This document shows positions 1-44,977 of a DNA stretch of 44,977 nt, in pieces. This DNA comes from Demequina sp. (GTDB lineage: Bacteria > Actinomycetota > Actinomycetes > Actinomycetales > Demequinaceae). Position 1 is the stretch's first letter. Every line of letters begins with the position of its first letter. The DNA lies in the NCBI RefSeq assembly GCF_024642165.1, contig NZ_JAHEBP010000003.1:1-44977 (forward strand), given 5' to 3'. A program made the translations under genes and the position numbers. The notes below the pieces were generated by a model, which was not told the origin of the DNA, searched no databases, and worked only from the letters and a program-made list of their open reading frames with translations.

Positions 1-181
1 GCGGCGCCCGCCTCGGCGGCGCGGGTGCCGATGGCGTCCGCGTCGCGGCTCGCATCGAGGAGCAGAGCCTCCGCGCGCCGCGAGGCGTCCTGGTCCAGGG
101 TGCGCGCCGCGGACGTCGCCCGCGCGAGGATCTCCTGGCGCAGCGGGAGCAACGACTCGGCCGATCCGGGAGGCAGCGGTC

Positions 182-185
<4 letters not shown>
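1..185 (-). CDS. V-type ATPase stalk subunit (E-like), N-terminal part
   Basis: Only the first 61 or so codons are in the window; the gene runs off the left edge. The ATG (185-183) overlaps the stop of the subunit F gene as ATGA, so it is translationally coupled to the ATPase operon. The visible peptide starts MRPLPPGSAESLLPLRQEIL and continues as an Ala/Arg/Asp/Glu-rich, proline-free helix, which is typical of the coiled-coil peripheral stalk (subunit E) that ties the V1 head to the membrane part. The E assignment is by position and composition only. The missing C-terminal domain, which would contact the catalytic A/B ring, is needed to confirm it. The next genes downstream are expected to be A, B and D. 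Confidence 0.6.
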
Positions 186-852
<667 letters not shown>

Positions 853-2157
853 TCACTCCTTTCGATACGACTCAAGCGGCGGGGTGCCGGGCGGCACCGC
901 GCCGTCGGGGACGGGGGGCCGCCAGGGACGGAACGCCCGTCCCTCGCCCACGAAGACCCGCGAGAACAGCTCGTAGTACTCGAGGCGCAGCGCCTGCACG
1001 CCGGCGACCAGCGCCTCGAGCCCGAAGGTCACCACGTTGCCCACGACGAAGACGAGCACCGCGGCGACGGCTCCCCACCCCGGAGACCACAGGGCCGTGG
1101 TTCCCGACCAGACCACCGCGAGAAGGGCGGCGTGGGTGAGCCCGAACGCCGCGAGGCGCGCGAAGGAGACCACGTTCGAGCCGAGCCGGCTCACGCTGTC
1201 GACCGATTCGATCCCCGCCTGCAGATACGCGGTCGCGCCGCCCCCCGCGCTCGACACGACGCCGATGAAGATGAGCACCACCGCGGCCAGCGCCAGCACG
1301 GCGCCGACGACCACGAGGGGCAGGAGGGAGGCGACCAGTCCCCAGGTGAGCAGGCCCACGCCGGCGAAGAGCCCCGATCCCGCCAGGCCCGAGCGCTCGT
1401 ACAGCGCGTAAGCCCATCCGCCCTCGCGGACGCGGTTGACGCTTCCGGTCACATAGGAGCCCGCGAGCAGCACGGCGCCGAGCGCGATCGCCGCGACGAG
1501 CAGCGGCACGGGATCGACCATGGGGTCGAGCCACAGCACGGGGACCAGCCCGGTGGGCCCGAAAGCCTCGCCGTACAGCGCGCCGAACACCATCGCGGCG
1601 AGGCCCGCGAGGGTGACGAACAGCCATGCCCGCCGCACCCGACGGAGCGGCGCGATCCACCCGGCCCGCATCGCCAGGCCCACGCCGACGAGCAGCGCGC
1701 CGTGCCCGACGTCGCCGAACATCATGCCGAACATCAGGATGTAGGCGAAGGCCGCGAGGCGCGCGGGATCGACGTCCGCATAGGGAACCACGCCATAGGT
1801 GTCGACCAGCGCGCGGGACGTGCCCCCCGTGCCGTGCGCCATCAGCGTGGGCGGCTGCTCGCCGACGGGCGTCCGCACGGGCACCACGGCGCCGCCGAAC
1901 GGCGCGAGCGCCTCGGTCAGGCGCGCGTGCTCGTGGCGCGGCATCCACCCCACCCAGCCCACGAGCCGGTCGTGCGCGACGCCGGCGGCCGCGGCGCGGC
2001 GGAACTCGTCGGCGGTGTCGGCGCCCGCGGACGCCAGGTCGAGCTCGACCACGCCCGCGCGTGCCACGGCCTCGAGGGCGCGCTCGCGATCCTCGTCGAG
2101 CGCCACGATCGCGACTCGCTCCATCGGCACCGGGCCGGCATGCTCAGGACGCGGCAT
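853..2157 (-). CDS. ntpI: V-type ATPase membrane subunit I (a-type stator), short form
   Basis: This 434-residue protein is the ion-channel half of the V0 stator. The C-terminal membrane domain (from about residue 145) has seven or eight hydrophobic helices. It contains the signatures FAYILMFGMMFGDVGHG and, near the end, SFARLAAFGLTHAALL with the essential arginine at R334 that faces the proteolipid glutamate, followed by LEYYELFSRVF. The cytoplasmic N-terminal arm is only about 140 residues, against 300 or more in typical subunit I (total 600-650), so a large part of the stalk-binding arm is absent. The start at 2157 is chosen because GGGAGG lies 6 bases upstream; ATG 2124 (MERVAIVAL) is an alternative. 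The gene overlaps the end of subunit C by 14 bases. Confidence 0.88.
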   Translation of the reverse strand: MPRPEHAGPVPMERVAIVALDEDRERALEAVARAGVVELDLASAGADTADEFRRAAAAGVAHDRLVGWVGWMPRHEHARLTEALAPFGGAVVPVRTPVGEQPPTLMAHGTGGTSRALVDTYGVVPYADVDPARLAAFAYILMFGMMFGDVGHGALLVGVGLAMRAGWIAPLRRVRRAWLFVTLAGLAAMVFGALYGEAFGPTGLVPVLWLDPMVDPVPLLVAAIALGAVLLAGSYVTGSVNRVREGGWAYALYERSGLAGSGLFAGVGLLTWGLVASLLPLVVVGAVLALAAVVLIFIGVVSSAGGGATAYLQAGIESVDSVSRLGSNVVSFARLAAFGLTHAALLAVVWSGTTALWSPGWGAVAAVLVFVVGNVVTFGLEALVAGVQALRLEYYELFSRVFVGEGRAFRPWRPPVPDGAVPPGTPPLESYRKE

Positions 2158-3067
2158 CGAGCACCTCCCACGCGGCTCGGCCGGATTCGACCGCCGCCAC
2201 GGCGGCCTGGATGCGCCACGCATCGGCCGCGAGCAGCGCGAGGCCCGCCGCGACCACCTCCGCGCTCGGTGTTCCCGAGCGCAGCAGCGCCGTCGCCTCG
2301 GCCTCCATCAGGCCGTACAGATGCGACTCGGCCCGCCACAGCTCGTGCGGCGCGCTCACTCCGGCGAACACCTCCCGCGCCTCCCGCGGCAGCGCCGCGA
2401 CGAACCCGGGGAGGTCCTCGACGGGTTCCCATCCCGATCCGAGCAGCGGCCGCAGCCGCCGGCGCAGCTCCGCGCACGGCTCCGCCAGGTCCACGAAGCG
2501 CACGCGCGCCGCGATCAGCGCCGCGTGGCGTGACGCGGAAGGAGCGGTGACGGGGACCTCGCGCGCGACGGTGGCAAGCCACGTGGCCGACAGCACGTCG
2601 GCGAGCTGGCCCTGGCCGTCCGCTGGCGCCTCGCCCCAGCCCGTGGCCGCGAGGAGCTCGCGGAGGACCTCGGGGCTCTCGGCGTGCCGCACCAGGCCCC
2701 ACGAGGTGTCGAGCGCGCCGAGCGCGTACGGACTTTCGAGGCGGCCGCCCTCGAGCTCCCGCAGGCGCATCAGGATGTTGTCGCGCTCGAACTCCATGGC
2801 CGCGGCCCGGAGGATCTTGGTCTCGCGGGGGGGAGTCCAGCCGGCGAGGACCCGGTACTGCCACAGCAGCGTCTCCCGGGTGGCGCGCTGGAGGCCGCCG
2901 GGGGTGGTCGGGTCCGTGACCCGGGACCCGTAGCTCCAGTGGGAGAAGAGCTCGCCCACCTCGGCCAGCGATCCGGCCGCCGCCACGCGAGCGGCTCCCG
3001 CGGGTCCGGCGCGGCCCGCCGCCAGCGCCCTGACCCGCACCGTGGCCGCGACCCACGCGGCGCTCAT
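2144..3067 (-). CDS. ntpC: V-type ATPase subunit C (d/AC39 family)
   Basis: This 307-residue soluble protein is the likely socket linking the central shaft to the proteolipid ring. Family-like features are an N-terminal helix with the VRVRAL pattern, an all-helical Ala/Leu/Arg-rich body, FERDNILMRLRELEGG (the segment that holds the conserved 'D-x-x-N' surface in archaeal C subunits) followed by SPYALGAL, and a C-terminal ALLAADAWRIQAA helix. The ATG at 3067 overlaps the stop of the upstream stalk gene as ATGA. Its own end overlaps the start of subunit I. Sequence similarity is divergent, so the call leans on operon position between the stalk subunit and subunit I. Confidence 0.72.
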   Translation of the reverse strand: MSAAWVAATVRVRALAAGRAGPAGAARVAAAGSLAEVGELFSHWSYGSRVTDPTTPGGLQRATRETLLWQYRVLAGWTPPRETKILRAAAMEFERDNILMRLRELEGGRLESPYALGALDTSWGLVRHAESPEVLRELLAATGWGEAPADGQGQLADVLSATWLATVAREVPVTAPSASRHAALIAARVRFVDLAEPCAELRRRLRPLLGSGWEPVEDLPGFVAALPREAREVFAGVSAPHELWRAESHLYGLMEAEATALLRSGTPSAEVVAAGLALLAADAWRIQAAVAAVESGRAAWEVLDAAS

Positions 3068-3495
3068 GATCGCGTCCGCAGGGAGTCGAGAAGGCGGTCG
3101 ACCACCAGGCGCGAGGTTTCGTCGACGCGGGGCGTGCGTGCCGCGAGGAGGTCATCGACGCCGGTGCGGGCCTCACTGATCACGCGCTCGTCCTCCTCGG
3201 AGGCCGCCGCGAGCACCTCGGCGGCGGCGGCCGCCTCGCGGGCGGGCGCCTCCGTGCGGGCACGGGCGACCAGGGCCGACGCGCGAGCGTGCGCCTGGTC
3301 GACCCGGGCCGTGGCCCGCGCCTGCGCGTCCGCCTCGATCTGCCGTGCGGCGGCTAGATCCGCGTCGATCGCGGCGAACACGGGAGCGAGTTCAAGGGCC
3401 GCGCCCGTCCGCTCCGCGACATGCTCGGCAGACTCCGCCGCCCCGCCCGGCGCGGCCACGGGGCGGAAGCGGTCCAGGATCTCCTGCCAACGCAT
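3064..3495 (-). CDS. V-type ATPase peripheral-stalk subunit (G/H-like)
   Basis: This 143-residue, strongly helical, Ala/Arg/Glu-rich protein is the first gene of the ATPase operon. About residues 45-115 are free of proline and glycine except for single breaks and show the heptad-like pattern of a coiled coil (for example ADAQARATARVDQAHARASA). That is expected for the G/H subunit, which pairs with subunit E to form the outer stalk. The start at 3495 is preceded by GAGGAAGAG. A longer in-frame reading upstream exists but would run into the divergent ROK promoter region and has no better start. The gene is coupled to subunit C by an ATGA overlap. Confidence 0.62.
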   Translation of the reverse strand: MRWQEILDRFRPVAAPGGAAESAEHVAERTGAALELAPVFAAIDADLAAARQIEADAQARATARVDQAHARASALVARARTEAPAREAAAAAEVLAAASEEDERVISEARTGVDDLLAARTPRVDETSRLVVDRLLDSLRTRS

Positions 3496-3728
3496 GTCTC
3501 TTCCTCGAGCCCGCGGCGACCTGGGCACTCCAGCCGCCCCATCACCTTCGAATCTACTCCCGTCGCCGCCGCGAGCGTCGGGCAGAACGTCCCGTGCGAA
3601 GCCCCTGCTGCGGCGCCTCTGCGGCACCGTGGGAGTCGGTTCCGGACGGGCCGTTCCCGCACGCCTCGGCGCGCCGCCCCACCGGGCCCGTGCGCGCCGC
3701 CCGGGTCGAGCGCGCGTACCCTGCGCAC
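3496..3728. promoter_or_regulatory. Divergent promoter region, ATPase operon / ROK regulator
   Basis: This 233-base gap lies between two outward-facing transcription units. On the plus side a TACCCT box (3718-3723) stands five bases before the ROK ATG, the arrangement of a leaderless actinobacterial mRNA. On the minus side the ATPase operon begins with a good Shine-Dalgarno site (GAGGAAGAG just above 3495). I see no convincing long palindrome in the gap, so whether the ROK protein controls the ATPase operon cannot be told from sequence. Confidence 0.4.
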
Positions 3729-5024
3729 ATGGGACTCGTGCCGGAGATCGGCCGCGATGGCGCGGTGCGGGTCGCCGCCCGCCTGCCCGGCGATGCGGCC
3801 GCGGACCCCTCGACGCTGCGCTCGCACAACCTTGGAATCGTGATGCGGATGCTGCGCGATCGCGGCACGCTGTCGCGCAAGGACATCGAGCACGCCACGG
3901 GCATGGTGCCGGCCTCCGTGACCAACCTGTTGGCCGATCTCTCATCGCGCGGCCTGGTGCGGGACCTGCGGGCCGGGTCCGGCGAGACGCGCGGACGGGG
4001 CCGCCCGCGCGTCATGGTCGAGCTGGTCCCCGACCGGTGCCTGGCCCTCGCGGTGCGTATCGAGCGCACGCGTGTCACGGGTGAGCTCCACTCGAGCACG
4101 GGGCACCTGCTGGATTCGTCGTCGCGGCGGGTCGAGCTGGGCTGGGGACAGCCCGGCGACGTCGCGCACGCCATCGCGGCGCTGGTGGCGCGCGCCGAGG
4201 GGATCGCCGCCGACCACGCTGGAGTGCTGCTCGCCGCGGTGGTCACCGTGCCGGGGCCCGTGGGGCACGACAACCGCGTCGCCGACTCCGCCGACTTCGG
4301 GTGGGGTCACCTCCAGCTGGTCGACCTGATCCGCGCCGCCGGCGCGTCGCGGTCGCTGCCCATCGAGGTGGTCAACGACGCCAACGCGGCCGCGCTCGCC
4401 GAGTACGCGTCGCTCACGCTCCCGCGCCCCGACGTCATGCTGTACCTCGAGGGCGGGAGCGGCGTGGGCGGTGGCGTCATCGCGGATGGCCGGATCCTCA
4501 TGGGCGCTCGTGGCTTCGGAGGCGAGCTCGGGCACGTCACCGTGGACTGGCGCGGGCGGATGTGCCGGTGCGGGTCGAACGGGTGCCTCGAGGCGTACAT
4601 CGGACCCGAGGGCCTGCTCGCCTCCGCGAGGCTCACCGAGCTCGCGGAGTCCATCGGCCGCGACGCGGCCATGGACGAGTTCAGGGCGCGCCTCGACCGC
4701 GGGGAGAAGCGGGTGGTCGACGTGGCGCTGCGCGCGGGGGACATCCTGGGCGCGGGCGTGCGGTCGATCTACGACGTGGTGAACCCCTCCGCCATCGTGC
4801 TCGGCGGCTACCTCGCGGGGATGCGGCGCTGGCTCGAGCCCGGCATCCAGCTGCAGCTCGCGCCGCGCACGGAGCGGCTGGCGCCGCTGACCATCGAATC
4901 GGGCCGCCTGGGCCGTCGCGCCGGCCTCGCCGGCGCCGCGCGCCACGGTCTGCTGGCCTTCTTCGACGACCCGACGATGGTCCCGCCGGTGCGGCGCGAG
5001 GGGGCGTCGGCCGAGGGCGCGTGA
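3729..5024 (+). CDS. ROK-family transcriptional regulator
   Basis: The 431-residue protein has an N-terminal winged-helix domain (about residues 30-100; GTLSRKDIEHATGMVPASVT is the recognition part) joined to a sugar-kinase-like ROK domain. ROK signatures are clear: NDANAAALAEY, GSGVGGGVIADGRI, GGELGHVTVD and the zinc-binding CRCGSNGCLEAY (C-x-C-x4-C). Proteins of this build (NagC/Mlc/XylR type) usually repress sugar-uptake or catabolic genes and respond to a sugar or sugar phosphate. No sugar operon adjoins it, so the ligand and target are unknown. The ATG is preceded at five bases by a TACCCT -10 box, so the mRNA is probably leaderless. Confidence 0.9.
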   Translation: MGLVPEIGRDGAVRVAARLPGDAAADPSTLRSHNLGIVMRMLRDRGTLSRKDIEHATGMVPASVTNLLADLSSRGLVRDLRAGSGETRGRGRPRVMVELVPDRCLALAVRIERTRVTGELHSSTGHLLDSSSRRVELGWGQPGDVAHAIAALVARAEGIAADHAGVLLAAVVTVPGPVGHDNRVADSADFGWGHLQLVDLIRAAGASRSLPIEVVNDANAAALAEYASLTLPRPDVMLYLEGGSGVGGGVIADGRILMGARGFGGELGHVTVDWRGRMCRCGSNGCLEAYIGPEGLLASARLTELAESIGRDAAMDEFRARLDRGEKRVVDVALRAGDILGAGVRSIYDVVNPSAIVLGGYLAGMRRWLEPGIQLQLAPRTERLAPLTIESGRLGRRAGLAGAARHGLLAFFDDPTMVPPVRREGASAEGA

Positions 5025-5057
5025 CCACGAGGATCTCGCGGCGCCGGGCGCCCGCGG

Positions 5058-5624
5058 TTACGCGCGCGCGAGCCTCACGAGCCGCATCGTCGCGTCGTCG
5101 TAGTAGCAGGTCTGCATCCACAGCCCGCCGGCGAGCACGGTCGCCGAGGCGCCCTTGCTGACCCGCAGGGTCTTCGTGACCACGTAGGTACCCGCGCCGT
5201 GCCCCGAGAGCCGCACGGTGTCGCCCACCTGCATCCCGAGCACGACGTCGCCGCCGCAGTGGTTGTGGGACGAGACCACGCGCCCGTAGGACCCGAAGTC
5301 CTCCCAGACCCACCCCGCGCACAGGTCGAGCGCCGCCTGGTGACCCGCGAGATTGACGCCGAACGAGTAGCCGCCGCCGGTCGCGGGGGCCGCGGCGGGC
5401 TCGGGCTCGGGCTCCTCGATGGACACCTTCGGGGTGTCGAAGTCGAACGGGGCGTCCGCGGCGACGGCGATCGCCGGCACCACGTCCGCGAGATCCGCCA
5501 TCCCGATGGGCGCGGCCGGAACGGGGGCCGCCGCGGCGGGCAGGGAGGCGAGCGCGACGCACCACGCAGCCACGGCCGCCGCGGCGAGAGCCGCTCGCGT
5601 GGCCGAGGTGCGGATCGATGACAT
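5058..5624 (-). CDS. Secreted sortase-like small protein
   Basis: The protein has 188 residues. A signal peptide is evident (about residues 1-33: SIRTSATR, a long Ala/Val core, then LPAAAAPVPA). A Pro/Glu/Ala spacer (about 60-82) leads to a compact domain. That domain resembles the catalytic half of sortases: a histidine in VVSSHNHCGG (H120/H122), GMQVGDTVRL, GTYVVTKTLRV, then WMQTCYYDDATMRLVRL with C173 and R181 in the L-x-T-C ... R spacing of sortase active sites. The domain is about 105 residues, shorter than class E/F sortases, and there is no membrane anchor after the signal peptide. I infer a sortase fold, active or not; the alternative is a lineage-specific secreted beta-barrel. The upstream region has a CRP-type palindrome. 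Confidence 0.55.
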   Translation of the reverse strand: MSSIRTSATRAALAAAAVAAWCVALASLPAAAAPVPAAPIGMADLADVVPAIAVAADAPFDFDTPKVSIEEPEPEPAAAPATGGGYSFGVNLAGHQAALDLCAGWVWEDFGSYGRVVSSHNHCGGDVVLGMQVGDTVRLSGHGAGTYVVTKTLRVSKGASATVLAGGLWMQTCYYDDATMRLVRLARA

Positions 5625-5736
5625 GCGGGTTCGTTCCTCCGGGAGGGCAAGTGTTGGGGGGTGGGGGAGTCGGCGTCGACTGGTGCGATCGTGACAAAAC
5701 GCCGCGCGAGGTTGCGACGGTTTGTGAGGGTTTTCA

Positions 5737-5760
5737 CAGGTGTGAGGCGTGTCACACCTG
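5737..5760. promoter_or_regulatory. CRP/GlxR-type operator palindrome
   Basis: The perfect inverted repeat CAGGTGTGA - 6 bases - TCACACCTG contains TGTGA-N6-TCACA (5741-5756), the exact consensus shape of CRP/FNR-superfamily sites, including actinobacterial GlxR/Crp. It lies about 113 bases above the sortase-like gene's start and about 290 bases above the dehydrogenase start, so it could serve either direction. The match is seen directly; binding is inferred. Confidence 0.6.
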
Positions 5761-5800
5761 CGCTCGCCATGCGGGTCACACGGACGCTGCGGTGATCGTC

Positions 5801-5815
5801 GTCGAGATTCTCGAC
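5801..5815. promoter_or_regulatory. 15-base operator-like palindrome
   Basis: GTCGAGA-T-TCTCGAC is a perfect inverted repeat with 7-base arms around one central base. It sits between the CRP-type site and the plus-strand dehydrogenase unit, about 65 bases before the small ATG frame at 5881. The binding protein is unknown. Confidence 0.35.
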
Positions 5816-5880
5816 AGCCTTGCTACCGTGGCTCCGGACGCGTTCTCGAACGCAACGGCGCGACCGGAGAGGAGCCTCTG

Positions 5881-6033
5881 ATGCCGATCCCGGGGCGATC
5901 TGCCGCAGTCCAGGGGGCGCGGGATATGGAGACTGTGGTCCTCTCCCACCCGCCGCGACCCCGGCTTACGCGCCCGGTGCCGGCTCCCGACGCGCCGCTG
6001 GGCAAGCGTCCGAGCGGGGGCGCGCGCACGTGA
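5881..6033 (+). CDS. Possible 50-residue leader or small protein
   Basis: The small frame begins with ATG 5881 preceded by GGAGAGGAG at six bases, a better ribosome-binding site than that of the following gene. The peptide (MPIPGRSAAVQGARDMETVV...) is Pro/Arg-rich, has no membrane segment or recognised motif, and ends in a TGA (6031-6033) that overlaps a GTG as GTGA. That GTG (6030) is in frame with the dehydrogenase. The layout fits a translated leader coupled to the next gene, but composition alone could produce it by chance in such GC-rich DNA. Confidence 0.25.
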   Translation: MPIPGRSAAVQGARDMETVVLSHPPRPRLTRPVPAPDAPLGKRPSGGART

Positions 6034-6047
6034 CGGGGGACGATGCG

Positions 6048-6947
6048 ATGGCAGGGGTGTCGCCCCGAGTCGCCCTCGTGGGCCTCGGCGAGGTGGGCCG
6101 GGTGTTCGCCGAGGATCTGCGCGCCGCCGGGATCCCCGTGATCGGCGCATGGGACACGGCGTTTCACGACTCGGACAGCACGGCGAGCCGGAACGCCAGA
6201 GAGCTGGGCATCGTGCCCGCGGCGAGCGCCGCGGAGGCGGTCTCCGGCGCCGCCCTCGTGGTCAGCGCGGTGACCGCGATGAACTGCGTGCCCGCCGCAT
6301 CGGCCGCCGCCGGCGCCATCTCGCCCGGCGCATGGTTCTTCGATCTCAACTCCAGCTCGCCCGGCCACAAGATCGAGGCGCAGGGCATCATCGACGGCGC
6401 GGGGGGACGGTACGTCGAGGCGGCGCTGATGTCGCCCATCGAGCCTCGGCGCCTGACCTCGCCGTTCCTGCTGGGCGGGCCGCACGCCGCGGACTTCGGC
6501 GTCGCCGCCCCCGCGCTCGGGCTCACCGAGGCGAGAGTGGGCGCCAGCGAGGTGGGCGTCGCCGCCGCGACCAAGCTCTGCCGCTCGGTGGTGGTGAAGG
6601 GTCTCGAGGCGCTGCTCTCGGAGTCCCTGCTCACGGCCCGGCACTACGGCGTCGACCGCGAGGTGATCGCCTCGCTGTCGAACATCCTGCCCGAGGCGGA
6701 CTGGGAGCGGATCGCCGGCTACTTCATGTCCCGCTCGCTGCAGCACGGCGTGCGGCGCGCGGAGGAGATGGAAGAGGCCGCGGCCACGGTCGCCGAAGCC
6801 GGCGTGACCCCGTGGATGTCGACCGCAGCGGTCGAGCGTCAGCGCTGGGCGGCACAGTGGGGAGACGTGCTCCCGCAGGAGTCCACGCCCGCGCTGGTCG
6901 ACGCCGTCCGTGCCGCCGCGGGTCTCGACGGGAAGGATTCCGCGTGA
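6048..6947 (+). CDS. NAD(P)-dependent beta-hydroxyacid dehydrogenase-like protein (DUF1932 type)
   Basis: The 299-residue protein has an N-terminal Rossmann domain with the nucleotide-binding glycines in VALVGLGEVGRVF and the substrate-side motif DLNSSSPGHK. The C-terminal helical domain carries the ATKLCRSVVVKG segment, which places a lysine where this superfamily (3-hydroxyisobutyrate / 6-phosphogluconate dehydrogenases) has its catalytic base. The C-terminal half resembles the DUF1932 subgroup rather than true 6-phosphogluconate dehydrogenase. The substrate is unknown. The start at 6048 follows GGGGGA; GTG 6030 is an in-frame alternative overlapping the small upstream frame. Two MFS transporters follow on the same strand, so an exported or imported organic acid substrate is plausible. 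Confidence 0.75.
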   Translation: MAGVSPRVALVGLGEVGRVFAEDLRAAGIPVIGAWDTAFHDSDSTASRNARELGIVPAASAAEAVSGAALVVSAVTAMNCVPAASAAAGAISPGAWFFDLNSSSPGHKIEAQGIIDGAGGRYVEAALMSPIEPRRLTSPFLLGGPHAADFGVAAPALGLTEARVGASEVGVAAATKLCRSVVVKGLEALLSESLLTARHYGVDREVIASLSNILPEADWERIAGYFMSRSLQHGVRRAEEMEEAAATVAEAGVTPWMSTAAVERQRWAAQWGDVLPQESTPALVDAVRAAAGLDGKDSA

Positions 6948-7080
6948 TCGTCGACCGACACGGGGTGCGCCAGGGTGTCCGATCCGAAGCCGCGCGCCCC
7001 GTCAGAGCGAGGGGACGATGCGGGGGCCGGTCCGCGGGATACTAGGCGGGCGGGAGCGCCCCTCCCCGCCGAGGAGAGCT

Positions 7081-8382
7081 ATGACCACGCCCGATCGCGC
7101 GAGCCGCCAGGCGTGGCTGGTCTACCTGGCGGCGGTGACGGCCTACTTCATCGCGGTGGTGCACCGTACCGCGCTGGGCGTCGCCGGCACCGAGGCGATC
7201 GAGCGGTTCGGGCTGCAGGCCACCGGCTTGGCGATGTTCTCGGTGATTCAGATCGCTGCGTACGCCGCGATGCAGATCCCCGCCGGACGGCTCATCGACC
7301 GGCTGGGCGCCCGCCCCGTGATGACCGCGGGACTCGTGCTCATGGCGGCGGGGCAGCTGCTGCTCGCGGTCACCGAGTCGGTGCCGATCGCTCTGGTGGC
7401 GCGGCTGCTCATCGGTGCCGGCGACGCGCCCATCTTCATCGGCGCCATGCGGCTGATCGTCTACTGGTTCCCGCCGCGCCGGGTGCCGATGCTGGTCCAG
7501 GTCACCGGACTGATCGGACAGGCCGGCCAACTCGCGACGGCCATCCCGGTCGCGGCGCTCCTGCACGCGGCGGGCTGGACCACCACCTTCGCGACGCTCG
7601 CGGGCGTGGGCACCGCGATCGCGTTCGTCGCGTCGATCGGCCTGCGCTCGCCCCCGAACCGCGAGCGGCCCGCCGCCAGCGAGCGGATGTGGACCGCGGT
7701 GCGTGCCGCCACCCGGCCGCACGGCACCCGGCTGGGCTTCTGGACCCACTTCGTCACGCTGTTCCCGCTCAACACGCTGGCGCTGCTGTGGGGCGTGCCG
7801 TTCTTCATCATGGGTCAGGGCCGCACGCCCGCGGAGGCGAGTCTGCTGCTGACCGTCCTCACCCTCGCCGCCATGGCCGGCGGCCCGGTGGTGGGCTACC
7901 TGACCTCGCGTCATCCGCTGCGGCGCAGCTGGATCGTGCTCGGCTCGGCGGTGGCGACCGCGGTCGCCTTCGGAGGCCTGCTGGCCTTCTCGACGCCGCG
8001 GCCGATGTGGCAGCTGGCGCTGGTGGTCGTGGTGGTGGGCGTGGGCGGTCCCGTCTCGGCGGTGGGCATGGACTTCGCTCGCACCTTCAGCGATGCGGAG
8101 CGGCTCGGCACCGCGAGCGGCTTCGTCAACGTGGGCGGCTTCTCCGCGACCATCCTGAGCGTGATGTCGGTGGGCTTGGTGCTCCAGATCGTCGCGCCCG
8201 CGGGCGCGACGGTCTACAGCCTCGACGAGTTCCGCATCGCCTTCGCCGTCCTGTTGGTGCCCTGGGTGGTGGGCGTCACGGGGGTGATCCGCAGCAGGCG
8301 CCGGGCACGGGAGGACATGGCCCGCGCGGGCGTGGTGGTGCCGCGGATGCGCGACGCGCTCCGCCGCGGTCGTCGGCGCTGA
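7081..8382 (+). CDS. MFS transporter, first of a tandem pair
   Basis: The 433-residue protein has about 12 hydrophobic segments and a central cytoplasmic loop. The MFS signature is visible after helix 2 (GRLIDRLGARPVMTAG) and a second-half counterpart at YLTSRHPLRRSW. The first half contains ALVARLLIGAGDAPIFIGAMRL, with an acidic residue in a membrane helix, and the second LGFWTHFVTLFPLNTLALLWGVPFF. The substrate is unknown. GAGGAGAG precedes the ATG at a normal distance. It closely resembles the next gene along its whole length, so the two arose by duplication. Confidence 0.88.
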   Translation: MTTPDRASRQAWLVYLAAVTAYFIAVVHRTALGVAGTEAIERFGLQATGLAMFSVIQIAAYAAMQIPAGRLIDRLGARPVMTAGLVLMAAGQLLLAVTESVPIALVARLLIGAGDAPIFIGAMRLIVYWFPPRRVPMLVQVTGLIGQAGQLATAIPVAALLHAAGWTTTFATLAGVGTAIAFVASIGLRSPPNRERPAASERMWTAVRAATRPHGTRLGFWTHFVTLFPLNTLALLWGVPFFIMGQGRTPAEASLLLTVLTLAAMAGGPVVGYLTSRHPLRRSWIVLGSAVATAVAFGGLLAFSTPRPMWQLALVVVVVGVGGPVSAVGMDFARTFSDAERLGTASGFVNVGGFSATILSVMSVGLVLQIVAPAGATVYSLDEFRIAFAVLLVPWVVGVTGVIRSRRRAREDMARAGVVVPRMRDALRRGRRR

Positions 8383-8495
8383 CCGGCCCTCGCCGCCCCT
8401 GCCTGGGTCCGAGGTCCGGCGCGCAGCGCCCCTGCGGCCCGTAGCGTGGCCCCACCGCCGCAGCCTCCTTCGCAGTGCCCGTCTCAAGGAACGCC

Positions 8496-9860
8496 ATGAC
8501 CGCAGCACCGCCTCGCGCGACCGCGCCGCGCGGCGCCTGGCTCGCCCTCGCGGCGGGCATCGCGCTCTACTTCGTCGCGGTGGTCAACCGCACGGCGCTG
8601 GGGGTCGCGGGCGTCCAGGCGCTCGATCGGTTCGGGATCCAGGCCACGTGGCTGTCGATCCTCGCCGTCGCCCAGCTCGCGACGTACGCGGCGCTGCAGC
8701 TGCCCGCCGGGGCGCTGCTCGACCGGTGGGGCCCGCGACGCATCATGGTGGGCGGCGCCCTGCTGATGGCAGCGGGCACCGGGCTGCTCGCGATCACCAC
8801 GAGCCTGCCCGTGGCGATCGTCGCGCGCATGCTGATCGGCGCCGGCGACGCGCCCATCTTCATCTCCGCGTGCCGGCTCATCCCGCAGTGGTTCCCCGCG
8901 CGCCGCGTGCCGGTGCTGGTGCAGGTGACCGGCTTCGCGGGACAGGCCGGACAGCTCGCCACGGCGATTCCCGTCGCGTGGCTCCTGCACGAGCAGGGGT
9001 GGGGCACCGCGTTCGCCGTCCTCGCCGCGCTGACCGCTGCCGTGGCGATGACGGCCGCGGCGGGGATCCGCGCGCCGCACGTGGTCGCCGCACCGGCGGC
9101 CACGTCGTCCGCCGCATCGTCGACCCCGACGCCCGCCGCATCGTCCCCCGCCCCACCGCAGCCCCGGCTCGGCCCCGCGATCCGCGCCGCCACCCGCCCC
9201 GCGGGCACCCGCCTGGGATTCTGGACCCACTTCGTGTCGCTGTTCTCCGCCAACACCGTGGCGCTCCTGTGGGGGGTGCCGTTCTTCATCACCGCGCAGG
9301 GCCGCACGCTCGCCGAGGCGAGCCTGCTGCTCACGCTCGTCACCGCCTCCAAGATGGTGGCCGGGCCGCTCGCCGGCCTCTACACGGCGCGGCATCCGCT
9401 GCGGCGCAGCTGGCTGGTGCTCGCCTCCGCGGTCGCGACCGCCGTCGCCTGGGTGGCGATCCTCGCGCCGTCGAGCCCGCGCCCGCTGTGGCAGCTGGGC
9501 GCCTTCATGGTGGTGATCGGTGCCGGCGGGCCGGTGTCGCTCATCGCGATGGACTATGCGCGCACCTTCAGCGCTGAGGAGCGGCTGGGGACCGCCACGG
9601 GCTTCGTCAACGTCGGGGGCTTCGTGTCCACGATCGTGTCGATACTGCTGGTAGGCGCGGCGTTGCAGCTGGTCGCGCCCGGCACCTCGACGTACGCGCT
9701 CGACGACTACCGGATCGCCTTCGCGACGCTCCTGATCCCGTGGATCGTGGGCGTGGGAGGCGTGTTGCGCAACCGGCGGCTGGCGCGCGCCGACATGGCC
9801 GCGGAGGGCGTCCTGGTGCCGCCGCTGCGGGAGGCGATCCGGCGCGGTCGGCGCCCGTGA
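8496..9860 (+). CDS. MFS transporter, second of a tandem pair
   Basis: This 454-residue paralogue of the preceding gene shares blocks such as ARMLIGAGDAPIFI, PVLVQVTGFAGQAGQLATAIPVA, LGFWTHFVSLF and RLGTATGFVNVGGF. It differs chiefly by a low-complexity Ala/Ser/Thr/Pro insert of about 25 residues in the central loop (around 200-227), which joins the two six-helix halves. AAGGA precedes the ATG. A TAGCGT box about 53 bases upstream may give it its own promoter. Same-family substrates with different specificity, or opposite flux, are possible; the sequence does not decide. Confidence 0.88.
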   Translation: MTAAPPRATAPRGAWLALAAGIALYFVAVVNRTALGVAGVQALDRFGIQATWLSILAVAQLATYAALQLPAGALLDRWGPRRIMVGGALLMAAGTGLLAITTSLPVAIVARMLIGAGDAPIFISACRLIPQWFPARRVPVLVQVTGFAGQAGQLATAIPVAWLLHEQGWGTAFAVLAALTAAVAMTAAAGIRAPHVVAAPAATSSAASSTPTPAASSPAPPQPRLGPAIRAATRPAGTRLGFWTHFVSLFSANTVALLWGVPFFITAQGRTLAEASLLLTLVTASKMVAGPLAGLYTARHPLRRSWLVLASAVATAVAWVAILAPSSPRPLWQLGAFMVVIGAGGPVSLIAMDYARTFSAEERLGTATGFVNVGGFVSTIVSILLVGAALQLVAPGTSTYALDDYRIAFATLLIPWIVGVGGVLRNRRLARADMAAEGVLVPPLREAIRRGRRP

Positions 9861-10052
9861 AAGTCGAGTTGACGCGGAGGCCTCCGGGGCCGCACAATCC
9901 TGCCAACAGTGCGTGTCGGCTGCAAAAGTCGGCGCGCACTGTCTCACGTCCCGGCGGAATCGGGCGAGGCGGCACGATGCGGCGCACCAAGGCCGCTCGA
10001 CGGGGCGGCGTGGTGCGTCGAGGCGTCGGGGACCGGCCGATACCGTAGGACA
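9861..10052 (+). promoter_or_regulatory. Promoter region of the helicase-like gene
   Basis: The 192-base gap holds a TTGACG box (9869-9874) and CACAAT (9893-9898), 18 bases apart, a reasonable sigma-70-type promoter. A variant of the repeated GACGATGCG motif (CACGATGCG, around 9975) lies in the leader. No separate gene is convincing here. Confidence 0.4.
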
Positions 10053-14273
<4,221 letters not shown>

Positions 14274-14295
14274 GCGGCGCCGGCGCGTCGAGCCG

Positions 14296-14514
14296 TCAGG
14301 ACGCGGCGGCGGCCTTCGTGGTGTCCGCGCGCGACTCCGTGCGCGAGTCCGTGCGGTAGAAGCCGGATCCCTTGAAGCTGACTCCGACCGAGCCGAACAG
14401 CTTGCGCACCGGGGCGGTGCACTCCGGGCAGTCGGTGAGTGCGGAGTCGTGGATCGACTGCACGGCATCGAACGCGTGGTCGCACGCGGTGCACGCGTAG
14501 GAGTACGTAGGCAT
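14296..14514 (-). CDS. FmdB-type zinc-ribbon protein
   Basis: The 72-residue protein starts PTYSYACTACDHAFDAVQSI, with a CxxC pair at 8/11, and has a second pair in DCPECTAPVRKLFGSVGVSFKGSGFYRTD (CxxC at 29/32). This is the FmdB / putative regulatory zinc-ribbon family pattern, including the conserved F-K-G-x-G-F-Y end of the ribbon. The tail is Ser/Thr/Ala-rich. The gene lies nine bases after the 5-formyltetrahydrofolate cyclo-ligase gene and is probably co-transcribed, an arrangement common in actinobacteria. The molecular role of the family is unclear. Confidence 0.88.
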   Translation of the reverse strand: MPTYSYACTACDHAFDAVQSIHDSALTDCPECTAPVRKLFGSVGVSFKGSGFYRTDSRTESRADTTKAAAAS

Positions 14515-14523
14515 GCGCGTATT

Positions 14524-15162
14524 CTACGCGGGCAGCGCAAGTCCCCCGTCGGGAGTGATCACCAGGTCCACCCCGACGTCGTGCCGCTCGCGGGGGAGCG
14601 GGCCCGTCGCCGCATCGTGAACCTCGTTCGAGAAGGTCAGGGCCACCACGAGTGCATCCGTGCGGGCATCCGCCAGCGCCCGGTCGTACCAGCCGCCTCC
14701 CTGGCCCAGCCGGGTCCCCGAGGTGTCGACGCCGAGGGCCGGCACCACGATCACCTGGGCGTCCGCGAGCGCCGACGAGGGCAGGAACGCGCCGCTCGGC
14801 TCCGGCGGACGGCCGGGTGCACGCTCGATCAGATCGTCGATGCCGCGGTACTCGCCCCAGCCGCGCTGCAGGCCGTCGCCCAGCAGCGGGACGAGGACAC
14901 GGACACCGCGGTGGTGCAGCGCCTCGATGAGCGGGGACGTGCCCGGCTCGTGCGGCCGCGAGGCGTACACGGAGACGCACGCCGCGGCCTTGACCGCCGG
15001 GAGCGCCAGGACGTGGTCGCGCAGGGCCGCCGCAGCCTCGAGCCGGCGGCGCTCGCTGCGATGGAGCCGCTCCCGGCGGATGGCCGCCCGCAGGCGTGCC
15101 TTCGCGTCCTCGGGCTCGAGCGCTCGCAGGGATTCCTCGGACATCTCCGTCATGGGCACCAT
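14524..15162 (-). CDS. 5-formyltetrahydrofolate cyclo-ligase
   Basis: The enzyme (up to 212 residues) converts 5-formyl-THF plus ATP to 5,10-methenyl-THF, returning a storage folate to the one-carbon pool. The family signature is intact: VPALGVDTSGTRLGQGGGWYDRAL (binding of substrate and ATP), preceded by an N-terminal RLRAAIRRERL helix with the usual basic residues and SVYASRPHEPGTSPLIEAL. Three in-frame ATGs (15162, 15153, 15144) are possible and none has a strong Shine-Dalgarno site. The conserved part begins after all of them. It is divergent from the moeA-like gene across an AT-rich gap. Confidence 0.9.
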   Translation of the reverse strand: MVPMTEMSEESLRALEPEDAKARLRAAIRRERLHRSERRRLEAAAALRDHVLALPAVKAAACVSVYASRPHEPGTSPLIEALHHRGVRVLVPLLGDGLQRGWGEYRGIDDLIERAPGRPPEPSGAFLPSSALADAQVIVVPALGVDTSGTRLGQGGGWYDRALADARTDALVVALTFSNEVHDAATGPLPRERHDVGVDLVITPDGGLALPA

Positions 15163-15222
15163 TGTGCCAAAGTTTGGTAAATTTTTGTTCCACGCTCGGG
15201 CGGGTCCCTAGGCTCTCCCCAT
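15163..15222. promoter_or_regulatory. Divergent AT-rich promoter, folate gene / moeA
   Basis: This short gap is unusually AT-rich for the window and holds the near-palindrome CCAAA-G-TTTGG (15167-15177). On the plus side TAGGCT (15209-15214) lies eight bases before GTG 15223, so a leaderless transcript starting near 15221-15223 is possible, with the SD-led GTG at 15247 as the alternative start. Confidence 0.4.
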
Positions 15223-15246
15223 GTGTCGAGTGCCAGAGGGTCGCGC

Positions 15247-16461
15247 GTGCTGAGCCGGAGTCTCGACGAGCATCGCGCCGCGGTGACGGCCGCGCTCGCA
15301 CCCATCCCGGCGCTGTCCGTGCTGGTAGGGGACGCCGCGGGGGCCACCCTGGTGGAGCCCTTGGTCGCATCGTCCCCCCTGCCCGCCGTCGACGTCGCCG
15401 AGTGCGACGGCTATGCGGTGCGCGCCGCAGATGTGGCCGGCGCGCCGATCCCGTTGCCCGTCGCGCACGACGTCTCCTTCGCCGATCGCGGACCGCGGCG
15501 CCACCTGCCGGGCACCGCCGCGCGCGTCGCGTCGGGAATGGCCATCCCGGTGGGGGCCGATGCGGTGGTCCCGCTGGTCGCCACCGACGGGGGAGCGGCG
15601 CGGGTGACGGTTGCCCGGGCGGTCGCCGCGGGCGTGGGCGTGCGGCGGGCGGGGGCGGATACCCAGGCCGGGCGACTGCTGGTGCCCGCGGGCCGACGCC
15701 TGGGCGGGCGGGAGCTCGCGCTTGCGGCCTCGCTGGGCCTCGCGCGCCTCACCGTGCGGCCCGTGCCGCGCGTGGTGGTGGTGGCCACGGGTAGCGAGCT
15801 GGTCGACACGGGCTCCCGGCTCGCGGGCGTTCCGGAGGCGACGGCCCACCTCATCACGGTCGCGGCGCGCAACGCCGGCGCGCGGGCTTCCCGGGTGGGC
15901 CCGGTCCCCGACGATCGTCCCACCCTGCGCACCGCCCTCGAGGATCAGCTGGTGCGCGCCGATCTGCTCATCGTCACCGGCGGGCTGAGCGCGGGACGCG
16001 ACGACACGGTGGTCTCGGTGCTGGGGGACCTGGGCGTGGTCGACGACGTCGCGCTCGCGTTCGAGCCCGGGTCGCATCACGCCTTCGCGATGCTCGGCGA
16101 CGGCGCCCAGGGGCAGGTACCGGCGATCGCGCTTCCGGGCGCTCCGGCCGCCGCGGCGCTCGCGTTCGAGGCCTACGTGCGACCCGCGCTGAGGAAGATG
16201 TGCTCCTTCACCGAGGTGGTCCGGCCCGCCGTGCGCGCGCGCGTCGACGCCGGCTGGGACTCGCCGCGCGGGGTCAGTCAGGCCGTGCCGGTGCGCCTGG
16301 GCGTCGATGCGAGCGGCACCGTGACCGCGTCACCAGCGTGCGAGCCCGGCGACGTGACGCTCGCGGCGCTCGGCGAGGCCGACGGCATCGCTTGGGTGGA
16401 GCCCGAGGTGTCGCGGGTGGATGCAGGCGACGTGCTGCGCTGCACGGTGTGGGATGACTGA
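15247..16461 (+). CDS. MoeA/Glp family molybdopterin molybdotransferase-like protein
   Basis: The protein has 404 residues. MoeA-type blocks are present: AECDGYAVRAADV (S/D-x-DGYA), GMAIPVGADAVVPLV, GVGVRRAGADTQAGRLLVPAGRRL, VVVVATGSELVDTG, LLIVTGGLSAGRDDTVV and ALPGAPAAAAL. Two blocks deviate from active MoeA: usual MDGYA is CDGYA and usual PGNP is PGAP. MoeA inserts molybdate into molybdopterin. In Corynebacterium and related actinobacteria the homologue Glp instead binds FtsZ and the membrane receptor GlpR, whose likely homologue lies two genes downstream here. I think Glp is at least as likely as an enzyme. AGAGGG precedes GTG 15247; GTG 15223 is an in-frame alternative. Confidence 0.85.
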   Translation: MLSRSLDEHRAAVTAALAPIPALSVLVGDAAGATLVEPLVASSPLPAVDVAECDGYAVRAADVAGAPIPLPVAHDVSFADRGPRRHLPGTAARVASGMAIPVGADAVVPLVATDGGAARVTVARAVAAGVGVRRAGADTQAGRLLVPAGRRLGGRELALAASLGLARLTVRPVPRVVVVATGSELVDTGSRLAGVPEATAHLITVAARNAGARASRVGPVPDDRPTLRTALEDQLVRADLLIVTGGLSAGRDDTVVSVLGDLGVVDDVALAFEPGSHHAFAMLGDGAQGQVPAIALPGAPAAAALAFEAYVRPALRKMCSFTEVVRPAVRARVDAGWDSPRGVSQAVPVRLGVDASGTVTASPACEPGDVTLAALGEADGIAWVEPEVSRVDAGDVLRCTVWDD

Positions 16462-16496
16462 CCGTGTGGGACGACTGACCGTGCGGGACGACTGAC
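16446..16496 (+). repeat. Three tandem 17-base repeats at the moeA stop
   Basis: There are three head-to-tail copies of a 17-mer of the form CGTGTGGGACGACTGAC (16446-16462, 16463-16479, 16480-16496); copies 2 and 3 differ at one base and copy 1 at two. Copy 1 contains the last codons and TGA of the moeA-like gene; copies 2 and 3 repeat those codons and stop as untranslated spacer before the GTG of the acetyltransferase gene. Confidence 0.9.
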
Positions 16497-16497
16497 G

Positions 16498-17076
16498 GTG
16501 GCGCGCGACCTGGTGCTCGACGGCGGCCCCGTGCGGCTCCGGCCGCTCCGGCCCTCGGACGAGTCCGCATGGGCGCGGCTGCGCGCCGACAACCGCGACT
16601 GGCTGCGGCCGTGGGAGGCGTCCGCGCCGCCGGAGGCGGATGCGGAGGCCATGTCCTTCCGATCGTTCGTGCGCGTGGAGCGCCGCCAGCGGCGCGACCT
16701 GGAGGCGCTCCCGCTGGCCATCGAGGTGGGCGGGGAGCTGGTGGGACGCGTCGCCGTCGCGGGCATCCAGTGGGGTGCGCAGCGGTCGGGTTCGCTGGGC
16801 TACTGGATCGCGGAGAGCCACGCGGGGCGCGGCCACGTGACGCGCGCGGCGGCGATGCTCGCCGACCACGCCTTCCGCGCCGGCCTGCACCGCATCGAGA
16901 TCGCCATCCGGCCGGAGAACATCGGCAGCCGCCGCATCGCGGAGAAGCTCGGCTTCACCGAGGAGGGCATCCGCCGCTCCTACCTCTACATCGACGGGGA
17001 CTGGCGGGACCACGTGGTGTTCGCCAGGACTCAAGGTGAGCCCCGCATCGGCCGATATTGGGGCGCCGGGGACTGA
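16498..17076 (+). CDS. RimJ/RimL-like GNAT N-acetyltransferase
   Basis: The 192-residue protein has the GNAT acetyl-CoA fold. Motifs include the N-terminal VRLRPLRPSDESAWARLR (typical RimJ opening), WLRPWEAS, GYWIAESHAGRGHVTRAAAML with the pyrophosphate-binding R-x-x-G-x-A/V loop (AGRGHVT), and NIGSRRIAEKLGFTEEGIRRSYLYIDGDWRDHVVFA. RimJ/RimL enzymes acetylate N-terminal residues of ribosomal proteins S5/L12, but many relatives have other substrates, so the target here is unproven. In actinobacteria this gene sits between moeA/glp and sepX/glpR, as it does here. Translation starts at a GTG two bases after the 17-base tandem repeat. Confidence 0.87.
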   Translation: MARDLVLDGGPVRLRPLRPSDESAWARLRADNRDWLRPWEASAPPEADAEAMSFRSFVRVERRQRRDLEALPLAIEVGGELVGRVAVAGIQWGAQRSGSLGYWIAESHAGRGHVTRAAAMLADHAFRAGLHRIEIAIRPENIGSRRIAEKLGFTEEGIRRSYLYIDGDWRDHVVFARTQGEPRIGRYWGAGD

Positions 17077-17128
17077 CACGCCGCGCGCCCTCCCCGGCTC
17101 GAACCTCGGGCGGCCGTAACGTCGTGCC

Positions 17129-18112
17129 ATGCCTCCCGCAGGACTCCTCGCGATCATCGCCCTCGGCATGGTTCTGGCCTATGTGATCCCCCAGCGGATC
17201 AAGGAGCGGTCCGACTATGCGCTGGTGCGCACCGAGGACCGCTTCTCCGCGGAGATGCGCGTGGTGAAGACCACCGCGGAGCGCGTCGAGCGTGCCGCAG
17301 CGCGCCCGTCAACCGATTCCGGCGACGTGCCGCTGCTGGTGACGGGCTCCGCGCGAGCCTCGATCGCGTCCCTCGGCGCCGACACGGTGTCGCGACCCTC
17401 CGGCCCCATCGACCGCGCCGCCACGGCTGCTCAGCGGCAGTTGATCGCGATGCGGGCGGACCGCGCCGCTGCGCTCACCGAGCGCCGGGCCCGCGCCCGC
17501 CGCCGCACCCGCGTGGCGCTCGGGATGTCGGCGCTCACCGCCACCGCCTGGATCTTCGTCGCGCTGGGCGCGATGCCCACGTTCGTCGGTGCGATCTTCA
17601 GCGCCGCGCTGGTGGGACTCGTCGCCCAGGGCGCGCGCGCCGCGGCCTCCCAGCGCCGGGTCGACGCCCGCATCGCGATGGTCGCCCGCGAGGTGGGCGC
17701 CGCCGCGACGGCCACACAGGCGTTGCGCAAGGTCACCCGCGAGCGCGCCGCCGGCCGCGACTCGAAGCCCTCGGACGTCGAGACGCAGGCCATCAAGATC
17801 GTCACCGCCGGCGATCTGGCGCCGCTGTTGGCCCCGGCCCCGCTGCTGGACGCGCCTCTGGCGCCCGCCGCGCCCGCGGCCGAGGAGTCGGCGGCGTGGA
17901 GCCCGCGCGAGATGCCCGCGCCGTCCTACACGCTCAAGGCCTCGGTGCGCCAGGGCCAGGCGAGGCCCCTCTCCCAGGACGACATCGCGGCCGCTTCCTA
18001 TCGCGCGCCCTCCGAGCAGACGGGCCCCGCGGCCGAGGCTGCCGAAGCTGTGCCGACCACCACGGGCTCGCTCGACGCGATCCTGGCCCGCCGCCGCAGC
18101 AAGACGGCATAG
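17129..18112 (+). CDS. SepX/GlpR-like divisome membrane protein
   Basis: The 327-residue protein has one N-terminal membrane helix (about 3-21, GLLAIIALGMVLAYVIP), a cytoplasmic stretch rich in Arg/Ala (Tyr-Ala-Leu-Val-Arg-Thr-Glu follows the helix), two adjacent helices (about 130-170, LGMSALTATAWIFVALGAMPTFVGAIF...), and a long Ala/Pro-rich tail ending GSLDAILARRRSKTA. This topology, and the position after moeA/glp and a RimJ-like gene, matches the actinobacterial SepX (Streptomyces) / GlpR (Corynebacterium) family, which link the divisome to the membrane. The assignment is from topology and synteny, not from a strong motif. TAACGT about seven bases before the ATG suggests a leaderless mRNA. 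Confidence 0.65.
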   Translation: MPPAGLLAIIALGMVLAYVIPQRIKERSDYALVRTEDRFSAEMRVVKTTAERVERAAARPSTDSGDVPLLVTGSARASIASLGADTVSRPSGPIDRAATAAQRQLIAMRADRAAALTERRARARRRTRVALGMSALTATAWIFVALGAMPTFVGAIFSAALVGLVAQGARAAASQRRVDARIAMVAREVGAAATATQALRKVTRERAAGRDSKPSDVETQAIKIVTAGDLAPLLAPAPLLDAPLAPAAPAAEESAAWSPREMPAPSYTLKASVRQGQARPLSQDDIAAASYRAPSEQTGPAAEAAEAVPTTTGSLDAILARRRSKTA

Positions 18113-18169
18113 CCGAGGCGGCGTCGTCGCCGCCGCTGCTCGCCGGACCGCTCCACCGCCCGCGCACAA

Positions 18170-18260
18170 CAACGGTGCGGCTGAGTGTCGCTTTCGCGCT
18201 CAGAATCCGTCAACGGTGCGGATCAGTGTCGCTTCGCCCACCAGACACCGATCCGCACCG
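18170..18260. repeat. Direct repeat plus 17-base hairpin between convergent genes
   Basis: A 24-base unit (CAACGGTGCGG...AGTGTCGCTT) occurs at 18170-18193 and 18211-18234 with 22 of 24 bases alike. The second copy forms an inverted repeat with 18244-18260: arms of 17 bases (18214-18230) with one mismatch and a 13-base loop. It lies between converging genes and may act as a bidirectional terminator, although no T-run follows. The arms resemble those at 25467-25567 (both contain GTGCG...AGTGTC). Confidence 0.7.
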
Positions 18261-18265
18261 CCGGC

Positions 18266-19582
18266 TCAGATCCTGACGCGCCTGCCGTTCGCGATGAGCG
18301 CGGGCTGCTCCGGAGCGTCGAGCAGCGCGAACAGCCGGTCGAACACGTTGACGCGGTCGAACTGCATCGCGTGTGCCCGCGCGCGGTGCTCCCACCACTC
18401 GCGGTCCGCCCCGTCCATCCCGTCGGCGCACACGTTGAGCGCCACGGTCAGGGCCGAGGGGTCGTTGGACGGCACCACCACCGCCGCGTCGCCCACGGCC
18501 TCGAGGATGCCGCCCGTGTCGCAGGTGATCACCGGCCCGCCGCCGGCGAGCATCTTCTCGACCAGCGCGATCCCGAACGTCTCGGTGAACTCGGGTGCCG
18601 GCCGGGAGGGCAGTGCGTACGCGGAGCAGGACGCCATCAGGTGCGGCTTCTCCTCGTCGCCCACGTCCTCGAGGAACACGATCCGGTCGCGTGCGGTGGT
18701 GCGCTGCGCCACCTCCTTGAAGTACGGGAGGTCCGGCCCGCGACCCGCGATCACCAGGGTCTGGGTGGCACAGCCCTCGGCGGCCGCGAAGCCGCGGATC
18801 AGGTCGTCGACGCCCTTCGCCTTCTGCAGCCGCGAGAGGTACAGGACGTACCCGCCGCGCGACAGACCCCTGGCCGCGAGCACCCTGTCGGTCTCCGCAT
18901 CGTCCAGATCCAAGTAGGCCGAGGTGTCGATCGCCGGGTACGAGATCCGCACCCGCTCCTCGCACTGCGCCGCGAACGCGGTGCCGTACATGGCGTCGAG
19001 CTCCGCCGCCGAGGACACGATGACGTCCTTGGTGTACTGCGACACCGCCACGCACACGTCCTGGCTGAGATACGTGGAGAGCACACCCGCGGCGGCCCCG
19101 AACTCGCCGGTGTCGACCGCCGAGCGCACCACGTCCGTGATGTCCGACCCCACCGCCTCGGCGATGGTGGTGACGTTGACCGGGAGGCCTGTGGTGCGGG
19201 CGATCCGCAGCGCATCGGCCACCGCCGTGGTGTGAGGGTGGAGGTAGAGCGACATGGCCACCGTGGGCACGCCGTCGGTGAAGAGCTCCACCAGGCGCCC
19301 GGTCATGCCGGCCAGGTAGCGGCCGTCGGGGATCTTGTATCCGCCCACGGGTTCCGGGCGCTCAACGGTGATGCCGGGGGAGTACGGCATGACCGTGTCG
19401 AGGGGCTTGAGCGGCAGGCCCGTCTCCTCGAGACGGTCGAGCGGCCACGTGACGATGCGGACGTCATCGAAGCCGCGGGTGAGGGCGACCTCGGCGAGGT
19501 TGCGCGCCTCACCGCTGTGGCCGCAGATGACCGGATCGGCTCGCACGACGATGACGAGCCTGCTGTTGACCTCGGTGTTCAT
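18266..19582 (-). CDS. GT4-type glycosyltransferase
   Basis: The 438-residue protein has the GT-B two-domain layout: an N-terminal acceptor domain (RLVIVVRADPVICGHSGEARNL...) and a C-terminal nucleotide-sugar domain with YVLYLSRLQKAKGVDDLIRGF, TLVIAGRGPDLPYF and the E-x7-E motif in PEFTETFGIALVEKMLAGG. These are marks of retaining GT4 enzymes (sucrose-phosphate synthase / mannosyltransferase-like). Donor and acceptor are unknown. It has an SD of GGAGG before the ATG and lies ten bases after the GH92 mannosidase gene, so both probably act on the same mannose-containing compound. Confidence 0.85.
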   Translation of the reverse strand: MNTEVNSRLVIVVRADPVICGHSGEARNLAEVALTRGFDDVRIVTWPLDRLEETGLPLKPLDTVMPYSPGITVERPEPVGGYKIPDGRYLAGMTGRLVELFTDGVPTVAMSLYLHPHTTAVADALRIARTTGLPVNVTTIAEAVGSDITDVVRSAVDTGEFGAAAGVLSTYLSQDVCVAVSQYTKDVIVSSAAELDAMYGTAFAAQCEERVRISYPAIDTSAYLDLDDAETDRVLAARGLSRGGYVLYLSRLQKAKGVDDLIRGFAAAEGCATQTLVIAGRGPDLPYFKEVAQRTTARDRIVFLEDVGDEEKPHLMASCSAYALPSRPAPEFTETFGIALVEKMLAGGGPVITCDTGGILEAVGDAAVVVPSNDPSALTVALNVCADGMDGADREWWEHRARAHAMQFDRVNVFDRLFALLDAPEQPALIANGRRVRI

Positions 19583-19592
19583 GACACCTCCT

Positions 19593-21803
19593 TCACGGGA
19601 GAAGCCCCTGTGTGGGTTGTGGGGTAGAGGGGGGACGGCGATCCCGGCCCCAGTCGCTCGGGGTGTCCCCGAGCACGATGCGGAGTTCGCCTCCGCGGTG
19701 CAGTTCGGATCCGGGGATCCAGGAGGACTCGACGGGCGAGCCGTCGAGGGTGACGGACCGGATGTACTGGACCGGTCCGCCGGGACGAGGCTCGATGAAG
19801 CCGTCGGCCACGATGGAGAGGATCCCGCGGGCCATGCGCACGGTGGCGGAGGCGAAGGCCGGCGGGTGGAGCAGGAACAGGTTCTGCCCTGCGACGGGGA
19901 ACAGGCCCAGGCAGGCCCAGACGTACCACGACGATAGGCCCCCGGAGTCGTCATTACCAGGAAGTCCGCCCCGTCCGGGGGCGAACATCTGGTGAACGAT
20001 GCCGTGGACCACCTGGGCGGTCCGGTCCGGTCGCCCCGCGTAATGATAGGCCCAGGGGGCCTCCATGTCGGGCTCATTGTTGAGGCCCTCGAAGCGGCCC
20101 AGGGCGTAGCCCGCAAGCATCTCCTCGGGTGAGGGCCGCTCGCCCGGCTGGACCACCGCATCGGCCCCGAAGCCGAAGAACGCGTCGAGCAGCGCCACGA
20201 ACGCCGCGTCGCCGCCCGCGAGCTCGATGCGGGACCGCATGTCGTGCAGCAGCCGGAAGGAGTAGTTGTACAGCGTGCCCTCGTAGTACGTCGACTCCTT
20301 GAGCAGGCCCGTCTCGGTATCGAACGCGTTGCGCCACCGCGTGGCCATCTCCGAGTTCTCCGCGACCAGCGCGCGGTCGCCCAGCAGCTGGGCCACCACG
20401 CCGGCGCACCAGTAGCCGTACGCCAGGTCGAGCGTGTGGGTCAGGGGCTGGGCGGAACCCTGCAGCAGGAACTCCTCGCCGTAGCCGCGTCGCAGGTCCG
20501 TCTGCATGTGCACCAGCGCCCAGTCCCAGTCGATGCCGGGCAGCCCCAGGTGTGCGAGGTCCGCGAGCAGGGTGTGGACCAGGGCGCTGCCCTGCCGGCT
20601 GAAGCGGTCCGACCCCCGCGCCATGCGGTAGCCGATGGGGAGGTTGCCCTCCTCCTCGGCGATGGTGAGCATCGCGTTGGCGAACTCGACGGCCCGCTCG
20701 GGTAGCAGCGCCGTGAGCAGCGGGAGCTGGGTGCGGTAGATGTCCCACATGGTCGACACGTCGAACGCGAACGGACCCTTGTGGGACCAGAACGGGCTCT
20801 CGTGGGCGGCGAAGCACGGCTTGATGAGCGAGTGGTAGACCGCGGTGGCGAACACCTGACGGCGGGCATCGTCCTCCGTCTCGACGGTGATCGCGTCGAG
20901 CAGCCCGCGCCACGTCTCACGGGTGCCGGCGCGGCGGGTCTGGAACGAGCCCAGCTCGCCCAGGTCCGCGTGCAGGTTCTTCCTGGCCTGCTCGACTCCG
21001 CGCAGGGAGAATCCGATCCGCAGCTCGACGGTCTGGCCCTGCTCGGACGGTCCCACCCACATCAGCCCGAACGGCCGCAGGGTGGTGGGGCGGATCGAGT
21101 CGAGGTCGAGCCGCTGGCCTGCGGGCATCAGGCGTCGGTCGTACCAGAGCATCTGCCGCCACTGGGTCGCGTCGCACTCGAGGTACACCGCGAGCGGCAC
21201 GCCCTCGACCACGATCTCGCCCTGGGCGACGCCGGGCTCCACCCATTCGAGGCGGGCGCGCAGCGGGAGCGTGGCACCGTAGGGGATCTCGAGGCCGCCC
21301 ACGGAGAAGTCGACCACCACCCGTCCGGAGCGGTGCTCGGGGAAGCGATAGCGGTGCACCACGGACTTGGGGCCGGCGGTGATCTCCGCCTGGATGCCGC
21401 TGTCGAGGGTGGCGCCGTAGTAGCCGGGCTCGGCGACCTCGGACACGAGGTCCCAGGTGCGGCCCAGCTCGTCGAGCGGCTCGACCATCGGGGTGACGCG
21501 GAAGTAGTTGTAGTACTTGCGGATGGCGCCGGTGCCGGACTGCTGGAAGTGCGTGAAGCCGGAGGCGAGCGGACGGTCGTGGACCTTGGTGGGCACGCCC
21601 TCGGTCGAGAGGTCGTAGAGCCCGTAGCCGGTGGGGTATGCGCCGGAGTACGCGCAGGCGGAGACCATCCCCAGCGGGTAGCAGGCGCCGGGGTGCGTGT
21701 TGCCCACCTGCGGCTTGGGCCACCACCAGGTGGCGGCGATTCCCGAGGGGTCGGCCAGGGCGGTGGCCTCGGTCCCGATGAACGGGTCGACGTCGTCGTA
21801 CAA
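19593..21803 (-). CDS. GH92 alpha-mannosidase, apparently cytosolic
   Basis: The 736-residue protein is an exo-alpha-mannosidase of glycoside hydrolase family 92. An N-terminal beta-domain opening (DPFIGTE...GNTHPGACYPLGMVS) leads to an (alpha/alpha)6 barrel. Diagnostic motifs are FEGLNNEPDMEAPWAYHYAG and GLPGNDDSGGLSSWYVWACLGLFPVAGQ (the G-N-D-D-x-G-x-x-S-x-W-Y calcium/catalytic region). There is no signal peptide, unlike most GH92 enzymes, so it should act inside the cell on an imported or internally made mannoside. Translation starts at TTG 21803, chosen for the strong GGAGGAGGT seven bases ahead; no ATG gives a better start. It is first in a two-gene unit with the glycosyltransferase. Confidence 0.92.
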   Translation of the reverse strand: MYDDVDPFIGTEATALADPSGIAATWWWPKPQVGNTHPGACYPLGMVSACAYSGAYPTGYGLYDLSTEGVPTKVHDRPLASGFTHFQQSGTGAIRKYYNYFRVTPMVEPLDELGRTWDLVSEVAEPGYYGATLDSGIQAEITAGPKSVVHRYRFPEHRSGRVVVDFSVGGLEIPYGATLPLRARLEWVEPGVAQGEIVVEGVPLAVYLECDATQWRQMLWYDRRLMPAGQRLDLDSIRPTTLRPFGLMWVGPSEQGQTVELRIGFSLRGVEQARKNLHADLGELGSFQTRRAGTRETWRGLLDAITVETEDDARRQVFATAVYHSLIKPCFAAHESPFWSHKGPFAFDVSTMWDIYRTQLPLLTALLPERAVEFANAMLTIAEEEGNLPIGYRMARGSDRFSRQGSALVHTLLADLAHLGLPGIDWDWALVHMQTDLRRGYGEEFLLQGSAQPLTHTLDLAYGYWCAGVVAQLLGDRALVAENSEMATRWRNAFDTETGLLKESTYYEGTLYNYSFRLLHDMRSRIELAGGDAAFVALLDAFFGFGADAVVQPGERPSPEEMLAGYALGRFEGLNNEPDMEAPWAYHYAGRPDRTAQVVHGIVHQMFAPGRGGLPGNDDSGGLSSWYVWACLGLFPVAGQNLFLLHPPAFASATVRMARGILSIVADGFIEPRPGGPVQYIRSVTLDGSPVESSWIPGSELHRGGELRIVLGDTPSDWGRDRRPPSTPQPTQGLLP

Positions 21804-21864
21804 GGCGGCACCTCCTCCCGAGCCGGGGTCTCACGAGCGGGGAGCACCACGGTGTGCGTCCTTG

Positions 21865-21875
21865 TACCGACGGTA
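21865..21875. promoter_or_regulatory. Operator-like palindrome before the GH92 unit
   Basis: TACCG-A-CGGTA is a perfect 5+1+5 inverted repeat about 62 bases upstream of the TTG start of the mannosidase gene. Its shape is like sites of TetR- or LacI-type repressors; no such gene adjoins. A perfect 8-base tandem repeat (AACTCTTT twice, 21914-21929) lies further upstream in the same gap. Confidence 0.35.
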
Positions 21876-22030
21876 TGTTGCCCCCGTGTCGCTCCCATTG
21901 CGCATTTGTGACGAACTCTTTAACTCTTTGGCGGGACGATGCGCCGTGGTGGGCCCGCGAAAAGGTCCCCGGGGGCGGGGCGGACCCGTTTTCCCGGCCC
22001 TGGCGAAGGTGCTAATCTATTTCAGCACTG

Positions 22031-22103
22031 GGGGCTGTGGCGCAGTTGGTAGCGCGTCTCGTTCGCAATGAGAAGGTCCGGGGTTCGATTCCCCGCAGCT
22101 CCA
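22031..22103 (+). tRNA. tRNA-Ala (anticodon CGC)
   Basis: The cloverleaf can be folded by eye. The acceptor arms are GGGGCTG (22031-22037) and CAGCTCC (22096-22102) with the G3-U70 wobble that marks alanine tRNAs. The D arm is GCGC-AGTTGGTA-GCGC. The anticodon arm is TCTCG-TTCGCAA-TGAGA with CGC as anticodon, reading GCG codons. The T arm is CGGGG-TTCGATT-CCCCG. The discriminator is A22103; the 3' CCA is not encoded. TAATCT (22013-22018) is a likely -10 box. Confidence 0.96.
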
Positions 22104-22131
22104 CGAAGTGTTGAGACAGCACTCCTTGCAG

Positions 22132-22161
22132 AGGCCGCCCATCGGGCGGCCTTTGCTCTTT
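22132..22161 (+). terminator. Rho-independent terminator after tRNA-Ala
   Basis: A perfect 9-base stem AGGCCGCCC / GGGCGGCCT with a 3-base loop is followed by TTTGCTCTTT. It lies 28 bases after the tRNA 3' end. Confidence 0.8.
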
Positions 22162-22267
22162 CTCGAGCGGGCCGGCCGCCGGATCCCGTTCCACCCCGGG
22201 CGCGACCGATGACGCTAGCGTGGGGGGCGGTGCAGGACCGCCCCGGGCCGCACCGTGTGGAGGCGGC

Positions 22268-23587
22268 GTGACCAACGGACGGACTCCCGATCGGGTGGCA
22301 GCGTCAGCCCCCGGCCGCCGTTGGCCGGTGCATCGCGCGTGGATCGTGGCAGGCGTCACGTTCCTGGTGTTGCTCGCCTCGGCGGCCTTCCGGGCGAGCC
22401 TGGGCGTGCTCTTGGTGCCGATCGAGGAGGATCTGGGCTGGTCTCGCACGGACACCTCGATCGCCGTGTCGCTCAACCTCGTGGTCTACGGCCTCGCGGC
22501 ACCCTTCGCAGCCGCCCTCCTCGAGCGGATAGGGGTGCGCCGGACCGCAGTTTCGGCGCTGATCCTGATCGCGGTGGGATGCCTGATCACGACGGTCATG
22601 GTCGCCCCCTGGCACCTCTGGGCCGCCTGGGGCGTGGTGATCGGCATCGGCACGGGATCCGTCGCGCTCGTCTTCGGAGCGATCGTGGTCAGCCGATGGT
22701 TCGTCGCCCGTCGCGGCCTCGTGATCGGGATCATCGGAGCGGCGTGGGCGACGGGCCAGCTGATCTTCCTGCCGCTCCTCGCGGCGGCGGTCGAGGCCTT
22801 CGGGTGGCGCTCGGCGTCCCTCCTCATCGCCGGCTGGTGCGCGGTGCTGGTGCCCCTGGTTGCGGTGGTGCTGCGGGACAGGCCCGCGGACGTGGGTCTG
22901 CTGCCGTACGGCGCCGGACCGGACGACGTCGAGGATGCGACGCCGCCGCCGTCGGCCCGAGCCGCGATCGCGCGCGCGGTGACGGTCCTGCGCGAGGTGG
23001 GCCTGACGCGGCCGTTCCTGCTCCTCGCCGGCACCTTCTTCATCTGCGGGTGGACCACCAACGGCATCATCAGCAGCCACTTCGTTCCCGCCGCGCACGA
23101 CCACGGGATGTCTGCCACCGTCGCGGCCGGCCTGCTCGCGGTGGTGGGGATCTTCGACATCGTCGGCACCATCGGCTCGGGCTGGCTCACCGACCGCGTC
23201 GACCCGCGGCTCCTGCTGGTCGCGTACTACGGGCTCCGGGGCCTGGCGCTGCTGGCGGTCCCCGCGATCATGGGGCCCGGCGTCGAGCCGCCGATCCTGG
23301 TCGTGGTCGCACTCTTCGGCCTCGACTGGGTGGCCACGGTGCCGCCCACCGTGATCCTGTGCCGGGCGGCCTTCGGGGCCGAGCGGGGCGGGATCGCGTT
23401 CGGCTGGGTGTTCGCCTCCCACATGGTCGGCGCCGGCGTGGCCGCGGCGGTGAGCGGAGCAATGCGCTCGGTGTCGGGAAGCTACACGTCCGCGTGGCTG
23501 CTGGCGGGCGGGCTCGCGATCGCCGCGGCCGCCGCGTCGCTCGCGTTGCCTCGGGTGCGCCGCGGCGTGCCCCAGCCCGCGGTCTGA
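22268..23587 (+). CDS. MFS transporter (monocarboxylate/oxalate-antiporter-like)
   Basis: The 439-residue protein has 12 predicted helices. The first half has SLGVLLVPIEEDLGWSRTDTSIAVSLNLVVYGLAAPFAAALLERIGVRRT, a pattern of the OFA/monocarboxylate-porter branch (early 'IEEDLGWSRT' and the R-x-G-x-R-R loop), and IVVSRWFVARRGLVIGI. The second half has GSGWLTDRVDPRLLL. It is not closely related to the two MFS genes near 8 kb. The substrate is probably a small carboxylate but this is not proven. GTG 22268 is preceded by GGAGG. Its end faces the ArsR gene. Confidence 0.85.
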   Translation: MTNGRTPDRVAASAPGRRWPVHRAWIVAGVTFLVLLASAAFRASLGVLLVPIEEDLGWSRTDTSIAVSLNLVVYGLAAPFAAALLERIGVRRTAVSALILIAVGCLITTVMVAPWHLWAAWGVVIGIGTGSVALVFGAIVVSRWFVARRGLVIGIIGAAWATGQLIFLPLLAAAVEAFGWRSASLLIAGWCAVLVPLVAVVLRDRPADVGLLPYGAGPDDVEDATPPPSARAAIARAVTVLREVGLTRPFLLLAGTFFICGWTTNGIISSHFVPAAHDHGMSATVAAGLLAVVGIFDIVGTIGSGWLTDRVDPRLLLVAYYGLRGLALLAVPAIMGPGVEPPILVVVALFGLDWVATVPPTVILCRAAFGAERGGIAFGWVFASHMVGAGVAAAVSGAMRSVSGSYTSAWLLAGGLAIAAAAASLALPRVRRGVPQPAV

Positions 23588-23665
23588 CCTCAGTCTCGGT
23601 CGAGCACCCAGGCACGACTCTCAGCCCCGGCGTCGCCATCCGTCACCCGCGGTCGGCGACGCGCC

Positions 23666-24058
23666 TCAGGACTCGCGCGTCGCGGAACCCGCGGGCTGCA
23701 GCGCGAACGCGACCGCCGCGAGCGCGCCCGGCACGATGCGGAAATGTGCCCAGCGGCCGCGTTGCTCGCGCGTGACCAGGCCGGCCTCGACCAGCAACCT
23801 CATGTGATGGGAGACCGTGGGCTGGCTCAGGCCCACGGGAGCGGTCATGTCGCAGATGCAGGCCTCGGCCCCGGGTGCCGCGGCGACCATCGAGAGCAGC
23901 TTCACGCGCGTGGGCGCGCCGAGCGCCTTGAACACGCCGGCGAGCGACTCGGCGGACGCGTCGCTCACGACGCCAGCCGTCAGGCGCGGGCCGTACGCGC
24001 CGACATCGTCCGAGTGGATGAGCGGCAGCACGGTGGTCACGGACCCAGTCTGTCCCAC
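23666..24058 (-). CDS. ArsR-family metalloregulator
   Basis: The protein has up to 130 residues, with GTG 24058 or GTG 24040 as start. The winged helix is clear: FKALGAPTRVKLLSMVAA, then the metal-sensing region EACICDM (C67, C69; the ELCVCDL position of arsenic-sensing ArsR), then VGLSQPTVSHHMRLLVEAGLV as recognition helix and RGRWAHFRIV as wing. The C-x-C pair suggests sensing of As(III), Sb(III) or another soft metal; the third cysteine of the classical site is absent here. It is divergent from the FAD oxidoreductase gene and surely controls it, since the shared gap holds a matching operator. Confidence 0.9.
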   Translation of the reverse strand: MGQTGSVTTVLPLIHSDDVGAYGPRLTAGVVSDASAESLAGVFKALGAPTRVKLLSMVAAAPGAEACICDMTAPVGLSQPTVSHHMRLLVEAGLVTREQRGRWAHFRIVPGALAAVAFALQPAGSATRES

Positions 24059-24059
24059 A

Positions 24060-24112
24060 TATTGACATCTGTCGATACATCGCTAGAGTCGTCGCATAGA
24101 CGGTTGTCGATA
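24060..24112. promoter_or_regulatory. ArsR operator and oxidoreductase promoter
   Basis: TATTGACA-TC-TGTCGATA (24060-24077) is an inverted repeat with one mismatch between 8-base arms, and TGTCGATA recurs at 24105-24112. On the plus strand TTGACA (24062-24067) and TAGAGT (24084-24089), 16 bases apart, form a near-consensus promoter for the oxidoreductase. The palindrome covers the -35 box, so a bound ArsR protein would block it, and it also sits at the start of arsR itself. Confidence 0.7.
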
Positions 24113-24125
24113 TGAGGAGAGCGCC

Positions 24126-25451
24126 ATGAACGAGTTGCCCGTCGTCGTGATCGGCGCCGGCCCACAGGGTCTGGCGGCCGCGGCGCACCTGCTGGAGCGC
24201 GAACTCGAGCCTGTGGTGCTCGAGTCCGGCGCGGGACCCGCGGCGGCGGTGTCCGAGTGGGGTCACGTGCGACTGTTCTCCGCATGGCCGGAGCTGATCG
24301 ACGGCGCCTCCGCGCGGCTCCTCGAGGCGTCGGGTTGGAAGGCGCCGTCCGAGGGATTCCCCACCGGTGCCCAGTGGATCGAGGGCTACCTGGCGCCGCT
24401 GGCCCGCACGCTGGGCGACCGGGTCCGCTACGGCGTGCGCGTCACCGGCGTCTCACGCAGGGGCCGCGACCGGCTGGTCGACGCCGACCGCGCCGAGCAG
24501 CCCTTCACCGTTCACGTCGTCGACCGCGACGGCCATGAATCGCGGCTCGAGGCGCGCGCGGTCATCGATGCGTCCGGCACGTGGCGCCGCCCCAACCCCG
24601 CCGGAGCGGACGGGCTGCCCGCGTTGGGCGAGCGCGACGCCGCCGACCTCCTCACCTCGCAGGTGCCCGATCGCGGCGCGCCCGAGCGGTACGCCGGCCG
24701 GCACGCCGTGGTGGTCGGATCTGGCGACTCCGCGTTCAACGCGATCCACGAGCTCACCCGCATCGCGGCCGAGCAACCCGGCACCCGCATCACGTGGGCG
24801 ATCCGCCGCGCCGTCTCCACCGGGACGTTCGGCGGCGGGGCCGCCGATGAGCTGCCGGAGCGCGGCGCGCTGGGTCAGCGCGCACGGGCCGCGGTCGAGA
24901 CCGGAGCGGTTGAGCTGGTCACGGGCTTCCGGACAGCGGAGATCCGCAGGGAGGGCAACACCGCGGTGCTCGTGGGCGAGGACGGCCGCGAGCTCCCCGC
25001 GGCGGACGCGGTGGTGGTGCTCACCGGATTCAGGCCGGACCTGTCCTTCCTGACGGAGATGCGGCTCGACCTCGACCCCACCCTCGAGGCACCGCGCAGG
25101 ATCGCGGAGGAGATCGACCCCAACGTCCACTCGTGCGGCTCGGTCCGCGCTACGGGCGCGGCCGACCTCGCTCAGCCTGAGCCGGGGCTGTACTTGGTCG
25201 GGATGAAGTCCTACGGTCGCGCGCCCACCTTCCTGGCGTTGACGGGGTACGAGCAGGTGCGCAGCGTCGTGGCCGCGCTCGCCGGGGACCATGCGGCGGC
25301 CGCGAGGATCGAGCTCGCCCTGCCCGACACCGGTGTGTGCGGCGGCGCGGGCGATTTCGACGACCCCGACGCCGTGGGCGGGGGCTGCTGCGCTCCCACG
25401 CCCCAGTTGCTGAAGATCGGCCTGGCGCCGCTGCCGCTCGTCGCCTCCTAA
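24126..25451 (+). CDS. FAD-dependent oxidoreductase controlled by ArsR
   Basis: The 441-residue flavoprotein has two nucleotide-binding motifs: VVVIGAGPQGLAAAAHL at the N-terminus (FAD) and HAVVVGSGDSAFNAIHEL in the middle (NADPH). VVVLTGFRPDLSFL and GLYLVGMKSYGRAPTFLALTGYEQVRSV lie near the end. This is the build of flavin monooxygenases/thioredoxin-reductase-like proteins found beside ArsR regulators (ArsO-like). The tail contains C405 and an adjacent pair C421-C422 (GGGCCAPTP), which could bind a soft metal. An ArsR-type promoter and operator lie upstream. Substrate and reaction are unknown; oxidation of an arsenic or organo-metal compound is a guess from context. Confidence 0.75.
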   Translation: MNELPVVVIGAGPQGLAAAAHLLERELEPVVLESGAGPAAAVSEWGHVRLFSAWPELIDGASARLLEASGWKAPSEGFPTGAQWIEGYLAPLARTLGDRVRYGVRVTGVSRRGRDRLVDADRAEQPFTVHVVDRDGHESRLEARAVIDASGTWRRPNPAGADGLPALGERDAADLLTSQVPDRGAPERYAGRHAVVVGSGDSAFNAIHELTRIAAEQPGTRITWAIRRAVSTGTFGGGAADELPERGALGQRARAAVETGAVELVTGFRTAEIRREGNTAVLVGEDGRELPAADAVVVLTGFRPDLSFLTEMRLDLDPTLEAPRRIAEEIDPNVHSCGSVRATGAADLAQPEPGLYLVGMKSYGRAPTFLALTGYEQVRSVVAALAGDHAAAARIELALPDTGVCGGAGDFDDPDAVGGGCCAPTPQLLKIGLAPLPLVAS

Positions 25452-25570
25452 CACCGCGCACGTCCTCCTGACACTGCGCACGGACCTGGAACCGACACGC
25501 GGTCTGCAACCCCCGCATCGGCCCGTTCCCACGGAGTGTCGCCGCCCACTCCGTGCGCAGTGTCAGGGGG
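25451..25570. repeat. Long inverted repeat between convergent genes
   Basis: CCTGACACTGCGCACGGA (25467-25484) is the perfect reverse complement of 25550-25567; allowing one mismatch the arms extend to 21 bases. The 65-base loop holds further related pieces (GACACGCG, GGAGTGTCG), and ACACCGCGCACG just before the left arm repeats it directly. It fills the gap between the oxidoreductase (plus) and the thiolase (minus). It may be a terminator or a member of a small intergenic repeat family with 18170-18260. Confidence 0.75.
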
Positions 25571-25582
25571 AGGCGAGGCCGC

Positions 25583-26737
25583 TCAGAGCGCCTCGAGCAG
25601 GATCGCCGATCCCTGACCGCCGCCCCCGCAGATGGCCGCGACGCCCAGAGATCCCGCCCCCAAGCCAGCGAGCGTGCGGGCCGCGTGGCCCACGATGCGC
25701 GTCCCCGAGGCGCCGATGGGGTGGCCCAGGGCGATCGCCCCGCCGTGCGGATTGACGATGGCGGGGTCGATCCCGAGCCGCCGCGCGGACGCGACCGCGA
25801 CCGCGGCGAAGGCCTCGTTGATCTCGGCGGTGACCAGGTCCTCGACGGACCTTCCGGCGCGCGACAGCGCGAGCTCGGTGGCGGCGGCGGGCTGGTGGTG
25901 CAGTGACACGTCGGGGCCCGCCACAAGGGCCGTGGCGACGATGCGCGCGAGCGCGTGCTCCGCGATGGACTCATCCATCAGCACCACGGCGGCGGCGCCG
26001 TCGGTGATCTGCGATGCGTTGCCGGCGGTGACCGTGCCGCGGCCCCCGAACGCGGCGCGCAGCCGCCCGAGCGACTCGACGGTGGTTCCGGCGCGCAGGC
26101 CGTCGTCGACGGCGACGGGCTCGGCGCCCGCCTTGACCGTGAACGGCGCGATCTCGGCGGCCTGCACGTGGAGCGAGGCGGCGAGGCGGCGGTGCGACTC
26201 GGCCGCCCACGCGTCCTGCTCCTCGCGCGTGAGCGCCAGCGGCTCGTTGAACGCCTCGGTGGAGGCGCCCATCGACCGCGCCTCGAACGCGTCGGTGAGG
26301 CCGTCGTGCGCCATGGTGTCGAGCATCTCGATGGCCCCGTACCGGGCCCCCATCCGCGAACCCACGTACGCGTGAGGCGCCAGCGACATCGACTCCTGGC
26401 CGATCGCGAGGACGATGCTTGCCTCGCCCGCGGCGATGAGGCGGGCACCCTGCGCCACGGCCTCAGTGCCGGACAGGCACACCACGTTCAGGGTCGAGGC
26501 GGGCACGGTCATCGGCACGCCGGCGCCCACCGCCGACTGGCGCGCAGGATTCTGCCCCGCACCGCCCTGCAGGACCTGGCCCGCGACCACCTGGTCGACG
26601 CGGTCGGGCGAGATCCCGGCCCGCTCCAGCGCGGCCGCCGCCGCGTGCGCGCCCAGGACCGTCGCAGGTACCCGCGCGAACGCACCGCAATACTTCACGA
26701 AAGGAGTGCGGGCGTAGCCCGCGATCACGACGCTCAT
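25583..26737 (-). CDS. Acetyl-CoA acetyltransferase-type thiolase
   Basis: The 384-residue thiolase carries the catalytic set: nucleophilic C87 in [14 protein letters not shown]339 in [19 protein letters not shown] and C370 in [29 protein letters not shown] is also canonical. Thiolases of this size condense or cleave acetoacetyl-CoA (or 3-oxoadipyl-CoA in the PcaF branch). The start at 26737 overlaps the stop of the CoA-transferase B gene as ATGA. Together with the two CoA-transferase subunits it would turn a 3-oxo acid plus succinyl-CoA or acetyl-CoA into acetyl-CoA, as in ketone-body or beta-ketoadipate breakdown. Confidence 0.92.
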
Positions 26738-27378
26738 GCGGCCTCCACCTCGAAGCGCACGGGAGCGCCGGTGGCCTCCAGCACCTGCGCCACCGTCACG
26801 TCGGGGGCGAGCCGCGTGAGCACCAGGCCCGCCTCGTCGATGTCGAGCACGCACAGATCCGTGACGATGCGGTCGACCACGCCCACGCCGGTGAGCGGGA
26901 GCGTGCAGTCCGCGACGATCTTGGGGGTGCCGTCCTTCGCCACGTGGTCCGTGATGACCACGACGCGCTTGGTCCCGGCCACCAGATCCATCGCGCCGCC
27001 CATGCCCTTGACCAGCTTGCCGGGGATGGTCCAGTTGGCGAGGTCGCCGTGCTGCGAGACCTGCAAAGCGCCCAGGATCGCCGCGTCGACGTGACCACCG
27101 CGGATCATCGCGAACGAGGTCGCCGAGTCGAAGAAGCTGCCGCCGGGCAGCACCGTGACCGTCTGCTTGCCCGCGTTGATGAGGTCCGCATCCTCGTCAC
27201 CCGCGATCGGGAAAGGGCCCATGCCCAGCATCCCGTTCTCGCTCTGCAGCGTCACCGTGACGCCCGGCGGGAGGTGGTTCGCCACCAACGTGGGGATCCC
27301 GATGCCCAGGTTCACGTACTGGCCGTCCTCGAGCTCCTCGGCGGCGACGGCCGCCATCTGCTCGCGTGTCCACGGCAT
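26734..27378 (-). CDS. scoB: 3-oxoacid CoA-transferase, subunit B
   Basis: This 214-residue protein is the catalytic half of a two-subunit class I CoA-transferase. The hallmark [10 protein letters not shown] holds the glutamate that forms the enzyme-CoA thioester. The opening [16 protein letters not shown] and the region [13 protein letters not shown] are typical of ScoB/PcaJ. The substrate may be acetoacetate (SCOT) or 3-oxoadipate (PcaIJ); sequence by eye does not separate these. It lies one base after subunit A and overlaps the thiolase gene by four. Confidence 0.92.
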
Positions 27379-27379
27379 G

Positions 27380-28075
27380 TCAGGCCTCCCTGGTGGTGCG
27401 CTGCTCGATGTCCTTGACGCGCGGGGTCGACCGCACCACGCGCTGGACGAAGATGCCGGGGGTCTCCACGGTGTCCGGGTCCAGCGGGTGCGGGTCCACC
27501 TGGTCCGACTCCGCGATGGTGACCCGCCCCGACATCGCCGCCAGCGGGTTGAAGTTGCGGGCCGTGAAGCGGTACCGCAGGTTGCCCGCGGTGTCCGCGC
27601 GATGCGCCTTGACCAGCGCCACGTCCGCGACGATCCCGCGCTCGAGCACGTGCTCGACGCCGTCGAACATGGCGGTGGGCTTGCCCTCGGCCACGGGCGT
27701 GCCCACTCCGGTGCGGGTGTAGAAGCCGGCGATGCCGGCGCCGCCCGCGCGCATTCGCTCCGCGAGCGTGCCCTGCGGCGCGAACTCGACCTCCAAGTCG
27801 CCCGCGAGGTACTGCTCGGCGAACAGCCGGTTCTCGCCCACGTACGAGGCGACCACCTTGCTCACCTGCCCACTCTCGAGGAGGATGCCCAGGCCCTTGC
27901 CGTCGACGCCCATGTTGTTGCTCACGATGGTGAGACCGCGCACGCCCGTGTCGCGGAGCGCCTCGATGAGGTCCGTGGGATTCCCGCTGAGGCCGAACCC
28001 GCCCACCGCGATGATCTGACCGTCCCTCACCACATCCCCGAGCGCCTCCGCGGCGCTCGCATGCAGCTTGCCCAT
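27380..28075 (-). CDS. scoA: 3-oxoacid CoA-transferase, subunit A
   Basis: The 231-residue protein is subunit A of the class I CoA-transferase. It shows the glycine-rich opening [20 protein letters not shown], the segment [24 protein letters not shown], and [21 protein letters not shown], all standard for ScoA/PcaI. The start at 28075 is chosen because GGAGG precedes it; an upstream in-frame ATG at 28105 would lie inside the operator. First gene of a three-gene operon (A, B, thiolase), divergent from an IclR-type regulator gene, the usual layout of pca/sco loci. Confidence 0.92.
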
Positions 28076-28096
28076 GGTGCCTCCGACCCCGTTGTC

Positions 28097-28114
28097 TGAC
28101 CACATCGTGGATAG
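28097..28114. promoter_or_regulatory. IclR operator copy 1 (scoA side)
   Basis: The 18-mer TGACCACATCGTGGATAG contains the near-palindrome CCAC-N3-GTGG and lies 22 bases upstream of the scoA start. It matches copy 2 at 28184-28201 in 14 of 18 positions, in the same orientation. Confidence 0.6.
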
Positions 28115-28178
28115 GGATGACGGTAGGCGGGGAGCACGATTCGGGTCAACGAACGTGCAGCATGTGGCCGATGCGCCC

Positions 28179-28201
28179 TAGAGTGACCATATAGTGGACA
28201 G
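28179..28201 (+). promoter_or_regulatory. IclR operator copy 2 with -10 box
   Basis: TGACCATATAGTGGACAG (28184-28201) is the second copy of the operator. A TAGAGT -10 box (28179-28184) abuts it, so the operator would overlap the transcription start of the IclR gene and suggests autoregulation. The copies are 87 bases apart, close to a whole number of helical turns. Confidence 0.6.
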
Positions 28202-28213
28202 TTGGGAGGGTCG

Positions 28214-28996
28214 ATGGCGGAGCAGGGTGCGCAGGTGGTCGCCCGCATCGGCGCCGTGCTACGGGCGCTGAGCGCCCAATCCGGCAGGCCGGTCCCGACG
28301 GCCCGCCTGGCGACCCTGGCCGGGCTCACCCGGCCCACCGCGCATCGTCTGCTCACCGCGCTCGCCGCGGAGGGGCTGGTGGACCGCGACGCGTCGCGCG
28401 GAGGCTGGGTGCTGGGGCCCGAGACGTACGTGCTGGGTGCGGTGGCCGCGGACCGCTACGACATCACGGCGTTGGCGGCCGATGCGGTCCGCGAGGTCGC
28501 GAGCGCCACGGGGGAGAGTGCCTTCCTCTCGGCGCGCCGGGGTGACGAGACGGTCTGCCTGCTGCGCCAGGAGGGCTCCTTCCCGCTCCGCTCACACGTG
28601 CTCTACGAGGGCATTCGCTTCCCCCTGGGCGTCGCCTCCGCCGGGCTCGCGATCCTCGCGATGCTTCCCGACGGCGAGCGCGAGGCATACCTGGCGCGCA
28701 CGGACCTGGTCCCCGCGTGGGGTCCGTCCCACGGCGCGGCGGCGGTGCGCGCGCGGCTCACTGCCGGTCGCACCGCCGGCTACGTGGTGAACCCGGGCCT
28801 GCTGGTCGAGGGCAGCTGGGGGATGGGCGCCGCGATCTTCGACGCGGCGGGCAGGCCCGCCTGGGCGCTGTCCGCGACGGGGGTCGAGTCGCGGTTCGGC
28901 CCCGACCGCCAGGCGGAGATCGGGCGCGTGCTGCTCGAGCAGGCGCACGTGGTGACGCAGCGCGTGACGGCGCGCGCCCGCCGGCGCTCGGGCTGA
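28214..28996 (+). CDS. IclR-family transcriptional regulator
   Basis: The 260-residue protein has an N-terminal winged helix (about 10-75; PTARLATLAGLTRPTAHRLLTALAAEGLVDRD) and a C-terminal effector domain (ESAFLSARRGDETVCLLRQEG...RFPLGVASAGLAILAMLP; GYVVNPGLLVEGSWGMGAAIFDAAGRPAWALSATG). This is the IclR/PcaR/PobR type that binds small organic acids. The divergent CoA-transferase/thiolase operon and the two operator copies make it the local regulator, with a 3-oxo acid or its precursor as probable ligand. The ATG at 28214 follows GGGAGGG; TTG 28202 is an alternative. Confidence 0.92.
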   Translation: MAEQGAQVVARIGAVLRALSAQSGRPVPTARLATLAGLTRPTAHRLLTALAAEGLVDRDASRGGWVLGPETYVLGAVAADRYDITALAADAVREVASATGESAFLSARRGDETVCLLRQEGSFPLRSHVLYEGIRFPLGVASAGLAILAMLPDGEREAYLARTDLVPAWGPSHGAAAVRARLTAGRTAGYVVNPGLLVEGSWGMGAAIFDAAGRPAWALSATGVESRFGPDRQAEIGRVLLEQAHVVTQRVTARARRRSG

Positions 28997-29077
28997 GCGG
29001 TCCGGGGCCGCACTCGAATGCGGCATGCTGGGCGATGGGCCACGCGCGGCGCGCGGCCCGGCGGAAGGGTGGCGGGC

Positions 29078-29812
29078 ATGTCTCAGCGCACGGCGGTCGT
29101 GACCGGAGCCAGCAGCGGGATCGGCGCCGCGAGCGCGCGCGCCCTCGCCGCCGACGGCTGGCATGTGGTGCTGGGCGCGCGGCGCGTCGACCGCCTCGAG
29201 GCGCTCGCCGCGGAGATCGGCGGCACCGCCCTCTTCCTCGACGTGACGGACCAGGCCTCCGTCGACGCGTTCTGCGACGCGGTCGAGACCTGCGACCTGC
29301 TGGTCAACAACGCGGGCGGCGCGCTGGGCGCCACGTCGATCGCCGACGCGGACGTCGACGAGTGGCAGCGCATGTACGACATGAACGTGCTGGGCACCCT
29401 GCGCGTGACCAAGGCGCTGCTGTCCAAGCTGGTCGAGTCCGGCGCGGGACAGGTCATCACCATCGGATCGATCGCCGCGCACGAGCCGTACAAGGGCGGC
29501 GGCGGGTACAACGCCGCCAAGCATGCCGAGGCGGCGCTCACACGCGTCCTGCGCCTCGAGCTACTCGACCGCCCGCTGCGGGTGTGCGAGATCGACCCCG
29601 GCATGGTGGAGACCGAGTTCTCGCTGGTGAGGTTCGGCGGCGACGCGGACCGCGCCTCTCAGGTGTACAAGGGCCTCACGCCGCTCACGGCCGACGACAT
29701 CGCGGAGACGGTGCGATGGGTCGCCGCGCGCCCCGCACACGTGAACGTCGACACCATCACCATCTTTCCCCAGGCTCAGGCCTCCGCCGCGGTCGCCCAC
29801 CGCACGTCCTGA
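29078..29812 (+). CDS. Short-chain dehydrogenase/reductase (YdfG-like)
   Basis: The 244-residue classical SDR has the cofactor motif TGASSGIG near the N-terminus, LLVNNAGGALG, the active-site serine in ITIGSIAAHEP, and YNAAK (Tyr-x3-Lys). The arginine pair ARRVDRL after the second strand suggests NADP preference. PGMVETEFSLVRFGGD is characteristic of the YdfG / serine 3-dehydrogenase group, which oxidise 3-hydroxy acids. It follows the IclR gene on the same strand by about 80 bases; it may act with the ketoacid operon (for example on 3-hydroxybutyrate) but nothing proves that. Confidence 0.88.
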   Translation: MSQRTAVVTGASSGIGAASARALAADGWHVVLGARRVDRLEALAAEIGGTALFLDVTDQASVDAFCDAVETCDLLVNNAGGALGATSIADADVDEWQRMYDMNVLGTLRVTKALLSKLVESGAGQVITIGSIAAHEPYKGGGGYNAAKHAEAALTRVLRLELLDRPLRVCEIDPGMVETEFSLVRFGGDADRASQVYKGLTPLTADDIAETVRWVAARPAHVNVDTITIFPQAQASAAVAHRTS

Positions 29813-30134
29813 ACCCCTCGTCGCGGACACCTCGCCACACGCCGGGGCGCCGCATCGTCCCGATCCGGGCATCTACCGCGCATCGCCCCTGGTCCGCGGT
29901 GGAGCAGTGCAGTTTTCGTGTGGAGGGGTGCACGCGGGACGAGTCCGGCGGGACGATGCGGGAGTCCGGCGGGCGCCGGGGTACCCTGGTCGCGCGCTCG
30001 CGCGCCCGCATCACAGGTTCGTAAGAATTCGTGTCACACGGGAACCAACGCGCGTGCTCGTCGGTTACCGGGGCGAACCCGCGTGACGCGACGCAACTGC
30101 CGCGACGACAGCGGACCACCCTCCGAGGAGATCC
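29813..30134 (+). promoter_or_regulatory. 322-base intergenic region before the FKBP gene
   Basis: No gene is supported here. It contains two copies of GACGATGCG facing opposite ways (29851-29859 as complement, 29952-29960), a GC-rich alternating stretch GGTCGCGCGCTCGCGCGCCC, a direct repeat TTCGT-N5-TTCGT (around 30014-30030) in a locally AT-richer patch, and the GAGGAGAT ribosome-binding site of the FKBP gene. The AT-richer patch is the most likely promoter site. Confidence 0.4.
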
Positions 30135-31082
30135 ATGAAGAAGAACGTGCTCACCGCGACCGTGCTCGGCACGCTCGCCGTGCTGGCCCTCACGGCGTGC
30201 AGCGCGTCGTCCGGTTCCGAGCCCAGCGCCTCGCCGTCGGCTACGACCGGCACCGTGATGTCCGCCGCCGATCTCGCCGCGCTCGAGACCATCGAGTGGA
30301 CCGAGACCGATGACGTTCCCACGCTCACCTTCGAGTCGCCCTTCACCGTGACGGGGATCGCGACGCGCGTGATCGCCGACGGTGACGGCGCGACCATCGA
30401 GGACGGTCAGAACGTTTCGCTGCAGTACGTGGTCTACAACGGCACCGACGCCTCGGTGATCTTCTCCACCTGGGAGACGGACACGCCGGAGGTGGTCAAC
30501 CTGACCAGCGGCCAGGTGGTGCAGGACCTCTACGACGCGCTCGTGGGCAACAAGGTGGGCACCGACCTCCTGTACGTGTACCCCGACACCTCGACGGAGG
30601 ACGGCAGCGCCGTGATCATGGCGGTCACCGTCGTCGATGCGGTCACCCCGCTCGGTCGCGCCGAGGGCACGGCCGTCGATCCGATCGACGGTCTGCCATC
30701 GATCACCCTCGACGACTCGGGCAAGCCCGCCATCGACTTCTCCACGGCCGGCGACGTGCCCACGGACCTGGTGGTGCAGCCGCTCATCGAGGGCGACGGC
30801 GCAGCGATCGCCGTGGACGACCAGGTGACTGTGCACTACACCGGGTGGCTGTGGGACGGGGAGCAGTTCGACTCGTCCTGGGACCGCGGCGTGCCGGCGA
30901 ACTTCCCGCTGTCCACGGGGTCCCTCATCGACGGCTGGGTGCAGGGCCTCGACGGCCAGACCGTGGGCAGCCAGGTGATGCTCGTGGTGCCGCCGGAGCT
31001 CGCCTACGGCGACGTCGACCAGGACACGATCCCCGCGAACTCCACCCTGGTGTTCGTGATCGACATCCTCTCGGCGAGCTAG
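30135..31082 (+). CDS. Lipoprotein with two FKBP-type prolyl isomerase domains
   Basis: The protein has 315 residues. The signal peptide ends in the lipobox LTAC (Cys22), so the mature protein is lipid-anchored outside the membrane, after a Ser/Pro-rich spacer. The C-terminal half is a recognisable FKBP domain: VDDQVTVHYTGWLWDGEQFDSSWDRGVPANFPLSTGSLIDGWVQGLDGQTVGSQVMLVVPPELAYG. The N-terminal half (GATIEDGQNVSLQYVVYNGTDASVIFSTW...QDLYDALVGNKVGTDLLYVYP) is a second, divergent copy that has lost several aromatic active-site residues. It likely helps fold exported proteins; the first domain may be a binding or chaperone module. GAGGAGAT precedes the ATG. Confidence 0.9.
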   Translation: MKKNVLTATVLGTLAVLALTACSASSGSEPSASPSATTGTVMSAADLAALETIEWTETDDVPTLTFESPFTVTGIATRVIADGDGATIEDGQNVSLQYVVYNGTDASVIFSTWETDTPEVVNLTSGQVVQDLYDALVGNKVGTDLLYVYPDTSTEDGSAVIMAVTVVDAVTPLGRAEGTAVDPIDGLPSITLDDSGKPAIDFSTAGDVPTDLVVQPLIEGDGAAIAVDDQVTVHYTGWLWDGEQFDSSWDRGVPANFPLSTGSLIDGWVQGLDGQTVGSQVMLVVPPELAYGDVDQDTIPANSTLVFVIDILSAS

Positions 31083-31100
31083 CGCTCGCGCCCCGCCAAT

Positions 31101-31134
31101 GACGATGGCCCCGGCGGTTGCCGGGGCCATCGTC
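31101..31134. terminator. Bidirectional terminator hairpin
   Basis: Perfect 15-base arms (GACGATGGCCCCGGC and its complement) surround a GGTT loop between the converging FKBP and AI-2E-type genes. There is no long T-run on either side, as is common for actinobacterial terminators. Confidence 0.75.
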
Positions 31135-31172
31135 GTTGTGCCGCGCGCCGGTTGGCGACTCTCAGCGGACCG

Positions 31173-32366
31173 TCATGACGTCTCGGGCTCGACCGAGACC
31201 TCGTCGTCCTCGTCGTGATAGGCCACCACATCGTACGTACGGCCAGAGTTCTTGATGATCGAGGTGATGAGCGCGGCCACCGGGAGCGCCATGAACGCCC
31301 CGATCGGACCCGCGATCGCACCTCCGGCCATGGCGCCGCCGAACGCGACCGCTCCGTTGAGCTCCATGGTGTGAGAGCTGAACCGGGGGCTCAGCCAGTA
31401 GTTCTCGATCTGCTGGTAGACCACCACCCACGCGAGCAGGATGATCCCGGGCAACAGGCCCTGAACGACCAGCGTGATGAGGATCGGCAGTGCCGCGCCC
31501 AGGTAGGTGCCGATGAACGGGATGAATACGGACACGAACCCCATGAAGACGCCCAGCGGCAGCGCGTAGACGAGCGGCAGGCCCACCAGCACCATGACCA
31601 CGAATCCGGAGCCGCCGCAGGTCACCATGAGCAACAGCCGAGAGTAGAAGTAGCCGCCGGTCTGCCGGATCGACTCGTCGGCGACCCAACCGAACACGCG
31701 CTGGCGCTCCGGAGGCATGCGCGACATGAACGCTCGCATGATCTTGGGCCAGCTCGCCGCGATGTAGAACGAGAACATCGCGATGGTGAACATGTCGAAC
31801 ACGAGGCCGAGACCCGAGGTGACCAGGCCCAGGGCCTCGTCGCCCCACGTGGCGATCGCCTGGGCGAGGTTGCTGGTGCCGTCCGCTGCCGTCTCGGTGT
31901 CGATGGGCAGGCCCAGCGCGTCCTGGCTCCACTCGTGGAGATCGGAGAACCAGCCCGGCAAGGAGTCCTGCACTGTCTGGGCAAAGCGGACGATGCCGGG
32001 GATCAGCACGGCCACCATGAAGGTGATCGCGAGCACGCCTCCCAGGTAGATCACGCCCACCGCGGCGCCACGCTTCATCTTGTAGCGGCGATGCAGCGAG
32101 TTGACGCCCGGGATCATCGCGAGTGCGAGGAAGGTGGCGACCACCAGGAGTCCGAGCAGGTGACGGGCCTGATAAGCCGCCCACAGCCCCACCGCGACCA
32201 GCATTCCGATCCACACCGCGCGCCACAACGACCTCTTGACGAGCGCGTCGAGCCATCGGGGGTCGGGCTCGTCGGCCCGGCGCAGCGCGTCGATGGTCGC
32301 CGCACGGGCGACCTCCTCCGGAACGGCGTCCGCGCCGTCGCTGGCGGCGGGAGTCATCTCGGACAT
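31173..32366 (-). CDS. AI-2E/PerM-family membrane protein
   Basis: The 397-residue protein has seven or eight membrane helices in the AI-2E exporter (UPF0118) pattern: two helices after a charged N-terminus, a long amphipathic middle (about 125-190, TVQDSLPGWFSDL...), and the typical end blocks FVSVFIPFIGTYLGAALPILITLVVQG and YQQIENYWLSPRFSSHTMELNGAVAFGGAMAGGAIAGPIGAFMALPVAALI. Members export autoinducer-2 or act as Na+(Li+)/H+ antiporters; the family does not reveal which. The tail is acidic (DEDDEVSVEPETS). It starts two bases after the HdeD-like gene stop, so both form an operon. Confidence 0.9.
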   Translation of the reverse strand: MSEMTPAASDGADAVPEEVARAATIDALRRADEPDPRWLDALVKRSLWRAVWIGMLVAVGLWAAYQARHLLGLLVVATFLALAMIPGVNSLHRRYKMKRGAAVGVIYLGGVLAITFMVAVLIPGIVRFAQTVQDSLPGWFSDLHEWSQDALGLPIDTETAADGTSNLAQAIATWGDEALGLVTSGLGLVFDMFTIAMFSFYIAASWPKIMRAFMSRMPPERQRVFGWVADESIRQTGGYFYSRLLLMVTCGGSGFVVMVLVGLPLVYALPLGVFMGFVSVFIPFIGTYLGAALPILITLVVQGLLPGIILLAWVVVYQQIENYWLSPRFSSHTMELNGAVAFGGAMAGGAIAGPIGAFMALPVAALITSIIKNSGRTYDVVAYHDEDDEVSVEPETS

Positions 32367-32368
32367 GT

Positions 32369-32962
32369 CTAGGCCTCAACCACTCCGCGTCCGAAGGTGA
32401 ACGCCCGTACCAGTCCCACCACGCCAAGAATGACGAAGACGATCGCGTTGAGGAGCACGAAGAAGGCGGCGGAGACGCCGGGCGCGGAGATCACGAACAC
32501 GCCCGCGACGATGCCGATGATCCCGTACGTGATGGCCCAGCCACGCGAGGCGGCCTTCCCGGACTCGACCAGGGCCATGATGCCGTCGATGATCCAGCCG
32601 ATCCCGATCGCGATCGCCATGATGACCAGCAGGATGGCCGTCGAGGCCTCGAGGTTGCGCAGCAAGACCACGCCCGCCAGCAGCATGAACAGCCCGAAGA
32701 TGATGGTCAGCGTGCGCAGGCCGCCCGACAGCGCCGAGCCGAAGATGCCCACCGCGATGCGGACCACTCCCGCGATGGCGAAGTAGATCCCTACCAGCGC
32801 CGCGCCCACCACCAGGGTGCGGCCGGGCCACACCAGCAGCGCGATTCCTATCGCGAGCGCGAGCGCGCCCAGCACGCCGAAGACGATGCGGATGGCGGAG
32901 ATCGCGCTCCTGGTCATCTCGCGCTCGTCCAAATCGAATCCGAGCGTCCTTGTGGCTTCCAT
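32369..32962 (-). CDS. HdeD/DUF308-like membrane protein
   Basis: The 197-residue protein has six hydrophobic helices in three pairs (about 20-195) with the repeating G-x-x-x-I pattern of the HdeD family: FGVLGALALAIGIALLVWPGRTL, VGIYFAIAGVVRIAVGIFGSAL, FGLFMLLAGVVLLRN, IGIGWIIDGIMALVES, ITYGIIGIVAGVFVISAPG and IVFVILGVVGLVRAF. HdeD is linked to acid resistance in enterobacteria; in actinobacteria the role is unknown. The start at 32962 follows AGGAGGAG; longer in-frame readings lack such a site. It shares an operon with the AI-2E-type gene. Confidence 0.88.
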   Translation of the reverse strand: MEATRTLGFDLDEREMTRSAISAIRIVFGVLGALALAIGIALLVWPGRTLVVGAALVGIYFAIAGVVRIAVGIFGSALSGGLRTLTIIFGLFMLLAGVVLLRNLEASTAILLVIMAIAIGIGWIIDGIMALVESGKAASRGWAITYGIIGIVAGVFVISAPGVSAAFFVLLNAIVFVILGVVGLVRAFTFGRGVVEA

Positions 32963-33098
32963 GTCTCCTCCTGAGATCGCGCCGCAGCGGTGCGGACACG
33001 CCCAAACTAGCGCCGCGCGGGGGCGCGACGTGACACCCACGCCACGGAGCACCGTTCCTGGGCGAACCGATCCCGCGCCGGGTGCGAAGATTCACCCT

Positions 33099-33887
33099 AT
33101 GAAGCGAGAGATCCGCAGCTCGATGGAGCTCCAGGCGACGGGTTCGGCGCGACTGATCCTCGCGATCGCCGCGGTCGACGGCGCGAGGGACGAGACCCTC
33201 GTGGTCGAGCAGGACGGGCGGGCGCTGGATGCGCGCGAGTTGAGCGACGGGCACGGCACGCGTCTCCACGAGGTCGACGTCGAGCGAGGCGCCGTGACGG
33301 TCCGGTATCGCGCCACCGTCGTGGGCCGTTCGGCTCCCGTCGCTGTCGACGAGCTCGACGCGATCGCGTATCTGCGCCCGAGCCGCTACTGCGAGTCCGA
33401 CACGCTCACGCCCATGGCCGTCGAGGAGTTCAGCGGTCTGTCCGGCTGGAACCTGGTGGACGGCGTGTCCAGTTGGGTGGGCACCCACCTGATGTATCAG
33501 CTGGGATCGAGCGGCCCCACGGACGGCGCCACGGCGACGATGCTGGCACGCCGGGGAGTGTGCCGCGACTTCGCCCACCTGGTGGTGGCGTTGCTGCGCG
33601 CCATGGACGTCCCGGCCCGGGTGGTCGCGGTGTACGCGCCGGGTCTGGACCCGATGGACTTCCACGCCGTCGCCGAGGTGCTGCTCGACGGCGAGTGGTG
33701 GGTGGTGGACGCGACCAGCCTCGCGCCGCGCCGGTCGATGGTGCGCATCGCGACCGGTCGGGACGCCGCGGACACGGCCTTCCTCACCACCATCGGTGAG
33801 CCCGTCGACCTCGTGTCCCTGGAGGTGTTCGCGACGGTCGACGACCTCCCGGCGGACGATCCGCGGGTGCCGGAGCGTCTCGGCTGA
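33099..33887 (+). CDS. Transglutaminase-like cysteine protease family protein
   Basis: The 262-residue protein has the transglutaminase-core triad: C155 in ARRGVCRDFAHLVVALLRAMDVPARVV, H189 in PMDFHAVAEVLL and D204 in WWVVDATSLAP. The N-terminal third is a beta-rich domain (for example VTVRYRATV) as in bacterial transglutaminase-like proteins of the YebA/SMc04008 kind. No signal peptide is present, so it acts in the cytosol. Members may be peptidases or amidases; the substrate is unknown. The ATG follows an AAGATT box within a few bases, possibly a leaderless transcript. Confidence 0.88.
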   Translation: MKREIRSSMELQATGSARLILAIAAVDGARDETLVVEQDGRALDARELSDGHGTRLHEVDVERGAVTVRYRATVVGRSAPVAVDELDAIAYLRPSRYCESDTLTPMAVEEFSGLSGWNLVDGVSSWVGTHLMYQLGSSGPTDGATATMLARRGVCRDFAHLVVALLRAMDVPARVVAVYAPGLDPMDFHAVAEVLLDGEWWVVDATSLAPRRSMVRIATGRDAADTAFLTTIGEPVDLVSLEVFATVDDLPADDPRVPERLG

Positions 33888-33918
33888 GCAGAGCCGCCGA
33901 GCCGCTCCGGCCGGGGGG

Positions 33919-34956
33919 TCAGCGGGCCGCGGCGATCGCGGGCTGCGACGACACCAGGGAGAACAGGTCCTTGGGGTCCCCGGGGTCCGCGATGAGGTCG
34001 ATCTCGGTCGCGTAGGAGGTCCCGCTCACGCGGTCGCGCACGAACCGCAGCGCGGTGAAGTCCTCGAGCGCGAATCCCACGGAGTCGAACAGCGTGATCT
34101 GATCGGGCGAGGTGCGCCCGCGAAGCTCGCCGGCGACCACCCGCCACAGCTCGGTGACCGGGTGGTCCGGTTCGACCTGCTGGATCTCGCCTTCGATCCT
34201 GGTCTGGGGCTCGTACTCGACGAAGATCTCGCTGCGGTCGAGGATGGCGGCGCTCAGCTCGGTCTTGCCGGGGCAGTCGCCGCCGATGGCGTTGAGGTGC
34301 ATCCCGGGGCGCACCATGCCGTCCTCCAGGATGGTCGCGTAGGACTTGTCCGCGGTGCAGGTGGTGACGATGTCCGCGCCCTCCAGCGCGTCCGCGGCGG
34401 ACGATGCGCGGTAGAGGTCGAGTCCCAGCGCGGCCGCGTTGCGCTCGAGCTTGTCGAGCGCGGCCGGATCCGTGTCCCACGCGCGCACCGTCTCGATGCC
34501 CATGATGGCGCGCATGCCGAGCGCCTGGAACTCGGCCTGGCTGCCCGCGCCGACGAGCGCGAGCACGCGCGAGTCGGGCCGCGCGAGGTGGCGCGCGGCC
34601 ATCGCCGAGGTGGCGGCGGTGCGCAGCGCGGTGAGGATCGACATCTCCGACATCAGCACGGGGTACCCCGACGCCACGTCCGCGAGCACGCCGAACGCCG
34701 TCACGGTCTGCAGGCCCTGCGCGGGGTTGCCCGGATGGCCGTTCACATACTTGAACGCGTACGTCTCGGCGTCCGCCGTGGGCATCAGCTCGATGACGCC
34801 CACAGGTGAGTGCGACGCGATGCGGGCGATCTTCTCGAACTCGGGCCACCGTGTGAAGTCGGCCTCGAGATACGGAACCAGGTCCCGGATGAGCGCCTCG
34901 GCGCCCTCGGAGGCGACCCACTCGCGCATGTGGCGGACGTCGACGAACTGGACCAT
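33919..34956 (-). CDS. Ornithine cyclodeaminase / mu-crystallin family enzyme
   Basis: The 345-residue protein has a substrate domain at the N-terminus (YAFKYVNGHPGNPAQGLQTVTAFGVLADVASGYPVLMSEM with the Lys of the active site), followed by a Rossmann domain opening VLALVGAGSQAEFQALGM. Then comes DIVTTCTADKSYATIL, and MHLNAIGGDCPGKTEL with the aspartate-bearing D-C-P-G-K-T-E-L motif typical of true ornithine cyclodeaminases. The reaction is ornithine to proline plus NH3 with bound NAD. The gene shares one base with the upstream pentein gene (TGATG) and has a GAGGAG site, so the two are co-translated and should work in sequence. Confidence 0.92.
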   Translation of the reverse strand: MVQFVDVRHMREWVASEGAEALIRDLVPYLEADFTRWPEFEKIARIASHSPVGVIELMPTADAETYAFKYVNGHPGNPAQGLQTVTAFGVLADVASGYPVLMSEMSILTALRTAATSAMAARHLARPDSRVLALVGAGSQAEFQALGMRAIMGIETVRAWDTDPAALDKLERNAAALGLDLYRASSAADALEGADIVTTCTADKSYATILEDGMVRPGMHLNAIGGDCPGKTELSAAILDRSEIFVEYEPQTRIEGEIQQVEPDHPVTELWRVVAGELRGRTSPDQITLFDSVGFALEDFTALRFVRDRVSGTSYATEIDLIADPGDPKDLFSLVSSQPAIAAAR

Positions 34957-35837
34957 CAGATCTCCTCGGCGTGGATGTTCGGCTGGGCGGCGCCCCTCAG
35001 CTCGAGGGTGCAGCACTTGACGCCGCCGCCTCCCAGCAGCAGCTCGGACAGGTCCACGCCCACCGGCACGTACCCGTGCTCCCGCAACTGCGCGTGGAAG
35101 GCATGGGCGCGGGAGGCGGTCACCACGTGGAGGCCGTCGGAGACGGCGTTGAGCCCGAACGCAGCCGCGTCCGCCTCCGAGACCAGGATCGCGTCCGGGT
35201 AGCGGCGCTCCAGCTCCGCCCGCGAGGCGTCGTCGAAGGCGCTGGGGAGATACGCGATGTGCTCGCGCCCGCCGCGGTGATCGAGCACGGCCAGGGCGGT
35301 GTCGAGGTGGTAGTACTCCGGGCGCACCAGCCGCAGGCTGACCACCTCGAGGCCGGTGACCTGGGCGACCTCGGCGTGCGACGCATCGTCCGATCGGAAG
35401 CCGTGCCCCGCGAGGACCGTGCGTCCCACGAGCAGGAAGTCGCCCTCGCCCTCGTTGATCTGCGTGGCCTCGACCACGCGGAGCCCCTGGGAGCGGAACC
35501 ATCGCGCGTACGCCGGGCCCTCGGGGCCGCGCTGCGGGTGCGCGAACATCGCCGTGTAGGCGGTGCCGTCGACCACGAATCCACCGTTGGCGGCGAACAC
35601 CATGTCGGGCAGCCCGTCCACCGGGTCGATCCGGTGGACCGCGAAGCCAAGCCGCGCGTAGGTGTCGGCCAGCGCCTGCCACTGCGCCACGGCGCGCGCG
35701 GTATCCGTGGGGACCGCGGGGTCCATCCACGGGTTGATCGCGTACACGACGTCGAAGTGCTGTGGCCGGCACATGAGCACGGTGAGCGGCGTGGCGGTGC
35801 GGTCCCTGGTGGGTGCCGCGATGGCAGTCATCGTCAT
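34956..35837 (-). CDS. ddaH: Dimethylargininase / arginine-modifying pentein
   Basis: The 293-residue protein belongs to the guanidino-group-modifying (pentein) superfamily. Seen: MVFAANGGFVVDGTA, the acidic pair in INEGEGDFLLVG, the histidine in EYYHLDTALAVLD, AFGLNAVSDGLHVV, and the C-terminal nucleophile in GGGGVKCCTLEL (C275/C276). The family includes dimethylarginine dimethylaminohydrolase, arginine deiminase and arginine dihydrolases (ArgZ/AgrE). Coupled with ornithine cyclodeaminase, an arginine-to-ornithine or methylarginine-to-citrulline step feeding proline is likely. It starts at ATG 35837 with GGAGG seven bases before; ATG 35831 is an alternative. Confidence 0.85.
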   Translation of the reverse strand: MTMTAIAAPTRDRTATPLTVLMCRPQHFDVVYAINPWMDPAVPTDTARAVAQWQALADTYARLGFAVHRIDPVDGLPDMVFAANGGFVVDGTAYTAMFAHPQRGPEGPAYARWFRSQGLRVVEATQINEGEGDFLLVGRTVLAGHGFRSDDASHAEVAQVTGLEVVSLRLVRPEYYHLDTALAVLDHRGGREHIAYLPSAFDDASRAELERRYPDAILVSEADAAAFGLNAVSDGLHVVTASRAHAFHAQLREHGYVPVGVDLSELLLGGGGVKCCTLELRGAAQPNIHAEEI

Positions 35838-35891
35838 ATGTATTCCTCCCCGTCTCGAGCATGACAGTGATTCCTTGACCTTTTCGTTCTC

Positions 35892-35903
35892 TTCGCGCGC
35901 GAA
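35892..35903. promoter_or_regulatory. Palindrome in the ddaH/Lrp divergent promoter
   Basis: TTCGCGCGCGAA is a perfect 12-base palindrome in the 115-base gap between the pentein gene and the Lrp/AsnC gene. It is enclosed by outer matching bases TTCTC (35887-35891) and GAGAA (35910-35914). It is a likely operator for the adjacent Lrp-type regulator. Confidence 0.45.
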
Positions 35904-35952
35904 ACATGCGAGAATCGGTGCGGAACTGCAAGTTGCGTGCGAAGGAGTGCAC

Positions 35953-36396
35953 ATGTCGCTGGATGGCCTCGATCGACGGATCATCGACGAACTCCGGCTC
36001 GACGGACGCGCGAGCTACGCCGAGATGGGGTCCACCATCGGGTTGTCGCCGTCCGCCGTGAAGCGTCGGGTGGACCGCATGGTCGCCGATGGCGTGATCC
36101 GCGGCTTCAGGGTGCGGCTGGACCCGGACGTCGACGGCGCCGGGACCGAGGCGTACGTCGAGCTGTTCTGCCGTGGGACGGTGGCGCCGGAGGAGCTGCG
36201 CCGGATCCTCGACTCGATCCCCAACGTGGTCGAGGCGTTCACGGTCACGGGCCAGGCCGATGCGATCGTGCGGCTGCGCGCCGGCACCATGCCCGACCTT
36301 GAGGTTGCGCTCGAGAAGGTGCGGCTCGCCCCGCAGGTCGACAAGACGCGCAGCGCGATCGTGCTCACGCGCCTGGTCCAGAGCCGCGAGAGCTGA
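35953..36396 (+). CDS. Lrp/AsnC-family transcriptional regulator
   Basis: The 147-residue protein has an N-terminal helix-turn-helix (LDRRIIDELRLDGRASYAEMGSTIGLSPSAVKRRVDRMVADGVIRGF) followed by a RAM/ligand-binding domain with AYVELFCRG, VVEAFTVTGQADAIVRLRAG and KTRSAIVLTRLV. This is the usual size for Lrp-type feast/famine regulators, which sense amino acids. It is divergent from the ddaH/ornithine cyclodeaminase operon and probably activates or represses it in response to arginine, ornithine or proline. AAGGAG lies six bases before the ATG. Confidence 0.93.
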   Translation: MSLDGLDRRIIDELRLDGRASYAEMGSTIGLSPSAVKRRVDRMVADGVIRGFRVRLDPDVDGAGTEAYVELFCRGTVAPEELRRILDSIPNVVEAFTVTGQADAIVRLRAGTMPDLEVALEKVRLAPQVDKTRSAIVLTRLVQSRES

Positions 36397-36397
36397 C

Positions 36398-37915
36398 CTA
36401 GACCCAGCTGGGCAGCCACATGTGCAGCTGCCAGTACCGGAACGGGATCGGGTCCCCGGTCCACAGTGGGATGAAGAAGCCGGAGACGATCAGGATCGCC
36501 GCGACCACGGACCCCGCCACCAGCACGCCCGTGCGTGACCACCCGCCGGCGAGCCGCTCGGGCTGTGCGATGCGGCGGAGCGCCCACACCAGCGTCAGCA
36601 CCAAGAACGGCGCGAAGGCCACCGAGTAGAAGGTGAAGATGGTGCGGTACGCGTACGGCAGCCACGGCACCCACCCGGCGAGCACGCCCAGCGACACCGT
36701 GAGCGCGAGCACGTCGCGGCGGCGCACCACGCGCCACAGCGCCCACGCCAGAGCCGCCGTCGCGAGCCACCACAGCAGCGGGTTGCCCAGGGCGTGGATG
36801 GCGCTCACGCAGCGCTCGGCGCCGCACGATGCGTCGGGTGCGTCCTCGAAGAAGAAGGCCGTGGGGCGGTACTGGATCAGCCACGCCCACGGGTTTGACA
36901 TGTAGTTGTGCTCGGTGGTGAGGCCCGTGTGGAAGTCCCACATCTGCCGGTGGTAGTGGAGCAGTGAGTTGAGGGCGTCGGGCAGCCAGGTGACGCCCTC
37001 GCCCGGGTGGTCCTGCGCCCAGAACCGGCCGTAAGAGCCGTCGGTGAGGAACCAGTTGGCCCACGTGCCCACGTAGATCGCCACCGTCACCACGATCGTG
37101 GTCAACCCGGCCGGCACCGCGCGCGCCAACGCGCCCACGTGCCACCTCAGGTAGCCGAGCCGGCGCCGATCGACGGCGTCCCAGAGGATGGACAGCAGCA
37201 GGAACGCGGCGGCGAAGTACAGGCCCGACCACTTGGTGGACGCGGCGAGCGCGAAGGCGACGATCGCCGCCAGGCGCCACCACCGGATCCCGGTGCGCGG
37301 GCCCATGCCCGGGAGCCGCGCCTCGTCATCCAGCCCGGCCGCGCGCCGCTCGTCGGCGGCACGCGCGGACAGGCGCGCCCACGTCGCGTCCCGGTCGACC
37401 AGCAGCAGCCCGAAGCCGAGCACCACGAAGAAGGTGAGGAAGCCGTCGAGCAGCGCGGTGCGCGACAGGACGATCGCCTGGCCGTCGACCGCGATGAGCA
37501 CGCCCGCGACCGCGCCCCACGCGGTCGAGCGGAACAGTCGGCGCGCGATCACCGCCACCAGCACCGCGACGAAGGTGCCCAGCACGGCGCCCACGACTCG
37601 CCACCCGAACGGGTGGTTCCCGAACAGCTCGATGCCGACCGCGATGAGCAGCTTGCCCACCATCGGGTGGACCACGAAGTCGCCGTCGGTGGTGAGTCCG
37701 GAGACGTCGCCGGCGGCGAACGCCGCATCGTCGCCCGTCCAGTCGGCCTCGAACCCGAGCGCCGTGAGCGAGTATGCCCCCCGCGCGTAGAAGACCTCGT
37801 CGAACACGAGCGCCTGCGGGTGGGCCAGCGTCGCGAGGCGCAGCAGCCCGGCGAGAACGCCTACGCCCACCGCCATCAAGGTGGCGCGCCAGCGCCACAG
37901 CGTCGCGAGATTCAC
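36398..37915 (-). CDS. Protein O-mannosyltransferase (GT39)
   Basis: The 505-residue membrane protein of the dolichyl-phosphate-mannose-protein mannosyltransferase family has about eleven hydrophobic helices. The catalytic acidic pair D39-E40 lies in VFDEVFYARGAYSL in the first external loop. HPFGWRVVGAVLG, STKWSGLYF and WDFHTGLTTEHNYMSNPWAW are also typical. In actinobacteria this enzyme transfers mannose from polyprenyl-phosphate mannose to Ser/Thr of exported proteins during Sec export. Translation begins at GTG 37915 with a weak ribosome site. It is divergent from rsmI, as in many actinobacteria, and could act on the secreted proteins coded further along. Confidence 0.93.
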   Translation of the reverse strand: MNLATLWRWRATLMAVGVGVLAGLLRLATLAHPQALVFDEVFYARGAYSLTALGFEADWTGDDAAFAAGDVSGLTTDGDFVVHPMVGKLLIAVGIELFGNHPFGWRVVGAVLGTFVAVLVAVIARRLFRSTAWGAVAGVLIAVDGQAIVLSRTALLDGFLTFFVVLGFGLLLVDRDATWARLSARAADERRAAGLDDEARLPGMGPRTGIRWWRLAAIVAFALAASTKWSGLYFAAAFLLLSILWDAVDRRRLGYLRWHVGALARAVPAGLTTIVVTVAIYVGTWANWFLTDGSYGRFWAQDHPGEGVTWLPDALNSLLHYHRQMWDFHTGLTTEHNYMSNPWAWLIQYRPTAFFFEDAPDASCGAERCVSAIHALGNPLLWWLATAALAWALWRVVRRRDVLALTVSLGVLAGWVPWLPYAYRTIFTFYSVAFAPFLVLTLVWALRRIAQPERLAGGWSRTGVLVAGSVVAAILIVSGFFIPLWTGDPIPFRYWQLHMWLPSWV

Positions 37916-37977
37916 AGGCGAAGCCTAGCCGGGCACGGCCCGCCTGCCCGCAGCGCCGCGTGTGGGAAAGTGAGGGC

Positions 37978-38817
37978 ATGACAGGCCGGATCGTGCTCGC
38001 CGCGACGCCCATCGGCAACGTCGGGGACGCATCGGACCGCCTCAGGCACGCGCTCGCGACCGCGGACGTGGTGGCCGCTGAGGACACGCGCCGCGTGCGC
38101 GACCTCGCGCATCGGCTCGGCCTGCGCATCACCGGCGAGATCGTCACCCACCACGACCACAACGAGGGCGAGCGCGCCGCGCAGCTGGTCGAGCGCGCGC
38201 GGGAGGGCGCGACCGTGCTGGTGGTGTCCGACGCGGGCATGCCCGCCGTCTCCGATCCGGGATTCCGGGTGGTCGAGGCCGCGGCCGCCGCCGGCGTCGA
38301 CGTCACCGTGCTGCCCGGGCCCTCGGCGGCGCTCGCCGCGCTGGCGCTGTCGGGGCTGCCCACGGACAGGTTCGCTTTCGAGGGGTTCCTGCCGCGACGT
38401 TCCGGGGAGCGCGCCGCCCGGCTCGCCGGGCTCGCCACCGAGGAGCGCACCCTGGTCTTCTTCGAGGCCCCGCACCGCCTCGCCGCGACGCTGGTGGCGA
38501 TGGCCGAGGCCTGGGGTGGCGACCGCGCCGCCGCGGTGTCCCGCGAGCTCACCAAGACCTACGAGGAGACCCGCCGCGGCACGCTCGCCCAGCTCGCCGA
38601 GTGGGCGGAGCAGTCCGAGCCGCGCGGCGAGATCGTGGTGACCGTCGCGGGGCGGCCCGCACAGGCGCCGGGCATGGCGGCCCTCGTGGGCGAGGTGCTC
38701 GACCGCGTGGAGGCCGGGGAGCGCGCCAAGGCCGCGGTGGCGGACGTGGCCGCGACCGCGGGGGTGCCCAGCCGCGAGCTTTACGCGGCGGTGCTGGCGG
38801 CACGGGGGCCTCGATGA
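37978..38817 (+). CDS. rsmI: 16S rRNA 2'-O-methyltransferase RsmI
   Basis: The 279-residue enzyme methylates C1402 of 16S rRNA with S-adenosylmethionine. Motifs of the tetrapyrrole-methylase-like fold are all present: IVLAATPIGNVGDASDRLRHAL, VVAAEDTRRVRDLAHRLGL, HHDHNEGERA, VLVVSDAGMPAVSDPGFRVVEAA, VLPGPSAALAALALSGLPTDRFAFEGFLPR and ERTLVFFEAPHRLAATL. Length is as in the family. Its stop overlaps the next start as ATGA, so it is translationally coupled to the interrupted carboxypeptidase gene. Confidence 0.95.
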   Translation: MTGRIVLAATPIGNVGDASDRLRHALATADVVAAEDTRRVRDLAHRLGLRITGEIVTHHDHNEGERAAQLVERAREGATVLVVSDAGMPAVSDPGFRVVEAAAAAGVDVTVLPGPSAALAALALSGLPTDRFAFEGFLPRRSGERAARLAGLATEERTLVFFEAPHRLAATLVAMAEAWGGDRAAAVSRELTKTYEETRRGTLAQLAEWAEQSEPRGEIVVTVAGRPAQAPGMAALVGEVLDRVEAGERAKAAVADVAATAGVPSRELYAAVLAARGPR

Positions 38818-39659
38818 GGGTCTCCCACGCCCCCGTCTATCGGCGGCGGCGCCGCGTGGCGGCGGCGCTCGCGGCCGCGATCGTGGGGTTGGGCCTGGGG
38901 ATGCTCACCGCCGAGCTGTGGTGGCCGCGCGGGGCGTCGGAGGCCGCCGCCTAGACCCTCGCCGAGCGCACGCCGGCCGCGTCGGCCACCCTGGCGGTCG
39001 CATCGTCCCCGCCCACGACGGCGACCGCGTCCGCCGCCCCCGTCGCGTCGCCGAGCCCCGCGTTCGACACCGCCGCGCACAGTCTCACCGCGCCGGACTC
39101 CCCGTGGGTGGTGGTCAACAAGACCAGCCCGCTCGACCCCGCCGAGTACGCGCCGGATGACCTGGTGACGGTGACCGGCGTCCCCGGGGGAGCGACGATG
39201 CGCGAAGAGGCGGCGGCGGCGATGAGCGCGCTGCGCGCCGCGGCCGCCGAGGAGGGGGCGGGCTTCGCCATCTCGACGGCGTATCGCACGTACGGACAGC
39301 AGGCGGGTCTCTACCAGAGCTACGTGAACCGCTCCGGTCGGGAGCGTGCGGACCGCTACTCGGCCCGTCCCGGCTACTCCGAGCACCAGACCGGCCTCGC
39401 CGCGGACATCAACGGCGGCGGCTGCGACCTCGAGGCCTGCTTCGGCGACACCGCCGCGGGCATCTACGTGGCCGAGCACGCGTGGGAGCACGGCTACATC
39501 GTGCGGTACCCGGAGGGCAAGGAGGCGGTCACCGGGTACATCTACGAGCCGTGGCACCTGCGCTACGTGGGACCCGAGCTTGCCGCAGAGATGCATGAGC
39601 GCGGCATCGACACGCTCGAGGAGTTCTTCGGCCTGCCCGCCGCGCCCGACTACGCCTGA
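38814..39659 (+). pseudogene. VanY-type D,D-carboxypeptidase broken by an in-frame TAG
   Basis: ATG 38814 overlaps the rsmI stop and opens a frame coding RVSHAPVYRRRRRVAAALAA and a membrane signal-anchor, then stops at TAG 38952-38954 after 46 codons. The same frame continues open after the TAG with a Thr/Ala/Pro/Ser linker and a complete peptidase M15 (VanY/DacB-like) domain. That domain has [12 protein letters not shown] (S-x-H-x-x-G-x-x-x-D, zinc ligands His and Asp) and EPWHLRYVG (third ligand). It ends normally at 39659. One substitution would restore an exported peptidoglycan carboxypeptidase of 281 residues. A GTG at 39108 could start the catalytic domain alone, but it lacks a ribosome site and would leave the protein in the cytosol. 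Sequencing error, recent mutation or readthrough are all possible. Confidence 0.8.
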
Positions 39660-39660
39660 C

Positions 39661-39690
39661 GGCGCGGGACGGCGCGGGACGGCGCGGGAC
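39661..39690 (+). repeat. Three perfect 10-base tandem repeats
   Basis: GGCGCGGGAC occurs three times head to tail directly after the carboxypeptidase stop, then a GC-rich patch (CGCGCGCGCCGGCCG) leads to the metG promoter. Confidence 0.9.
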
Positions 39691-39749
39691 CGCGCGCGCC
39701 GGCCGTTCGCCGGCTCGGGCGCCCACGTTCGGGGCTCCTCGCGCGTCAC

Positions 39750-39755
39750 TAGGAT
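39750..39755 (+). promoter_or_regulatory. -10 box of metG, leaderless layout
   Basis: TAGGAT lies seven bases before the metG ATG at 39763, the spacing expected for a transcript that starts at or near the start codon. The AGGA within it could also serve as a weak ribosome site. Confidence 0.35.
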
Positions 39756-39762
39756 GGTCGCC

Positions 39763-41547
39763 ATGTCACGCATCCTTTCCGCCGTCGCCTGGCCGTACGC
39801 CAACGGCCCGCGCCATATCGGGCACGTCGCGGGGTTCGGCGTCCCGTCCGACGTGTTCAGCCGATACATGCGCCTGGCGGGCCACGACGTCCTCATGGTC
39901 TCGGGCACCGACGAGCACGGCACGCCGATCCTGGTGCAGGCCGAGGGCGAGGGCGTCTCGGCCCAGGAGCTCGCGGACCGCTACAACCGCGTGATCGTCG
40001 AGGACCTTGCCGCGCTGGGCCTCAGCTATGACCTCTTCACCCGGACCACCACCGGCAACCACTACCAGGTGGCGCAGGCGATGTTCCGGGCGGTGCACGC
40101 GAACGGCTACATGATCGAGCAGACCACTCGCGGCGCGATCTCGCCCTCGACCGGCCGCACCCTGCCGGACCGCTACATCGAGGGCACGTGCCCCATCTGC
40201 GATTACGACGGCGCGCGCGGCGACCAGTGCGACAACTGCGGCAATCAGCTCGACGCGATCGACCTGCGCAACCCGCGCAGCCGCATCAACGGCGAGATCC
40301 CCGCGTTCGTGGAGACCGAGCACTTCTTCCTCGACCTGCCCGCCCTGGTGCAACCCCTCACCGACTGGCTGGGCGCGCGCCACGGCTGGCGACCCAACGT
40401 GCTCAACTTCTCCAAGAACCTGCTGGCGGACGTCCGGCCGCGGGCGATGACGCGGGACATCGACTGGGGTATCCCGGTGCCGCTCGATGGCTGGATCGAG
40501 AACCCCAACAAGCGCCTGTACGTGTGGTTCGACGCGGTGATCGGCTACCTCAGCGCCTCCATCGAGTGGGCGCGCCGTTCCGGCGACCCCGACGCGTGGC
40601 GCCTGTGGTGGAACGATCCGGAGGCGCTGTCGTACTACTTCATGGGCAAGGACAACATCACCTTCCACTCGCAGATCTGGCCGGGCGAGCTCATCGCCGC
40701 CAACGGGCGGGGTGCACGTGGCGGGCAGCTGAGCGAATTCGGCGACCTGCAACTGCCCACCGAGGTGGTCTCGAGCGAGTTCCTCACCATGGAGTCGAGC
40801 AAGTTCAGCTCCTCGCGCGGCCACGTCATCTATGTCCGGGACATGCTGTCGCGCTACCAGCCGGACGCGCTGCGCTACTTCATCGCCGTGGCCGGCCCGG
40901 AGACGTCGGACGCGGACTTCACGTGGGCGGAGTTCAAGCGCCGCACCAACGACGAACTGGTGGCCGGCTGGGGCAACCTGGTCAACCGCACCGCCACCCT
41001 GCTCCACAAGAACGTCGGTAGCGTGCCCCCGCTGGGCGAGCTCGAGGACGTCGATCGCGCCGCGCTCGCGGCGTCGGAGGCCGGGTTCGGGAATGTGGGC
41101 GGGCTGATCGGCGCCCAGCGTCAGCGCGCCGCGATCAGCGAGACGATGCGGGTGGTGGGCGACGCCAACAAGTACCTGGCGGAGACGGCGCCCTGGAAGC
41201 TCAAGAACGAGGACCCGGACCGCATGCGGACCGTGCTCGCGGTGGCGGCGCAGCTGGTCTCCGACGCGAACACGATGATCTCGCCGTTCCTGCCCCACAG
41301 CGCCCAGCAGGTGCATGAGGCGCTGGGCGGCACCGGGATACTCGCGCCCATGCCGCGTGTCGACGAGGTCGAGGACCTGGACCTGCCGGACCGTCGCTAC
41401 CCGGTGATCCAGGGCGACTACGCGGGCGGCGCGTGGGCCCGCACCCCGCTGGTGGCGGGCACGCCCGTCCCCGCACCCTCACCGATCTTCACCAAGCTCG
41501 ACGATCACGTGGTCGAGGACGAGCTCTCCCGGATGGCGGACGAGTAG
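39763..41547 (+). CDS. metG: Methionyl-tRNA synthetase
   Basis: The 594-residue class I aminoacyl-tRNA synthetase charges tRNA-Met. The ATP-binding HIGH motif is in [14 protein letters not shown] (residues 18-21). A four-cysteine zinc knuckle follows at about 143-159 ([18 protein letters not shown]). The second signature appears as K347-F-S-S-S-R, the KFSxSR variant of [20 protein letters not shown] and the helical anticodon domain ([28 protein letters not shown]) are complete. No C-terminal tRNA-binding dimerisation domain is present. ATG 39754 is an in-frame alternative start. Confidence 0.96.
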
Positions 41548-41550
41548 CCG

Positions 41551-42399
41551 ATGCGCGCGGGAGCGTGGCCGCCGGCACCCGAGCCGCTGCCCCGGCCGGT
41601 GGTGGACAACCACACCCACCTCGAACACCCCGCGGGGGAGCCCGAGCTGGCGGTCGAGCGGCGGCTCGCGGACGCCGCGCTCGCGGGCGTGGACCGCGTG
41701 GTGCAGATCGGGTGCGAGCTCGAGTCCGCACGCTGGACCGCCGCGGCCGTCGAGCGCTACCCCGCCATGCTCGGCGGCGTGGCGCTGCACCCCAACGAGG
41801 CCCCGCTCCACGCGGCGGGCACGCACCCCAGCGGGGTGGGGTACGAGGACGCGCTGGTCGAGATCGCCGCGCTCGCGCGCGGCGACCGCATCCGCGCCGT
41901 GGGGGAGACGGGGCTCGATGCCTATCGCACGGACGAATCGGGCCGGGCCGCGCAGGTGAGATCCTTCCGCGACCACATCGCGCTCGCGAAGGAGCTGGAC
42001 CTGCCGTTGCAGATCCACGACCGCGACGCCCACGCCGAGGTGCTCGAGGTGTTGGAGCGCGACGGCGCGCCGGAGCGCACCGTCTTCCACTGCTTCTCCG
42101 GCGACGCCGCGATGGCCCGGCTGTGCGCCTACCGCGGCTACTACCTCAGCTTCGCCGGTACGGTCACGTTCAAGAACGCCGACGGGCTGCGCGCCGCGCT
42201 CGCCGTCACCCCCCTCGACCGGGTGCTGGTCGAGACCGACGCGCCGTACCTTGCACCGCACCCGCATCGGGGCGCGCCCAACGCTCCATACCTGGTCGCC
42301 GTGACGATGCGCACGGTCGCGAGCGTGCTGGAGGTCGGGTTGGAGGCCGCGTGCGACGCCGTTTCGGCGACATCCGAATCCCTGTACGGTCCCTGGTAG
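41551..42399 (+). CDS. tatD: TatD-family metal-dependent hydrolase (DNase)
   Basis: The 282-residue TIM-barrel hydrolase has all metal ligands: VDNHTHLEHP (H-x-H), the glutamate in AVGETGLDAYR, the histidines in LPLQIHDRDAH and TVFHCFSGD, and the aspartate in LVETDAPYLAPHPHRG. TatD proteins are 3'-5' exonucleases involved in DNA repair or quality control. It starts three bases after the metG stop and precedes the G5 muralytic gene and ksgA, the standard actinobacterial order. The N-terminal 15 residues are a Pro-rich extension. Confidence 0.95.
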   Translation: MRAGAWPPAPEPLPRPVVDNHTHLEHPAGEPELAVERRLADAALAGVDRVVQIGCELESARWTAAAVERYPAMLGGVALHPNEAPLHAAGTHPSGVGYEDALVEIAALARGDRIRAVGETGLDAYRTDESGRAAQVRSFRDHIALAKELDLPLQIHDRDAHAEVLEVLERDGAPERTVFHCFSGDAAMARLCAYRGYYLSFAGTVTFKNADGLRAALAVTPLDRVLVETDAPYLAPHPHRGAPNAPYLVAVTMRTVASVLEVGLEAACDAVSATSESLYGPW

Positions 42400-42523
42400 A
42401 CCCGCCGATGGGGGCTTCCCGCAGGTCCCGGTTCGCGGTTGGGCTGGCGCAAACCGTTACCAATATGAGATAAATGACGGCAGACAACGCGGCTATCGAT
42501 GTGCTGCGAACCGAGAGGACTAT
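42400..42523 (+). promoter_or_regulatory. Leader of the G5 muralytic protein gene
   Basis: The 124-base gap holds an AT-richer segment CCGTTACCAATATGAGATAAATGA (42453-42476), a plausible promoter, and GAGAGGAC before the GTG. I looked for the conserved parts of the c-di-AMP (ydaO) riboswitch that precedes some actinobacterial rpf genes and did not see them. Confidence 0.35.
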
Positions 42524-43327
42524 GTGAGCTACGGACGTACCAACCCCATGCCCGGAGGCCGCCGGGAGCGGCGCCAGCGGCGCGGCGCGAGGAATCGAAT
42601 CCTGGCTCAGGTGGGCATCGCGGTCGCCGTCGGCTCCTTCGCGGTCGGCTCGATCGCTGCCGCCGCCGTGCCCGCGCTCGACGCGGGTCAGAGCCTCGCG
42701 ACGTCTGCGGACATCGCGGCCCTTCCGGAGATCGCGACCGGCTCCGCGGACGCGGGGGTGGTCACCACCGAGACCGCCGAGGAGTCCCTCGAGCCCGGCT
42801 CGGTGAAGAAGGACGATCCCAACCTCGAGAAGGGCACCACCAAGGTGGTCACCGAGGGTGCTGCCGGCTCGCAGGTGGTCACGTACGACGTCACCTACGT
42901 GGGCGGCGTCGAGGTCTCTCGCGTCGAGACCCTCACCGTGACCGTGGAGCCCGCCACGGACGAGGTCATCGCCGTCGGCACCCGTACCGCACCCGCGGTG
43001 CCCGCCGTCTCGACGGTCTCTCCTGGCACCGCCCGCGCGATCGGCCAGCAGATGGCTGCGGACATGTACGGCTGGACGGGCGACCAGTGGTCCTGCCTTT
43101 CCGCGCTCTGGCAGCGCGAGTCCGGGTGGAACCCCAACGCGCACAACAGCTCGTCCGGCGCCCACGGCATCCCGCAGGCGCTTCCCGGCTCGAAGATGGC
43201 GACCGCCGGAGCCGACTGGGCCACCAACGCCGCCACGCAGATCAAGTGGGGCCTGGGCTACATCAAGGGCCGCTACGGCACCCCCTGCAACGCGTGGAAC
43301 CACTCCGAGACCAAGGGCTGGTACTGA
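42524..43327 (+). CDS. Exported G5-domain lytic transglycosylase-like protein (rpfB position)
   Basis: The 267-residue protein has a basic N-terminus ([15 protein letters not shown]), a membrane/signal segment (about 27-50), a spacer, and a G5 domain (about 88-155; [38 protein letters not shown]). Its C-terminal domain has [35 protein letters not shown] with the transglycosylase glutamate in W-x-R-E-S-G-W, and ends KGWY. The gene stands where RpfB stands in mycobacteria and relatives, but the catalytic domain is of the SLT/aggregation-promoting-factor kind rather than the RPF fold. It should cut peptidoglycan outside the cell. It starts at GTG 42524. Confidence 0.87.
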
Positions 43328-43332
43328 CCCCG

Positions 43333-44190
43333 GTGGCTCGCCTCCTGGGGCCTACCGACATCCGTCACCTCGCACAGTCGCTCGACGCGGCTCCCATGAA
43401 GAAATGGGGCCAGAACTTCGTGGTCGACGCCGGCACCGTCCGGCGCATCGCGCGGATGTCTGCCGTGGGGCCGGGCGATCGGGTGGTCGAGGTGGGCCCG
43501 GGGCTCGGTTCCCTCACGCTCGCACTGCTGGAGACCGGCGCGGACGTCACCGCGGTGGAGATCGACCCAGTGCTGGCGGCTGCCCTGCCGGGCACGGTCG
43601 CTGAGCGGGCGCCCGAACACTCCGCACGGCTCGACGTCATCCAGGCGGACGCGCTCCATGTGGCCGAACTGCCCTCGGCGCCGCGCGCGCTGGTCGCGAA
43701 TCTGCCGTACAACGTCTCCGTCCCGGTCATCCTGCACTTCCTGGAGACGTTCCCGTCGCTCGAGCGCGTGCTGGTGATGGTGCAGGCCGAGGTGGGCGCC
43801 CGCCTTGCCGCGCCGCCGGGGTCCCGCACCTATGGCATCCCGTCCGCGAAGGCCGCCTGGTACTGCTCGGTGCGGCACGCCGGCAACGTGGGCCGCGCGG
43901 TGTTCTGGCCCGTGCCCCGGGTGGACAGCTCGCTGGTCCTCATGGAACGGCGAGACCCCCCGGTCACCACCGCGTCCCGCGTCGAGGTGTTCGCTGTCAT
44001 CGACGCGGCGTTCGCGCAGCGCCGCAAGGCCCTGCGCGGCGCGCTGGCGGGTGTCGCGGGCTCGCCCGCGCGGGCCGAGTCCGCGCTGCGCGACGCCGGC
44101 ATCGAGCCCCTCACCCGCGGTGAGCAGCTGGCCGTCGGGGACTTCGCCCGGGTGGCGGAGTCCCTCGCCTCTGGCAGGCTGGGGACATGA
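43333..44190 (+). CDS. ksgA: 16S rRNA dimethyladenosine transferase KsgA/RsmA
   Basis: The 285-residue enzyme dimethylates A1518 and A1519 of 16S rRNA in ribosome assembly. Motifs are [18 protein letters not shown] (N-terminal KxxGQNFL), [28 protein letters not shown] (SAM binding), [26 protein letters not shown] (the N-L-P-Y-x-x-S/T catalytic site) and [16 protein letters not shown] 43333 starts five bases after the preceding stop with a weak ribosome site, so translation may be coupled to the G5 gene. Its stop overlaps the ispE start as ATGA. Confidence 0.95.
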
Positions 44191-44977
44191 CCCGCACCGT
44201 CCGCGCGAAGGCGCCCGCGAAGGTGAACCTCCAACTCACCGTGGGTCCCGTGGGCGAGGACGGATACCACCCGCTGGTGACCGTGTTCCAGGCGGTGGAC
44301 CTCTGGGAGCACGTCGAGGCGACGCCCCGCACGGACGGCACCATCTCGCTGCGCGTCGACGCGGCCGCGGGGGCACCGGTCGAGGCCGCGGGCGTGCCGC
44401 GCGACTCCACCAACCTGGCCTGGCGGGCCGCCGAGCTGCTCGCGCGCGAATACGGCATCGCGGACGGGGTCGACCTCCGCATCGTCAAGGCGGTGCCCGT
44501 GGCCGGTGGGATGGCCGGCGGCTCCGCCGACGCCGCGGCCGCGCTGGTCGCGTGCGCCGAGGCGTGGGACGTGGGCGCCACCCGCCGTGACCTCGCCCGC
44601 CTGGCCGCGCGTCTGGGCGCCGACGTCCCCTTCTGCCTTCACGGCCACACCGCCGTGGGCCTCGGCCGCGGCGACGAACTCACCCCCGCGATGTCGCACG
44701 GGCAGTTCCATTGGGTGTTCGCCACACAGTCGCAGGGCCTGTCGACGCCGGGCGTGTACGCAGAGCTCGACCGCCGCGTGTCCACCGGGGAGCAGGCGGC
44801 GTCGGACATGGCGATCGACGCGGGCGTGATGACCGCGCTCATGGCGGGGGATCCATTGATGCTGGGCGACGCGCTCACCAACGACCTCGAGGGTCCCGCG
44901 ATCGCGCTGATGCCGCGACTCGAGCGGGTGCTCGACGCCGCGGAGGCCGCCGAGGCGTGCGCGGCGATAGTCTCCGG
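44187..44977 (+). CDS. ispE: 4-(cytidine 5'-diphospho)-2-C-methylerythritol kinase, N-terminal part
   Basis: About 263 codons are present; the C-terminus is beyond the right edge. IspE phosphorylates CDP-methylerythritol in the MEP isoprenoid pathway. The opening [34 protein letters not shown] has the catalytic-site Lys/Asn of the family, and the GHMP-kinase ATP loop is clear in [43 protein letters not shown] carries the conserved aspartate. Being the last of tatD / G5 / ksgA / ispE, it matches the usual actinobacterial operon. Confidence 0.95.

Follow-up and report, generated by a model that had tools for sequence, protein, structure and literature searches.

An in-frame TAG seen in one Demequina genome separates the signal anchor from the undamaged domain of a VanY-type carboxypeptidase gene

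The closest described counterparts of the gene analyzed here are the VanY-type zinc peptidases of Pfam family PF02557 (D-alanyl-D-alanine carboxypeptidase), to which we apply the M15 label. Among these, the LdcB/DacB LD-carboxypeptidases (NF041194) and the VanY and VanXY enzymes of vancomycin-resistance gene clusters (NF000472, NF000473 and NF000380) possess domains homologous to the one considered below, and the entire catalytic domains of the solved relatives 4jid/4mph, DacB (4d0y), LdcB (4ox5) and YodJ (4ox3) can be aligned with it. With regard to internal stop codons, one survey (PMC7918605) presents in-frame stops in bacteria as widespread and possibly acting as short-term regulators, expects a substantial fraction of them to be artefacts, finds those shared between species to be mostly short-lived, and argues that many in-frame stops are read through.

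The gene resides in a contig of a draft assembly of Demequina sp. (173 contigs, 2.20 Mb, 88.9% complete); the whole stretch of DNA that was analyzed, 44,977 nucleotides in length, is hereafter denoted the window. Inspection of the open reading frames (ORFs) of the window shows that the peptidase frame extends from the ATG at 38814, which overlaps the stop codon of rsmI as ATGA (38814-38817), to the TGA at 39657-39659, with a single interruption, the TAG at 38952-38954, which leaves 46 codons ahead of it and 234 open codons behind it (Table 1). The segment preceding the TAG consists of a basic stretch and a hydrophobic segment, that is, a signal anchor, and the linker that follows the TAG has a third-position G+C content of 0.96, which is typical of coding sequence. 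The part of the frame downstream of the TAG matches PF02557 with 124 bits (cut-off 25) over model positions 3-131 of 132 and retains the motifs SEHQTG..D and EPWH, which align to the respective stretches of 4jid and which we take to bear the zinc ligands. Thus, the gene structure proposed in a previous sequence-only reading of this DNA, namely an ATGA-coupled frame after rsmI that is open on either side of a single TAG and encodes a signal anchor, an export-type linker and an intact zinc peptidase without further damage, is confirmed down to the coordinates and the codon count.

Table 1. Features of the rsmI-metG region, in coordinates of the window.
Feature	Positions	Strand	Evidence
rsmI, 16S rRNA (cytidine1402-2'-O)-methyltransferase, upstream neighbour	37978..38817	+	PF00590, 112 bits; TIGR00096, 217 bits (cut-off 168)
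N-terminal signal anchor, 46 codons	38814..38951	+	Sequence; counterparts in orthologs
In-frame TAG	38952..38954	+	Sequence; absent from 43 other genomes of the genus
Linker rich in Ala, Ser, Thr and Pro; frame open, third positions of coding type	38955..39095	+	
VanY/LdcB-type M15 peptidase domain and stop codon	39096..39659	+	PF02557; PDB relatives; changes at 0 of 25 invariant columns
GTG, proposed restart codon, unsupported	39108..39110	+	No G-rich ribosome site; Val codon GTG/GTC/GTT in relatives
metG, methionyl-tRNA synthetase, downstream neighbour	39763..41547	+	PF09334, 453 bits

What sets this gene apart from the PF02557 enzymes is that, in this genome, the TAG separates the anchor from the domain. 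The domain falls short of the cut-off for the LdcB/DacB LD-carboxypeptidases (141 vs 275 bits for NF041194) and of those for the resistance-type VanY and VanXY (88 vs 250 bits for NF000380, 88 vs 425 for NF000472, 74 vs 400 for NF000473 and 59 vs 500 for NF000149); furthermore, unlike the resistance-type enzymes, it is encoded between rsmI and metG, with no van cluster beside it. The predicted product is an M15 carboxypeptidase (VanY/LdcB-like), anchored in the membrane and facing outward, which would trim stem peptides of peptidoglycan, its presumed substrate. The second gene after metG (42524-43327) encodes a protein with a G5 domain (70 bits) and a transglycosylase-like (SLT) end (24 bits), so that this stretch holds two cell-wall enzymes.

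The two halves of the interrupted frame belong to a single gene. In the nearest ortholog by DNA (genome G041; 73% identity over ~960 bases), which starts at -4 relative to the stop codon of rsmI, a very similar anchor, linker and domain are encoded in one unbroken frame, which rules out two unrelated adjacent genes. Beyond this close counterpart, anchors related to that of the window are present in G049, G022, G002, G011, G020 and G043, and the peptidase gene is adjoined by rsmI or metG within ~1.5 kb at 20 of the 24 same-genus loci. Given the anchors of the orthologs, the third positions of the linker and a two-sided coding score that is unique among the candidate internal stops in the scanned part of this genome (see below), the sequences flanking the TAG represent more than an open frame kept by chance. 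At two of the loci (L006 in G002 and L007 in G020), the VanY genes form a tandem pair, with the second copy located between the first one and metG.

The same genome carries two additional genes of this family. One, on contig C97 (G000:C97), is an intact, longer VanY gene that is 63% identical in the domain and has, by eye, an apparent signal peptide; the other, on contig C91, is a more distant PF02557 gene (38 bits). The presence of these genes makes the loss of the rsmI-linked copy plausible.

The peptidase locus was inspected in 43 other genomes of the genus, the sequence-only reading having suggested a comparison of this codon in relatives, and the TAG of the window was found in none of them. 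As in the cases reported in PMC7918605, we are dealing with a single stop in an otherwise constrained gene; in contrast, the large-scale part of that study centred on stops found in orthologs of at least two species. In 40 of the 43 genomes, a start codon and a hydrophobic segment precede the domain in the same frame; the segment is weakest in G007, where the product is lipoprotein-like, and in G021. The remaining three contain frameshifts, in the linker (G049), within the domain (G009) and near the end of the domain (G042), and in each of them the anchor frame passes the site of the TAG without a stop.

In all three of these genomes a nearby basic gene is frameshifted as well, namely glmU in G049, metG in G009 and rsmI in G042. 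Apart from the peptidase gene, metG is split between frames at loci L030 (G009) and L040, and rsmI at L139 (G042) and L040; the latter locus, from Demequina litorisediminis, has the same match figures as that of G042 and includes the additional metG frameshift. The identity of glmU was verified on the copy from G041 (727 bits, cut-off 611). Since genes such as metG and glmU are hardly dispensable to a cell, the three broken relatives look like sequence errors in public assemblies; for the single-contig assembly of G049, the frameshifts in the linker and in glmU point to indel errors. At locus L120 of G049 and at G049:C1 near position 1599880, the anchor and the domain of the peptidase lie in different frames, and glmU is frameshifted. 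A hot spot of breakage at the joint of anchor and linker, as hinted at by G049, was set aside, considering that glmU of G049 is also frameshifted and that no third genome among the 44 is broken there. The sequence-only reading considered that relatives with more frameshifts downstream would reduce the gene to a plain pseudogene: frameshifts do occur in three of the 43 genomes, and all of them look like sequence errors; the other 40 copies are intact. The comparison serves mainly as a caution, since for three of the four genomes of the genus in which this gene is broken, the assembly also has a frameshifted basic neighbour.

Conservation of the domain was assessed in an alignment of 42 sequences (that of the window plus 41 more, after removal of G009, of G042 and of the paralog from the same genome; G049, whose domain is whole, was retained), using a leave-one-out test rather than dN/dS because synonymous sites are expected to be close to saturation at ~70% DNA identity. 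The domain of the window shows changes at none of the 25 invariant columns and at one of the 51 columns with at least 90% conservation; each of the 41 other domains differs at 0 to 7 of the conserved columns, so in this respect the domain is comparable to those of intact orthologs. If constraint on the domain had been lifted, its divergence since then would be bounded (at 95%) by a value between 0.027 and 0.043 neutral substitutions per site. Taken together, the undamaged domain and this bound imply that the TAG is recent, or is absent from the cell, or that the domain is still made; with the nearest relative only 73% identical in DNA, the age of the TAG is bounded only indirectly.

The quality of the assembly was addressed in two ways. 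In a screen of matched genes, which replaced an all-frames BLAST of the window ORFs that was noisy due to shadow frames, 19 genes of G023 and 21 genes of G041 were matched to the window, with 0 and 2 flagged, respectively, both flags located upstream of the start codons of the window genes; breaks close to short N-termini escape this screen, and the peptidase gene, with its short anchor below the threshold, was not flagged. Within the relatives, the same screen yielded, by source of the query genes, 3/20, 4/21 and 7/26 flags for G049, 2/23 and 2/24 for G023, and 0/23 and 1/20 for G041; of these flags, the one traced further was glmU in G049. In addition, 378,954 bases of this genome (the window and 20 stretches, mostly picked because earlier matches sat on the respective contigs) were scanned by a codon-based method, which under loose criteria detected 29 candidate internal stops. 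Only the one at 38952 is clearly coding on both sides (scores 0.35 and 0.25, relative to a line of 0.20 that was set after the table had been seen), and none of the 12 candidates from G041, G049 and G023 is. The scan and the matched genes together argue mildly against a noisy consensus and appear compatible with a single wrong base.

The sequence-only reading further raised the possibility that readthrough of the stop, or a restart, controls export of the enzyme. A recoded genetic code is ruled out by the use of TAG as the terminator of 8 of the 33 ORFs of the window whose stop is visible and by the presence of RF1, which is encoded in this genome with a score above the cut-off. No CUA anticodon, and hence no suppressor tRNA, was detected among the 42 named tRNAs (43 tRNA matches, one of which, at a contig end, is unnamed) of this 88.9% complete genome; the RNA of 100 bases starting at the TAG folds like its shuffles (z -0.04); and an Rfam search over the window recovered a single tRNA and nothing else. 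No in-frame ATG, GTG or TTG follows the TAG for 51 codons, and no ribosome site was found at the first such codon, the GTG at 39108 proposed as a restart. A pattern search over 41 loci of relatives, in which a locus can be missed or can contribute two copies, gave 39 matches; this codon reads GTG in 24 of them and GTC or GTT in the other 15, a synonymous variation indicating that it is kept as a valine codon and not as a start; restart at this codon was accordingly rejected, all the more so as the product would be devoid of both anchor and linker. Literature searches returned no report of stop readthrough associated with a carboxypeptidase in Actinobacteria and nothing direct on premature stops in metagenome assemblies or on LdcB together with VanY.

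Programmed or regulatory UAG readthrough, or restart, that would set the amount of an anchored (or cytosolic) peptidase is compatible with a frame that is open and constrained on both sides of the TAG, and a regulatory role of widespread in-frame stops has been proposed in PMC7918605; yet the stop is not shared by any of the 43 other genomes, RF1 is present with no CUA among the named tRNAs, the downstream RNA is unremarkable in its folding and the GTG lacks the attributes of a start, so we regard this explanation as very unlikely. A more specific version, in which a new, lineage-only UAG would serve as a leaky switch placed between the anchor and the domain, with readthrough supplying a low dose of the exported carboxypeptidase and the paralog supplying the bulk, appears highly improbable. 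An old pseudogene is barely credible: although a premature stop exists, the 234 codons behind it contain no second one, the domain aligns from end to end with all 25 invariant residues kept, and the bound on divergence without constraint, ~0.04 neutral substitutions per site, speaks against it unless the domain is translated in some other way.

The two options of the sequence-only reading that fare better are a base-call error and a very recent mutation, both of which are supported. The most likely account, which we consider somewhat better than an even bet, is a nonsense mutation, young and private to this genome, through which an exported peptidoglycan carboxypeptidase would be lost. Under this scenario, a single mutation would have arisen just after the anchor of the rsmI-coupled gene, translation would stop at the TAG to yield an anchor peptide of 46 residues and no exported enzyme, and the resulting null allele would be tolerated thanks to the second, intact exported VanY paralog. 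A private and presumably disabling change, with intact copies in the relatives, is what we find; the lack of further damage would, however, also be expected from an error or from a gene that is still translated. The alternative, an error of the consensus or of base calling at the TAG, with an intact anchored peptidase in the cell, is a serious possibility even if we lean away from it. The draft comprises 173 contigs and is incomplete, the TAG is the only lesion in a gene whose domain is as conserved as those of intact orthologs, and the three other broken copies in the genus suggest that errors do occur in this set; those breaks, however, are frameshifts and belong to other assemblies, and no second internal stop strongly coding on both sides was found in the 378,954 bases, nor any in the matched genes of the window. 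Either a mutation or an error suffices, and the phenomenon is an ordinary one of a kind already known: gene breaks or sequence errors of this sort, in the form of a stop private to a single draft genome, are commonplace, and the case matters little.

Among the 80 relatives from named genomes that were kept, 10 are labelled Saccharibacteria or Saccharimonadales (L043, L046, L047, L048, L053, L068, L071, L097, L098 and L106), at 41-50% identity, one of them in a complete chromosome. These bacteria are epibionts of actinobacteria, and their copies of the gene may reflect gene exchange with actinobacterial hosts.
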